NCBI GenBank assembly: GCA_963383645.1
Contig: OY726569.1
Span: 24,969,054-25,033,053 of the forward strand
Direction: 5' to 3'
Length of the DNA: 64,000 nucleotides
Source: Muscardinus avellanarius
Taxonomy: Eukaryota; Chordata; Mammalia; Rodentia; Gliridae
Shown: one piece after another, positions 1 to 64,000 of the stretch
Position numbering within the stretch: position 1 is the first letter of the stretch
How the letters are laid out: each line of letters starts with the position of its first letter
Program-made: the position numbers and the translations under genes
Notes under the pieces: generated by a model
Database searches by the model: none
What the model saw: only the letters and a program-made list of their open reading frames with translations
Told to the model about the DNA's origin: nothing

Positions 1-190
1 TTCTTCTCCTATAAGGACACAAGTTCTAAGAGTCAGGGATTTTTTTCTATTACCACTACTCTTTGGTTTTGATGTAAAGTAAAATACTTCAAGTACATTT
101 AATAAACACATAGATTCTCAGAGGACAAAAAAGTAGTAGGAAAATGATAACAAAAAGTGAAGTTCATAAAATCTTTAAAGTTTATAAATT
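1..190. other. No recognisable feature
   Basis: AT-rich sequence without a credible reading frame or a repeat that I recognise. Confidence 0.5.
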
Positions 191-326
191 AAGTTGGGTG
201 TGGTTGTGTACACCTGTAATGCCAGTAATTGGAGGCTGAGATAGGAAGATCACAGGCTCAAGGATAGTCTCAACAAATAGTGAGACTCTAAAATCAACCT
301 AATGAAACCCTGTTTTAAAATAAAAA
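191..326 (+). repeat. Diverged SINE head (B1-like)
   Basis: A degraded B1-like head with the recognisable order 'gtaatgccag', 'ggctgagataggaagatcac' and 'gaaaccctgttttaaaataa'. It sits directly 5' of a second, better preserved SINE. It lacks the ID-like tail. Confidence 0.7.
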
Positions 327-330
327 TAAA

Positions 331-519
331 GCCAGGCGTGGTGGCGCGCACTTGTAATCCCTGTGCTTGGGAGGCGGAGACAGGAGGATCGTGCAGGTTT
401 GAAGCCAGCCGTGCTGGCTTAAGAGACCCTGTTTCCAAAAATAAAAAAGTATAAAATAGGTCTGGGAGTGTAACCCGGAGGGAGAAGGGCTTCCAGGAAC
501 CCCAGTACCACCAAAATAA

Positions 520-520
<1 letters not shown>
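331..520 (+). repeat. B1-dID-type SINE, altered-tail subfamily
   Basis: Head with 'gccaggcgtggtggcgcgca', a middle 'gctggcttaagagaccctg' and a tail 'gaagggcttccaggaacccc'. Compared with the other SINEs here, the tail lacks the tRNA-like box B (ggttcaatccc) and the middle lacks the 'cagctacttagtgagg' block. It belongs with the copies at 30498, 54733 and 56031, and more loosely 51763. The A-tail runs into an AAAT array. Confidence 0.8.
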
Positions 521-562
<42 letters not shown>

Positions 563-600
563 ATTTATTTAAATTTATTTAAATAAATAAATTTATTTAA
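516..600. repeat. (AAAT)n array ending in an AT palindrome
   Basis: About eleven AAAT units follow the SINE tail. They end in a self-complementary stretch of alternating aaat and attt blocks (about 550-600) able to form a cruciform or hairpin. Confidence 0.85.
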
Positions 601-667
601 ATAGGATAGAAGTGTACCTCAGAGGTAGAATGCCCTTGAGTTCAATCCCCAGTACCACAGAAAAAAT
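601..667 (+). repeat. ID-like SINE tail fragment
   Basis: A stand-alone tRNA-derived tail: 'gtacctcagaggtagaatgc', then 'gttcaatccccagtaccaca' and a short A-run. It is probably the displaced tail of an older SINE into which the neighbour inserted. Confidence 0.7.
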
Positions 668-903
668 GTAATAATTGAAACCAACACCAAATTAATAATA
701 TAACACAATTTTACATCAAATTTGGGAATTTAAAGAAATCTGTCAGTATGTTATAAAGGAATACTGAACACCTGCTTTTGAGCAAAGTTTTGAGTGTTTT
801 CTCACACACTACAAGGGAAAGGCTGGGTTCCTTTAAGGTCCATTGTTCTCATTTTATTTCATGCTTTCCTTACATGGAGATATCCCAATATATGGCATAC
901 TCT
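668..903. other. No recognisable feature
   Basis: AT-rich sequence with no credible gene. Confidence 0.5.
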
Positions 904-1017
904 GCAATTTTCTTTTGCTGGCAAAAATAAATTATAATGAGAAATGTTAGTATTATGTAGGCAATTTTCTTTTGCTGGCAAAAATAAATTATAATGAGAA
1001 ATGTTAGTATTATGTAG
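904..1017. repeat. Exact 57-bp tandem duplication
   Basis: The unit starting 'gcaattttcttttgctggca' and ending 'gttagtattatgtag' occurs twice head to tail (904-960 and 961-1017) with no difference between copies. The unit is ordinary unique AT-rich sequence, not a known repeat. Confidence 0.95.
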
Positions 1018-1507
1018 GCCTCCAAAATAATTTTAGACAATATATTCTATCAGCCATATTTATGGCAACATTCTGTGATGCAGTTATTTTAAAGAAGTCA
1101 AAAGAAAGATACTGTCTAACCAATATTTTATATTTAAATGCAAAAATGAGCCTAACTATAAATATATAGAAGTCTAGGGAAAAAAGAAAAAAATTTAATT
1201 ATGTTAATTTTCTTCTTGTTGGTAGTTTTTCCACAATGAACATGTATTTCATTTTGTATAATATCAGCCGGACACATTTGTTAAAACAAATTAACCTTTA
1301 GAGATGTCTCAGGAAGGAAAGGACTCCTCAAACTACTGCCCTAAAGACTACCTGCAGAGGGGGCAGGAGGGCAAGGAGGATGCAGAAAGGAGAGTACTAA
1401 GGTGGTTACCTCTCAGACTTTTTCAGCATAAACCCCCTCAAAGATAGTTGTTTAAAAGACCTCCCCCATTCACTAAACTTTAGCAGTTACCAGAATGTAC
1501 CAGTGTG
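1018..1507. other. No recognisable feature
   Basis: Intergenic sequence with frequent stops in all frames. There is a short purine-rich patch near 1350-1390. Confidence 0.5.

Positions 1508-1553
<46 letters not shown>
1508..1553. repeat. (GT)n microsatellite
   Basis: About 23 uninterrupted GT/TG units next to a minus-strand SINE. Confidence 0.95.
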
Positions 1554-1555
<2 letters not shown>

Positions 1556-1562
1556 ACTCACA

Positions 1563-1690
1563 ACCTTATTTTATTCTTTATTTTGAAGTATGGTCTCACT
1601 AAGTTGCCGAAACTGGCTTCCAACCTACAATCCTGTCTCAGCCTCCCAAGTACTGGGATTTCAAGCTTGTTCCACCATGCTTGGCTCCAA
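1563..1690 (-). repeat. SINE head, minus strand
   Basis: Read on the minus strand it gives a B1-like head: 'cctcccaagtactgggattt' on the plus strand is the complement of the head consensus, and 'ggtctcactaagttgc' is the complement of 'gcaacttagtgagacc'. The tail side runs into the GT array. Confidence 0.75.
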
Positions 1691-4008
1691 AATTTTATCA
1701 CTGCCCCAAATATAGGATCGAGGATTCAACATTTTGACTTGAGAAAACCTAAACTATGAAGAGTTGCTTCAAAAGTAGGAATACTCCCTAAGAATTATCA
1801 AGTAATATTATATATATGCATATACATATTATTGTAGAAAGAGGAAGAGGAGGAGGAAAAAGAGGAGGAGGAAGGAATTCTAGAGAAGAGAAAGAAAAAA
1901 TGCAGGGAACACAGAAGAATAATGGTAAAAACATACAAAATCTAAACTTAGAGTGGAGAAATATGTATAACTTCTGGAAAACACAAATTTTTCAGAAAAA
2001 CTGACTTTCTAACATCTTCTTGGAGAGATAGTTTTATGGAAAAGTTAATACTGGATGCAGCACATCTTAGACTAAGCGTAAAAGGATTGGGACTGACTGG
2101 GAGGTGTACATGGATTATTGTATTACCAGGAAGTTTATATGAAAGAAGATAGGTAGTCATTAAAATGGCAGAAAATCAAGCTGTTACATATAACAGATTG
2201 TGAAGTCAGATGTGAGGTGGATTGGAGGTGCAGTATGAAACCACAAATGTTTCAGGGGTCTTCCAAAGTGCAAACTTGAAATGCCCTTTAATTAGCACTG
2301 AAGGGAGAATAGGTTGGGGGGTTGCTTAGGTATCTAGGTGATGCGGCTCTGGAGAATTGCTCTAAACCCCAGCATCAGTGTGTCCTCATGGGCCGAGTGA
2401 GTGAGTGACTGAGTACACTTAGAAAAGCCCAGGGCTCCCATCAGTGTGCTCAAGAAATGAGGAGGATGATCCTGCCACCTTGTGGCTTGGGGCCAGTGTG
2501 CACCAAACCTGTTTTGGAATCTACTTCCCAAAGGTCTCAAATGCTACAACTAAACACCATGCACAATTCTGGACAAGACTACCAAAAAGAAAAAAAAAAA
2601 AAAGTTGTTAGGACAATTGCCAAAACTGTATCAAGGTTGTGAGAACTGAATGAAAATAACATAACCATATTAATTGTAACCAAAATTAAAATTTTGTTTG
2701 CTGATTATCTTAGTAGAATTTCTTTTCCTAAATCCATGTTTAACATTAAAAGTTGTGACTATTTTTCTGCTGCTGAGTTTGTTTAGGGAAAATGGTATTA
2801 ATTACTAATTATCTCTACAGGATCCTAGTTCAACTTTCTAACTGTCAACTTTCTGGGATGGAAAATATAAATTAAATCAAGAACTACAAATTAGGTTTAA
2901 AAAAAACCTAAGGAAGAAATCAGCATCTGTGATGGAAAGACAAAACACAGCACTGATTCATTCTCTTGCACTCCACTACGCTACTTCCCAACATTAGTAT
3001 CAGGAAACTTAAAAGTATGTCTATGCCAGCAATTTTTAAATAAGCACTTACATTGAACTTAGAGGCTTTCTTGTTGTTGTGATGTACATGAAAACCACCT
3101 GCAATTTAAAATACAGCTCCGAATTAAGGCAGCAGAGTGTCAATTTGACTGTAATCAGAAAAGTTAAAGCTAACTTGTGGAATGCTTTGTGAATTAATTC
3201 AATTCTGACTATATTAAAATCTAGAAAACATAAAACCACACACTTGAATTGGAAAGTACAGTGAAATATAGATGATATACAAAGAAGATAAGGAGAAAAG
3301 AGGGCCAGGTGGCAGAAAGGGGCCATCTCCCCAGGTCTCCCTGCTCCTGCCTCCCTCAGGGCTCCAGTGCGAGGGGTTTCTTTCCCCTGAAAGACTCTCT
3401 CCCTTTCCTCATGGTGTGTTCCTTCTGTTTTGCAAGTCTGTGCTCATATGTTAATACCTCTATCAGGCTTCCCTTAAAACTACTTAAAATCATAAGATCT
3501 TCCTCCCAACTACAATCCTCCAATCTACCCACTTCAGATTTTATTTTTTAATGAAAAATATCTAATTTACTTATTACTAATTAATTTTGCTACTTTTTAT
3601 TACACACCACACATAAACACACACACACACACAAGATTGGAATGAGTTGAATTGAATTTGATTGAATCAAATTGAACTGAAGGAATTTTTCTATGTAGAC
3701 AGAATGTTTTTTTCCCTTTTGTTTATTCCAAAAATCATACTATCATTCAGGGTAAAAACATAAACAAGCATTTTGTTGTAATTCTCCTATATGATCACAA
3801 CAAATCAAGTGGGCACTCATGCTTGGCTACACTGTCTGCTAAGCACTCTGTTAATGTCCACTGAATAACAAACACTACACCAGTCTTAGCACATGAAATG
3901 CCACTTTTCAAATGATAATCATAATGCAACTGACAATGTCTCCAAACAACTAATTTGAGAACTAATATTGGTGGGTAAAGTATGTGTTTTCTTCCGTAGG
4001 AACACAGA
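1691..4008. other. Intergenic, no gene seen
   Basis: The short open frames here have no recognisable protein features. It contains a short (CA)9 run at 3617-3634 and one copy (3743-3835) of a segment repeated at 6522-6612. Confidence 0.5.
3743..3835. repeat. Copy 1 of a dispersed ~90-bp duplicated segment
   Basis: Begins 'tcattcagggtaaaaacata' and matches 6522-6612 with scattered differences. The flanks do not match. It is either an unnamed interspersed repeat or a local duplication. Confidence 0.6.
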
Positions 4009-4176
4009 AGCTGGGTGTGGTAGTGCATACTTGTAACCCCAGTATTTGGAAGACTGAAACAGGAGGATTGCAAGTTCGTAGACAACCTCAGCAACTTAGC
4101 AAGACCCTGTTTCAAAATAAAATAGGGCTGGTGATGTAGTTCAGAGGTAGAATGCTCCTAGATTCAATCCCTAGTA

Positions 4177-4180
<4 letters not shown>
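4009..4180 (+). repeat. B1-dID-type SINE
   Basis: Full head-to-tail SINE: 'ctgggtgtggtagtgcatac' head, 'caacttagcaagaccctg' middle, and an ID tail with 'gtagttcagaggtagaatgc'. The A-tail position has expanded into a purine microsatellite. Confidence 0.85.
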
Positions 4181-4237
<57 letters not shown>

Positions 4238-4487
4238 AGAAGGAGGAGGAGGAGGAGGAGGAGGAGGAGGAGGAGGAGGAGGAGGAGAAGGAGAAGAAGA
4301 AGAAGAAGAAGAAGAAGAAGAAGAAGAAGAAGAAGAAGAAGAAGAAGAAGGAGGAGGAGGAGGAGGAGGAGGAGGAGGAGGAGGAGGAGGAGGAGGAGGA
4401 GGAGGAGGAGGAGGAGGAGGAGGAGGAAAGGGAGGGGAGGGGAGGGGGAAGGGGGAGGGGAGAGGGGAGAGGGGAGGAGAGAGGAAA
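4181..4487. repeat. 300-bp pure purine tract: (GA)n, (GGA)n, (GAA)n, (GGGGA)n
   Basis: Purine-only on the plus strand for about 300 bp: (GA)n to about 4233, then alternating GGA and GAA blocks, then GGGGA-like units. It lies between two same-strand SINEs. The long open frames across it on both strands encode only poly-Glu/Gly/Lys or poly-Ser/Leu/Pro and are repeat artefacts. Confidence 0.95.
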
Positions 4488-4672
4488 CTGGGCATGGTGG
4501 CGCATGCCTGTTATCCCAATACTTGGAAGGTTGAGAAAAGATCACAGATTCAGCAACCTAGCAATACTCTCAGCAACTTGGCAAGCCCCTGTTTTAAAAT
4601 AAAAAATAAAATAGGGCTGGGGGTATAGCTCAAGGTAGAATGCCTCTGGGTTCAATCCCCAGTACCACCAAA
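4488..4672 (+). repeat. B1-dID-type SINE
   Basis: Head 'ctgggcatggtggcgcatgc', middle 'agcaacttggcaagcccctg', tail 'ggttcaatccccagtaccac'. It is followed by an A-rich microsatellite. Confidence 0.85.
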
Positions 4673-4767
4673 AAAGAAAAAAGAAAAGGAAAGAAAAGAA
4701 AAGGAAAGGAAAGGAAAGGAAAGGAAAGGAAAGGAAAGGAAAGGAAAGAAAGGAAAAAGAAAAGAGG
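4673..4767. repeat. (GGAAA)n microsatellite from a SINE tail
   Basis: GGAAA/GAAAA units grown from the A-tail of the preceding SINE. Confidence 0.9.
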
Positions 4768-5961
4768 AGCAGAGAATCTCGCTATTGTGGGTCTTGCTAT
4801 TGTGGCAGTCACAACAAGATCTATTTTTCTTTAATTATTCCCGAGGAACCTTTTGCATTGCTGGGTATTTAAAGCACAAGAGAAGGTAAGAACCCATTTC
4901 TACAAGTGCTCTGTTCCTCAGGGAATGGCAGGAATGAGAGTTTTATTGTGAATAAACAAAACTACAAAACTATCTCATCTGTTGAAGAAATACTTTGAAA
5001 ATAACAGGGGAAAATATAAAATCTCAAAAGGCCATCATGTAAGTAACTAAACAGGAAAACATTGCCTTCATCCAGGATTTTATCTTGACAATAAATATGA
5101 GTTTTGAAACTAAGGGGAAAAAATCTTTAAAATTTACTCTTTGGAACTCATGGCAGGTTGCAAACTGGATTGTCTGATATTTTCAGAAGCCCACTGTCTC
5201 CTGCTTTTTACCCCATGGAGTAATTATTTATTCTCCTCTTGGAAACTTCTCACCACAAACCAATTGAGTGAGTTAAAGTTTTCTACATATATTGCAACTA
5301 GTGCCTGGTGTTTTTGCATCAGTGCTTTCTTCTTGCTCTGAATATGTAAATACTTTATTTGGATAAAATTCAGATACAGAAGCTTAAGAGTACTAATTTT
5401 CCTTTTGCTTCACTAAGTTTGGGGAAATACATTTATCTACTTTTCTTATCCCTTTAAAATGTTAATGAGCATTGTGTACGATGAAGCTTGGGGATTTTGT
5501 GCAAAAATGGCTAGCTCAAATTTCTGGTGGTTGATTTATCATCAATATTATATTAATTTGTTATGTTCTTAATTGTGGAAGAATGGAACATGTTTAATAC
5601 CTGTTTCATATCTTATCTGACTGACCCATGTATTGCTATCAGTTTCACTAGTTCACTATGCTTTGGCTTTATGTGAAATAACCCTTCTTTAGGTAGCAAA
5701 CTCATTTAACATTCCTGTGCTTTTTTTATTGTTGCATTCACATATGATCTTTGGAATGCAACTTTAGAATCCCAAAAAATACTCAAACAGAAGATTCAAG
5801 TAGGGTGAGTATTGCATTTAATTTGATGTATGACTATTGGGTTCCACTATCAGTGTAATAACTAATTAAAGTAGCTGAGAGTATGGTCCTGATGAATTAG
5901 AGCACAGGCCAGAGCAGAAAGGACTAAAATAAAGTGAGTTTTAAAAAATTTAGTCAACTGA
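4768..5961. other. Intergenic, no gene seen
   Basis: AT-rich sequence. The short open frame at 5141-5341 has no family features and no supporting context. Confidence 0.5.
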
Positions 5962-6165
5962 GCAGGGTTTGGTGGTGCACGCTTGTAATCCCAGCATTTG
6001 GGCGGCTGAGACCAGAGGATCTGGATTCACAGACAGCCTTCAACTACTTAGTGAGGCCTAGTGAGACCCTGTTTCAAAATAAAGAATAAAAAACAGGACA
6101 AGGGTTGTAGCTCAGAGCTTGAATGTCCCTGGGTTCCATCCCCAGGCCTGCAAAAAATAAAAAAT
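5962..6165 (+). repeat. B1-dID-type SINE
   Basis: Head 'gagcagggtttggtggtgca', middle 'caactacttagtgaggccta', tail 'gggttccatccccaggcctg' and an A-rich end. Confidence 0.85.
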
Positions 6166-6867
6166 AAAATTCAGTCAATAAGCATTGAGGAAATTGGATG
6201 ACTGTTAAGATTTGTGTGGCTGTTGCTTGAATATTTTTTTTCAGAGAATGCCCCAAAATAATTTGCAAGCACCACACAGGAAGAATATTTTTTAAACATA
6301 TTGTCTCTTATTCCAACCTTAATATTGTTCTACTTTCTCTCTGTTTTTGCATAGAAGCAAAATATTCATGTATAAGTACAATTTAAGTTTTTGATTTGAA
6401 TGCATTCTATTTCTCATTTCTAATACTGTCTGGGAATGGCCAGCATTCACTAGCATCATAGCTTGCTGTCTCCAAATAAAATGCAATGTATTCCTCCTCA
6501 TCTGAGAAAATAGCATACAGTCATTCAGGGTAAAAACATTAACAAGAATTTTGTTTTAATCTTACTGTATGGTCATGACAGATCAAAGGAAGAGCCACAC
6601 TTACCAGACAAATAAAAATAAGCAAGCAAAAAAACCTCATATAACTTAGGAAATGACGGCATCTGCCATACATTGCCACTGCTGTGTGTGACAAAGGGGC
6701 AAAACAAGTAGACTGAGCCATCCAGCTGATTCAGACTCCACACATTCTCAGGGCTCCAAAGACAATGAGATGCATTTGCTCCTTGGTGTCCGCGGGAAGT
6801 TGTTTTCCAGAATGCCTGGTAGATACCAAATCCACAGATGTTCGAACTCCTTTAAAAGAGGTATAGT
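6166..6867. other. Intergenic, with copy 2 of the ~90-bp segment
   Basis: No gene seen. 6522-6612 repeats 3743-3835 ('tcattcagggtaaaaacatt'). Confidence 0.5.
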
Positions 6868-6868
6868 A

Positions 6869-7076
6869 GCCAGGCGTGGTGGTGCACGCTTGTAATCCCA
6901 GCATTCGGGAGGCTGAGACCAGAGGATCACAGTTCGCGGACAGCCTCAGCTACTTAGTGAGGCCCTCTGCAACTCAGACTGGGTTTCAAAATAAAGAATT
7001 TAAAAAAGAAAATAGGGCTGGGAGTGTAGCTCAGAAGTCAAATGCCCCTGGGTTCCATCCCCAGACACGCAAAAAA
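6869..7076 (+). repeat. B1-dID-type SINE with target-site duplication
   Basis: Complete SINE flanked by 'ggtatagta' on both sides (6860-6868 and 7078-7086). This is the signature of L1-mediated insertion. The head keeps 'ccaggcgtggtggtgcacgc', and the tail 'gggttccatccccagacacg'. Confidence 0.9.
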
Positions 7077-7437
7077 GGTATAGTATGTATGTGCATGTAA
7101 CTGCCTCCCTTATTCTTTAAATCATCTCTAAGTGACTTACAATACCTAATACAAAGTAAATGCCCTGCAAGCAGTCGTTCAGGGGATGACAACAACAAAA
7201 GTCCCTGTGTCTAGTACAGATGAATTTGCTTTTCTATTTTCTCTCCACCATTTGTTGAACCCAAAGGTACAAAGAACAGACTATAAACAACAGACCTTCT
7301 TCTTAGATACCAAATGAACCTAAATATATAAAAGTTAAGCTTAATTTCAGCAACAAAAAACTGAAAGCTGGTAAAGTAAATATTACAAACTTTAATGTTG
7401 TCTCAACAGAAAAAAAAGGCATGGTATAAAAAAAAGC
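7077..7437. other. Intergenic, no gene seen
   Basis: AT-rich, with no repeat that I recognise. Confidence 0.45.
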
Positions 7438-7637
7438 AGCTAGGTCTGGTGGCACACATCTGTAATCTCAGTACTTGAGAGGCTGAAACAAGTGGATCAA
7501 CGGTTCAGGGCCAGCCTCAGCAACTTAGCAAGGTCCCTTGGCAACTTAGCAAGACCTGTTTCAAAATAAAAAATACAATAGGACTCAAGGTATAGCTTGG
7601 AGGTAGAATGCCCCTAGGTTCAACCTTCAGTACCAAA
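7438..7637 (+). repeat. B1-dID-type SINE
   Basis: Head 'tctggtggcacacatctgta'. The middle carries both 'caacttagcaaggtccc' and 'caacttagcaagacctg', and the tail is of ID type. Confidence 0.85.
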
Positions 7638-7698
7638 AAGGCGAAATTATATACAAAACACTAAGTACAGAAATCAGTTATTAAGAAGACAATATGGA

Positions 7699-7699
7699 A

Positions 7700-7742
<43 letters not shown>
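7699..7742. repeat. (CA)n microsatellite with one interruption
   Basis: About 20 CA units with one 'aaaca' interruption near 7727. Confidence 0.95.
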
Positions 7743-8538
7743 ACTTCTGTTCACTCTATGGTGATTTTACAACAAATATGTGCACATTAAATAACCAGGT
7801 TACTCAGAAAAATCTTTCTCGAAGGTCACTTACCCCAAGTGACGTATTGTACTTTCATATTCACAGGGCAAAGGAATCAAGATTTTCAAACTGAGAATTA
7901 TAGGTGCAAAAGTGTGTCACTCTTTCCCCATCCCCATGTGGAGCTGAAATAAGTAGACTAGACCAAGAGGAAAATGCATTTTAAGTACCGAACATGACTC
8001 GGTTATAGTCATATAAAAATCATATTATACCGGACCCAGACAGGTCTAATTATTATATAACACCATGAGAAAACACAGAGAGAAATATGCCCTGTTCCAC
8101 TTCTTGTATTACCATGAGAGAGGACCTTTGGACATGTCTTGATATGAATAGCACTTCACGTCATATCATTGTCCATTTTACCGATTATAATAAATTACTT
8201 TATATGCTATTGTGTTTTTATATGTTACTTTAAAAAGAGCATCACATACACTGGCTTTTACGTCCTGTATGTACCTGCATGGTAGACACACAGTGACATA
8301 CCCAAACAGAGTAGAGCAACTTATTAAAATTACAGACTGCACCCCATACCCTGACATGTTTTCCACAACTATGTATTCTATTTCTATATCTATTTTTATC
8401 TTGATGAAAAAAATAATGCCCTTGAGGAATAGATTGTGGACATCACTGTCGTATTGCCTTTAACAGAAATTTTGTTATTCATTACTTTATCAAAAACAAT
8501 GATAAAGAAATTTGGCATTTCCAGGAAAAGCCAGCATT
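7743..8538. other. 5' flank of the first OR gene
   Basis: AT-rich flank that should contain the intron and any non-coding 5' exon of the receptor. No promoter motif stands out clearly enough to call. Confidence 0.4.
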
Positions 8539-8549
8539 CTACATTACAG
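8539..8549 (+). other. Putative 3' splice site of first OR gene
   Basis: 'tctacattacag' ends 23 bases before the ATG at 8573. This is the usual position for joining a non-coding 5' exon to an OR coding exon. The polypyrimidine tract is weak. Confidence 0.45.
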
Positions 8550-8572
8550 TGGGATCATCTTTGCCATCTCCA

Positions 8573-9547
8573 ATGCCTTCCACGACAAAGAATGTGTCCA
8601 GCAAAGAAAGCACAATGTCCATCAGCCACTTTATCCTCCTGGGTTTTCCCTCAAGCCCCCAAATGCAGCTCCTCTACTTCGGGCTCTTCTCAGTCACCTA
8701 CACTCTGACGCTGATGGGAAACGTAGCCATCGCCTGCGCGGTGAGGGGAGACCGGCGCCTCCACACCCCCATGTACATCTTCCTGGCAAATTTCTCTCTC
8801 CTGGAAATATGCTATGTCACCACCACGGTCCCCAACATGTTGGCCAACTTCCTCTCCACGAGCAAGTCCATCCCTTTCGTGAGTTGTTTCGCGCAGTTCT
8901 ACTTCTTCTTCTCCTTTGGGTGTGATGAGGGCTTCTACCTTTGCATCATGGCCTTCGACGGGTACCTGGCTATCTGCCGTCCTCTGCATTATCCACGAAT
9001 CATGACCAGACAGCTGTGCACTGGCCTCGTCATCTTCGGGTGGTTGGGTGGCCTCATTATCTTTGTAATTCCAGTTTTTCTCATTTCACGGCTACCCTAT
9101 TGTGGCCCAAATATCATCAACCATTTTGTGTGCGATCCTGTCCCACTGATGATGCTCTCCTGTTCCGAAGACGCCACCACCCAGTCCATTTACTCTGCCT
9201 TCAATGCTATCTTCATGGTCGGCACTTTCCTCTTTATCCTTTGTTCCTACGCCCTGGTGATTCTGGCCGTGCTGCGCATGCCCTCGGCAGCCAGCAAACA
9301 CAAGGCTTTCGTGACTTGTGCCTCTCATTTGACGGTCGTCACCCTGTTTTATGGTTCTATTATGGTGATGTATGTAAGCCCTGGCTCAGGACACACAGAG
9401 AAAAAGCAAAAAGTCATTACCTTGTTTTATTCTGTGATAACACCTCTATGCAATCCCCTAATATATAGCCTGAGGAACAAGGAGATGAAGGCTGCCCTCA
9501 GGAAAGTCTTTGTTCCTGAAATATTGTTCCTAAAATATAAATCATGA
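8573..9547 (+). CDS. Olfactory receptor, OR family 11-like, with DGY in place of DRY
   Basis: A 324-residue class II odorant receptor, a seven-helix G-protein-coupled receptor of olfactory neuron cilia that couples to G-olf. The start at 8573 is chosen because it keeps an N-glycosylation site (N7-V-S). The frame stays open to 8549 only by a GTG codon, and a second ATG at 8615 would lose the glycan site. Landmarks in order: GN at 49-50 (helix 1), LHTPMY at 63-68, the helix-3 motif MAFDGYLAIC at 126-135, extracellular-loop-2 cysteines, KHKAFVTCASHL at 242-253 (helix 6), and NPLIYSLRN at 294-302 (helix 7). Oddity: DRY reads DGY, with codon ggg at 8960-8962 where Arg is nearly always found. The rest of the frame is intact. 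Family 11 is assigned from the FILLGFP, LANFSLLEICYV and RPLHYP signatures. The subfamily is uncertain (K- or G/H-like). The C-terminus runs into a short repeat. Confidence 0.93.
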   Translation: MPSTTKNVSSKESTMSISHFILLGFPSSPQMQLLYFGLFSVTYTLTLMGNVAIACAVRGDRRLHTPMYIFLANFSLLEICYVTTTVPNMLANFLSTSKSIPFVSCFAQFYFFFSFGCDEGFYLCIMAFDGYLAICRPLHYPRIMTRQLCTGLVIFGWLGGLIIFVIPVFLISRLPYCGPNIINHFVCDPVPLMMLSCSEDATTQSIYSAFNAIFMVGTFLFILCSYALVILAVLRMPSAASKHKAFVTCASHLTVVTLFYGSIMVMYVSPGSGHTEKKQKVITLFYSVITPLCNPLIYSLRNKEMKAALRKVFVPEILFLKYKS

Positions 9548-9600
9548 TTAGTCATGATTTATAATGATTAGTCATGATTTATAAAACATAAATCATGATT
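9544..9600. repeat. 20-bp direct repeat plus hairpin at the OR stop codon
   Basis: 'atgattagtcatgatttata' occurs twice exactly (9544-9563 and 9564-9583). It is followed by an inverted partner, so that 'tcatgattta' (9572) can pair with 'taaatcatga' (9589) around a 7-base loop. The OR stop codon lies inside the first copy. Confidence 0.9.
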
Positions 9601-9800
9601 AGTGATGGGGATTGAGCCTGTAATGATTGTTAATCAAAGCTGCATTAATTGCTAATAAGAACAATTTTCTATACACAGACAAAACAATAAAATCCTTTCT
9701 CTGTCTCTAAGCTATCACCCAAAAGCCTGCAGCCATTGACATTGGTCAGCTAAAAGTTGGCTTTTAGTCCAGCTGAAAACTGAATGTTAAAACACACACC
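9601..9800. other. 3' flank of the first OR gene
   Basis: Probable 3' UTR and beyond. An AATAAA lies near 9687 and could serve as a polyadenylation signal. Confidence 0.4.
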
Positions 9801-10001
9801 CCTGGGCATGGTGGCACACACTTGTAATCTCAGCGCTTGGGAGGCTGAGACAGGAGGATTGCACAGGTTCGAAGCCAGCCTCAGCTACTTAGTGAGGCTC
9901 TCAGCAACTTGGTGAGACCCTGTTTCCAAATAAAGTGTAAAATAGGTCTGGGAGTATAACCCAGAGATAGAAAAGCCCCTGGGTTACACTCTCAGTACCA
10001 C

Positions 10002-10002
<1 letters not shown>
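9801..10002 (+). repeat. B1-dID-type SINE
   Basis: Head 'cctgggcatggtggcacaca', middle 'cagctacttagtgaggctct' plus 'cagcaacttggtgagaccc', tail 'gtctgggagtataacccag'. It is followed by a CA array. Confidence 0.9.

Positions 10003-10049
<47 letters not shown>
10003..10049. repeat. (CA)n microsatellite from a SINE tail
   Basis: About 22 CA units beginning exactly where the SINE A-tail should be. Confidence 0.95.
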
Positions 10050-10051
<2 letters not shown>

Positions 10052-10205
10052 CACTTAGAAAAAGAATTATACAGACTCACAACAGTTTAGACTAAATTTA
10101 AAGGAAACAAAGTAAGCTTTATTAACCCAATGTTAATTACTAATTACTCAAAATAGTTATAGCCCAAAACCTCTACACTTTAAAATATTATATCTTTGTC
10201 TTTTT

Positions 10206-10437
10206 TTCTTTATTTTTAAATTTTTTTATTGATGCATTGTAGTCATACATCTTAGTGGGTGCAAGATGGTGGAGACATACATGCACACATCACCCAATTA
10301 GCCCTTATCCAATTCCCAACCCATTCCTTCCCCCTCCCTCATTCTCATGCTTGGCTTAGTGATTGACTTTAATGTGTTTGTTAAAGTACATCATGTGCAT
10401 TAGAGAATTTCCCTCTCTCCCCCTTCCATTTTCAAGT
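10206..10437 (-). mobile_element. L1 3' end fragment, minus strand
   Basis: The minus strand ends in the L1 terminus shared by several copies here: the complement of 'attgatgcattgtagtcata' followed by the complement of 'cacatcacccaattagccct'. It is collinear with 34127-34330 and 11641-11830. No coding part remains. Confidence 0.8.
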
Positions 10438-10980
10438 AAGTTCTATTAGACAGAGATATGGAAAGGCTGAGAACTCACCAAGGACACAGGTGGACAAAAC
10501 ATGCTTTAAATTTAGGAGTAAAAATAAAACCAAAAACAAAGCAAGCTTCTACCATGCAGCCCCTGACCTTGCTTACCAAATAACACATTTTGATCTGTGA
10601 TGTCAGACCTGTCTGTCCCTGTGAGGATGAACAAAGAAGGCCAACAGAAAAGGTTTATACAGCAGAGATAACTGGTGGGCCTGTACCTGCTTTTGATGGG
10701 AAAAGAGGACCATTGGCTAAGCAGGATGGGGAAAAGGAGAAAATCAATTCTTATAAAAAATGTTATGTGTTCAGAGGCCTCAGTGTCTTCCTTTCAAGGC
10801 ACTCCACTGTGTCCCTCTGATGTAATATTTTGATAGTTTTGTTCCATCTTTCTGCCTTTGTAATAATAAAACTTTGCTCAAGCTTACAACAGTGAAGTCC
10901 TGGCTATTTTTTCTAAATTAGCTAAGAACAAGAACCCACAGTGACATCCCACAACTGTTACAGTTAACTAAGTTCTATTA
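10437..10980 (+). mobile_element. LTR-like unit between 12-bp direct repeats
   Basis: 'taagttctatta' occurs at 10437-10448 and again at 10969-10980, bracketing about 520 bp of non-L1 sequence. The inside looks like an LTR on the plus strand: a TATA-like 'ttataaaaaatgtt' near 10751, AATAAA near 10866 and a CA end near 10962. No internal viral genes are present. A 12-bp duplication is longer than the 4-6 bp left by retroviral integrases, so the unit could instead be a retrotransposed transcript or a two-step insertion. Confidence 0.5.
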
Positions 10981-11047
10981 CAACATAAAATATAAGTGGG
11001 AAAATTTTCTGAAGAATTTTAAATTTTTGGTTAAAAAATTTAATAAA

Positions 11048-11222
11048 CCAGGCATGGTAGCACACGCTTGTAATCCCAGTACTTGAGAGGCTGAGACTGG
11101 AGGATCTCACAGGTTCAAAGCCAGCCTCAGCTACTTAGTGAGGATCTCAGCAATTTAGTGAGATAAAATATAAAAATAAGTCTGAGAAAAAGCCCCTAGG
11201 TTTCCTCAGTACTATAAAAAAA
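11048..11222 (+). repeat. B1-dID-type SINE, tail shortened
   Basis: Head 'ccaggcatggtagcacacgc', middle 'cagctacttagtgaggatct', then a truncated tail and an A-run. Confidence 0.85.
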
Positions 11223-11624
11223 AACTGTTAAGCCCATTTTATCTTAAATATTATTCACTTCCTGATAGATGGCTGTTATTCAAGAAATAAAATTGTCTTA
11301 GAAAAAATCTTAAATAACTCAGTTTCTACAAGGCAGCATAAATACACTTTGTATTGCAGAATTGTGGATATGAAGATATAAAATAAGTTCTATACTTTTT
11401 TCAAAACTAACCTGAAGCATAACTTTAGGTAACTTCTCCACTGATAGTTACCAACTTGAAATATTTCTGTAGGAAAAAAGTGTGTGTTTATATGATCTTT
11501 ATATGTTCCACTTCTAAGAAATAACATGTGTTTTTACTATAAGGATTTCAAAGAAACAAACTAATAACCTTACTAGATGTTAAATGGGAGGTTAGAGTGC
11601 ATCCAAAATGAGGATTAGGAACTT
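11223..11624. other. Intergenic, no gene seen
   Basis: AT-rich sequence that forms the left flank of the composite retroelement. Confidence 0.45.
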
Positions 11625-11640
11625 CACAGCTATTTTTTAA

Positions 11641-11968
11641 TTTATTTTTATTGGTGCATTGTAATCATATATCACATTGGAATATAAGACTTGATATACA
11701 AGCACACATCATCCAATTAGCCCTCATCCACTCCCCATCCCATTCCCTCCCCCTCTCTTGATCCCATGCTTGTTTGGTGATTAATTTTGATACATTTGTT
11801 TATGTACCTCCTGAGTTTTAAAGAGGCACCATCCTCCCCTATTCCATACCCTCTGATTGGTCACCTTAATTGCTTCGCTATAGGGCCCTTTTTATAACTC
11901 GACCTCTTCCTGTTGCCCCTTTCCTCCTAGTTATTGCTGATTAGGGGAAGCATCTGGTTTTTATTTTC
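11641..11968 (-). mobile_element. L1 3' UTR-like tail of the composite element
   Basis: Collinear with the 3' ends at 10206-10437 and 34127-34460. Shared blocks include 'attggtgcattgtaatcata' and 'tccaattagccctcatccac'. Similarity stops just before the ORF2 stop region of the longer L1, so only the 3' UTR was captured. Confidence 0.75.
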
Positions 11969-11999
11969 TGTGATATTTCTCTGTGCATGCCGCATTGCA

Positions 12000-12878
12000 A
12001 GTACCGACCCCACTCTTGACGACCCCAGTAGTGGCCTGGCTACCCGGTGGACTGATCCAGACCTCTGGCTCAAGCAGCAGCCTTGCCTCATGGGAGGCCC
12101 TGATTCTGGTCTTGCTGGTCCCCACACTGGCCTAACCCCTTGGCTGGCTCCGATCCCGGCCTCAGTGGCCCCAGCACTGGCCTAGCCTCAAGGCAGACTC
12201 CATCCCAGCCTCAGTGACCCTGGCACAGGCCTAACCCCTCAACAAACTCCTATCCTGGCCTCAGAGTCCCCAGCACCGGCCTTGCCTCATGGCAGGTTCC
12301 AATCCCAGCCTCACTAGCCCCGGTACTGGCCTAACCCCTTGGCAGGCTCCGATCCTGGTCTCAGAGGCCTCAGTAGTGGCCTTGCCTCAAGGCAGGCTCC
12401 AATGCCGGCCGCTGGCCCCATCACCACCCTAACGTTTCGGCAGGCTCCGATCCTGGCCTCAGAGGCCCCAGCACCGGCCTTGCCTCTAGATAGGCTCCAG
12501 TGCCGGCCGCTGGCCCCAGCATCGGCCTACCCCTTGGCTGGCTCTGATCCGGGCCTCGGAGGCCTAAGTAGTGGCTGTGCCTCATGGTAGGCTCTGATCC
12601 CGGCCTCGCTGGCCCCGGCACCAGCCTTACCCCTCGGCAGGCTCCAATCTAGGCCTTGAGGGCCCCAGCACCGGCCTTGCCTCACGGAAGACTCTGATCC
12701 AGGCCTTGCTGGTCCCAGAACCAGCCTATCCCCTCGGCAGGCTCGGATCCTGGCCTCGGAGGCCTCAGTAGCAGCCTTTCCTCAAGGCAGGCTCTGATAC
12801 TGACTGCTGGCCCCGGCACCGCCCTACCCCTTGGCAAGCTCCGATCCCGGCCTCGGAGGCCCCAGCCCAGCCTTTCCT
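12000..12878. repeat. CpG-rich VNTR, part 1 (50-bp half-units, 100-bp dimers)
   Basis: Two related 50-bp half-units alternate. One carries 'cggcctcggaggccccagca' and ends 'ccttgcctcac'. The other carries 'cagcctcgctggccccggca' and ends 'cctaacccctc'. Both begin 'ggcaggctccgatccc'. Some units are shortened or rearranged, for example the 'ccggccgctggcccc' type near 12400 and 12500. Many CpGs have decayed to CA or TG. About 17 half-units are present. Confidence 0.9.
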
Positions 12879-13858
12879 TGTTAGGGTCCGAGAGTCGCCC
12901 CCTTACCCAAATAACCAAGGACACACCAAGGTTGCAAATCACAAGCAGAGTTTATTGTGCTGCAGCTCTTACTGGCAAGCCAGTGGTTGAAACTCCTTCA
13001 CTAGCTTGACTGTCAGTAGAGGAATTGCCCAGCAGCTACCAGAGGGAGCCTCTGGCCGAGCTAGAGTTCAGCCTCAGTAGACAGCAAGGAAAGTGGTCAG
13101 AGCTCGACCCAGAGCTCACTTCAGGGTCCAAATTTATAGCCCCAGAAGGGAGTGGTTACACATGTCATGGCCCGCCAAAATTAGGATACAACCAATCAAA
13201 TAAGAAGGTAAACAAGTACAACCAATGATTTTAAAAGCAAGCACACACACACTTGAATCACAGCAAATGGTTTTAAAGGACAGCCTTTCTACATCACCGC
13301 CTGCCAAGGAATGACTATCTCCCTCATGCAGGGTATGTGCTCGGTTACCCTGGTAACCTCTAGCCTGGGCTATGAACCGCCAGATGTTTGCTTGCAGATA
13401 AGACTGTAGCAGGCTCAGAACTCATTTCCAAGAAAACTAGCTTTATGTTCTAAAACATGTTTTAAAATACATCAGAAATATTTCAAACTTTAAAGAAACG
13501 GCTCTTTAGCATCAAGACAAGAATCTTAAAAGACAGGTTTAACCTTAAAACAATTCTTAACAGCAAACCAGGCTCTTAAATTAAAACAACTTTTAACATT
13601 AAAGTAAATGGGGCATAAGCAAGCAGTTTTACAGAAGCCAGAACTTGAGCAGGCAGTTATCAGAAGCAGGAACTTACAAGTTTATTCTAACTAAATTCTA
13701 AATCCAAACATCTTAATTCTCAAAATCAACTCTTAACATTACTAACATTACTCCAACTTAATTCTATATCTTAACTCTATATCCTAATATCTTAATTCTA
13801 TAAGGGGAGAGGGATTTCCCTAACTTAATTCTATAAAGGGAGGGGGATTTCTTTCACA
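12879..13858 (-). mobile_element. Solo retroviral LTR inside the VNTR, minus strand
   Basis: A 980-bp non-repetitive block with TG...CA ends, splitting the VNTR. On the minus strand it has LTR order: a U3-like region, a TATA box (complement at 13133-13138), and AATAAA (complement at 12951-12956) before about 70 bp of U5-like sequence. No primer-binding site, gag, pol or env follows, so it is a solo LTR. I could not see a clear target-site duplication in the flanking VNTR units. The family is unassigned. Confidence 0.7.
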
Positions 13859-13868
13859 GTACTCTTAT

Positions 13869-14640
13869 AGCCTAACGGCAGGCTCCAATCCCAACCTTGC
13901 TGACCCCGGCACCAGCCTACTCCTTTAGCAGGCTCCGATCCCAGCCTCGGAGGCCCCAACACCAGCCTTGCCTCATGGCAGGCTCCGATCCTGGCCTCGC
14001 TGGCCCCGGCACCGGCCTACCCTCTCAGCAAACTCCGATCCCGGCCTCGGAGGCCTTAGTAGCAGCCGTGCCTAATGGAAGGCTCCAATCCTGGCCTTAC
14101 TGGCCCCAACACCAGCCTTACCTTCGACAGGCTCCAATCCAGGCCTCAGAGGCCTCAGTCATGGCTTTGCCTCAAGGCAGACTTTGATCCTGGCCACTGG
14201 CCCCGGCACTGGCCTAACCCCTCGGCAGGCTCCAATCCAGGCCTCAGAGGCCCCAGCACTGGCCTTGCCTCATGACAGGCTCCGTTCCCGGCCTCGCTGG
14301 CCTGGGCACTGACCTAACCCCTTGGCAGGCTCCAATCCCAGCCTCGGAGGCCCTAGTAGCGGCCCTGCATCACGGCAGGCTCCGATCCCAGCCTCGCTGG
14401 CCCCGGCACCGGCCTAACCCCTCGGCAGGCTCTGATCCCGGCCTCGGAGGCCTCAGCACTGGCCTTACCTCACGGCAGGCTCTGATCCCAGCTTCGCTGG
14501 CCCAAGCACCGGCCTAAAACCTCGGCAGGCTCCGATTCCAGCCTCAGAGGCTCCAGCACCGGCCTTGCCTCACAGCAGGCTCCGATCCCAGCTTTGTTGT
14601 CTCTGTCGTCGGCCTCACCCCTCAGCAGGCTCCAATCTGA
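13869..14640. repeat. CpG-rich VNTR, part 2
   Basis: The same 50-bp half-units as part 1, about 15 of them, more regular than part 1 and mostly in strict alternation. It continues the array interrupted by the LTR. Confidence 0.9.
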
Positions 14641-14654
14641 GCACCCTCTTTGCC

Positions 14655-15190
14655 CAGCCATTTGTCCCACATTCTCGAGGATGCATGGTGGTAGCATTCT
14701 GCCTCTGGGGTTATTACTTTAAAAGTTCCAGGTGTAATACATCAGATCTCTGCCTTCCCTGAGTACTGGCCACTGCCATTGCCACTGCCTCCACCATTTC
14801 AAATCTTTCCCAAGCTCTTTTTCCACTCTGAATGTTGTCCAGTGTTCCTAAGCATGCACGACAGTAGCATTCAACGTTTGGTGTAATTTCTCCAAAGAAT
14901 AAGGTTGGTAGGATCAGATTTCTGCCTCTCCTGAATACAAGTCTCCACCACCATCGCGGAGACCACTTCCAACACCACCTTCCTCCTAGGTCTCCGCTAA
15001 ACTCGCTCCCTACAGGTGATGTCCAAGATTCTTAAGAATGTAGAGAAGAAGCAGTCCTCCTTCGCAGGGACTTTTTCCAAAAGTTCCAGTTCATTTGGAT
15101 AAGTTTGTCTGCATCTCCAGTATCCTGGCATCTGCCATGGCCTTCTTGACCCCTCTCCGATATTTTTCTTATTTCTTTTTTCTTTTTCTT
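14655..15190. repeat. Three degenerate ~180-bp tandem repeats
   Basis: Units start near 14662, 14835 and 15019 with a shared opening (t/a)tgtcc followed by a 'ttc..aag/gatg' block. The first two share 'agtagcattc' and a 'gatc.g.tttctgcct' block. Spacings are about 173 and 184 bp. Identity is modest. Confidence 0.6.
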
Positions 15191-15275
15191 TTTCTTATTC
15201 TCTTCCCTTTTTTTTAAATAAGAGAAGATAGTATGTGTGGTTTGAGGAGGTTGTGGAATCAGGCACTCAGTAGCA

Positions 15276-15448
15276 CTGTGACCCGGGCCCGGTTTCCCCA
15301 GGGGTCCAGCATGCTCCACACGACTCCTCTCAGGGCCCAGAGTTCTGCGACCCAGGCCCCGGCTCTTCCAGGGGTCCGGCGAGCCCTGCCTGACCCCCGC
15401 CCAGGGCCCAGGGCCTTGCGACCAGGCTCCGGTTTCTCCAGGGGTGTC
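15276..15448. repeat. ~70-bp GC-rich tandem repeat, 2.5 copies
   Basis: Units start at 15276, 15345 and 15416 (spacings 69 and 71). Each opens with (t)g(c/t)gaccc.ggc.ccgg and contains 'ccaggggtcc'. This is the 5' end of the composite element on its sense strand. It abuts the right target-site duplication directly. Confidence 0.8.
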
Positions 15449-15484
15449 CACAGCTATTTTTTAATACAGAAAAGTTAAGATAGA

Positions 15485-15697
15485 GCAGGGCATGGTGGCA
15501 CATGCTTGTAATCCCCAGGCTTGGGACGTGGAGACAGGAGGATCATGCAGGTTCGAAGCCAGCCTCAGCTATGTGAGTGAGGCTCTCAGCAACTGAGTGA
15601 GACCCTATTTCCAAATAAAATATAAAATAGGTCTGGGAGTATAGCCCGGAGGTAGAAAGCCTCTGTGTTCCATGACCAGGGCCACACACACAAAAAA
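15485..15697 (+). repeat. B1-dID-type SINE with target-site duplication
   Basis: Complete SINE flanked by 'aaagttaagatag' on both sides (about 15471-15483 and 15697-15709). It lies just outside the composite element. Confidence 0.9.
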
Positions 15698-15958
15698 AGT
15701 TAAGATAGATGTTCTAAATATAAAGGGCAGTACACTCATCAGTATTCTACTTTCTTTAGTATAAACTAGCATCAAGTGACAGGTTCAGTAGTCATATTTT
15801 ATATAAATATTTTTTCTGTGAGAAATATTTAGTAATTACCTAACCACCTCTAAAGACCTTTTCTTCTTAAGTATGTAATTACAGCTGTTGGTTTAATGAT
15901 TTTGTTTTAACCACTGGTCATTGATCCTTTTTAGGATAACTGCTTAAAATGTAAGGAA

Positions 15959-16070
15959 ACTGGATGTGGCGGCATTAACTTAGTGAGACTGTTTGCATAT
16001 AAAAAATATAAATAGAGCTGGGGGTGTATCTTGGAGGTAGAATGCTCCTGGGTTCAACTCTCAGCACCAC
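15959..16070 (+). repeat. Truncated SINE
   Basis: Only 'cttagtgagact' and the ID-like tail 'gggttcaactctcagcacca' remain. Confidence 0.75.
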
Positions 16071-16071
16071 A

Positions 16072-16117
<46 letters not shown>
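16071..16117. repeat. (CA)n microsatellite from a SINE tail
   Basis: About 22 CA units starting at the SINE tail. Confidence 0.95.
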
Positions 16118-16118
<1 letters not shown>

Positions 16119-16284
16119 GTAATAAAAAAGCAACTTTCAGAGCTGAATTTACAGCTGGTAAGAGTTACTTACTCCACAAAATGAGGTGCAAATATGTTGG
16201 TCTCCCTTAAAGAAAGGATCAAGAATTGGTGTCTGGACTTTGAAATGAAGAATTTCTGAGGAGTTCTTTTACAAAGAGAAAGGG

Positions 16285-16750
16285 TGTTCGTATGGCTTGG
16301 ACTTGATGTGTCCCCCAAAGACTCCCATGTTGAAAGCTAGGTCCCCACACAACTGTTCAGAGGCGAAGTTGGCAGAAGGATTGTGTTGTGAGTGCTCTGA
16401 GCCCATCAGTGGATTACTCCATGGATAGGTGAGTAGTCTAATGGACTATTGCAAGGTGATGAAAACTAGATTAGGCCTCCTTGGTGGAAGCAGGTCCCAG
16501 GGACCCATCCTGGAAGGGTATATCTTGTCCCTGGCCCCTTCTTTTCTCTCTCTCTTTGTTCTCAGCTGCCAGGAGCTGAGTAGCTCTGTTCACTTCATGC
16601 TCTCCACCATTGAGGTTCTGCCTCATTAAGGCCCAAGCAATGGGGCCAAGTGACCATGGACCAAGACCAGGAGCCAAAACAGATCTTTTCTCCTTTAAGT
16701 TGATTTTCTTAGGTATTTTTTCCAGGAAAAGCTCACTGATACAAATATTC
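16285..16750 (+). repeat. Old mammalian interspersed repeat, family not assigned
   Basis: The sequence from 'gtatggcttggacttgatgt' through 'gtccctggcc' to the 'tcctttaagttgatttt' end follows the layout of a common mammalian interspersed repeat that I recognise but cannot name with confidence. It is not coding. Confidence 0.5.
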
Positions 16751-16764
16751 AAATATTTCAAGGG

Positions 16765-16975
16765 CTTTTGTTTGTTTGGTACTGGGGGTGAGCCCAGAGG
16801 TATGCTATCACTCAACTACACACTCAGCCTTTTTATTTATTTATTTGTTTGTTTATTTATTTATTTATTTTTAGACAGGTCTCACTAAATTGTCTGGGCT
16901 GGCCTTGAACTTGGAATTCTCCTGCCTCGGCCTCCCAAGTTGCTAATATTACAAAGATGACCATCATATCTGGCA
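16765..16975 (-). repeat. B1-dID-type SINE, minus strand
   Basis: Complement of the ID tail at 'ggtactgggggtgagcccag', a (TTTA)n/(TTTG)n run in place of the A-rich middle, and a head complement 'ctcctgcctcggcctcccaa'. Confidence 0.85.
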
Positions 16976-17014
16976 CAAGAGGAGTTCTGTCTATTTGTTT
17001 GTACTTCATAAAAA

Positions 17015-17222
17015 TATAATTAGTGTTTAATACATGGCATCACTTATAGCCCACTATCTAAGAGATCAAATATACTTCAAAGAAAGTGACCCCAAAATGG
17101 ATTTATGTCATAGTGATGCCAAGAATCAGAAGAAAGGGAAAGTCAAAGAGAAATGGGGGATGTGATGCAGTTATTGCTAGCTTTAGTTGATAACTTTGTC
17201 ATGATCCTTCTTTATTATAAAT
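17015..17222. repeat. Copy A of a ~200-bp duplicated segment
   Basis: Matches 28935-29130 in order and orientation, including 'tacttcaaagaaagtga', 'cacagtgatgcca'-like and 'gaaatgggggatgtg' blocks and the common end 'tttattataaatagg'. Confidence 0.75.
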
Positions 17223-17844
17223 AGGAAACCAATCCAAAAGGAATCAAGCTGTAATATATAAATGAAATACTTTCATGGCCCTCTGAGATGGCAGAAAAGC
17301 AGAGGCACATAATATCAAAGGCTGAGGTAAAGGGCCAGAGCACAGTGCCCAAACACTTAATTTCTAGTTCTGTTTCTCCCACCAACAGCCAAGATACCTT
17401 GCATTACTCCAACCAATCTGGTCTCAATTTCTGACACCTGAGAGAATTGATCTTGATAATTCTGAAGATCCGTTTGGGCATTATCTACTGCTGTATTCCT
17501 ATCAGAGTTTTAGAGTTAATGTGTGCTTTATTCTCCTTTTATTTTGTTTTTCCATAAGACCATTCATTACCAGTGCAGTGCACAAAGTGAAGAAGCATTT
17601 GAGCACAGAGATGTTTCTATTACAGAGAGAGGCTCTCATTCTAAAGGAGTAAAGTGACTAGCGTTCTTTTCTATGCCAAATTGGCTGCTTTTCAGCAAGT
17701 AGAAATTCAACACCAGCTCGAGGAAACTCATAGGCACATGCTGGAATGGAATTTGTGGCATCATCCTCAGCACCAGGCTTCAGTCAACAGAGCTACCCAG
17801 GACAGAGCTCCTGAAAATATTTTGAGTTAATAACAACATAACAA
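17223..17844. other. Intergenic, no gene seen
   Basis: No gene or named repeat recognised. Confidence 0.45.
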
Positions 17845-18040
17845 AGCTGGGCGTAGTGGCACACGCTGGTATTCCCAGCATTCTGGAGGCTGAGACCTGA
17901 GGATCTTGGTCAGCCTCAGCTACTTAGTGAGGTCCTCTGCAACTTAGTAAGACCCTGTTTCAAATTAAAGAATAAAAAATAGGGCAGGGGGTGTAGCTCG
18001 GAGGTTGAATTCCGCTGGGTTCTATTCCAAGACCCGCTAA
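17845..18040 (+). repeat. B1-dID-type SINE
   Basis: Head 'agctgggcgtagtggcacac', middle 'cagctacttagtgaggtcct', tail 'gtgtagctcggaggttgaat'. Confidence 0.9.
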
Positions 18041-18298
18041 AACAACAACAACAAAAAAAACATAAAGAGATGCTTTCTTTGTATTGACCTAATTTGATTT
18101 TAGATTATTTAAACTTCCATTTTACTTGGAACTTTTCAACATCCTATGCACATTTTTCATTGCAACCAAAAGAAAAAATAAGATGTATAAATACCCAATT
18201 GTATACATTATTTAACTACATGTGAAAGTATAATTTAAATACATAGTGTCATTTGAATCCCACACTATAAGATTCCTGTGGGTTTGCTATATATAACC

Positions 18299-18299
<1 letters not shown>

Positions 18300-18351
<52 letters not shown>

Positions 18352-18476
18352 CCTTTAATATATATATATATAACCTTTAATATATATATTATATATATTA
18401 TATATAATCTTTAATATATATAACCTTTTATATATATTATATATATTATATATATATATAATATATATATTACCTT
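18300..18476. repeat. (TA)n microsatellite cluster
   Basis: A 45-bp uninterrupted TA run followed by several shorter runs separated by repeats of 'acctttaatatata'. This indicates local duplications of the array edge. Confidence 0.95.
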
Positions 18477-18767
18477 TAATAGCACTGTTTCCTGCTCTTT
18501 TTCATTTTGTACCAGGTCACATAAATTACATCGTCTATCATCACTGAATAGAAGTAGATTTAACCTGAGCAATGCAATGTGTCTTCTCACCATTGATGTC
18601 CTATAGTTTGTCCCATAAACACAGTTTTACCTGGCTTATTTCTCTTGCCTGCTCCCAGTATTATAGAAATGAGCCATGAAATTTATACTATGAAAAACTG
18701 AACTGGATATAGCAAAGTTTATGAAGTCAGATTCTCCCAGAACCCTGCTCTCATCAGATTCTCCTTA

Positions 18768-18850
18768 TTGATTTTTAATTGGTGCATTATAATTGTACAG
18801 GCTAATGAGATGCATAGTGATACCTTCATATATGCACATAACATCATTTG
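18768..18850 (-). mobile_element. L1 3' end scrap, minus strand
   Basis: 'ttaattggtgcattataatt' is the complement of the L1 terminus seen in other copies. Confidence 0.6.
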
Positions 18851-19425
18851 TTTACAGTAAGTTAACCTCTATTGCAAAGGACAAAACAATACATATAAAT
18901 TAATTAAAAATTCTTTTATTTCCACACTGTACACACTTACTTGTTTCCTCAGCAACAGGTTGAGAAATGGTTAAAATACCATTTCTATTTATTCTATCCA
19001 TTTACATATGATAATATAAATTTCAAGTTTTGAATCAGTATGCAAATTGGATTATGTCTAAGAATTAATCTACAACTAGATGACCCTCCTCTCACCTAAA
19101 AAGCACTATCCAAGATGAGAACTTCATCCAGCTTCTGAAGGAACTTCTATCAGTCTGGGACACATCAGGGCAATTAAGTTGAAGGTAGGGTTATCCAGGG
19201 AAAACTGTCCCAGGTGGTGGTGCATGGATATGTGAGATCGTTAGTTCTACCAGGTACATTAAATACTCAGGGGGTTCTCTGACTAAAATTGGACTAAATA
19301 AGGTAAACTTGTGAAATAACAGGGTACTTGTTCTCTCTTGGTAAAGAGACTTTGTTCTGAAAAATAATGTCAATTCATCTATTTCTTGAGCCTCAGCATT
19401 ATGTGAACTCTATATTTAGTGCCCT
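18851..19425. other. Intergenic, no gene seen
   Basis: AT-rich, with no recognised element. Confidence 0.45.
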
Positions 19426-19748
19426 TATCTCTACCTATACCTGTACCATCCAATGATGTAGCTGTGCTCCACATGTGGTTACTAAGCATTTTCATGTGAC
19501 TGGTCCTACCTGAGATGCACTCTAAGTCTAAAATTGCATACTGACCATAAAACCTTAGTATAAAAGAGTACATATTTCATTAATAATACTTGTATTGGAT
19601 ACACGTTGAAATAATTTTGGGGGAGAATTAGGTTAAATAAAACTAATTATTAAAATGTTACTTCTTCTTACCTTTATTAATGTGACTACTAGAATAGCTT
19701 ATAAAAATATGTGGCTCACATTATATTATTAGTAGATAGCACTGATTT
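19426..19748. repeat. Old hAT-like DNA transposon relic (MER type)
   Basis: Blocks 'gtagctgtgctccacatgtg', 'cattaataatacttgtattg', 'ggttaaataaaactaattat' and 'gtggctcacattatattatt' follow the layout of a common mammalian hAT-type non-autonomous transposon. It has no coding capacity. The family name is not assigned. Confidence 0.55.
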
Positions 19749-21709
19749 TGACTAATTGCAAATAATCTATACCTATTAATACCACTAATAGATTGATAAT
19801 TCTGGAGATTTTAGCTCCACTCCCAACCTGATTAGCATAAAGATTCACATTTCCAATTGGCTACTTGGTCTCCATCTGAATCTTAACTAGTCACTTTTTA
19901 AATGTATGTTCCTTTTCTTTATTTCAATCTTTGTCTTGACACAGGGTGAGAAACTCTAGCTACTGTCCACATTTCAAATGGAAGTTAGTCTTGGTCTATC
20001 ATGAGAAAGCTTTCCTGGTATACTTATATGTCTCTATATATTAACCTTTACATTGCAATTTCTTCCATAGTTTGTACCGTCATTGAAAAAATGAATACTG
20101 GTTAAATTTTGGATTTTGTTAAATCTGACTTTGTATATAAAATCAATTAGACATAGCACATATTATTTTTTAAAAAATCATTAAAGACATCTCCATTTAG
20201 TTAACAAATAAGGAAATGGGCAATAATTGCTTAATGTTCATTTTCTAAGAATCTATCAAGTTTGTATTTCTACTGTCTTTTTAATGCCAACATGAAATAC
20301 TTCACAGGATTCTCAAAGTGCTCCACTGGTTGCCATCTGGGGTGATGGTTTTTCTCTTACCAGCACCCACATTGAAGAATTCTGAATCTGAGGCATTTTC
20401 AACTCAAAAAGCCCATGGAGATTCAAATCTATCTTGAGTCTCCCACATTTTTCAATAGTGAATCTCCAAGCAGATTTTTTTAATCAATATCATCTTGCTT
20501 TTTTTAGTAGCAACGGCTTGGAGTTGTTACTCTAATTAAACTTGTTGGTGTTTTTCTATACTCAGTTGACAATTGTAGTGCTTTCTTGCTCACAGAAAAC
20601 ATGAAATAACTCAGACAGAACCCCCATTACTTTCTATATGTGTCCTCAAACTCAGCTTTAATTAAGTCTTCCAAGACCATTCTATTTTTAAAAATCCCAT
20701 TATTATCTAATTATTTAAACTGCTTTGTTTTTATTCAAAGAATTTATAATCCCTGGAAATACATTTCTCTATTTCTTGATTTCTGTCTTCCCACACTACT
20801 AGAATATAAACTTCTTCAGCACTAAATATCACAGCTCTATCTCCCCTACCCAAAAAAATGCCTAATACATAGTAGGAGTTCAATAATGTTTTCTTGAATG
20901 AGTTTGCTAATTAATGGAAATCTTAGAATTGTCCAAACTATTATGAAACAATATAGCATAGTATAATTCATTTTTTCTACCTAAGGAAATTTACAATCAA
21001 ACAGGTGTGACAATCAAAATAACACAAACAATATTGCAACAGATACTCAAAAGGTAGACCAATTATGAGAAAATATTTGGCAAAACTCAAAAATACTTCA
21101 AATTTAGAAAAAAAATATTCCATGGTAAGGAGAGATTTATGCATGGCATCTAAATTTTGGCAAGGTAGGAACAGGATAATTTGAAACTCAGGTCATAAAA
21201 TTTGTTTTGTTATTCTGGTCATTCAAAGGATTAATGATAAAGTGTTTGTGCATCTGCAATACATTCAATCATATTTATGCTCAGAATGAAGAACAACTTG
21301 CTTCAATGAAAACAGAATTTAATGATATTGAAATAGGCTAAGTTAAATTTAATGAAAATCAAAAAAATAGAGCAGAACCTCAATCATAGACAAAACTATA
21401 AAGATGTTATTAATTTGAAGTGCAAAATAAAGAAATCTATATAAGACAAAGACATGTCAGGAACATGAGAGGAATAGCTTCTTCAGACTTAGGGCATCAG
21501 TCTAATGAATTTTTTTTCAATTGACTGTTGTGAAAATCAGCATGTAGTAAAGGCAACTTCCCAAGAGGAAAAAAATTGCATTTCCAACAGACAAAAATAA
21601 AATAAAACAAAGGAAAAAGGCATAACCTCATTTGTCTTATGGTCTTTCATTCCCCAAAAATGAATGGAGCACTATATTAAATTCAACTCTTGGATACCAA
21701 ACAGGTTTC
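19749..21709. other. Intergenic, 3' side of the second OR gene
   Basis: No gene seen. The open frame at 20640-20825 is short and featureless. Confidence 0.45.
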
Positions 21710-22648
21710 TCAAAATAACACAGGTAGAAATGTCTTCAGGGCTTCTTTCATATCTTTGTTCCGGAAGTTGTAGATAATAGGATTAAAGAATGGAGTGGCT
21801 AAAGCATAGAACAAGGTCACAAATTTCTGCATCCCATGATAGTCCCCAGAGCCTGGGCTAACATACATCACCATGACTGAGCCATAGAACAGAGACACCA
21901 CAGCAAGGTGAGAGGCACACGTTGAGAAAGCCTTGTGCCTTCCCAAGCCCGAGGGCATCTGTAATACTGTGCTCAGGACACAGAAGTAAGTGCCAAGAAT
22001 GTACAGGAAGGTAAGAAAGATGATGAGTGAGCTAATGATACCACAGGTCAAAGTTGTTCCTGATACTGGAGCACAGGACAATGCCAGCAAAGGTGCCAGG
22101 TCACAGAGAAAATGGTCAATGGTGTTTGGTCCACAGAAGGGCAACTGAGAGATCAGGCTCAAAGGAGTCAGTAACCAGAGGAAGCCACCCACCCAGCAGA
22201 AGATCACTAACTGAGCACATAGTTTATGGGTCATGATGGATGGATAGTGCAAAGGTCTACAGATGGCAAGAAATCGATCAAAAGACATCACTGACAGAAA
22301 TAAGCCCTCTGCAGCACACATGGAAAAGAAGAAGTAGAACTGGAGCAGGCAGCCTGCATAGGAGATGCTCTTGTTTTGGGATATGAGGTTGGCCAACAGT
22401 TTGGGCACATCAGAGCTGACATAGCAGACCTCCAGGAAGGAGAAGTTGGCCAGGAGGATGTACATGGGTGTGTGGAGCTTCCGGCTGCACCACACCGCAC
22501 AGATGATGGATGTGTTCCCCAGGAGGGTCAGCATGTAGATGAGGGAGAAGATCACAAAGAGGAGAATCTGGATCTCCTGGCGGCAGGGGAAGCCCAGGAG
22601 GATGAACTCAGTCACAGATGCAGAGCTATTTGTCTCTGAGGCCCTCAT
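21710..22648 (-). CDS. Olfactory receptor, OR family 11 (G/H-like)
   Basis: A 312-residue class II odorant receptor on the minus strand, intact from an ATG at 22648. N-glycosylation site N7-S-S, then TEFILLGFPC. GN at 44-45, LHTPMYILLANFSFLE from 58, helix-3 motif SFDRFLAIC at 122-130 (DRF, a tolerated variant of DRY), LPFCGPNTIDHFLCD in extracellular loop 2 (169-183), HKAFSTCASHL at 238-248 and NPIIYNFRN at 289-297 (YNF where most receptors have YSL). Length is normal for the family. It shares CRxEIQILLF and the SSDVP/NSDVP loop with the gene at 57701, so those two are probably the closest pair. It is the only receptor here on the minus strand. As with other ORs it should signal odour binding through G-olf. 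The ligand is unknown. Confidence 0.95.
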   Translation of the reverse strand: MRASETNSSASVTEFILLGFPCRQEIQILLFVIFSLIYMLTLLGNTSIICAVWCSRKLHTPMYILLANFSFLEVCYVSSDVPKLLANLISQNKSISYAGCLLQFYFFFSMCAAEGLFLSVMSFDRFLAICRPLHYPSIMTHKLCAQLVIFCWVGGFLWLLTPLSLISQLPFCGPNTIDHFLCDLAPLLALSCAPVSGTTLTCGIISSLIIFLTFLYILGTYFCVLSTVLQMPSGLGRHKAFSTCASHLAVVSLFYGSVMVMYVSPGSGDYHGMQKFVTLFYALATPFFNPIIYNFRNKDMKEALKTFLPVLF

Positions 22649-22657
22649 TATTCTGAC

Positions 22658-22671
22658 CTGTTGAGGTAAAG
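22658..22671 (-). other. Putative 3' splice site of second OR gene
   Basis: On the minus strand 'tctttacctcaacag' ends 9 bases before the ATG, with a fair pyrimidine tract. This fits a non-coding upstream exon joined to the coding exon. Confidence 0.55.
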
Positions 22672-23985
22672 AAGATAGTGAGAACTAGAGAAATACACTT
22701 TTTCTTCATTCTGGGGAAGAGATATATGTGCTCTCAATTTGATTTAGTCATATTATCATCTTCCTCTTGTAAGTTTGAGCTCTTCTTTATTGTTTTCTCA
22801 ACAAACATTTATTTGCACATTTTATCGTCAGTCATTGTTTTAAGACATAAGAACAATGAATACAATAAGCAAAATCTCTGACCTTAAGGAGCTTATGTCA
22901 AATATCTTCTATTCAAAACAACCTCAAACTTTATAATGTGTCTGCAGAATTTATATATAGAAGTAGCTGAGGAATTGGATTTGTTTGGAAGATATATGAG
23001 ATTAGTCTTAGAACATAATTTACTTAAAAGGACACTGTTTTTACTTAGACTGCATGATAATTGGTGGTAATTTCATGGTGTAACATGATACAGATTATGG
23101 GAGAGATTTTAACTTCCCTCCACCTTTATTGTGGTATTGCCACTAACACAGTGACAAACTATTATGGCAAAAACAAGTTTTTGATGTTATCTGAGATATA
23201 AATGTTACATTCATTTGGAAAAAGTAACAGATTTGGGGGTGATAAATCAGCTTTTGCAAAGAAATAATTTCCAAAGACAATGATGGAGGGAAACATTTCT
23301 AGTTTATGATAACATAGGAAATTGTTTGGGCATATACACAAAAATGAATATGTTTAAATAACAGTCTAAAGGAATAAATACAAGACCACTTGCAGGACAA
23401 TTGTCCAAAGACAAGACCACATGGCCTAAGACAAACCACGAATCTAAGTATTTTAAGATGTTTCGCTAGCTGAGAATAAAACTAGAGTTGAATTAATGAA
23501 AGATTATTAAAGCATTGTGGAAATAGCATTTTTCAAACATGGTTTTTTACAGGCTGATTAAATTAACAGAAAATAACCTAAAAACCATTTTAATAGTCCA
23601 AAGGAAAAGTGTGAAGAACTTGACATGGGATAACATACATGCAAACAGAACAGTGTTAGATTCAGAAAATATGTGAAATAGAAACCTATTTTCCCCTCTT
23701 TACAATCCAAGTGGTTGTTAAGTGGCCCCAAGGGACAGGAGAATAGAATAAGGCAAAAAAGCATGATTTCACTTTCCATTCCCCACAGATTTTACTGGGA
23801 CACCTCACAGAAGGAGAGTACCACCCCACACAGCAGCCCCACTCTGAAGACAGTTCACACTCTTGCCTTAGGCTATCTCCCAGATACCAGGTTATGTCCA
23901 GTTCATTATCTTATTTTACTCTGAATATTACATTTTATTAAATAAATTACCTACTATTTGCAAAGTTCTTTCTTATACAAGTTAC
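22672..23985. other. 5' flank of the second OR gene
   Basis: No gene seen. Any promoter and 5' exon of the minus-strand receptor would lie here or farther right. Confidence 0.4.
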
Positions 23986-23989
23986 AGAC

Positions 23990-24765
23990 AATGGTTGATT
24001 CCATCTAACCCCAATCAGAGTATCAAGCATAAAGAAGTCAAATAACAACAAATGCTGGCAAAGATGTGGGAAAAGAAGAACTCTTTTACACTGTTGGTGG
24101 GAGTACAAACTAGTTCAGCTGCTATGGAGATCAGTGTGGAGATTTTTTACAAAGCTGGAAATGGATCTACCATATGATCCAACTATACCACTCCTGGGTA
24201 TCTTTCCAAAGGGGTTGAAATTAGAGAATTACAGTAACATATGCATACCCATGTTCATAGCAGCACAATTCATAATAGCCAAAATATGGAACCAACCTAA
24301 GTCTCCATCAACAGATGACTGGATTGCAAAATTATGGGAAATACACACAATAGAATTCTACTCAGCAATAAAGAAGAACAAGATCATGTCATTCACAAGA
24401 AGATGGAAAGACCTAGAGAACATTATGTTAAGTGAAATCAGCCAAGCACTGAAAAAGAAGGGACATATGTTGTCTCTAATATGCCCAAACTAGGGAGTAT
24501 AAGGAATACCAGAGGGTCTCCAGATAATGGAGGGGAAAACTCAGCAAAGCTAGAAAGGAAGGGTAGGAGAGGAAGAAGGCTGAGATTGATTAATGGAGGA
24601 GCTACATTCAAATATGTGTAAAAGTATGAATGTAGCATGGTCAATCTGGACACTCATTGTTGGGAGGGCATCAAGCACTGTCTGAATGTATGCCATTTTC
24701 AATATGATCCACATAAAAAAATCAATAAATGCAATCAAAACATCAGTTAAAAAAAGAAAATGTGC
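23990..24765 (+). mobile_element. L1 3' fragment (end of ORF2 and 3' UTR), plus strand
   Basis: The stretch at 24134-24493 reads as the ORF2 C-terminal region, with a PYDPTIPLLGI motif and a WNQPKSPSTDDWI-type motif, followed by L1 3' UTR. It is 5'-truncated and no longer functional. Confidence 0.9.
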
Positions 24766-25688
24766 TAGACTCTGATCTGTCAATAAAAACTATAACCAAG
24801 AAAATTAGTCATCCAAATCATTGCCATAGTCTTAAAAGATGCTTTACACATCTTCCTCTGTTACAAATCTAATCCTCTTGAAGATGATCTGCAACAGAAA
24901 AATGATAATTTGCCAAAAATAATTTTCTTCATCCTAATCTTAATAAGACTTATATAATAGGAAAGTTGTTTGTAAAGAATAATGAGGAAAATGCATATAC
25001 CTTTTTCATTGCAATATATAAAACAGTAGACACCAAAGGTAATATAAATGATACTGCTCATACTCTCTTACCATGCCCATCTCTCCATAGACCAAATGCA
25101 CTCAAGTGATATGAAGGGTTGCCTCTTCAGTAAAGCATCTTTTAGCACTTTTCTCTCCAAAGGTCCACTCAGACATTGCCCCAAATCTCTCTACTTCCCA
25201 TTACTTATCCCTTGACTCGGTGATTCTATCTGGAGTCTTTAACCCTGGGAGCAATGGGAGCAATTAATGTGTATGATGCAGATCTGAATGTGTTTCATCT
25301 TCAGTAATTATCATACTTGAGACAAACATTATAGGAATATGCACATATGCACCCAACACTTCCATATTCTAGCCTTTAACATGATATTGTTCCTTCCAGA
25401 GTTTCATCTCCTCTAAAAATATATTGCCTCTTAGCTAACAAAATATTTCTGACATGAGATGCACCTTTACCTTCAAATATTAAGCTTAGAAACCTAACCT
25501 AGTTTCTCTCTCTAGTTGTCCAAATGTCAGTTTAAAGAGTTTGTTCACTAAATCCAGAATAATTCTATTACCATATATCCAAAGCTATGTATTTTTATTT
25601 CTTACAAACACTTAATCTCCATATATACATTAAACAGACTAGATGTTATATGCTGATATGAAAAAGTTTGAATACTATTGTAATCCAT
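24766..25688. other. Intergenic, no gene seen
   Basis: AT-rich, with no recognised element. Confidence 0.45.
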
Positions 25689-25689
25689 G

Positions 25690-25984
25690 CATACCCATGT
25701 TTATATAAGCTCAATATACAGTAGCCAAATCATGGAAACAACCTACACACTCATCAGATGAATGGATAATGAAAATGTGGTATATATACACAATGAATTT
25801 TACCCAGCCATAAAGAAGTACAAAATTATGCCATTTCCAGGAAAATACATGAACTTGAGAATATTCTGTGAAGTGAGATCAGCCAGTGTCAGAAAGTCAA
25901 GAGTCATATGCTTTCTCTCATATGTGGAAGCAACAGAATAAATCTAATCAATCAGGAAAGAGCCTCTATAATGAAAATTAGATA
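25690..25984 (+). mobile_element. L1 3' fragment, plus strand
   Basis: Diverged ORF2 C-terminal segment ('catcagatgaatggataatg', 'cccagccataaagaagtaca') cut short before the 3' end by the next L1 piece. Confidence 0.8.
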
Positions 25985-27421
25985 ATACTAGATAGAAACT
26001 GAAGAAGTTTTAGAAGATGGAAATACCTCCCATGTTCATGGATGGCAAAATAAATAGTATCAAAACACCCAAATTTTCAAAACCTATCTACAGATTCAAT
26101 GTAATCCCTATCAAAATACCAATGTCATTCCTCACAGAGCTAGAAAAAAAAGTCCTAAACCTATGTGGAAAAACTAAAGACCCAGAATAGCCAAAGCAAT
26201 TCTCAGCAATAAGAAACACCAAAAAGGCATCACAATACCTGACTTCAAATTATACCACAGAGCTGTAGTAATAAAAACTGCATGAAATTAGCATAAAAAC
26301 AGACACATAAGTCAATAGAATAAAATAGAAGATACAGAGATGTATCTTCACCTTTATAGTCAGTTGATATTTTGACTAAGATGCTAAGAACATACACTAG
26401 AGAAAAGAGAGCACTTTAAGTAAATAGTCTTGGGAAAACCAGGTATCCATATGTAAAAGAATAAAACTGGACTCAAATCTCTTACTTTACACAAGAGTAA
26501 ACTCAAGATGGATAAAGGACCTAGAAATCAGAACAGACACTGCAATTATTATAAGAGTGAACCAACTCTCCAACATATAGAAACTCATAGAGACTTTCTC
26601 TATAAAATCCCAAGCTCAGAAAATACAAATGACAATCAATAAATGGGATAGTATTAAATTTAAAAGTTCTGTAAAGCAAAGGAAACTATCAAGTGTCTAA
26701 AGAGAGATCCTACAAAATGGGAGAAGATATTTGCCAACTACTCCTTTGATAGAGCACTAAAATTTAAAATACATAAAGAACTCAAAATCTTATAAACTAG
26801 TATTTAGATTATACAAAGAACTTAAGAATATAACACTAATAAAACAAATAATTTTATTAAAATGAGAAATTGAACTTGATAGATACTTCTCAAAGGAAGA
26901 AATGCAAATGACCAATAAATCTATTTTTTTAAATGTTTGACATCTTTAGCAATCAAGGAAAGGCAAATCAAAACTATACTGAGATTTTATCTAACTCTAG
27001 TTAAAATGGCAAACATGAAGAATACAAGCAATAATAAATGATGGCAAGGTTGTGGGGGTATACACCTGTTGATGAGATTGCAAATTAGTACAGCCACTAT
27101 GAAGATCAGTTTGGAGGTACCTCCTAAGACTGGGTAAGGACCACCATATGACCCATCTATACAATTACTGGGTGTCTTTCCAAACTGACATCAGAATACT
27201 ATAATGATACATGCATATACATGTTTATAGCATCATAATTCAAAACAGTCAAACTAAGGAACCAGCCTAAGTGTCATGAATGGGTAACACATGAACGGGT
27301 AAAGAAACTGTGGTATATGCATACAAATAAAATGCCTCCACTATTTTATACTCCATTAAGAATTATGACTACAATGCACCTATAAAAAGTTTTTAAAAAG
27401 AAATTTTTTAGCCATAAAGAA
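25985..27421 (+). mobile_element. L1 ORF2 fragment to 3' end, plus strand, heavily mutated
   Basis: Starts in the region after the reverse-transcriptase domain ('cagattcaatgtaatcccta') and runs collinearly to the L1 3' terminus ('atgactacaatgcacctata'). Many stops and frameshifts. Confidence 0.85.
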
Positions 27422-27422
27422 C

Positions 27423-27476
<54 letters not shown>

Positions 27477-27483
27477 AACACAC
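27422..27483. repeat. (CA)n microsatellite
   Basis: About 25 CA units with two interruptions at the right end. Confidence 0.95.
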
Positions 27484-27489
27484 ATGGTT

Positions 27490-28085
27490 TCTGAGGATTG
27501 AACTCAGGGCATTTCTACCTCTTTAATTGGAAGGTGTGTTTCTTGCAGGCAGCAGATAGATAGATTCTGATTTTTTAATCTATTTTGCCACCTTGTGTCT
27601 TTTTATTGAGAGTTGAGGCCATTTATGTTTAGTGTGATTATTGAGAGATGGTTTTTCATTCCTAAAATATTGAGATTTAACTTCTGTTTGAGGTAGTATA
27701 TGTTCTTCTTTTCTTAGTTGTTTGCTGGGTGAAAATTCTTGTTTCTCTGGTTCCAGCATGTAGTACTAATTTTTTTTTTGCAGTTAATCTCTTTGAGTAT
27801 TTTCTCTAGTGCTGGTTTGGAAGACATAAATTCCTTCAGCTTCTGTTTCTCTTAGAAGATTTCTATTTCCCCATCTAATTTGAGAGATAGTTTTGCTGAG
27901 TAGGAAATTTTTGGCTGCAAGTTGTTTTCTTTCAGAGTTTGGAAAATGTTACTCCAGGCCTTTCTTACTTTCAAGACTCAGTTTGGAAAGTCTGGAGTGA
28001 TTCTAATTGGTTTGCCTCTGAATGTCACTTGGTCTTTTGTTTTTGTTGCCTTCTCTTCTTGGCTTCTAGGTTGGTCTATTTGACT
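27490..28085 (-). mobile_element. L1 fragment, minus strand (start of ORF2 and upstream)
   Basis: On the minus strand, sequence equivalent to the beginning of the ORF2 endonuclease region ('aaatggcctcaactctcaat', also seen in the L1 at 44769) preceded by upstream L1 sequence. The orientation is opposite to the neighbouring plus-strand L1 pieces. Confidence 0.75.
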
Positions 28086-28214
28086 ATTATGTGGCATGGG
28101 AAGAGAGAAAGAAAAAAGGAGACTTGAGGAAGGAAATAGATTATGGTATCAGAGCCTTTTTCCTCATCTTGTCTAAAGGGAGAAAGACTCTGTTCCAAAT
28201 TTAAAAGAAAAATT

Positions 28215-28334
28215 TTAAAGGGCTGCAGGTGTAGCTCAGCTGTAGAATGCCCCTGGGGTCAATACTCAATACCAAAAAAAAAAAGAAAAAAGAAAGAAGG
28301 AAAGAAAGGAAGGAAGAAAGAGAAGAAAAAATAA
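28215..28334 (+). repeat. ID-like tail and (GAAA)n/(GGAA)n run
   Basis: 'ggtgtagctcagctgtagaa' and 'ctggggtcaatactcaatac', then an A-tail grown into GAAA/GGAA repeats. No B1-like head. Confidence 0.8.
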
Positions 28335-28800
28335 ACTGTGTTATATGCACACAGTGGTATTCTACTCAGACATTAATAAGAACAAAATTATGCCGTCTGT
28401 AGAAAGATTAATGGGAAATAGATAATTTTATGCTGAGTGAGAATAGCCAGTCTCAGAAAGTGAAGGCTCCTGTGTGTTCTCTCATATGTGAAAGTCAAAG
28501 AAACTGGGAAACAAAAGAGACTCAAATAAAAGAAGAGAGAGGTGAGTAGACTAGTGGAAGGAAGTTTGGGCTGGGAAGTGGGAGGGGAAAAGGGAGATTT
28601 GATGAAGAAAACAATTCAAACACTCCTATGTAGATTTGTAAAGCCATGAATACCAATTCAATATCATGAATAGGTAGGGGGAGAAAGTGGAGCAATATCT
28701 GGAGGAAATGCACTGGGAGCTATGTGGAAATATGTCTCTATCACACCAAGCCTCAATATGATGTGTGGTTACAATGCACAAATAAAAGTATATTTTTAAA
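28335..28800 (+). mobile_element. L1 3' end, plus strand
   Basis: Ends of ORF2 ('ggtattctactcagacatta') and the 3' UTR with the terminus 'ggttacaatgcacaaataaa'. Confidence 0.85.
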
Positions 28801-28934
28801 ACACATCACATTGTTCTCTCTAAATAACTACAATCATTATGTGTCAACTAAAAATAAAGTTTTCTGAAAAGACTTGAAACTAGACAGGAGAAAGAAGTCA
28901 AATTAAATGCTATAATAGACATTAATTGTCACAA

Positions 28935-29130
28935 TAAATGTTTAATGGCAGTGATTGTAGACTATCTTATAGGTCAATATACTTCAAAGAAAGTGAACCA
29001 AAAATAGATTTATTTCACAGTGATGCCAAAAATCAGGGAAATGGGCTGGTCAAAAAGAAATGGGGGATGTGGTGCAGTGATTTCCAGCTTTGGTTGACAA
29101 TTTTGTCAAGATTTCTCTTTATTATAAATA
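28935..29130. repeat. Copy B of the ~200-bp duplicated segment
   Basis: Second copy of 17015-17222, in the same orientation. Confidence 0.75.
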
Positions 29131-29159
29131 GGATTTTAAATATAAAAAGGATTTTAAAT

Positions 29160-29415
29160 AAATACAGAGAGAAACCAGTAGAATAGCCAAGGATATGGGG
29201 AGGGAAGAAAGAAAGAAGAAAAGGAGACTTGAGGAAGGAAATAGACCAAATACTTTTATGTTCATATATGAAGGTATTGCTACCAATTCTCTAATATAAA
29301 TGGGGAGAGGAATTGAAGAAATTACACCAAGTGCTGTGTACATGTATGTATCACTTTGACTCTCACAACGACATGTAATTACAGTTTACCAATGAAATTA
29401 TATATTTTTAAAAAT
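29160..29415 (+). mobile_element. L1 3' UTR fragment, plus strand
   Basis: Starts near 'gaaaccagtagaatagccaa' and ends at the L1 terminus 'gtaattacagtttaccaatg'. Confidence 0.75.
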
Positions 29416-30481
29416 TAACAAATTTTGTAGAGTCAAAAATGTACTGAATAAACATGAATAAATCTGTTCTAAAATGTTCCTTCCTAAATGTAGGTCATGC
29501 AGGTCCTCAAGACCATTGCAAAAGATACCCAACTTGCTCCCAAAAAGATTCATTAACTATGCTCCCAAGTATTGAGTCTTCCTCTTTATTTTTATTGATA
29601 TTTCTACCTTACAAAAATGACTTCCCATATTTTAAGCAGAAGGAAAATTATCAGAGGGAACTAAATGCTTGATAACTCTTTTCCTTCTTTAGCTCATACT
29701 TATTAAAGACCACTCTAATTTCACTACAGTAGAATCATTTTTATAGACTCTCAATATATCTCATTGTATATGCTTCCAAATGCCCTGTACCAAGCATTTG
29801 ATGTTATTTATCATATATGGCATTATTACTTCAGTCATTCAGTCAAACATTGCTGAGCAAATATTGTTCACTAAGTACTTTTTCATTCATTGTTGATATC
29901 ATAGTAAGAAAAGTTTCCTCCTACTGTACATTATACAGTAAATAAATGTATAATTTATTTACTGAGATGAAAAACCACAAGAAAAAATTTAAAGTAATAA
30001 GTTCACTTGTAGACAGCTGCTCTTTATTTGAGCCAAGATATCCAGCCAGAGAATGGATATTACACTTTCAATACAGAAAATGGTAATAGATTTATTTAAT
30101 ATTAGAAGTTGTCAGCATGGAAAGGATATTTAAACTTAAAATGAGTGATAATACCTAAGGAACACAGGTTTAAAATGAAGTCTAATGTTGGGCCAGCAAC
30201 AATGTTGTACTAAACATAAATACATCTGTAGGGGGTAAATAGGAGAGCAAGGAAAAATGAAGAGAAGTAAAAAAAAAAGTTAGAAGAAAACCAGAAGAAT
30301 GTACAAGGGAAAAAAAGCAAAGGAAATGGTGTTTTCTTTTAATTTTTTTTGAAAAAGTGGTCATCTTAAGTGAATATTGCTAAAAAAAAATTAACCATAA
30401 GAACTCAAATTTGAATATTTGGTTTAATCTCATAAAAATTAATTTTGGCCTTGGAAATTTTTCTGTGAAATGTGTCAAAGG
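29416..30481. other. Intergenic, no gene seen
   Basis: AT-rich. No named repeat or credible reading frame. Confidence 0.45.
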
Positions 30482-30497
30482 TAAGCCAGACTGTTTT

Positions 30498-30716
30498 TTT
30501 TGGGGGGGGGGTTCTTTTTTGTTTGGGGGGATTTTTTGGTGGTGGTACTGGGGTTCCTGGAAACCCTTCTACCTCCAGGCTACACTCCCAGACTTATTTT
30601 ATATTTTTATTTGGAAACAGGGTCTTAAACCAGCGAGGCTGGCTTCAAACCAGCACGATTCTCCTGTCTCCGCCTCCCAAGTGCGGGAATTACAAGCGTG
30701 TGCCACCACGCCTGGC
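30498..30716 (-). repeat. Altered-tail SINE, minus strand, with target-site duplication
   Basis: Flanked by 'taagccagactgtttt' (30482-30497 and 30717-30732). Read on the minus strand it has the 'tttaagaccctgtttcc' middle and the tail with 'aagggtttccaggaacccc'. The A-tail side shows T and G runs on the plus strand (ten G near 30502, then six G near 30525). Confidence 0.9.
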
Positions 30717-30732
30717 TAAGCCAGACTGTTTT

Positions 30733-30939
30733 AAGTTGAGGAGTGAGTGAGAGATTGAGATATCCAACAGGTATGTACCATAGGGCTGGCTAAGCATGAC
30801 AGAAGAAGGAGGGTAGGAGTTGAAGAGATATGCCAAATGAAGGAAGAGTTATGATGTTTTTGTTGTTCTTATTCTAAGATAAAAGAATTATATGATCAGT
30901 AGGAAAGGTGGCTTGAAGATAAAGTATGAACAAGAGTAA
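30733..30939. other. No recognisable feature
   Basis: Short AT-rich spacer between a SINE and an L1. Confidence 0.4.
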
Positions 30940-31965
30940 ACAAACAAATCTGACCAAGGAGGTAAATGACTTCTACAATGAAAATGATAGAACATTAAAA
31001 AAAGAAACTAAAGAGGACCTTAGAAGATCAAAGGACTCCCATTTTCTTAGATAGGCAGAACAGGGTCAAATGGCTATTCTACCAAAAGCAATCTACAGAT
31101 TAAATGTCATCCCTACAAGAATGCCCATGTCATTATTCACAAAGCTAAGAAAAAAGTCCCAAAATTCATACAGAAAAAACAAAAGACCCAGAATAGCCAA
31201 AGCAATTCTGATCAATAAGAACCACTCTGAAGTCATCATAATACCTGTTTTCAAATTATGCTATGAAGCTATAGTAATTAAAACAGCTTGGTATGGGCAC
31301 AAAAATAGATATATAGACAAATGCAATAAAATATATGAAATATATATGTATAATATATTAAATAAATCCTCACCCTTATAGTCTTTGGCTTCTTTAATAA
31401 AGTATTCAAAAACATAAGCTAGAGAATACAAACTTTTCAACAAATTGTGCTTGGAAAACTGAATACCCATAGGTAGAAATTTAAAGTTAGACCCCAATCT
31501 CTCACCCTTCACAAGAATAAACTCAAAGTGGCTCACAAACCTAGGCATTAGAAACTTTGAAACTACTAGAAGAAAACTTAGGAACAACTCTCTAACATAT
31601 AGTCACTGGTAGAGACTGTCTCAATATGATCCCCCAAAGCTCAGGAAATAAAATTGAAAATCAACACATGGTAAAGCATCAAATTAAAAAGCTTCTGTGT
31701 ATGGTGGGGTATGGTAGCATATGGCTGCAATCCCATACAGCTTCATCAACTTAGTGAGGCCCCCAGCAACTTAATTAACCATGTTCTAAAATAAAAAATA
31801 AAATGGGACTGGGAGTATAGCTCATAGGTAAAATGTTCCTGGTTTCAATCCCCAGTACCACAAAAGAAGAAGAAAGAAAAGAAAAGAAATCGAGAAAAGC
31901 AAAAGAAACAAAAGTTTGAAGAAAAGAGAGAGCCTACAGAATGGAAATTATTCACCTGAAATAAC
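30940..31965 (+). mobile_element. L1 ORF2 fragment, plus strand, split by a SINE
   Basis: Diverged ORF2 sequence from the end of the reverse-transcriptase domain onward ('aatggctattctaccaaaag', 'gacccagaatagccaaagca'). A SINE at about 31702-31900 interrupts it and the L1 resumes after the SINE tail. Multiple stops. Confidence 0.85.
31702..31900 (+). repeat. SINE inside L1, with (GAAA)n tail
   Basis: Shortened head 'gtggggtatggtagcatatg' and ID-like tail 'tttcaatccccagtaccaca', ending in a GAAA-rich run. Confidence 0.8.
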
Positions 31966-32493
31966 AAAATCACTTTTATTGTCATAGAAAAATGAGAAAA
32001 ACATGAGGATAGATCTTTTCACTTTATTGTCTTCCAGTCAGTCATAACTAGTTTACCTGTTATTCACTATTAATGTCTTAAAATCAAATACATAGTTCCT
32101 TAGCTCTGCTCTCCCAAAGCCTTCTTTTATATGTTACCCATCCACAAAGAAAAATAAATATATATTAAGTAGTACTTAAGAAAATAACACTATTCCCTTC
32201 TCAGGAAACCCAATTCTCCTGAAAAAGAACCAGTTACAGCTTAGAGAGAAAAAAATTATTAATTTTTATATTCTGATTTCTTGAGATGGGGTCTATATTC
32301 AATTAAGTGCCTTTTGTGCTACTTAATTACACAGTGTAAATTTTCCTGACTCACAAAACTGTATGATATTTAACACAGCCTTTGTTATAATTCTATAAAT
32401 AATAGAAAAACGTTCTCCAAGGAAATGTGCCATCAGATTAAGTAAGGACATTATTATTGAGGCTTGAGTAAAAAAGTTATTATTGGGGCTATA

Positions 32494-32525
<32 letters not shown>

Positions 32526-33136
32526 TTCTAAAATCATTTTCAGATGCTCTATATGTGGTAGAAGCCCAAGGGATTATTCTACTATTTGGGCATCTCAGGC
32601 TTATAAAAGGCCCAGAATTTTCAGTTTGCATACATATAATTAGAAGTAAAATATGGTTTTAACTGAATGTCTATCCAATTGAAATAGCATGCCATTAATC
32701 AACTTTAAATTCTGATACATTTAATGTAAACAGAGATTTCCTGCCATAATTTTGTAAGCTTCTGAGACTGGCAGTATGTCCAAGGGAATTTTGAAATTCT
32801 CAAAAGATTCCAACAATACAATTAATTTTAATTCACCTTCTTCTTAAAGTTAATTGTAGAGCTTAGCAACACACTTGAGAAAAGGAGAAGGCATTAAATT
32901 GTGGCATCAAATAATTAAATAGCACAGAACCTTAAAGATAGTAAATTTTCAAAAATGCAGATCTTTAGTCACTTCTCTGCATCTAATCAATCCTCAAATA
33001 TTTCCTTCCCTCCTATCAGATCAAGTTCAAAACGCACTGGTGTTTTGAGTTCCTTCACTTCTAACTTCATCTCCTTTCAGGGCCCCATGTTCCTTCCATA
33101 TCAGTCATGCATTAGGACCGTTCTATATGCTGCTGC
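31966..33136. other. Intergenic, with (ATT)n at 32490-32524
   Basis: No gene seen. It contains a 35-bp ATT microsatellite. Confidence 0.5.

Positions 33137-33189
<53 letters not shown>
33137..33189. repeat. (GT)n microsatellite
   Basis: About 26 GT units at the tail of a minus-strand SINE. Confidence 0.95.
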
Positions 33190-33194
<5 letters not shown>

Positions 33195-33388
33195 AAGATT
33201 GAACCCGGGGGCATTCTACTTCCAAGATACACCCCCAGCCCTATTTTTTATTCTTTATTTTGAATCAGGGTCTCACTAAATTGCAAAGGGCCTCACTAAG
33301 TAGCTGAGGCTGTCTTCAAACCATAATCCTCCTGTCTCAGCCTCCGGAATGCTGGGATTACCAGCGTGCACCACCACGCCCAGCTATA
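33190..33388 (-). repeat. B1-dID-type SINE, minus strand
   Basis: Complement of the tail ('gattgaacccgggggcattc'), middle and head ('agcgtgcaccaccacgccca'), all in order. Confidence 0.9.
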
Positions 33389-33484
33389 TGCTGCTTCTTC
33401 TACATGTGACATCATCTTCCACCATCCCTGCCTTCTTTCTAGAAAATTTCATCACTCAACACTCAGTTCAAACGTTGGTTTCTT

Positions 33485-33546
33485 GGGCTGCAGATGTGAG
33501 TCAGTGGTAGAGCACTTCCCTAGAATGTGAAAAGCCCTGGGTTTTA
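33485..33546 (+). repeat. ID-like tail fragment
   Basis: 'gatgtgagtcagtggtagag' followed by 'gaaaagccctgggttttagc'. It lacks an A-tail. Confidence 0.65.
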
Positions 33547-34126
33547 GCATGTGTAGAGCATGGAACATAATCAACTGCAGGAACTCAAACAACTTTTTTG
33601 GACATGACAGCAGATGGCTCAAACCAACATGCTCTGCACTGCAGTTGATAACCAACCACTGGACTTCTTCCTGTGTAACAAAACTCCTGATGGACTTATG
33701 CTATAAACACATCTGTGATTGCTGACAAGTGTCTGATAAGGTTTCATAAGCTTTGTTGGGCTTTTGAGAACTTACAGAAGCTCTGTAGAAGAATAGCCTT
33801 TTCAACACAGTAATCCAAGCTACTGTTTATACAACGAGCCTATCAAGTGTAGAATCCAATTCAGCAACCATGCTTCAGCCCTGCTCTTCACTGCTGAGGA
33901 TCAGCTCAACTCTTCAGCTCTCTTGATGCCTGGACAAACTTTGGAATCTCCTCTGCCATTACTGGATGTGGTTAATTATCCCCTTTCCTTGTTTGTTATT
34001 TGTTAATTATTTGACGTGCTTAAATGATAGGACTTGTATATTTTTTACTATATTTTTTGACATAAATTGTTGGTTAGAATTGTTAATATGACATTTTTTT
34101 CAGTATTGAACAGAAGTTTATTTAGA
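33547..34126. other. Unassigned, possibly old LTR or unique sequence
   Basis: No coding potential. The composition is more balanced than the surroundings, but I cannot place it in a repeat family. Confidence 0.3.
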
Positions 34127-37038
34127 TTTTTTCTCTTTTTAATTTTTAGTGGTACACTGTAGCCATACATCTTAATGGGGTACAAGATGGTGAAGACATA
34201 CATGCACATATCACCCAATTAGCCCTTACCCAATCCCTGCCCCATTCCCTCCCCCTCCCTCCTTCTCATGTTTGGCTTAGTGATTGACATTGATATGTTT
34301 GGTAAAGTTCATTAGAGCAGAAGTTCCCTCTTTCCTCCTCCCATCCCCTCAGTTAGGTTGCCTTATTTGCTCATTTATAGTATCTCTTTCTTCATCTAGA
34401 GTTCCTCCTATGACTCATTTTCTCCCTAGCTCCACATATTAGGGAGAACATCTGATTTTTTATATTTTGTGACTGACTAATCCCATTAGCAAAATGTCCC
34501 CCAGTTCCATCCATTTCCCTGTAAATGATGTAATTGTGATTTTATGGCTGAGTAAAATTCCACTGTGTATGTATTCCATAGTTTTGTAATCCATTCATCT
34601 ATTGATGGACATCTTGGCTGGTTCCATAGTTTGGCAATGGTGAATTTTGCAGCTATGAACATAGATATGCATGCATTATTTTGATAGTTTGGTTTCCATT
34701 CTTCTACGTAGATACCCAGAAGTGGTATTGCTGGATCATATGGTAAGTTTGTTCCCATTCTTCTGAGGATCCTCTATACTGTTTTCCAAAGTGGTTGCAC
34801 TAATTTGCAATCTCATGAAAATGTGTTAAAGTTCTCATTTCTCCACATCCTCACCAGCATTTGTTGTTGTTTGTGCTTTGAATGACCACCATTCTAGTTG
34901 GAGTTAGGTGAAATCTCAGGGTAGTTTTGATTTGCATCTCTCTGACTGCTAATTGATGTTGAGTATTTTGTCATGCATTTTTGTTGGCCATATGAATTTC
35001 TTCTTTTGTGAAGTGTCTATTTGGTTCACTTTCCCATTTTTTGATTGGGTTATTCGTTTTCTTAGTACTGAGTTTCTTGAGTTCTCTGTATATTCTAGAT
35101 ATTAGTCCTCTGTTGGAAGAGTAGGTGGCAAAAATCTCCAATTCTGTTGGCTCTCAGATAAGATTCTTGATAGTTTCCTTTGCTGTACAGAAACTCTTCA
35201 GTTTAATGCAACCCTGCTTATTGATCCACCTTTTAGTTTCTTGTGCCTTTGGGGTCTTGTTTAGAAAATTTTTACCTGTGCCTATGTGTTGCAGTGTTGA
35301 ACCTATGCCTTCTTCAATGAGGCTCAAGGTCTCTGGTCTAATTTCCAAGTCTTTGATCCATCTTGAATTGACTCTTTTGCAGGGTGAGAAAGTGAGATTT
35401 ATTTCCATTTTTCTGCTTATGTTTAACCAATTTGCAAACACCATTTGTTGAAGAGGCTTGTTCCAGTGTATGCTTTTGGCCCCTTTGTCAAAAATAAGTT
35501 GGTTGTAAGTGTGTAGATTTGTTTCTGAGTCTTCTATTCTTTTTCATTGGTCTATGTATCTGTTTTTGTGCCGGTACCATGCTCTTTTTATTACTTTAGT
35601 TTTGTAGTATACTTTAAAGTCAGATATTATGATTTATTCTGCATGTTTTTTGTTGCTGAGAACTACTTTGGCTATACTGGGTTTTTGTTGTTCCAAATGA
35701 ATTTAAGAACTGATTTTTCTATGTCTGTGAGGAATGACCTTGGTAATTTAATGGGTATTCCATTTAATCTGTAGATCACCTTTGGAAATATGGCCATTTT
35801 TATTATATTTATTCTGCCAATACATGTACATGGAAGATCTTTCCATCTTCTAAGGTCTTCATCAATTTCTTTTTTCAATGTTTTATAATTTTCCTTGTAG
35901 AGGTCTTTTACCTCCTTGGTTAAGTTTATTCCTAAGTCTTTTATTTTTTGGGGGGAAACCATGAGTAGAAGTGTTTTCTGTATTTCTTTTTCAGTGGATT
36001 TATGGTTGGTATACAGAAAAGCTTCCAGTTTTTTAAGATTGATTTTGTATCCAGACATTATGCTAAATTTGTTGATCAGATCTATAAGCCTTTTGGTTGA
36101 GTTTCTTGGGTCTTCTTAGTATTATATCATCTGCAAATAATGAAAGTTTTAGTTCTTTTTTTCCTATTTGTACTCCTTTGATTTCCTTTTCTTGCCTTGT
36201 TGCTCTGGATAGAGTTTCAACTACTATATTGAAAAGAAGTGATGATCATGGACATCCTTGTCTTGTTCCTGTTTTTAGAGGGAATTCTCAAAGTTCTTTC
36301 CCATTTAATATGATGGGCTGTGGGCCTACTGTAGATTGCCTTTATGGTGTTGAAGTATATTCCTCCTGTTCTGATTCTCTGCAGTGCTTTTAGCATAAAT
36401 GAATGTTGAATTTTGTCAAATGATTTTTCAGCATCTAATGAAATGAGTTTTGTCTTTCGTTCTGTTTATGTTATGAATTACATGGATTGATTTTCATATG
36501 TTGAACCCACCTTGCATCTCTGGGATGAACCCTACCTGGTCATGATATATGATTTTCTTGATGTGGTTTTGAATGCATGTTGCTAGTATTTTGTTTAGCA
36601 GTTTTGCATCCAAGTTCATCAAAGACACAAGCCTGTAGTTTTCCTTCCTTGAGCTATCTTTATTTGGTTTTGGTATTAATATGATGTTGACTTCATATAA
36701 TGTATTTGGGAGAGTCCTGTTTTTTATGGGTTTTTTTTCATATTTCACAAAATATATCGAGGAGTATAGGGATTAGCTCTTCTATAAAATTTTTATAAAA
36801 TTCACTTGGGAAATCATCTGGTCCTGGGCTTTTTTTTTTTTTTTTGATGGCTATTGGTTGGTTTAAATTTTCTATATATTTTTTACTTAATTTAAGAAGG
36901 TTGTATTTATCTAGAAAGTTGTCAATTTCTTCCAGATTTTCTATTTCGTTGGATTCTAGTTTTTCAAAGTAGTTTCTGGATTTCTACACTGTCAGTGGTA
37001 ATATCTCCTTTTTCATCTCTTATCTTCATAATTTGGAT

Positions 37039-37121
<83 letters not shown>

Positions 37122-37310
37122 TTAGGTTGGCTAGTGGTTTATCTATCTTGTTAATTTTTTTTTGAGAAAACAGTTTTTGGTTTTTTTAATTTCCTGTATT
37201 TTTTTATTCTCTATTTGGTTGATTTCTGCTCTTATTTAGTAATTCCCTGTCTTCTATTGGCTTAGAGGTTACATTGTTCCTATCTTTTAAGAGCTTTAGG
37301 TGTGAAATGT
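34127..37310 (-). mobile_element. 5'-truncated L1 covering most of ORF2, minus strand
   Basis: The longest L1 here (about 3.2 kb). On the minus strand, from the right: the endonuclease-to-RT linker (near 37140-37270), the start of the reverse-transcriptase domain (open stretch 36494-36748 with a [12 protein letters not shown] motif), the region after it (35672-36058, with [15 protein letters not shown]), the ORF2 C-terminus (34486-34758) and the 3' UTR. Frames are broken by stops and indels between these open stretches, so it is dead. A TC/TG microsatellite interrupts it at 37043-37120. Confidence 0.92.
37043..37120. repeat. (TC)n(TG)n compound microsatellite within L1
   Basis: About 16 TC units followed by about 22 TG units, inside L1 sequence that is continuous on both sides. 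Confidence 0.95.
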
Positions 37311-37730
37311 ATTATTTGGTGTTCATTCATAGCTGGTTGTCTTTTGAAAAACAGCTTCCAAAATCCAAAACTAGCTTAACCTTCTTAGAGAATTTCTTTT
37401 ATTATTTCCTGTGTGCTATTATCTTAGAATGTTCAATAAACCTCAAAGATAAATTTCCATATATTGTGGAAAGATACAAATCATATGTGATGTTACTTAT
37501 TGGCCATAAGACCTTGCTCACAATACATTCCCAGTGCTGAAAAAACTTAGCTTCTATGAAACATTCTCTAACACTTCACATTCCAATTTTCCAAATCTGT
37601 ACTCTGAGTAAAACACTCTTATATGATCCTATGGCACTTCATGCTCTCCTCTGTCTTACCACCAGTCTTAAAAGAAACGTGTTCAAGAGCCGAAAGTTGA
37701 CACACCTTGGTGGACTTCACCTTATGCTCC
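37311..37730. other. Intergenic, no gene seen
   Basis: No named repeat recognised. Confidence 0.45.
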
Positions 37731-37875
37731 TTCCCAAGACCAAAATGACTCTTTTCTCTCAATTTAATCCTGGTTATAGTAATCCCAGTACTTGGGAGGC
37801 TGAGAAAGACAGAAAGGTCACATGTTTGAGGATAGCCTTGGCAAGATAACAACACTCTTAGCATTTTAGGGAGAC

Positions 37876-37929
<54 letters not shown>

Positions 37930-38362
37930 TCTCTCTCCTTCTCTCTCTCTATATATATGTATATATGAATATATATGAATATATATACATATATATGAAA
38001 ATAGTTGGGGGTTTATCTCATAGATAGAATACCCTTGGGTTCAATTCCCAATACCAAAAAAAAAAAAATTCTAACAATTATGTGCAATGGAATAAAAGAA
38101 ACTGACTGAGATGAAGGTCCTGACTCTGAAAAAGGGGCGTGACTGCCTTCTTGAAGCCATTCTCTCTGTTATCAGAGAGCTAAATAAAGACACACCATGA
38201 AAGACACTGCCAAGGTTGAGGAATAGAGAATTATTTCAGAAATCACGAGAAGACCCTGTTCTCTTTCAAGACCCTGTTCTCTCTATCTTTTATTATTGAA
38301 GAAAATTACAAACACAATGTCAAGAAGAAAATAATGTATGCGCAGACAAAATTATAGCTGTG
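37731..38362 (+). repeat. Left arm of a long inverted repeat
   Basis: The reverse complement of 39652-40118. In order it has 'aaaatgactcttttctctca', a B1-dID-type SINE (plus strand, about 37775-38058) with a (TA)n array grown inside it at 37878-37990, then non-SINE sequence including 'gatgaaggtcctgactctga', a small hairpin 'ctctctgttatcagagag' and 'attatagctgtg' at the inner end. A short direct duplication of 'agaccctgttctct' near 38255-38280 is absent from the other arm. Confidence 0.9.
37878..37990. repeat. (TA)n and related AT microsatellite
   Basis: About 50 bp of TA, then a CT-rich patch and further 'atatatgaat' units. It has no counterpart in the right arm, so it grew after the arms separated. 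Confidence 0.95.
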
Positions 38363-38457
38363 GGGCTGCTGGATAAGAGCACAGTGGAAACGTTAATGTG
38401 GTGATAACCAAAAAGCTACTGACATTGGTAATGGATTTTGATTTTATCTAGATAGAT

Positions 38458-38464
38458 GATAGGT

Positions 38465-38502
<38 letters not shown>

Positions 38503-38505
38503 CAG
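38458..38505. repeat. (GATA)n microsatellite
   Basis: About ten GATA units with edge variants. Confidence 0.95.
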
Positions 38506-39237
38506 ATGATAGATATTTTACATGTTATCACTTATTTGATCCACATAAAACACTAAGAAATGCTCTTGTAAAATGTGAATTGTAGAGATTCCTCTCTGGG
38601 ACTTGGGAGGAAGAGACTTGAAATGGAGGACCTGGACAATTGCTCCTTTGGCAACTGACAATTCTATTCTCTAAAACTAGGTCTTTTATATCCTTTTTTC
38701 AGCTAAGTTAAGTATCACATCCTCATGGGAAAAAGCAAACACCGAAATACCATGGGGAATGTTAGGGATAGGGAAGGTGTCATAAATCACTAAGATACAA
38801 TCAACAAAGAAAACTAGCAAACATGGGGGAGGGTAGAGCTACCTAGTAAAGGATTACTAAAAATGTGATTAAGATAAGTTCCCACTCTCACTGGGGGGCC
38901 TTGGGGCACGAATTTCAGAGAGGACTGGAGTTCCACCTGGAATCCTGGGGGAGTCTGACCTTTTGCCAACCCCCTTTTAACTCCTTCGGAATCTTTCATT
39001 CCTCAGGCTTCATCCACGTCCTCCGTCAGTGAATATGAGAGTTTTGATTTGCTGAAGTGAAACCAGGAGACAGACTTAATTTTGTGCTATGAATAAGATT
39101 TTTATAATAAATCTTCCAGGAGACAAGGGAACTAGGAGAAATATGGCAAAAATAGGTCTCTTTTTCACTGTAATTTATATAGAACTCCTTAAAGAACCAA
39201 AACGGTATTTTGTTGTTTCTTTTAAAAAATTAGCATG

Positions 39238-39400
39238 CTGCAGGGCTTGATGGTACACATCTGTAATCCCAGTACTTGAGAGTTGAGATAGGAGGACTAC
39301 AGGTTCAAGGCCAGCGCACAGTATTTTAGAGAGACCCTGTCTCATATAGCTCAGTGGCTTAACACCCCTTTCTTTAATCACCAGTACCACAAAAAAAATC
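39238..39400 (+). repeat. B1-dID-type SINE, shortened
   Basis: Head 'gcagggcttgatggtacaca', middle 'gagagaccctgtctc' and a damaged tail ending 'aatcaccagtaccac'. Confidence 0.75.
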
Positions 39401-39651
39401 AGCACATTTTTCTTTATGAAAATATAATAGGACTATCATTTAAAATTTGAAAAGAAATAAGAAATTCCTGTTATTTATACTTCCCAACAATAACTAATGC
39501 TAATATATTTTATGTAATCATTAATAGTAAAAAATGATATTTATTGAGGGCCAGTCACTGTTATAAATGTTTTTACATATTAGCTCATTTAATTCCAAGA
39601 TATAGAGATGATATTGAGATAATCTGCAGTTGAAGTTGAGAAAATAAATAA

Positions 39652-40118
39652 CACAGCTATAATCTTGTCTGCACATACACTTTTTTCCCCCCTGACATTG
39701 TGTTTGTAATTTTCTTCAATAATAAAAGATAAAGAGAACAGGGTCTTCTCATGATTTCTGAAATAATCCTCTATTCCTCAACCTCGGCAGTGTCTTTCAT
39801 GGTGTGTCTTTATTTAGCTCTCTGATAACAGAGAGAATGGCTGCAAGAAGGCAGTCATGCCCCTTCTTCAGAGTCAGGACCTTCATCTCGGTCCATTTCT
39901 TTTATTCCATTGCACACAATTGTTAGAATTTTTTTTTTTTTTGGTATTGGGAATTGAACCCAAGGGTATTCTACCTATGAGATATACCCCCAGCTCTTTC
40001 CCCTCCATGCTGAGGCCATCCTCAAACCTGTCATCCTCCTGTCTTGGCCTCCCAAATACTGGGATTAATATACCCAAGATTAAATTGAGAGAAAAGAGTC
40101 ATTTTGAGTCTTGGGAAT
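39652..40118 (-). repeat. Right arm of a long inverted repeat
   Basis: Reverse complement of 37731-38362 with scattered substitutions. It includes the SINE (here on the minus strand, about 39935-40080) and lacks the TA array. The inner end is 'cacagctataat' and the outer end 'agtcttgggaa'. Confidence 0.9.
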
Positions 40119-40642
40119 TTGTTTTCATTGTCCATATTCAATAAAAAGGGGTAGAGACAAATTTTAAACTATGTAAGCATTCTGAATCCAGTGTTAGCCT
40201 GTTTTGCTCTACAGCTCTTTTTATGTATATTATTCTGAGAATGGGATTAAATTATACATAACACTACTTTTAAAGTTAGTTGGAAACATTAAATTATTGT
40301 TTTCCTATTCTTTCTTCATGCTGGTAATAGCAAATTATCACACCACTACTAATGGAAACATAAGTCTCCATGTCTATCATAAAAGTGACAATTCTTAGCC
40401 ACCCAAGTACTTTGGTACCATGTAGTTTTTACCGTAAGTTAGATGCTAAGATCTATCAGAGCTTTATCAGTTTAAATTTGTTTGACACTTTTCCACCATG
40501 AGCATTTTATATGGCACTCAGGCTGACCAAATACCCAGAAGTCTATCAGACCTATATCAACCTCTCAGGCCCTCCCTTGCTAGTCTCTGAATAACCATGA
40601 TTACAGCTATAGCCTCGCTAGGGCAAGCACGTCCTCCTAGGC
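40119..40642. other. Intergenic, no gene seen
   Basis: No gene or named repeat recognised. Confidence 0.45.
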
Positions 40643-41620
40643 CCCAGTGTGCGGTGCATGAGGCCGAGCACGCTGGCGCTGGGCAGCCTCCATGGCTGGA
40701 GGTCTCAATCCCCGGCCATGAAGGCCCCAGAGGTGGTGCAGCTCCGGGAGGAGCAGGAAAAGATGGTAACTAACTGCCAAGAGAAAATCCAGCATTGGAA
40801 GAAAGTAGATAATGACTATAATGCCCTTCAAGAAAGACTCAGTGCTTCACCTGTTAAGTTGTCTTACAATATGATACCACTTGGCCCCTGTGCCTTCATG
40901 CCAGGAAAACTTGTTTATTCTAATGAAGTCACTGTTTTACTTGGGGACAACTGGTTTGCAAAGTGATCAGCAAACCAGGCCATAGGTTTAGTTGAGCACT
41001 GGAAAGAACATGTAAGAGAAACAATAGATGATTTTTTAGAAGTAATTAAAAATTTTGAATTCAAAGTTGAAGTCAGAAGATTTGCAGAGAATGAGTAATG
41101 TTGCAGGTGATATTGTTGACATAAGAGAAGAAATTAAAAATGACTTTGAATTTAAGGCTAAAGAATGAATTGCTCATAAACCTCATTCTAAACCAAAAGC
41201 ATTAGACATTTTTTTTGTAAATGAAGTAAAATCTAAGGATTTGCTTGCTGATGAGAAACTGGGCTTGTCTTGAAGAACTAGAGAGACAAGAAGAATTGCT
41301 GGGTGAACTTGATAGTAAACCTGATACCATGGTTGCAAATGGAGAAGATACAGACTCTTCTGAAGAGGAAGAGGAAGATCAAAACACAGATGTAAGCCAA
41401 GCATCATGGGAAGGAGGGATGGGGAGAGAATGGGGTGTGGGATCAGGTAGGGGCTAACTAGGCCATGTGTGCATGTATGTCTACACAAGTTTTTTTTTAT
41501 CCCATTAAGATGTATGAATACAGTGCACCAATAAAAAATTTTTTAAAAAAACACACAGATGTAAACGTGAGGCATCAAGAAGCAGCCTGTGTTACTCCCA
41601 GCAGTTGTCAGAAGTGTACC
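40643..41620 (+). pseudogene. URI1 processed pseudogene, 5' part, split by L1 insertion
   Basis: An intron-free copy of the N-terminal part of URI1, the unconventional prefoldin that binds RNA polymerase subunit RPB5. Recognisable blocks: REEQEKMVTNCQEKIQHWKK and VDNDYNALQERLS (prefoldin-like helix), FMPGKLVYSNEVTVLLGDNW, then DIVDIREEI, IAHKPHSKPK, LEELERQEELLGELDSKPDT and the acidic SSEEEEEDQNTD. It is broken by a TGA at 40964 (Cys codon in the parent), a frameshift near 41080, a TGA in the 'aaagaatga' near 41168, and another stop and shift near 41272. A 157-bp L1 3' end inserted at 41396. Similarity to URI1 fades after about 41600, so the acidic middle and the C-terminus are missing. The lack of introns marks it as retrotransposed mRNA. 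The functional parent is not in this window. Confidence 0.88.
41396..41552 (+). mobile_element. L1 3' end inserted in the URI1 pseudogene
   Basis: Flanked by 'acacagatgtaa' at 41384-41395 and 41553-41564. The insert ends with the local L1 terminus 'gtgcaccaataaaaaatttt' and an A-rich tail. The pseudogene frame (NTDV, then NVRHQ) resumes after the second copy of the duplication. Confidence 0.9.
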
Positions 41621-41965
41621 AGTATTGGGAAATGGCTTCAAAATGTTTTTGAAAATAGCTTTGGTATTAATGTGCTGGTATTGGGAAATGGTTTTAAAAT
41701 GTATTTAAAAATAACTTTGGTATTAGAAAGCCAGAAGCTTGAGTGTGGGCAGAAATTCAGACAGGGAAGAGATCCTGCAGAATTTCAGACACCAAGAGTG
41801 ATTAGCAAGAAAATCGAGGAAGCCCAGGGTCTTTTACATTTCTAAGACAAGCAAACGCCCAAGGATGTGTAGGGGAAGCCACTCAACCAGCAGGCAGACA
41901 CAAGGGTTCCACAGATGATTTTCCTAGTAATTATGATGGGGTAATGTAGTGGACAGCAGATGGTA

Positions 41966-41967
<2 letters not shown>
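41621..41967. other. Unassigned sequence with an imperfect ~57-bp tandem duplication
   Basis: The block 'ggtattgggaaatgg' to 'ctttggtatta' occurs twice (about 41622-41675 and 41679-41730). The rest may be leftover retrotransposed sequence but is not recognisable. Confidence 0.45.
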
Positions 41968-41998
<31 letters not shown>

Positions 41999-42071
41999 TA
42001 TACATATATATGTATATATGTATGTATGTGTATATATATACATATATATACATATATATGTATATATGTAT

Positions 42072-42124
<53 letters not shown>
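41968..42124. repeat. (TA)n / (ATGTAT)n microsatellite
   Basis: About 155 bp of alternating TA, CATA and TGTA units, with an internal near-repeat of the 'gtatatatgtatgtatgtgt' segment. Confidence 0.95.
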
Positions 42125-42127
<3 letters not shown>

Positions 42128-42397
42128 ATGTCATGAGGGCCCAGAAGAAACATTCTATGGCAAAAAGGGAGAGGAAGATGTGGAACTATAGGATGCAGCC
42201 ATTATAGGAGATGGTTTTGGTCTTGGAGAGGAAATTGAATAAGATGATGGACACATTGGAATTGATAATAGTAGATCTCCAGGAAAGAGATGTTGGCCAA
42301 TAAGGTGTATATAGGGGTAGCCGACCTCATAAACAATAGAAGTTTAATGTAGTTTCATGAGCTTTTGTTTTCTCTTTGTTTTGTTTGCATGTTTGTT
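42125..42397. other. Unassigned sequence
   Basis: No credible frame. Purine-rich, with no repeat that I recognise. Confidence 0.35.
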
Positions 42398-42560
42398 GGT
42401 TTGTATTTGGTACTGGGGATTGAGCCCATGGACATTCTGCCTCTGAGATGCACCCCCAGGCCTATTGTTTGAAAGTACCTCAGTAAGTTGCTGAAACTGG
42501 CTTCCAACATACAATGCTCCTGTCTCCCAAGTACTGAGATTACAGGCATAAGATTACTTG
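42398..42560 (-). repeat. SINE, minus strand
   Basis: Complement of the ID-like tail 'ggtactggggattgagccca' and of part of the head 'ctcccaagtactgagattac'. Confidence 0.85.
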
Positions 42561-44574
42561 TGGCAGATTTTTTAATATTAAGAAGTACTATTTAAAATTG
42601 AAATATAAAATCCTAAAATTGCATGATATGAAATTGAGAGTTAATCTTCCAATAGAATTGTTACATGTGAATTCTCAAATAGTCTGCAAGAGCCTATGTT
42701 GATAACTAAAATTGCCTTAACTTTGGTTTACTCTTTGAATTGAGCCTTTTCGACATTATTCGATACTTGCTTCTTCTTTGGTTCCCAACCTGTTGGCTTC
42801 CTGCAGTCCCTTCCACTTGATGATTTCTATACAGATTGTGTTAATTAAAATTTCATAGGTTTTTTTTAAATTAACCACAAATAGGAAAACTCTGGAAAAA
42901 TCATTTTAGTCAAAATATAGGGTTCCTGGCATAGCTCTTTTCTCCTTTACCTTACCTATCCTAAAGGAGGGTGCAGGTGAGGTTATGCTCTTTCCATATG
43001 AATTAATAAAACTTTCTTATCTGAGGAAAGATTTCAAATAATCTTATAGAATGACAAAATTTTAGAATTGCTTGATAGATTTCCATATCATGGAATGGAA
43101 GAGCCAGGGTTTGAACCCAGGTCTGCATGATTCTGGAGTCTATAACCATCTAATCTAAATACTCTGCTAGCTAAGAGAACAGATATAATTGGGGGCAGAT
43201 CAGTTTTCCTCTTAGAATAACAAACTTAAAAATAACTAATTCTTTTAATTTGGTATACAAATAGGTAAGTTCTAAAGACATAAACAATGAAAAGAGTAGT
43301 CCATAACTAATGCCCCTCTTCCCCTTTCCTTTTCCTAATCTTTAAGAGGCTGTTATCTAGTTGTTGACTGTTAGGGTGAAATAAAGATAATATCACTGTG
43401 GCTAATTCCATAATTTTTGTGTGTAGAACTAGGATTGATAAGTGTGGTTGAATCATTCTTTAAAAGGGGGGGGGCAGTAAATCACTGTGTCTCTGAATGT
43501 CCCTTACTGTTCCCAAAAACCTAAGCCAAGTTAAAGAAACAATAAAAGCAAGCCTAGGCTGGAAAGTTCAGATATGTATTATCTTAAACAACACTGGATT
43601 TTTCTTATGCATCCTGAAAACTAGGACAAGTTGAGTTGGCATCATCTGCAGAGAGCTATGTTCTTGCATGGATGCCAAGACAGATGCTCCTTGGGAAGCA
43701 GTTCACAAAGGCAAACTAAGCAAAGTGATGCTGATAGCACCATGGCTTCTGCAGCCTAATATAAAAAGATCTCCCTCAGTGGGGACAGGCACAAACTGAG
43801 GGCTCTGTGGGAAGGATGTATGTCACTTGTCCAACCTAACACTATGAGAGAGGAGGCTCTGCTTGGTGATACATTAAGGACAGAGGTGCTCTCTGTCAGC
43901 CTGTTGCCACTGAAATCTTCTGGGAGCAGTCACTGATCTAGTGTAAGCATTTTACATATATCTTTCACTGTCTTTGAGCACTTTCTTTGGCATTTTGACA
44001 AACTACCCCAGTGCTTGGCACAACTGAGCTGTAGATGTAACTGTGGCCAAATATAGAAATGGGCATTTCAGAGAATGAAAATCAATTTAGAGAACCTTTC
44101 ATTTTCCAACCTCCAAGAGGAATGTGTCTATTTGAGAGACCACAGAGCCTCTACATGCTACATTCAGCCACAAGGATTGTGAAATGAGCAGCTCTGGGAA
44201 GCACTGTTCAGTAGGATGAGGTAAGAATAGCATTTCCCTACGTCCAGTGTGCAACCTGTCCAATTATAGACTTCAGTAGAACAGCAACTAAAGAAGAGAT
44301 AAGAAGAGCCCTAAAGATTGATTAAAGGCAGAGATCTCTAGCTGACCTAGATTGCCTAGATTTTTAAGAAATGACCTGAAATCATCAACCAACCACCACT
44401 ATAGAAGCAACCTGGCTCACCTCACTCTTCTGAGCTATAAAAGCAACACTGTCAAATATAGTTTCCAAAACATTATTTCATGGGATATTCATAAACCTTA
44501 TATAATAAGCACAATCATATAAAAAAAGTTTCAGTTCTACCATCATAGTATCATACAGAATAGTTCAATGTAAG
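42561..44574. other. Intergenic, about 2 kb without a recognised feature
   Basis: One of the longest repeat-poor stretches here. No credible coding region, and no OR remnants found on either strand. Confidence 0.5.
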
Positions 44575-44575
44575 C

Positions 44576-44768
44576 CAGGAATGGTGTGCATGCTTGTAAC
44601 CTCAAGTGCATGCTTGTAACCTCAGCATTCGAGAGGCTGAGACCGGAGGATCGTGGTTCACGGACAGCCTCAGCTACTTAGTGAGGCCCTCTGCAACTAA
44701 GTGAGACCCGGTTTCAAAATAAAGAATAAAAAATAGGGCAGGGGGTAGCTTGGAGCCCGAAAAAATAA
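44576..44768 (+). repeat. SINE with internal 20-bp duplication and target-site duplication
   Basis: Flanked by 'agaatagttcaatgtaa' and 'agaatagttaaatgtaa' (one mismatch). In the head 'gtgcatgcttgtaacctca' occurs twice in a row. The tail is cut short ('ggtagcttggagcccg'). Confidence 0.85.
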
Positions 44769-46070
44769 AAAAGAATAGTTAAATGTAAATGGCCTCAACT
44801 CCCCAATAAAAAGACATAAAGTGGCAAAATGGATCAAAAACCAGAATCCATCTATATGCTGCTTGCAAGAAACATACCTTACAAGTAAAGACAGAAACAA
44901 ACTTAAGCTGCAGTAAGGTAATCCATGCCAATGGAACTCGAAGACAAGCAGGAGTAGCAACTATGATATCAGGGAAGTTAGACTTCAAGCCCAAGCTTAT
45001 TAGAAGAGACAAAGAAGTCATATTTTATCAGTAAAAGGAACAATCCAGCATGAGGAAATAACAATAATCAACATTTATGCCCCAAACTTAGGTGCAGCTA
45101 CTTTCATAAAACCAGCTCTTTATGATAATAAGTCACATATAAATCCTAATACAATAATACTGGAAGACTTCAACACACCTTTCACACCATTAGCTCAATC
45201 TTCTAGACAAAAGGTCAGTAAAGATGCCTCAGACCTAAAGAACACCATTAATCAAATGGACCTGTTGGACACATATAGAATATTTCACCCAACTACAGCG
45301 GAGTTCACATTTTTCTCAGCTGCTCACAGAACCTACTCCAAAATAGATCTCATCCTGGACCACAGAGTGAGCACTAGCAAATTCAAAACATGTGACATAC
45401 TTCCTTGTGTCTTTTCAGACCATAATAAAATGAAATTAGAAATCAACTATAAAAAGACTCAGAGAAACCACATGCACATGTAGAGACTGAACACCATATT
45501 TCTAAATGAAGAATGGGTCATAGAAGTAAGGGGTGAAATCAAGAAATTTCTAAAAACATGAAAATAGAGATACAACATATCAAAACTTCTGGGACACACT
45601 GAAGGCAGTATTAAGAGGAAAATATATAGGGTGTGTTCATTTCGAGTCACCCCCCCCATGCCATTTTGGCATGGGGCTGTATTTCTATTTTCTGTATTTC
45701 TATCTTTCTAATAAACTTCTTTAAATCTTCAGAAAAAAAGAGAAAAATATATAGCACTGAATGCTCACATAAGAAAACAGAAAATCATCAAATAACTTAA
45801 TGACACACCTCAAAGCCCTTAAAAAACAGGAACAATCTAACCCCAAACCCAGTAGAAGACAGGAAATTGTTAAAATCAGAATGGAAATAAGCGAAGTAAA
45901 GAACAAAAAAAAATACAGAAATCAACAAAACCAAAAGCTGGTTCCTCAAAATAATTAACAAGATAGATAAACCACTAGCCAATTTAACTAAAAAAAAAAA
46001 GAGAACCCAAATTTTGAAGAGATGAAAAAGGAGATATCACAACTGATAGTGCAGAAATCTGGAGGATTAT
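44769..46070 (+). mobile_element. L1 fragment: ORF2 endonuclease region and beyond, plus strand
   Basis: From 'aaatggcctcaactccccaa' through the endonuclease domain (open stretch 45256-45483 with TYRIFHPTTAEFTFFSAAH and FSDHNKMKLEIN) towards the reverse-transcriptase domain. It has stops in all frames elsewhere, and both ends are truncated. A small cassette is inserted at 45630. Confidence 0.9.
45630..45737 (+). mobile_element. 108-bp retrotransposed cassette inside L1
   Basis: Bounded by 17-bp duplications: 'aagaggaaaatatatag' at 45613-45629 and 'aagagaaaaatatatag' at 45738-45754 (one mismatch). The insert has a C-run, a perfect 10-bp hairpin (ccccatgcca / tggcatgggg around ttt, 45654-45676), AATAAA near 45709 and a short A-tail. 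This is the anatomy of the 3' end of a polyadenylated transcript inserted by L1 machinery. The source RNA is not recognised. Confidence 0.75.
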
Positions 46071-46104
46071 CAGTTTCAATATTTTGAAATGTGAACAGTT
46101 TTGT

Positions 46105-46278
46105 TTATTTTTTTATTTTATTTTGTACTGGGGATAGGGGTGCTCTAACTCTAAGCTACACCTCTATCTAGCCTCTACCCCATATTTTGAAACAGGGTCT
46201 CACTATATGGCCTTACAATCCTCCTGCCCCAGCCTCCCAAATCCTGGATTACAGTCATGTGCCACCACGCCCAGCTTT
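46105..46278 (-). repeat. SINE, minus strand
   Basis: Complement of a diverged tail ('gtactggggataggggtgct') and head ('catgtgccaccacgcccagc'). Confidence 0.8.
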
Positions 46279-46690
46279 GAATAGTTCTAATATCCCTGAA
46301 AATCCTGTGTCCTTTCTGTACATCCCTCCTTCCCCACTAACAACTGGCAACCATAATTATTCTGTTGTCTCCATAGTTTTTCCTCATTAAGAATGCTACA
46401 TAATTGGAATCATATAGTAAGTAATCTTTTCATATTAGCTTCTTTTACTTAGTGATTATATAGGATCCTCCATTTCTTTTTATGGCTTGACAGCTCATTT
46501 CTTTTTAGCACTGAACAACATTTAATTGTTTGGATATGTTTATTCATCCACTAACCTACAGAAGACATCTTGGTTGGTTCTAACTATTAGCAATTATGAA
46601 TAAAGCTGCCATAAACATCAATACTGAGTTTTTAGTACAAATGCACATGTTAATTAGCTGAATTTAGCCATTCCAAAATATATACATATT
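46279..46690 (-). mobile_element. Old L1 (L1M-type) 3' end, minus strand
   Basis: 'ctccatagtttttcctcatt', 'attggaatcatatagtaagt' and 'aattatgaataaagctgcca' follow the 3' end of an old mammalian L1, clearly a different lineage from the other L1 tails here. Confidence 0.7.
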
Positions 46691-46769
46691 TTAAAACATT
46701 ATGCTGTTTACCATAAATATGTATAATTTATTTGGTTATTTAAAAAGTTAAATAAAAATTAAGACATTT

Positions 46770-47050
46770 ACAGAAAAATGAATGAAACTTGGGAAGCAAA
46801 ATAAGCCAAACGCAGAAAGTAAGGTCATGTGTTTTCTCTTATATATGAAAGCTATAGAAAAAAAAAGAAAAGAAAGGAGAATCTCATGAAAATAGAAGGA
46901 ATATCAGTAAAGTAATGAAAGGACACAAGGAGGAAAGGATGTAGGGAAGTACTGGGGAATAAAATTGACCAAATTATGTATATACATGTACAAATACATA
47001 ACAACAAATCTAACTATTATTTATAACAATAATGTATCAATAAAAAGAAA
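46770..47050 (+). mobile_element. L1 3' end, plus strand
   Basis: End of ORF2 to 3' UTR, with 'caaaataagccaaacgcaga' and the terminal 'aataatgtatcaataaaaag'. Confidence 0.75.
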
Positions 47051-47289
47051 ACAAGAAATATAAAAATAAAATTAAAAAGTGAAATAAAAAAGAAATTTTA
47101 AAATCTATTAGTTTCCACAAAAAGGAAGCACTTATAATAATGCTTACCTCACAAAATTTTATATGGATTAAGTTAGTTACAATATGTGAAAGTGTCCAGC
47201 ACATGTTAAGCATTCTCATCAACAAAATGTTGAATTTAATTTAATTTATTTTATTTTATGCATATATTTCTCATTTTGATGTGCACTTC

Positions 47290-47490
47290 TTTTTTGTGGT
47301 ACTGGGGATGGAACCCAGAGGCTAACTCTGAGCTACACCCCCAGCCTGATTTTTTATTCTTTATTTTGAAACAGGGTCTCACTGAGTTGCAAAGGGCCTC
47401 AATGAGTAGCTAAGGCTATCCACAAACCCAGATCCTCCTGTGTCAGCCTCCAAAATGCTGGGATTACAAGCAGGCACCACCACACCCAGG
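47290..47490 (-). repeat. B1-dID-type SINE, minus strand
   Basis: Complement of the tail 'ggtactggggatggaaccca', the middle with 'gcaaagggcctcaatgagta' and the head. Confidence 0.9.
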
Positions 47491-47539
47491 TTGAATTTAA
47501 TTTTAAATCATTGTCTCTTTTAAAAATTCCTTAGATACC

Positions 47540-47715
47540 CAGGCTTGGTGGTACCCATCTGTAATTCTAGTACTTGAGAGGCTAAGACAAGAGGATCACA
47601 AGTTCAAGGTCAGCCTCAGCAACTTAGACCATATTTACAAATATAAAAGCTTGGGGGAGAGCTCAGAGGTAGAATGCTCCTGGGTTCGATCATCAGTACC
47701 ACATACCAAAAAAAA
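47540..47715 (+). repeat. SINE, middle shortened
   Basis: Head 'ccaggcttggtggtacccat', short middle, tail 'gggttcgatcatcagtacca'. Confidence 0.85.
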
Positions 47716-48225
47716 AAAAATTCTGCAGAAGAATGTACTAAGTTTCAAGTGATGTGGCCAATTCTATGATTATCTTGCATCTCATTAATTATACAAATGC
47801 TTTTTTTAACAGCAAATTCTGAATATTTCTTCTTTAGATTTGGAAGGTCACTCAGATGGGCATGACTTACCTTCTTGCCCCTATAGCATTAGAATAGTTT
47901 GTGTTGTTATCTTTACTTTCTCATCCAGTTGAAGTACACTATACTTAATTTACATATTCACTTTATGGTTTAAAATAAATCACAGATCTCAAATATCCAG
48001 AGATGAATATCTGATTCTTCATCTTCTAATCTTACTCCAGCCATAGCTTCCCCATCTTAACTGAGGGCAACTATATCCTTCTAATTTCTCAGACATCACT
48101 GACTCGTGTCATTCTATCACACCTCCTATCTAATCTGTCAAAAAGTTCTGTGAGCTCTACCTTCACCAAAGATCCAGAGTATGGACTCATTTTTCCATAT
48201 CTCCACCACCACTAATTCCACTAGG

Positions 48226-48228
<3 letters not shown>
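47716..48228. other. Intergenic, no gene seen
   Basis: No recognised element. Confidence 0.45.
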
Positions 48229-48267
<39 letters not shown>

Positions 48268-48268
48268 T
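48229..48268. repeat. (ATT)n microsatellite
   Basis: Thirteen ATT units at the tail of a minus-strand SINE. Confidence 0.95.
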
Positions 48269-48468
48269 AGATGGTACTGGGGGTGGAACCCAGCAGCTTT
48301 CTACCTTTGGGTTATACTCCCAGACCTATTTTTTTTTTATGGAAATAGGGTCTCACTAAGTTGCTGAGAGCCTCACTAAGCTGAAGCTGGCTTCGAACCT
48401 GTGTGATCCTCCTGTCTCATCCTCCCAAGCGCTGGGATTATAAACGTGCGCCACCACCCGGGCTCCAC
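48269..48468 (-). repeat. B1-dID-type SINE, minus strand
   Basis: Complement of the tail 'ggtactgggggtggaaccca', middle 'ctcactaagttgctgagagc' and head 'aaacgtgcgccaccacccgg'. Confidence 0.9.
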
Positions 48469-49014
48469 TAGGATTATGTAACAGCATTTTTCTTAATATG
48501 TTCTGCTTCTATTTTTCCCAACTAAAGTCCATTTCCCACACTGCACCAAAAGTGATCCTTTAAAAATGTAAGTCAGATTTTTGTCCCTCAAGAGCCTCCA
48601 TTGATTTCTAGTTCTCTCAAAGAAAAAGTCCAAGTCATTATAAAAATGTTCACATCCCTCTCACCCAGGACTTTTTGTTACTTCTCTGATCACCTCTCAC
48701 TTCTCTCTCATTTACTCTGCCTCTAGCCATGCTGGCTTCCTGACATTTCCTCAAGAGTACTAGCATAAGCCCGCCTTAGAATCTTTTTTCTAGATGTTTC
48801 CTCTGTGTATGTAGAGTACAAAAAAGTTGTTAACTTTCACCTATCCAATAGGTCACCTCCCAGGGATTACTAGAAGGGTAATTACTAGAAGGAGTGGAAG
48901 GAGCAGAAAAAAGTGGATGGACATGAGCAACACACAATATATGTATGGAAATTTTTCAGTGAATCCCAATATGTAATCTTTGCATATAATGATAATTTTT
49001 AAAAATTAAATCTA
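48469..49014. other. Intergenic, with a possible L1 3' scrap near 48880-48995
   Basis: No gene seen. The right end resembles a weak L1 terminus ('aatcccaatatgtaatcttt'). Confidence 0.4.
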
Positions 49015-49222
49015 GGCCAGGCGTGGTGGTGCACACTTGTAATCCCAGTGCTTGGGAGGCTTAGACAGGAAGATCACACAGGTTCGAAGCCAGCCTCAGC
49101 TACTGAGTGAGGCTCTCAGCAACTTAGTGAGACCCTGTTTCCAAATAAAATATAAAATAGATCTGGGAGTATAGCCAGGAGGTAGAAAGCCTCTGGGTTC
49201 TACCCCCAGTACCACAAAAAAT
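49015..49222 (+). repeat. B1-dID-type SINE
   Basis: Well preserved: head 'gccaggcgtggtggtgcaca', middle 'cagctactgagtgaggctct' plus 'agcaacttagtgagaccctg', and tail 'agcctctgggttctaccccc'. It serves as a local reference for the standard tail. Confidence 0.92.
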
Positions 49223-50785
49223 GTATATAAAATAAAAAATAAATCTAAAAAAAGTCTTCTTAATGAAGACTACACTGACCATCCTATTTAAGACCAAGAT
49301 TAGTGTGAAGAGTCCTCAGAAGACTGAAAATGAAACTACCATAAAATCCAGCAATACCACTCCAAATTATGGTAAAAAAATAAATAAAATAAAATACATT
49401 TTCACTTAATTAGAGAACGAGGCTCAAAATTGCATGCCAGATGGGCAGAGTGTCAACTCATACAGTAGAATCCTTGATCCGATTCTAGAAAAGGTTTATC
49501 AGGTGTTTGAAATAAACTCAACAAAGAAAGGGTCCTTGGGGTAATGTCCATCCAGCTGAAGGAATCTCAGCAGAGATTCCCTGCTTTAGGGAACTTGGCT
49601 TTGGTCCAGCAATACTTTCACCAGGGACAAGTGGAGAATCCAAGCTTTTATTATTATCACTGCTGAGTGGGGCATGGGCCACAACTTCTCAAACCAGAAA
49701 AAAAATCCCCAAATGCATTCAAAGTGCAAGCACAAGGGACAGAACTCTGAGATCGAGGTGAAATTAAGAAAAAGGAAAAGGCTTATATGCAGACATTGTT
49801 CCCTATTCCCAGTCAGTGCCTGAACCAGCTCCTTCAACCAAGGACAGAGGGACACTCACATTTCATAAATGTGGGACATAGAAAATGTGTGTTATATTTT
49901 TGGTGAGGAAATGTGAGTTAAAGAAAGTACCTTTCTGCCTTAGAGTTCCTTGCTTTAAAAAAAATCATTAATTCCCATAATAATAATTTCATTCCCATAA
50001 TGATTTCAGATTGCATCGATTTGAAAGGCAAAATAATTAAAAGATAATCATCATATTGCCTTCACTTAATCCTTTCTTCTATTGCCACAATTTTTAGGGG
50101 CTTTATTCCACACTTTAGCTTTCTACTTAAAATAAGATTTACTAAATAAAAGTGAACTCAAATTTAAACTAATGCTATTTTTTTCCTTACAGAGAAGAAA
50201 AACAGACTTGAGGATAAGATATGATTCCTTCTGATGAGAGAGGAGCAACAATACATGTCTTTTCCAGAAAATAATTGTGATCACTCATCATAATATTGAA
50301 TTCCAACTTTGAAAGTGGACTTCTAATCCCTGCTTATGTTTATGAAATGGTATCCACCACCCAAAAGTAAAATACAGCCTTTAGGATGCCTTCTTGGGAT
50401 TTTCCTCAGCCTGGCTGGCACAGAAGCTAAATTCATTAGCTTTAAATACAAGTAGCAAAGGAAGGGGGTGATATACTATGTGGTAAGTCAAATATGACAC
50501 AGATAGGGGGCTTCCTGACACCTTGGGACATCACAGAAATGAAGAAGATCACAAACAGTGCCCAGGGAAGGTAGAAGATCCAGAAAAGTAAGTACCTCTG
50601 AATCAGCATTTTATCATAATTTTTCAGATTATCAAAATAATATATGTTGCTTGTAGAAATCTTGAGAAATATAAGCACTTATAAATAAGAAAATTATAAC
50701 TGCTTATCTGATTGGCAACACTATACTATTGTTAAAGTTTGGGAGGGTTGTTTGTTTTGCTTTGTTTTTTGTTTGTTTTGTTTTG
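49223..50785. other. Intergenic, about 1.5 kb, no gene called
   Basis: Two minus-strand frames (49586-49855 and 50442-50678) are open but match no family that I know and have no context support. Confidence 0.4.
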
Positions 50786-50829
50786 CTTTTGTGGTACTGG
50801 GAATTAAATGCAGGGTATTTCTCCTCCAG

Positions 50830-50884
<55 letters not shown>

Positions 50885-51030
50885 GCGTGCGTGTGTGTGT
50901 GTGTGTGTTTTGAAACAGGGTATGTCTAGGTTACTAAAAGTCTCACTAATTACTGAGGCTGTCCTTGAACCTTCTATCTCAGACTCCCAATTACTGGAAT
51001 TAGTCATGCACCACCATCCCCAATTCTACT
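50786..51030 (-). repeat. SINE, minus strand, with (GT)n inside
   Basis: Tail complement 'ggtactgggaattaaatgca' and a damaged head around a GT array at 50831-50908. The array contains a 'gcttgcgtgcgtg' interruption. Confidence 0.8.
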
Positions 51031-51762
51031 AAAATTCTATTTTTACAGCATCTTTTTCATTTGTACCATTTACTTTTTCTAAAGAAGCATAACATAAAAA
51101 CCTACATGATTTTTGCTTTGCAAAGAGCTCTATAAAATACTATACAGACCTTTGCTACTCAAAGAATCAATACCACCTTATTGTATATTAGAGTGCCAGC
51201 CCCATTCTTTCCTTCTGAGTCAAAATCTGTATGTGAACATTCTCCCCAGAAAATTCTGTGCTTCTATGATGAACTTACTATCCATTTTTCTACTTTGATT
51301 TCTATTCATTGGCTATAAACTTTTTTAAAGTTTCACTTGTTTCTAAATTGCCTGCCAGGAAAGAAAATTGTTTTTAAGTTTATACTTCCTCTAGTGGTTT
51401 TCGGTTATTTCAGTGCACTGTCACCAGCACTGATTGTTCATGTCGTGTTATCTATTCATCTTTGCTCATTTAAAACCAAAAAGAAAGTTTTATTTTTCAT
51501 GTTTAAATTAACAGCCTTCTTCTAGAAATATGGAGTTTATTTATATTTCATAATGAACACTAGAATTTTACTTCTTATAATTCTCCTTAATTTTATTTAA
51601 AATTAATAATATTTCTGATTTTAAAGACATTTCACCATACTGGCATACAAATATAGAAAACCCTAAAGAACATAGTACTCTCAGCAAACTTTTATTGAAT
51701 TTTTAAATAGTTTAGGCCAATAACAGCTACAAAGCAGAAAGTAATTTAAAACATAAGCCTAA
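51031..51762. other. Intergenic, no gene seen
   Basis: AT-rich, with no recognised element. Confidence 0.45.
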
Positions 51763-51988
51763 CGCCGGATGTGGTGGCACACTCTTGTAACCCCGCGCTT
51801 GGGAGGCAGAGACAGGAGGATCGCGCAGGTTCAAAGCCAACCTTGCTGGCTTAAGAGACCCTATTTCCAAATAAAAAAATATAAAAATAGGTCTGGCAAT
51901 ATAGCCCGGAGGTAGAAGGGTTCCATCCCCAATGCAGAGACAGGTAAAATAAATAAATACATAAATACATAAATACATAAATAAATAA
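51763..51988 (+). repeat. SINE of the short-middle lineage, with (AAAT/ACAT)n tail
   Basis: Shares 'gctggcttaagagaccct' with the altered-tail copies. The tail is rearranged ('gtagaagggttccatccc') and followed by AAAT/ACAT units. Confidence 0.85.
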
Positions 51989-52079
51989 CATAAGCCTAAA
52001 AAGCACCTATCTCATAATTATTCAATAACTAATAGCAAAGAAGACAGTAATTAAAATAAATAAAATTTTGTAATTTGCT

Positions 52080-52340
52080 GAAATGGGAAATGGATGGAAA
52101 TGGAGAACATTATACTAAGTGAGATTAGTCAGTTGCAAAAAGTAAAAAAATCAGATGTTCTCCCTAATATATGGAAGCTAGGGAGAAAGAGAGTCACAGG
52201 AAGAACTCTAGACAAGGAAGGAGAAACCACAACTGAGCAAATGAAGCGACCTAACTGAGGGGATGAGAGGGAGGAAGAGGGACATTCCCTAATGCACATG
52301 ATGTACATTCATAAACATACTAAAGTCTTAAATTTTGCCC
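52080..52340 (+). mobile_element. L1 3' end, plus strand
   Basis: ORF2 end and 3' UTR ('aacattatactaagtgagat', then 'acattccctaatgcacatga'). Confidence 0.75.
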
Positions 52341-52733
52341 GTTAGATACATTATTACTAAAACTAAATAAGGCAGGTAGTATTGTAGACAGTTTTTAAAT
52401 TTCCCAAGAACACATCCCAAGTCACTTTATCATCTTAGAAGTAACTTCAAGGGAAAAATATACAGAGATAGACAGAAATAGAGACATAGACTAGTAAAAC
52501 AAATAAACAAAAAAGAATGGACTAATCTAAGAAAATTAGTTTTTCATTGGATTGAGATACAATGAAAAGATCTTTCAAAGTTAGAAGATGGACAGCTCTG
52601 AAGGACAATCTCTGCTCCAGAGAAGGACAAAGGAACAGGTAAAAGAGAAATGATATGACAGTGAAGTAAAGCTCCATTAGTTTAGGGTTATTTTTGTTTT
52701 GTTTTCTTTCTTTTTTTCTTTTTCTTTTTTTCT
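52341..52733. other. Intergenic, no gene seen
   Basis: Pyrimidine-rich at its right end next to a GT/GC repeat. Confidence 0.45.
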
Positions 52734-52785
52734 GGTGTGTGCGTGTGTGTGCGCGCGCGCGCATGCGTGCATGCATGCACATATT
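52734..52785. repeat. (GT)n(GC)n(CATG)n microsatellite
   Basis: Alternating purine-pyrimidine throughout ('gtgtgtgcgcgcgcgcgc' then 'atgcgtgcatgcatgc'), a strong Z-DNA-type composition. Confidence 0.9.
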
Positions 52786-52945
52786 TCTCGTGATTGAACC
52801 CAGAAGCATTTTGCCTCCAAGGTACACCACCAGCCCTTTTATATATTTTATTTTGAAACAGGATCTCACCAAGTTGCTGAGGCTGGCCTCAAACCTGTGA
52901 TCCTCCTGTCTTGGCCTCCCAAGTACTGGGATTACAAGGTGTGCT
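52786..52945 (-). repeat. SINE, minus strand
   Basis: Complement of the tail 'gtgattgaacccagaagcat' and head 'ctcccaagtactgggattac'. Confidence 0.85.
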
Positions 52946-53257
52946 CAGTTGTTTAAAAGATATCAGTTCTTTGATCTAAATAAATTATACTCCGGGGTGC
53001 TGAGAAAATTTACAGAAGTAGGTTTAAAATTATTGGTTACTATAAAGAATCCTAAATAATGAAATATTTTGTAAAAAAAAAAAAAAGAGCAAAGCAGCAG
53101 TTTTTAATGCCATAAAGTTGTTGTCTAAAAGTTGCCTCTTTGATCAGTCATTGTCTAATAGTACAGGCCAGAATGTATTCCACAGACAGACCATCTTTCA
53201 TCAGCTTCATACCATCATTTTAGCTTAGCCATGTATAAACCATTATTGAGAGTATTT
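52946..53257. other. No recognisable feature
   Basis: Short unique spacer. Confidence 0.4.
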
Positions 53258-53443
53258 ATGGTGCTGGGGATGGGACGCAGGGGCATTCTACCTCAGAGCT
53301 ACACCCCCAGCCTGATTTTTTTATTCTTTATTTTGAAACAAGGTCTCACTGTTGCACAGGGCCTAAGTAGCTGAGGCTGTCCTTGAACCTCAATCCTCCC
53401 TCTGGTCTCAGCCTCCAAATGCTGGGATTACAAGCGTGCGCCC
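53258..53443 (-). repeat. B1-dID-type SINE, minus strand
   Basis: Complement of the tail 'ggtgctggggatgggacgca' through to the head 'gattacaagcgtgcgcccat'. Confidence 0.88.
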
Positions 53444-54732
53444 ATCTCTATTGATAGTATTTAGAAGTTAACATAAAAAAGGTTTTAAGTGAATTGAAAA
53501 ACACATTTTCTCATGCTCTATATAATACTTTAATCAAAGACAGGTGAAGCACAAAAAATATTTATCAAATTTATAGACAATAAATTTTTTTAAAGTTAAT
53601 ATTTTGAAAACCTAAAAAAGGTCTGAATAGACTGAAATATCTTGTGAAATTCATTAACTTCTTTCACATCATAAACTTAACAACACAAGTATCCGATGGG
53701 GCTAGTTTGTTGAAAAAGTTCTTTTGAACAAGTTCTCAGGGGTTTGGGAAAATGTAAATTCAATAAAAATCAGAAGTATAAAGAAAACTCATGGCAACTA
53801 AGGTCTGCATGAGTTTCCAAGAGCAAAAACGTTCTTAGTGCCTCTGTGCTCTGTGTCAGCCTCACAGCAGTCCATTCTAACATTCGCGGGAAAATCCCAA
53901 GCAAGAAAAAGAAAGAAACCAAGGCAAAAAATAAATAAATAAATAAACCACACGTAGAAACGTCATGTTCATTGAAGAGAGCAAGAGTGCTTAGTGCAAA
54001 CAGAGAAGATTCAAGAACAGGAGAGCTTTCCTCAAATATTTATAAGTGCTGATGTATAGATTATTTGGAACATCTGTCTAGCTGCCCTTCCAAAGAAGAA
54101 ATTGCCTCCTTCAAAGGCCCTTGGGATCACAAGCAGCTGTTGCCCAGTGCCGAAGACAATCACTGCCCAGCACCTATCAGCATGTCGTTTCCTATATAAT
54201 GCCAACAACGATGGGATCACAGCTTACAGCCCTCATCACCTAAAGGGAAGAGTTGGTGCTTGTTCAGTCATGTAGCCAGAAAAACCCAAAGGTTCAGTTG
54301 TCCCTCTCAGAATGTAATGTCCTAGATTTCTGTGTGCCATTGTGATTATAATAGGTAAAAGGGCCCCGCATGCCTGTGACTAACCTGTGTCAATGAGTTC
54401 CCCCTGCAAAGGCTGCTTCTATAGATCTGGTGTATGAGCCATCTAGTCATGGGCCCCTGTATACATGATAACAGAGAAAAGGAAAATTGCTAAAATATTC
54501 ACAAATGTTAGGGGTAAAATTCATGCATGAGTTTATTGAATTTTTTTCCTAGAGAACTGATGTTGTGAAGAAAAGGTGAATAGAGCCTTTGACCTCTGAG
54601 CTTATAAAATGGAGAGACAGGAAGAAGGTAGTTAGACCATACTCCAAACTTCTTCTGAGTTAAACTTTGGCCTTGATGGAGGCCTACAATGTAGGTAAAC
54701 TTCCCTCAATTCCCCTGAATTAAAAAAAATGG
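53444..54732. other. Intergenic, about 1.3 kb without a recognised feature
   Basis: No credible coding region. A short AAAT run lies at 53930-53948. Confidence 0.45.
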
Positions 54733-54921
54733 GCCGGACGTGGTGGTGCACGCTTGTAATCCCCGAGCTTGGGAGGCAGAGACAGGAGGATCACGCAGGT
54801 TCGAAGCCAGCCACGCTGGCTTAAGAGACCCTGTTTCTAAATAAAAAAGTATAAAATAGGTCTGGGAGTGTAGCCCGGAGGTAGAAGGACTTCCAGGAAC
54901 CCCAGTACCACAAAAAAAATG
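54733..54921 (+). repeat. Altered-tail SINE (best-preserved copy)
   Basis: Head 'gccggacgtggtggtgcacg', middle 'gctggcttaagagaccctg', tail 'gtgtagcccggaggtagaag' then 'gacttccaggaaccccagta'. Confidence 0.9.
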
Positions 54922-55950
54922 GTCCAATTTTCTCCAGATCTGACTAAAGGACTACAGAACAAAGAGAGAAAAAAGTTTGCATCAAAATGCAACTTCCATG
55001 AGGCTGCCTGTTTTGAAATGGGAGTTTTTGGTGTATTGATTTATTAGGGTGGTTTAGGATCATTTGATACTCTGTTATACAGGAAGCCTGCAGAGGAGCA
55101 AGGTGAGCAGGATACAGTGTGGAAAGGAATCACCCAGGAAGTTGTGCAGATGGAAACCTATGTGGCCTTAATACAAACCACAGCTATAGCCATAGGAAAT
55201 GATCTTATCACTTGAGACTGCTAGCCTGTTCCTGCTAGGGAATATAGCATGTAAGGAAGAAAATGGTAAGTCTTATGTGTTGGTGGACAAAAAACAATTT
55301 TAAGGAAGCTTATTAGAAAATTGAACCTTTGCTGTGGTTCAAAGAGCCCGGAAGCATTCTCCTATTCATTCATATGTGAACACAAACACAGTCTATCATG
55401 TGGCTAAAATTTCACAGGCAAAGCAATTCTTCAGCATTTTAAAATCAGTTTAATTTATAAAACAAACAAGGAAGTATAACATCCCACCCAATCAATCCTG
55501 AACAGTCTATAATAGTTCATATTTCTTTAGCATTTTACAACCTCTAAACCACTTTTGCATATATTATTTTATGCAAGTCTCATGTCTGCCTTGCTGTGTA
55601 TGTGTTTACTCACATTTTACAGAGAAACTAATGTAGACAAGACAGTAAGTCCTTTCCTGAGGAAGCAGAGCTTATGAAGTGTCAGAGCCAGAATTCAAGC
55701 CCAGATCTGCAGCGTCTCGAAAGCCCCTGCTGTGCTATACTGGCAGATCTCAAACCAGGCTGCAGCTGTACCTTCCAAAGGCTTCCTTCATGTAACTCTG
55801 ATAATACGAAAGTCAGGAACCCATGTGTCTGTACCCTACAAATAGAGAAGAGATACTGATAATGGCCCAGAGTGTGTATGTACATGTGTGTGTCTCCTCT
55901 TTTGTTTGTTTAGGGTTGTTGTTGTTGATGATGTTGTTGTTATTGTTGTT
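54922..55950. other. Intergenic, about 1 kb without a recognised feature
   Basis: No credible coding region or named repeat. Confidence 0.45.
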
Positions 55951-56335
55951 GTTACTGGGAATCGAACACAGGGGCATTTTACCCCTGAGCTACATCCCCA
56001 GGTCTATTTTTTATTTATTTATTTATTTATTTTGGTGGTACTGGGCTTCCTGGAAACTCTTCTACCTCCGGGCTACCCTACCAGAGCTATTTTTTATATT
56101 TTTATTTGGAAACAGGGTCTCTTAAGCCAGCGAGGCTGGCATCAAACCTGCGCGATCCTCCTATCTCCGCCTCCCAAGTGTGGGAATTACAAGCGTGCGC
56201 CACCACGCCTGGCTTGTTTTTTATTTTGAAATAATGTCTCACTAAATTGATGAGGCTGGCCTCTAACCTGCGATCCTCCTACCTCAGTTTCCCAAGTACT
56301 GGGATTATAGGCAAATGCTACCACGCTTGGCTTTA
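55951..56335 (-). repeat. Nested SINEs: altered-tail copy inserted in a standard copy, minus strand
   Basis: Outer SINE: tail at 55951-56010 ('gggaatcgaacacaggggca') and head at 56216-56335 ('gcaaatgctaccacgcttgg'). Inner altered-tail SINE: 56031-56215, with 'gggcttcctggaaactcttc' and a head ending 'gcgccaccacgcctggct'. The order shows that the altered-tail copy inserted later. Confidence 0.9.
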
Positions 56336-56364
56336 AGTGGTCTCAATATAGCTAGATTGTGCTA

Positions 56365-56670
56365 GGGTGGTGGCCACACTTATGATCCCAGCATTCGGGA
56401 GGCGGAGACCAGAGGATCACGGTTTGTGGACAGCCTCAGCTAATTATCGAGGCCCTTCGCAACTCAGTGAGACCCTGTTTCAAAAAAATAAAAAAATAAA
56501 AACAGAATAAAAAATGAGGCTGGGGTGTAGCTCAGAGGTACAATGCCCCTGGCTTCCATCCCCAGTACTGCAAAAAATTAAATAAAGACTAAAAAATAGG
56601 GCTGGGGGTGTAGCTTAGAGGTACAATACCCCTGGGGTCCATACCCGGTAGTGCAAAAAATTATATATAT
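56365..56670 (+). repeat. SINE with a doubled ID-like tail
   Basis: Head and middle at 56365-56515, first tail ending 'tccatccccagtactgcaaa', a short A-rich linker, then a second tail 56595-56660 with 'gtgtagcttagaggtacaat'. Both tails share the unusual 'gaggtacaat' variant, so the second is probably a tandem copy. Confidence 0.85.
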
Positions 56671-56784
56671 ATAGTAACTTGCTGAAAACCACGCTATTTC
56701 TAAATGGTTATTTTCATATCTGGTTTAAAAGTCCTGTTCTCTCCTCCAAAAACTATATAACTATTGTGGTTGGTAAATCTGTCA

Positions 56785-56788
<4 letters not shown>

Positions 56789-56833
<45 letters not shown>

Positions 56834-56865
56834 ACGTGCGCGCACGCACGCACACACCCACGCAT
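56789..56865. repeat. (GT)n then (GCGCAC)n-type microsatellite
   Basis: About 22 GT units, then GC/CA alternation, again with Z-DNA-type composition. Confidence 0.95.
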
Positions 56866-56897
56866 GCTGATAATGGCCAAGATGTGATTGTGATCTT

Positions 56898-57000
56898 TCT
56901 CCTCCTCCTCCTCTTCCTCCCCCTCCTCCTCCTCCTCCTCCTCCTCCTCCTCCTCCTCCTCCTCCTCCTCCTCCTTCTTCTTCTTCTTCTTCTTCTTCTT

Positions 57001-57062
<62 letters not shown>
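56898..57062. repeat. Pyrimidine tract: (CTC)n, (TTC)n, (TC)n
   Basis: About 165 bp of pure pyrimidine on the plus strand, in the same order and motifs as the complement of 4181-4487. It lies at the tail of a minus-strand SINE. Long open frames here are artefacts. Confidence 0.95.
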
Positions 57063-57064
<2 letters not shown>

Positions 57065-57262
57065 ATTACTGGGGATTGAACACAGCGGCATTCTACCACT
57101 GAGCTACACCTCCAGCCATGTTTTATTTTTATTTGGAAGCAGGGTCTTGCTAAGTTACTGAGAACTTTGCTAAGTTGCTCGGGCTGGCCTCAAATCTGAG
57201 ATTCTTCTCTTTCAGCCTCTCAAGTACTGAGGTTATAGCTGTGCACCACCAAATCCAACAAT
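57063..57262 (-). repeat. B1-dID-type SINE, minus strand
   Basis: Complement of the tail 'actggggattgaacacagcg', middle and damaged head. Confidence 0.85.
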
Positions 57263-57674
57263 TCTAATTTTTATAAATGAATTACTCATGTCAAAATTGA
57301 CATATCTCAGTTTAGCTGTGGCCACGCTGATCTGTATTGTCTAGGCCAGTGTTCTATGAAGTTGGGTACACCCGGCAACACACTGAGGAATGCAGAAAAG
57401 AAATACTTAGATTCTGTTTTTATTTATTCTGAGAAACTATTTTAATAAAGCTTCACTAATATTTACTATATTGATACATACTGGCTTACCCATAGTCAAT
57501 AATTAAAAAGAAATATATAAAGGAGTATACTCAACAACTATATTATTGGGGCATCTAATAAAAAACCAGATAGAAACCACTGATCTAGACCTCCTGCCCT
57601 GTGACCACAAAAGTGTGCTCACTCTCCTGGGGAGGAATTAAGAGGTATAAGTCTCTCTGGATATGTAACTTGTG
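57263..57674. other. 5' flank of the third OR gene
   Basis: AT-rich sequence immediately upstream of the splice acceptor. No promoter called. Confidence 0.4.
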
Positions 57675-57689
57675 CCATAATTTTTACAG
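57675..57689 (+). other. Putative 3' splice site of third OR gene
   Basis: 'ccataatttttacag' ends 11 bases before the ATG at 57701. Confidence 0.55.
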
Positions 57690-57700
57690 GATAAAAAGAA

Positions 57701-58642
57701 ATGACCTCAAAAGCCAGAAATACCTCCTATATGGTAAGTGATTTCATCCTCTTGGGCTTCCCTTGTCGCTGGGAAATACAGATCTTGCTTTTCTCCATAT
57801 TCTTTGTGACTTACATCCTGACCCTGCTGGGAAACATGGCCATCGTGTGTGCAGTACGCTGGGACCACCGGCTACACACCCCCATGTACATTCTGCTGGC
57901 CAACTTCTCCTTCCTAGAGATATGCTATGTCAACTCGGACGTGCCCAACATGCTGGTCAACTTCCTCTCCAGGACCAAAACCATCTCCTTTTCTCAGTGC
58001 CTCCTCCAGCTGTACTTCTTTTTCTCACTGGGCACGACCGAATGCCTGTTTCTCTCCATCATGGCCTATGACAGGTTTCTGGCCATCTGCCGCCCCCTGC
58101 ACTACCCCACTGTCATGACCACTAAGTTCTGCAGTACCCTCGTCATCTTTTGCTGGGTCTATGGTTTCCTCTGGTTCCTGATTCCAGTAATTCTCATCAC
58201 CCAGCTGCCATTTTGTGGCCCAAATGTAATCGATGACTTTCTGTGTGACCTGGGCCCCCTGCTGGCCCTGGCTTCAGCCTGCGTCCCAATCCCAGGGACT
58301 GTTCTCATATGTGGCACCATGAGCTCCCTCCTCATATTTGCCACCTTCTTCTACATCATTGGTTCCTACACCCTGGTGCTGAGGGCAGTGATACAGGTAC
58401 CCTCTGCTGCTGGCCGGAAGAAAGCCTTCTCCACCTGTTCCTCACACCTGGCTGTCGTATTTTTGTTCTATGGCTCTGTCATGATGACATACGTGAGTCC
58501 AGGGTCAGGACAAGCAGAGGGCATGCAGAAGTTTACAACTTTGTTCTACTCAGTGTTGACCCCCTTTTTCAACCCCATGATCTACAGCCTCCGGAATAAA
58601 GAAATGAAGGATGCCTTGAAGAAAGTCTTAGGAGGTTCCTGA
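57701..58642 (+). CDS. Olfactory receptor, OR family 11 (G/H-like)
   Basis: A 313-residue intact class II odorant receptor. N-glycosylation site N7-T-S, DFILLGFPCRWEIQILLF from 14, GN at 44-45, LHTPMYILLANFSFLEICYV at 58-77, helix-3 motif AYDRFLAIC at 122-130, LPFCGPNVIDDFLCD in loop 2 (169-183), KKAFSTCSSHL at 240-250, YVSPGSG at 264-270 and NPMIYSLRN at 291-299. All helices are present and the length is standard. The first in-frame ATG follows a splice acceptor by 11 bases, so the start is secure. It lies about 3 kb upstream of the fourth receptor on the same strand, as a tandem duplicate. AATAAA signals near 59016 and 59046 could end its 3' UTR. The ligand is unknown. Subfamily G is somewhat favoured over H because of FPC and ILLANFSFLE. 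Confidence 0.96.
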   Translation: MTSKARNTSYMVSDFILLGFPCRWEIQILLFSIFFVTYILTLLGNMAIVCAVRWDHRLHTPMYILLANFSFLEICYVNSDVPNMLVNFLSRTKTISFSQCLLQLYFFFSLGTTECLFLSIMAYDRFLAICRPLHYPTVMTTKFCSTLVIFCWVYGFLWFLIPVILITQLPFCGPNVIDDFLCDLGPLLALASACVPIPGTVLICGTMSSLLIFATFFYIIGSYTLVLRAVIQVPSAAGRKKAFSTCSSHLAVVFLFYGSVMMTYVSPGSGQAEGMQKFTTLFYSVLTPFFNPMIYSLRNKEMKDALKKVLGGS

Positions 58643-59345
58643 AATTGGTCTGTGATGTTAGTGAGTTTTTCCCAAAGGAGTTCAGACTGTGAGCCATCTG
58701 TCAGTGAAGCGCTGAGAAACCAGCAAGTACATGTGAACTTTTCAAAGGAGTCATTTCAGAATTCTAAATGCTATGTAGTTAATGAATTTTTTCCCCAGGA
58801 AGAATCAATTGCCCCCTTAATAGCATGTTGCTTGAACTTGTACTTAATATCTTTCATTCTTTCTTGCACTATAGTTAGCTGTTTATAAATCTGTTTCCAC
58901 ATGCCTCCCAATCCATATTAGATTGTAAATTCTTTGAGATCAGGAACTATTCTTTATTAGTTTCTAAAATTTCAGAAGCCAACACAGAACATAGATGTTA
59001 ATAATGTCAGTTTAAATAAAACAAATATATGTGTTCATATTCTCTCAATAAATTTTATCATTCTTGCAGTCAGAAACTTTACATACTCTATAACAATCTT
59101 TATTTTGTGTGTTCCACAGAAAAAAATGAAAAGAACTTTCCTAGAAAAAAAATGTGAGGTCAATTCAAACTGGACAAACCATTAAATTATACTAAGTCAA
59201 TGGAAGTTTTACCAGAGGAATGTTAATGTCCGGGAAATTTCCATCTCCTTTTCTCCCTTCATCAATCCCTCTGTCTAATAATTTAAGGTGCTTTAATTCA
59301 TTTTATTTTTACTAATCATACTTCCACTCCTGAATGTTTTAAAAT
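58643..59345. other. 3' flank of the third OR gene
   Basis: Probable 3' UTR with AATAAA near 59016 and 59046, then unique sequence. Confidence 0.45.
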
Positions 59346-59480
59346 ATAATCCTTATTACTGAAAGTGTGGTCTTTCAGTCAGTGGGTGGGCATCACCTGA
59401 GAGCTACTTAGAAGACGAAGACTCAGGACCCATACAAGGTCTATTAAATCAGAATCTGAGTCTTCATGACATCCTCAATA
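59346..59480 (+). repeat. MER5A-like hAT relic
   Basis: 'actgaaagtgtggtctttca', 'gcatcacctgagagctactt' and 'tattaaatcagaatctgagt' follow the order of the common mammalian MER5A element. Confidence 0.6.
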
Positions 59481-60970
59481 GACATATGTATGCATTAATT
59501 TAAAAAGTATTAATCTATCCCAGGGATTATAAAAGGCTGTAGTAACTACCATCACATGTAGGGATTTTACTGACACCTACCTCCATCCGGAGCAGTGCTT
59601 CTTAACCAATTGACTCTGAATAGAGGTTGGAGCTTAGACATAGATTGAAAAGTCATCCCACCCCTGAAGCTGGAAATACTCAGGGTCGAAAAACACTGCA
59701 TTATAATTTAGCACATTTTTCATTTAATTTTTTAAAGGAAGTAACCATTGAGTGGATCAATAGGGAAGAGAATGAGAATTCTAGTGTCCTAACTTTGATA
59801 TTGACAAATAAGAGATTCCACTACTTGCAGACAGGCTCAAAACAATGAATATAATTGAATATGAAGAAATGGGAAGATAAACAAAAAACACTTGTTCCTT
59901 TTAAGCTGGTGTTGCTTTAGGGTTTGTACTGTCATGATACTAAACACTCAATAAAGAAAATAACTATTTGCACTAAGAATATCACGAAATAGTGTGATCT
60001 CCTCTGGAGAAACTGGGTCCCAGGAGCCAATTCAGGGCTCCTGGGAATTGGGGGCTGACAATCTTCCCTCTGACAGCCCACTTTTGAAACTCACAAGAGA
60101 CTATATCCCTTAGGATGAATAGATATAAGAGCAATATAAATAAGTCTTTGTTTGGGCAGTAAATACACCAATCCCTCTCAAGCTATCCTATACACCCATT
60201 CTGTGGCTGCCTGCTGCCAAGGATGCCATGCCATCTACCCTGCCTGCCTTTTGCTGCAGTGAAAACAGAAGATTGTGATACAGAACTACAGATTCTATGA
60301 GAAGACGGGTTCAGAAGAGGTACCAGTATCCAATTCCTAGATACATATTTTAATTCTGCCTTCTTGTGTGTGGCTAGAAAAGCAACAGCCATTCAAGTTA
60401 CATGAACTGATAGAAAGATATGCATGTTTTCAAGTAAAAAGGCAGGGGGAATTCAGAGTGAGAGACAGACATAGAGATAAACCTCTATAGTGTGCAATTT
60501 CTCTTTTTATTAACTGGAAGTTGGAGCCAGTGAAAACCACCTTTTTAGAAAATATTTTAGTGAACTGACATATGGAAAGTTGGCCAGGCTATCAGGCTCA
60601 GGGCTAAAAACACATCATCTCTCCTTTATTTTAGCAATGTTTGGTTCTCCCAACAAACAGAGGCTCAGCCACTAAGAAGGGAGAGCAATAGATAACTGAA
60701 CACACCTGGTTGGTGAGTTCACTCCTGCTTGATGGCAAAGTTGTTAGAATTGTCATATACTTTATGCACCCAAATATTTCTTGCTATTTTTAACTCTCCT
60801 CCTGGCTTCTGGGGTACTCTATGTTCCTACGTAATACTCAATTATCATCAAAGGTGTGACATGATGAGATCTAGAAAGCACCATATTTTGAAACTAATAT
60901 TCTACCTAATAATATCGTAAATTTTTTTGAATTTTAATTATTTCATTTTTGTCTCAGAGAGGTTTTTTCA
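59481..60970. other. Intergenic, no gene seen
   Basis: No recognised element. The short open frames are featureless. Confidence 0.45.
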
Positions 60971-60971
60971 T

Positions 60972-61245
60972 ACTTTCATCGGTGCATTATAATTATACAT
61001 CATAGTGAGATTCAAAGTGACACAAACATATATGCACAGGGCATTTGATGTGCTTCCCTCCAGATCCCACCCCCTCCACCCCACCCTCTACGTGTTGGTG
61101 AGATTGGTGGTTGACACCATCACAGATGGACAGACATGATATGTGTTATCTCATATGTGGAAGCTAGAGAGAAATGAGAAACAAAGGAGACTCTGTACAT
61201 GAGGAGGAACACCAGTGGAATAGTGGAAGAGCATTGGGAGAGGAA
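60972..61245. mobile_element. L1 3' end scraps, head to head
   Basis: 60972-61115 is a minus-strand L1 terminus ('tcggtgcattataattatac'). 61118-61245 looks like a plus-strand L1 3' UTR piece ('atctcatatgtggaagctag'). The two lie in opposite orientation. Confidence 0.6.
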
Positions 61246-61665
61246 AATAATATTTCTCAAAATAATAAGTGATGAAGGAAACAGTCCAAATAATGCTAGA
61301 AAACTTTTATTAAAAGTTTCTGAGATTAAATTCTGTACTTACATTTACTTAAATAAACATTATCACTCCATTATTTTTTGTTTGGTTCCCAAAATATGAC
61401 TGTATTTCATAAATAGAAGGCAACCAGAAGATTAATTGACAACTTAACACCAAACTACCGGCAGCTGAATCTTAAGGCCATTTCACTGGATTTATTTTTT
61501 CTCTAACACAATAGAGTCAGAATTCACAGTATGATCAAAAAATCTCTCTCAAAGTATGATCCTTTTTTGCAACATAGGTTATTATCTAACAAAGACTGAG
61601 AAATTTAGGATGTCCAAAAATTATTCCAGAGAATTAGGAAATAAGGCCAACTGTGTCATTGTCAT
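61246..61665. other. 5' flank of the fourth OR gene
   Basis: AT-rich, with no promoter called. Confidence 0.4.
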
Positions 61666-61686
61666 CTCTCCTTTTCTACTCCACAG
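61666..61686 (+). other. Putative 3' splice site of fourth OR gene
   Basis: A strong pyrimidine tract 'ctctccttttctactccaca' plus G ends 6 bases before the ATG. It is the best acceptor of the four receptors. Confidence 0.7.
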
Positions 61687-61692
61687 GAAGCC

Positions 61693-62637
61693 ATGAATGT
61701 GTCAGGAGTCAACAGAGTGACTGAATTCATCCTCCTGAGTTTTCCCTGCTCCAGAGAGGTTCAGACCTTCCTCTTCATACTGTTCTTTGTGTCCTACATC
61801 ATGACGCTGATGGGAAATGGGGCTGTGGTCTGTGCAGTGATGCTGGACCACCGGCTTCACATCCCCATGTACCTCCTGCTGGCCAGCTTCTCATTCCTGG
61901 AGATCTGTTACATCAATACCACTGTTCCCAACATGTTACAAAATTTCCTGTCCAAGACAAAAGCCATCTCTTTCACAGCTTGCTTCCTCCAGTTCTACTT
62001 CTTCTTTTCCTTGGGTACCACTGAGACCTTCTTGTTGCCCCTAATGGCCTTTGATAGATACTTGGCCATCTGCCTACCTCTCCACTATCCTACCATCATG
62101 AGCAATCATCTCTGCATGAAGCTGGTGGTCCTCTGCTGGGTGATAGCCTTCCTCTGCTATCCCATCCCTATCTATTTTATGACACAGCTTCCCTTTTGTG
62201 GCCCCAATACCATTGACCACTTTGTCTGTGACCCCGGTCCTCTTTTGGCCCTGTCCTGCATTCCTGCACCTGGAATTAAAATCTCCTGTTCTTTATTGAG
62301 CTCATTTATCATCTTCATCACCTTACTCTTCATCCTCGCATCGTATGCCCTGGTTCTCAGAGCAGTGTTCCGAGTCCCTTCAGCAGCTGGCAGGTGGAAG
62401 GCCTTCTCCACCTGTGGTTCCCATCTAGTTGTGGTGTCTCTGTTCTATGGAACCATTATGGTGATGTACATTAGCCCAAACTCTGGAAATCCAGCTGGGA
62501 CACAGAAGATTGTAACCTTGATCTATTCATCAGTGACCCCACTATTAAACCCACTGATTTACAGTTTCAGGAACAAAGACGTGAAGGCTGCCTTGAGAAA
62601 AATACAGATGTGCACAAAATGTAGTCAAAATCAATGA
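61693..62637 (+). CDS. Olfactory receptor, OR family 11 (G/H-like)
   Basis: A 314-residue intact class II odorant receptor. N-glycosylation sites N2-V-S and, in extracellular loop 1, N75-T-T. TEFILLSFPCSREVQ from 10, GN at 41-42, LHIPMYLLLASFSFLEICYI at 55-74 (Ile for the usual Thr in LHTPMY), helix-3 motif AFDRYLAICLPLHYP at 119-133 with a classical DRY, LPFCGPNTIDHFVCD in loop 2 (166-180), WKAFSTCGSHL at 235-245, and NPLIYSFRN at 286-294. The cysteine-containing tail CTKCSQNQ is longer than in its tandem neighbour and resembles the extended tails of OR11H-type receptors. The start is secure: first ATG after a strong acceptor. It is expected to act in olfactory cilia through G-olf. The ligand is unknown. 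Confidence 0.96.
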   Translation: MNVSGVNRVTEFILLSFPCSREVQTFLFILFFVSYIMTLMGNGAVVCAVMLDHRLHIPMYLLLASFSFLEICYINTTVPNMLQNFLSKTKAISFTACFLQFYFFFSLGTTETFLLPLMAFDRYLAICLPLHYPTIMSNHLCMKLVVLCWVIAFLCYPIPIYFMTQLPFCGPNTIDHFVCDPGPLLALSCIPAPGIKISCSLLSSFIIFITLLFILASYALVLRAVFRVPSAAGRWKAFSTCGSHLVVVSLFYGTIMVMYISPNSGNPAGTQKIVTLIYSSVTPLLNPLIYSFRNKDVKAALRKIQMCTKCSQNQ

Positions 62638-64000
62638 GAGCTCGTGAGTGGACCATCATGTTTCCCCCATTTATTCCCTCCTTCCTATTTCCAGATGAAA
62701 AGTAGGCTTTTATTTATTTGCACATAGAGATGCAGACCCAAATTCTTTAATTTCTGCCTGTCAGGGATTAAACAAGAACATCTCAATGAAAGCAGTCACT
62801 ACCTTTAATGTAGCGTTTGATAGATGGTAATTTTAATTAAATGACCTGGGTGTCTCTAATAAGACTTTCCTTCTATTATAAACTCCAATATTTGCTCACC
62901 CGTTTACTGGAAATCTCTTACCTAGTCCTTGATCTCATACCGCTTTGACCTCTAAATTCATGTTTCTATCTTACAATTTGTGTCTTCTGGCCTAATAATC
63001 TCTTCTCTATCACTACCATAAAAGTTAAGCATTCACACCTGTTTAGCTCAAATGAAAGGAAATAATACCTATCAATAAATCATAATTGGCCAAAAATTTT
63101 AGCTGACATCCAAGTGATTAACAACAAAGTATAGCACTATCTCTCAAATCTGTTTCATAATTGCTTTGAAAGTTTTTTAAAGGACAGATTTCAAGGCCTT
63201 TCTCCACATTTCAGAAGCTCTGAAGTAAACCCTGAAAGATGTTATTGTAATTTTACCATGCTGACTCTAATTCACCTAGAACAGAACCAGACTAGATGCC
63301 AATCTTGCAAAGCCACTCTTTTAATGAATATGTGGCATAGGGGAAAAAAAGTAGAAATTTCATGTGAGTTGGGAGAAGTGAAAGAGTTACAGTGGCCTCC
63401 ACAGGTGACTCACCTCTTATGATGGGAGCAGCAGCAGTTTCCCTCCCTGATCTGACTGTCAAGTCCCATATTCATAAAGTATGATGTAGATTGCACTGTT
63501 CTTACCTTTCTGTACCTGAGAAATACAACTAAAATGCCCAGAAATAGGTTTACATTATAACAGAAGATTGCTATGTGGTGGCATCACAGTTTGAGATTCA
63601 CTTCAAGTGACAGACGGATTAGTTGAGCCCACAACTAGAGTAAGTGAAAGTAAACAGAGAACAAAACCCAGCCATTCTAAGATGCCGGGACAAAGACAAA
63701 CGACATCTCCAGGTGACTTGGCCCAACTATTTGGTCAAAAATAAATGAATCTTTTGGAATCTGATGTGTATGTAGTTCTGTAGCTTGATCCTAGTAGAAT
63801 AGTGAGTGAAAATGTAGTTCACGAGAGGTCAGGCCTTGAGGAGAGTATCAGGAGAGCAAAGTGCCCTTGGGACCCTGGAAGCAGAGAGAGAGATTATAAC
63901 ATAGTAAAGGAATTCCCAGCAGCCACTGGTCAGTGGGGGACCAGTTTTCTCCCTCTTGTGCTTATTTTCTAACCAAGTGTGATGAGAACAGATCACTTTA
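62638..64000. other. 3' flank of the fourth OR gene, no further gene
   Basis: Probable 3' UTR followed by unique sequence. AATAAA occurs near 63075. No other receptor begins before the window ends. Confidence 0.45.

Follow-up and report, generated by a model that had tools for sequence, protein, structure and literature searches.

The locus raises the question of whether a GC-rich, repeat-filled block that ends in L1 sequence is the remnant of one decayed L1 insertion or a member of a retroelement family in its own right. The block lies on the minus strand (15448 to 11641 in the sense direction) of the window, the 64,000-nucleotide stretch that we analysed from the hazel dormouse, Muscardinus avellanarius (Gliridae); the original prediction had placed the host among the squirrels (Sciuridae), and was thus correct as to rodent but not as to family. 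We hold with high confidence that the block belongs to a large hazel dormouse family of non-autonomous VNTR-composite retrotransposons, of which it is a single copy, and whose protein-less RNA would be copied by L1. The order of parts, its occurrence at many loci, the duplications, the target sites, the lack of ORFs, and the variants were all seen in the copies examined. The same order recurs at all 20 related loci fetched, which were the best 20 among 39 non-self places, with VNTRs of 0.34 to 1.86 kb, and none of these 20 young loci carries ORF1 or ORF2 inside the element. The original prediction of an SVA-like composite is supported by this recurrence; it had named two outcomes that would speak against it, no other locus with the same order or ORF1 and ORF2 in all other copies, and what we found is the order at every one of these 20 loci and no ORF1 or ORF2 match inside the elements.

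Table 1. Parts of the element copy in the window (positions on the window; sense strand of the element is minus)
Feature	Position	Strand	Basis or remark
Target-site duplication, 5' side	15449..15465	-	exact 17-bp repeat CACAGCTATTTTTTAAT; sense ATTAAAAAATAGCTGTG
70-bp GC-rich repeats, ~2.5 units, 5' end of copy	15276..15448	-	spacing 70; borders approximate
Linker and A-rich stretch	15150..15275	-	first part (to about 15210) common to older subfamily
Degenerate ~180-190-bp monomers (r180)	14640..15150	-	weak here; arrays in related copies
VNTR first half, 50/100-bp units	13870..14640	-	TRF (13870-14637)
~990-bp private insertion inside VNTR, not classified	12880..13868	.	no match in 20/20 related loci
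VNTR second half	12015..12879	-	TRF (12114-12878)
VNTR end/junction segment, directly before L1 part	11974..12015	-	tail matches
3' end of L1 ORF2 (~13-15 codons, with stop)	11927..11973	-	L1 comparison
L1-type 3'UTR ending CACCAATAAAAATAAATTAAAAAA	11641..11926	-	L1 comparison; AATAAA near end
Target-site duplication, 3' side	11625..11641	-	exact 17-bp repeat CACAGCTATTTTTTAAT

The repeats upstream of the L1 part (Table 1) agree with the prediction to different degrees. The 70-bp GC-rich repeats were confirmed by three 24-nucleotide cores, at 15282, 15352, and 15422, spaced exactly 70 bp; many related copies carry further units upstream and have 5' ends at various points, and the window copy is probably 5' truncated. 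The predicted repeats of about 180 bp are weak in the window copy, where three 22-nucleotide pieces, 73 to 77% alike to one of them, lie at spacings of 157 and 254 and the TRF rows hold no period of about 180 bp, but clear arrays of ~190-bp monomers occur in related copies (L024/L055, L052, L054, and L049, in our locus numbering). In the older subfamily, L052, L054, and L055 have sequence matching positions 171 to 241 of the element in sense orientation. The CpG-rich VNTR was found as predicted in both TRF intervals, with a period of 50/100 bp, about 65% GC, and a CpG observed/expected ratio of 0.47 compared to 0.04 to 0.09 in the flanks; overlooked was the stretch of ~990 bp that splits it, which we take to be a private later insertion because none of the 20 related loci matches it. 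As a clean LTR insertion this stretch was rejected, no TG..CA ends with a 4- to 6-bp duplication being found.

Comparison with L1 copies that carry ORF2 bore out the L1 3' UTR and showed that the tail begins inside ORF2, ~13 codons short of its stop. The claim that no L1 protein region is visible holds in that no ORF1 or ORF2 match lies inside, but it needs amending for the roughly 13 ORF2 codons and stop that the tail keeps. The composites examined match neither four ORF2 fragments nor one ORF1, apart from the ORF2 end, which is longer in L078 and L081. In 39 of 40 scored tail matches (self included) the junction segment is whole, the remaining one having all but 3 bases, and L1 homology begins at tail position 41 to 44; all 21 young copies carry AATAAA close to their 3' end, around which A makes up 50 to 77% of the sequence. 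Hazel dormouse L1s are a possible source of the machinery, with an open frame of 1,278 amino acids in ORF2 at about 39 of 150 scored L1 places. They share with the composite a homologous ORF2 end and 3' UTR, whereas the composite has neither ORF1 nor any ORF2 upstream of that end. We read one L1 with open ORFs: its 5' UTR has 22-bp repeats unrelated to the composite, and its 5' stretch (L056) has no match to the 70-bp repeats, r180, or the VNTR at an E value of ≤1e-3. The idea that r180 is the 5' UTR of today's L1 found no support in this one L1, read in two stretches. Its 3' UTR corresponds to the composite tail in two blocks (88% over 34 bp and 76% over 142 bp), with ~620 bp extra between them, and because it matches in these two blocks only, an L1 sharing the composite tail was not found.

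Older copies bear on how the family arose. They carry arrays of ~190-bp monomers, and sequence of the AAGATGG(T/C)GGC type, which we take to resemble an L1 5' end, opens three old full-length copies. L078 and L081 keep different, longer ORF2 3' pieces and look ancestral; at an E value of ≤1e-5, blastn finds no match between the short VNTR of L078 and the VNTR of the window copy. The L1-like starts and the longer ORF2 pieces would both fit an origin in which an L1 lineage once had the monomers and a CACNA2D3 exon as its 5' UTR and the composite is its internally deleted, non-autonomous offspring, not a product of fusion between unrelated transcripts. Against such an origin stand the unrelated 5' UTR of the open-ORF L1 and the absence of any match to the one ORF1 query inside the 21 young copies, seven older loci, L078, L080, and L081. 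We consider it possible but doubtful, and it concerns the origin, being compatible with our explanation of the present family. The related alternative in the original prediction, an L1 lineage with such UTRs that lost its ORFs, finds no support in the one open-ORF L1 read, but for the deep history it is conceivable because the ancestral-looking L078 keeps more ORF2. Two further stretches that looked coding by eye were rejected as captured exons: the segment between the short VNTR and ORF2 in L078 and L081, with no Pfam and no PDB match, and a MAAAVV..HFQP frame, with no Pfam match and one PDB match at an E value of 0.8. The older copies also vary in a SINE, present at one position in three of them and missing from a fourth.

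What looks, by sequence, like a captured CACNA2D3 exon 1 is present as two copies in older elements. Segments resembling this exon are present in all four old copies, L052, L054, and L055 having both and L049 the second alone. They recur at more than 100 places among the matches listed, but were not seen in the young subfamily; most end at residues 68 to 72, where host exon 2 begins. Chance or a paralogue could account for the resemblance, given that the query protein was chosen after the segment had been read, that none of the 150 scored places was recognized as host exon 1 itself, and that two PDB searches with translated composite pieces gave no convincing match. We nevertheless think this very unlikely: E values fall to 4e-25 in L078 and 6e-15 in L054, a shuffled control gave 0 hits, and the same query finds the host exon at 95% identity over residues 68 to 108, the segment ending where that exon begins.

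The extent of the family was gauged with a 28-base pattern across the VNTR/L1 junction, which gave 11,058 matches at up to 2 mismatches, compared to 0 for the reversed pattern. Among 20 such places checked, 19 have the VNTR by blastn and 0 have ORF2; the sequence of the remaining one seems to break off shortly after entering the VNTR end. Likewise, the VNTR precedes 20 of 20 older-subfamily tails checked and ORF2 precedes none, being absent from all 20 of their 600-bp upstream flanks. Two element patterns in IMG/VR and the 70-bp and r180 repeats in phage records gave 0 matches, neither collection being expected to hold the element. The reading that an ordinary L1 at the window locus merely lost its interior in one deletion, with which the L1 tail and the flanking duplication would agree, is refuted by the same ORF-less order at 20 of 20 loci and by the VNTR before the older tails, and the number of junction matches and a 5' UTR not common to the L1 read leave it hardly credible.

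The window copy is bracketed by an exact repeat of 17 bp, one base longer than the perfect 16-bp repeat first reported, and its sense-strand site, TT/AAAAAATAGCTGTG, is of the L1 endonuclease type that had been proposed. Exact duplications of at least 12 bp flank 13 of 21 copies, compared to 12 of 420 mispaired controls, although one of the 13, the 12-bp match of L024, is A-rich and could have arisen by chance. A site of the form TT/(≥3 A of 4) within -2 to +3 of the 5' edge was found in 9 of these 13 copies and, under the same rule, in 507 of 10,500 random flank sites. Exact duplications of this length are absent in 8 of 21 copies, L023 and L011 having imperfect ones, L019 an A-rich one, and the rest none that is clear; L023 is nested, splitting an L1 ORF2, with a 19-bp duplication containing 2 mismatches. 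For the old full-length copies no clear target-site duplication was established, the candidates being short or low in complexity (e.g., 13 bp in L055) and therefore not counted. Spread of a GC-rich satellite or segmental duplication by DNA-level recombination, which the varying copy number of VNTR and 70-bp repeats might suggest, is strongly disfavored, to the point of being scarcely worth entertaining, by the locus-specific duplications, L1-type target sites, AATAAA with A-rich 3' ends, and variable 5' ends.

The duplications, TT/AAAA-like sites, and A-rich tail are indirect signs of mobilization by L1 in trans, and from the copies we infer a promoter, transcription, use of L1 proteins, and a sequence of events. 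An internal promoter at the 5' end would give an RNA without ORFs whose 3' end consists of the L1-type 3' UTR and an A-rich tail; dormouse L1 proteins would copy this RNA into TT/AAAA-like sites through target-primed reverse transcription, which would account for the duplications of ~12 to 19 bp and for the 5'-truncated copies. Assembly may have been stepwise, including an L1-like YY1-type start and the ~190-bp monomers, capture of the host CACNA2D3 exon 1 twice, expansion of the VNTR from a few units to dozens, gain of a SINE in one lineage, and trimming of the L1 end to ~13 ORF2 codons. In the young lineage, 70-bp GC repeats would have come to stand in place of the exon-bearing 5' end.

Our best reading is an L1-dependent VNTR-composite retrotransposon independent of SVA and LAVA. 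SVA (SINE-R-VNTR-Alu) of hominoids is likewise non-autonomous and present in thousands of copies with L1-type duplications. It too has a central VNTR that is GC-rich and built of ~50-bp units, and a 3' part from another retroelement, which is SINE-R in SVA and an L1 end in the dormouse element. Human SVA numbers approximately 6,000 copies according to the available part of PMC13174262, compared to the 11,058 dormouse junction matches. SVA differs in its 5' part, a CT-hexamer and an Alu-like region; the rodent element has no CT-hexamer and no Alu-like part by eye, its 5' ends reading as 70-bp repeats or AAGATGG-type starts. Runs of at least 2 adjacent exact CCCTCT (or AGAGGG) units are missing from 21 of 21 young copies, and among four old loci only L054 has one, which is 2 units long and, starting at position 16, falls outside the element. 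LAVA (L1-Alu-VNTR-Alu) of gibbons is also a VNTR composite with L1 sequence in its 3' part, there made of AluSz and L1ME fragments with unique sequence (available parts of PMC4432496), whereas the dormouse VNTR is joined directly to the L1 3' end and the 5' parts are different. PVA (PTGR2-VNTR-Alu, gibbons) shares a host-gene exon inside a VNTR composite, but its PTGR2 piece forms the 3' part (same source, in part), whereas the dormouse element has its CACNA2D3-like exon on the 5' side of the VNTR, with two copies of it in older elements.

VNTR composites (SVA/LAVA/PVA/FVA) are described from hominoid primates, the precursor SVA2 also from macaque (PMC4432496, in part), and the group is called specific to hominoid primates in the available parts of PMC4432496 and PMC7353768. 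The dormouse family has the central GC-rich VNTR, which in this group consists of 30- to 50-bp units, and no ORFs of its own, but neither the hominoid host nor the CT-hexamer that mark this group; the locus-specific duplications and A-rich 3' end of L1-mobilized non-LTR elements in general are present. In the literature searched we found primate VNTR composites and no rodent one, although an unnamed entry in Dfam or Repbase may exist. The dormouse family follows the SVA plan with other parts, which suggests that a genome parasite of this kind evolved twice. We consider it likely that this is a second origin outside primates, in which, in the dormouse line, an L1-type 3' end gained a VNTR that kept growing and a CACNA2D3 exon captured twice, and spread to more than 11,000 copies. 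If so, the VNTR is probably more than a historical accident in SVA and represents a way of parasitizing L1 that can evolve repeatedly, and a second case would part the essentials (VNTR, non-coding body, and usable 3' end) from the accidentals (Alu-like part and SINE-R). An independent case with different parts would make the role of the VNTR testable by comparison, and the dormouse genome offers an apparent gradation, with a very short VNTR and more ORF2 at one end, and a long VNTR and hardly any ORF2 at the other.

At present the young subfamily seems to be inactive, with a non-CpG divergence of ~3% to the column majority and, for the least diverged tail in the sample (L025), a best non-self match of 97%.

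We found that the order of parts in the window element (sense on the minus strand, 15448 to 11641) recurs at other places in the hazel dormouse genome. In the sense direction the window copy runs from 70-bp GC repeats through a linker, an A-rich stretch, degenerate copies of a ~180-bp repeat and a 50/100-bp VNTR to an L1 3′ end, the succession of parts given in the original prediction, which had assigned them to a squirrel (Sciuridae) rather than to Muscardinus avellanarius (Gliridae). The bracketing repeat is indeed exact but 17 bp long, not 16 (ATTAAAAAATAGCTGTG, one copy on each side), and, while the body of ORF1 and ORF2 is absent as claimed, the tail is not wholly free of L1 protein sequence: its L1 part starts ~13 codons 5′ of the ORF2 stop. 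In three L1s that carry ORF2 (in L014, L021 and L023) the homology to the tail sets in at tail position 41-43; in the L1 at C13:14322469, whose ORFs are open, it does so at position 44. A ~990-bp stretch that matches none of the 20 related loci initially retrieved splits the VNTR of the window copy.

A genome search with the 5′ part of the element yielded 5,983 candidates at first look. Forty of these were scored, 39 of them at places other than the window copy itself; these 39 showed 89-91% identity across most or all of the query, and the best 20 were fetched with flanks. All 20 repeat the part order of the window copy, with composites free of ORF1 and ORF2, every match to these frames lying outside them; their VNTRs span 0.34-1.86 kb and the elements 1.7-3.2 kb. 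With the window copy included, mean non-CpG divergence from the column majority is 3.1% in the ~180-bp repeats and 3.0% in the tail (pairwise distances, 3-10%), which at an assumed 2-3e-9 substitutions per site and year gives an age of roughly 10-15 million years for a sample biased by similarity to the window copy. A 28-base pattern at the VNTR/L1 junction occurs 5,450 + 5,608 = 11,058 times in the genome with at most 2 mismatches, and its reversed form not once. Because this pattern is partly L1 derived, we inspected 20 of 100 listed places (all exact matches on contig C1): blastn found the VNTR upstream at 19, none of the 20 carries ORF2, and the 20th (L076) looks truncated immediately within the end of the VNTR. 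Every sample of family copies was selected by similarity or taken from the top of a listing. One fetched stretch, L022, holds two composites of apparently different subfamilies (897-2866 and 5117-8540) that are oriented alike and separated by ~2.2 kb, and at C9:27155944-27156594 the VNTR/L1 junction segment is apparently duplicated within a single copy.

The alternative that the composite is an L1 whose repeat-bearing form lost its ORFs was weighed against one L1 with an open ORF2 frame, at C13:14322469, taken as a 5′ stretch (L056) and a 3′ stretch (L057). Its ORF1, a frame of 322 aa in which L1 ORF1 domains are recognized, is preceded by an array of 22-bp GC-rich repeats (L056 2183-2534); none of the 70-bp repeats, ~180-bp repeats or VNTR matches L056 at an E value of ≤1e-3, and L057 shares with the ~180-bp repeats a single A-rich match of 22 nt. 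Its 3′ end does resemble the tails, in two blocks (88% identity across 34 bp and 76% across 142 bp with the young tail, 84% and 78% with the old) separated by ~620 bp of other sequence between the end of ORF2 and the conserved 3′UTR end (L057 187-930). The composite is thus not a deleted form of this one L1; another L1 lineage may have carried the monomers and the exon.

Exact duplications of at least 12 bp flank 13 of 21 copies, compared to 12 of 420 mispaired controls, in which the 5′ flank and the 3′ flank come from different copies. The exact match of L024, counted among the 13, is A-rich and may be due to chance, a duplication of 19 bp with 2 mismatches being likelier there. Among the remaining copies, the duplication measures 19 bp in L023 (2 mismatches) and 12 bp in L011 (1 mismatch), and L019 shows an A-rich imperfect match; comparison of flanks gave no clear duplication in L014, L018, L020, L021 and L027. 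If the position may shift by −2 to +3 bases, a TT/NNNN site with A at three or more of the four N stands at the 5′ edge of 9 of the 13 copies with exact duplications and, by the same criterion, at 507 of 10,500 random flank positions. The 5′ ends fall at differing points within the 70-bp array, AATAAA lies near the tail end in 21/21 copies, and the L023 composite sits inside an L1 ORF2, interrupting it. Judged from sequence, these features carry the signature of L1-type target-primed reverse transcription; duplications and target sites tell the mode of insertion, not the identity of the proteins. The machinery is probably present today, since ~39 of 150 scored L1 places hold an open ORF2 frame of 1278 aa; nearly all of these share one search score (265.2), so L1 is probably active in this species.

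According to PMC4432496, the VNTR composites SVA, LAVA, PVA and FVA are hominoid specific, with SVA2 of macaque as a precursor, and share a 5′ CT-hexamer/Alu-like region; PMC7353768 likewise calls SVA and LAVA hominoid specific. The dormouse element has the plan of these composites without the CT-hexamer part (an Alu-like 5′ part was judged by eye only), which bears out the expectation of SVA/LAVA-like logic built from different parts in a rodent: by its sequence organization it works like SVA and falls outside the SVA/LAVA/PVA/FVA group. Squirrels do not appear in the portion of PMC13174262 consulted, whose two VNTR passages concern SVA, nor are the repeats described in that of the hazel dormouse genome paper (PMC11190645). 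We found no rodent VNTR composite in the literature, the scope of this comparison, with Dfam and Repbase outside it.

An older subfamily carries a different 5′ end. Searching with its tail (copy in L024) gave 5,428 candidates, and at the best 20 of 39 non-self scored places the 600 bp upstream contain VNTR in all 20 and ORF2 in none. Seven older loci were fetched with ~5 kb (L049 to L055); four (L049, L052, L054 and L055, the last being the copy in L024) extend as far as the monomer array, and the other three comprise VNTR and tail only. The monomers of the array, ~190 bp each, contain motifs (for instance CCAAGATGGCGG) that resemble the start of mammalian L1 5′UTRs. The sequence at which L052, L054 and L055 open is of AAGATGG(T/C)GGC type, and no clear flanking duplication was established for these copies. 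At one position they carry a SINE with an identical internal deletion; the SINE is missing from L049, so it probably entered a master copy and later multiplied as part of it. Both lineages have a short linker, monomers, VNTR and tail, the young one bearing 70-bp repeats in place of an exon-bearing 5′ end.

The older copies contain two coding-like segments, one 5′ and one 3′ of the monomer array, whose translations we took to be the N-terminus of CACNA2D3. With a CACNA2D3 protein sequence as the query, both segments match in L052, L054 and L055 and, in the truncated L049, the second (E values in these four loci of 6e-15 to 1e-7, with one more, weak, match at 0.5), compared to 0 matches for the shuffled protein. 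The query belongs to the right gene family, as its PDB matches are alpha-2/delta-1 chains (E of 3e-5 and weaker). Against the genome it gave 5,040 candidates, 150 of them scored, with more than 100 such segments at 55-81% identity among the matches listed. One piece, C18:28370026-28370148, covers residues 68-108 at 95% identity with splice signals on both sides and is taken as host exon 2, with residue 69 as its first; captured segments mostly end at residues 68-72, some alignments reaching 77-84. Host exon 1 was not picked out among the 150 scored places.

Some further copies look ancestral. L078, which lies on a contig as long as the X chromosome, starts with CTGGCCAAGATGGCGGCAGCC. Besides a single monomer, it holds the two exon segments, at 72% and 69% identity. 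It further has ~130 bp that resemble a small number of VNTR units (blastn at an E value of ≤1e-5 does not align them with the window VNTR), a segment of ~225 bp, part of ORF2 (identity to the query, 30.8%; E, 9e-8) and the 3′UTR. L080 aligns with L078 over 846-1492 and matches the VNTR over ~190 bp, and in L081 ORF2 is joined further on than in L078. The ~225-bp segment, which lies between the VNTR-like stretch and the ORF2 part, is common to L078 (1445-1670) and L081 (about 260-500) and reads open and exon-like, with no match in Pfam or PDB. The path seems to lead from a short VNTR with more ORF2 to a long VNTR with almost no ORF2, a direction that we infer.

The window seems to lie within an olfactory receptor cluster, with four receptor-like frames of 315-373 aa.

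Olfactory-receptor-like frames in the window
Feature	Position	Strand	Basis
Olfactory-receptor-like frame	8426-9547	+	by eye, stop-to-stop
Olfactory-receptor-like frame	21710-22684	-	by eye, stop-to-stop
Olfactory-receptor-like frame	57695-58642	+	by eye, stop-to-stop
Olfactory-receptor-like frame	61645-62637	+	by eye, stop-to-stop

Elsewhere, 40622-41845 (+) is presumably a URI1 processed pseudogene, into which a short L1 3′ end (41405-41537) is inserted, and positions 904-1019 form a perfect 57-bp tandem duplication.
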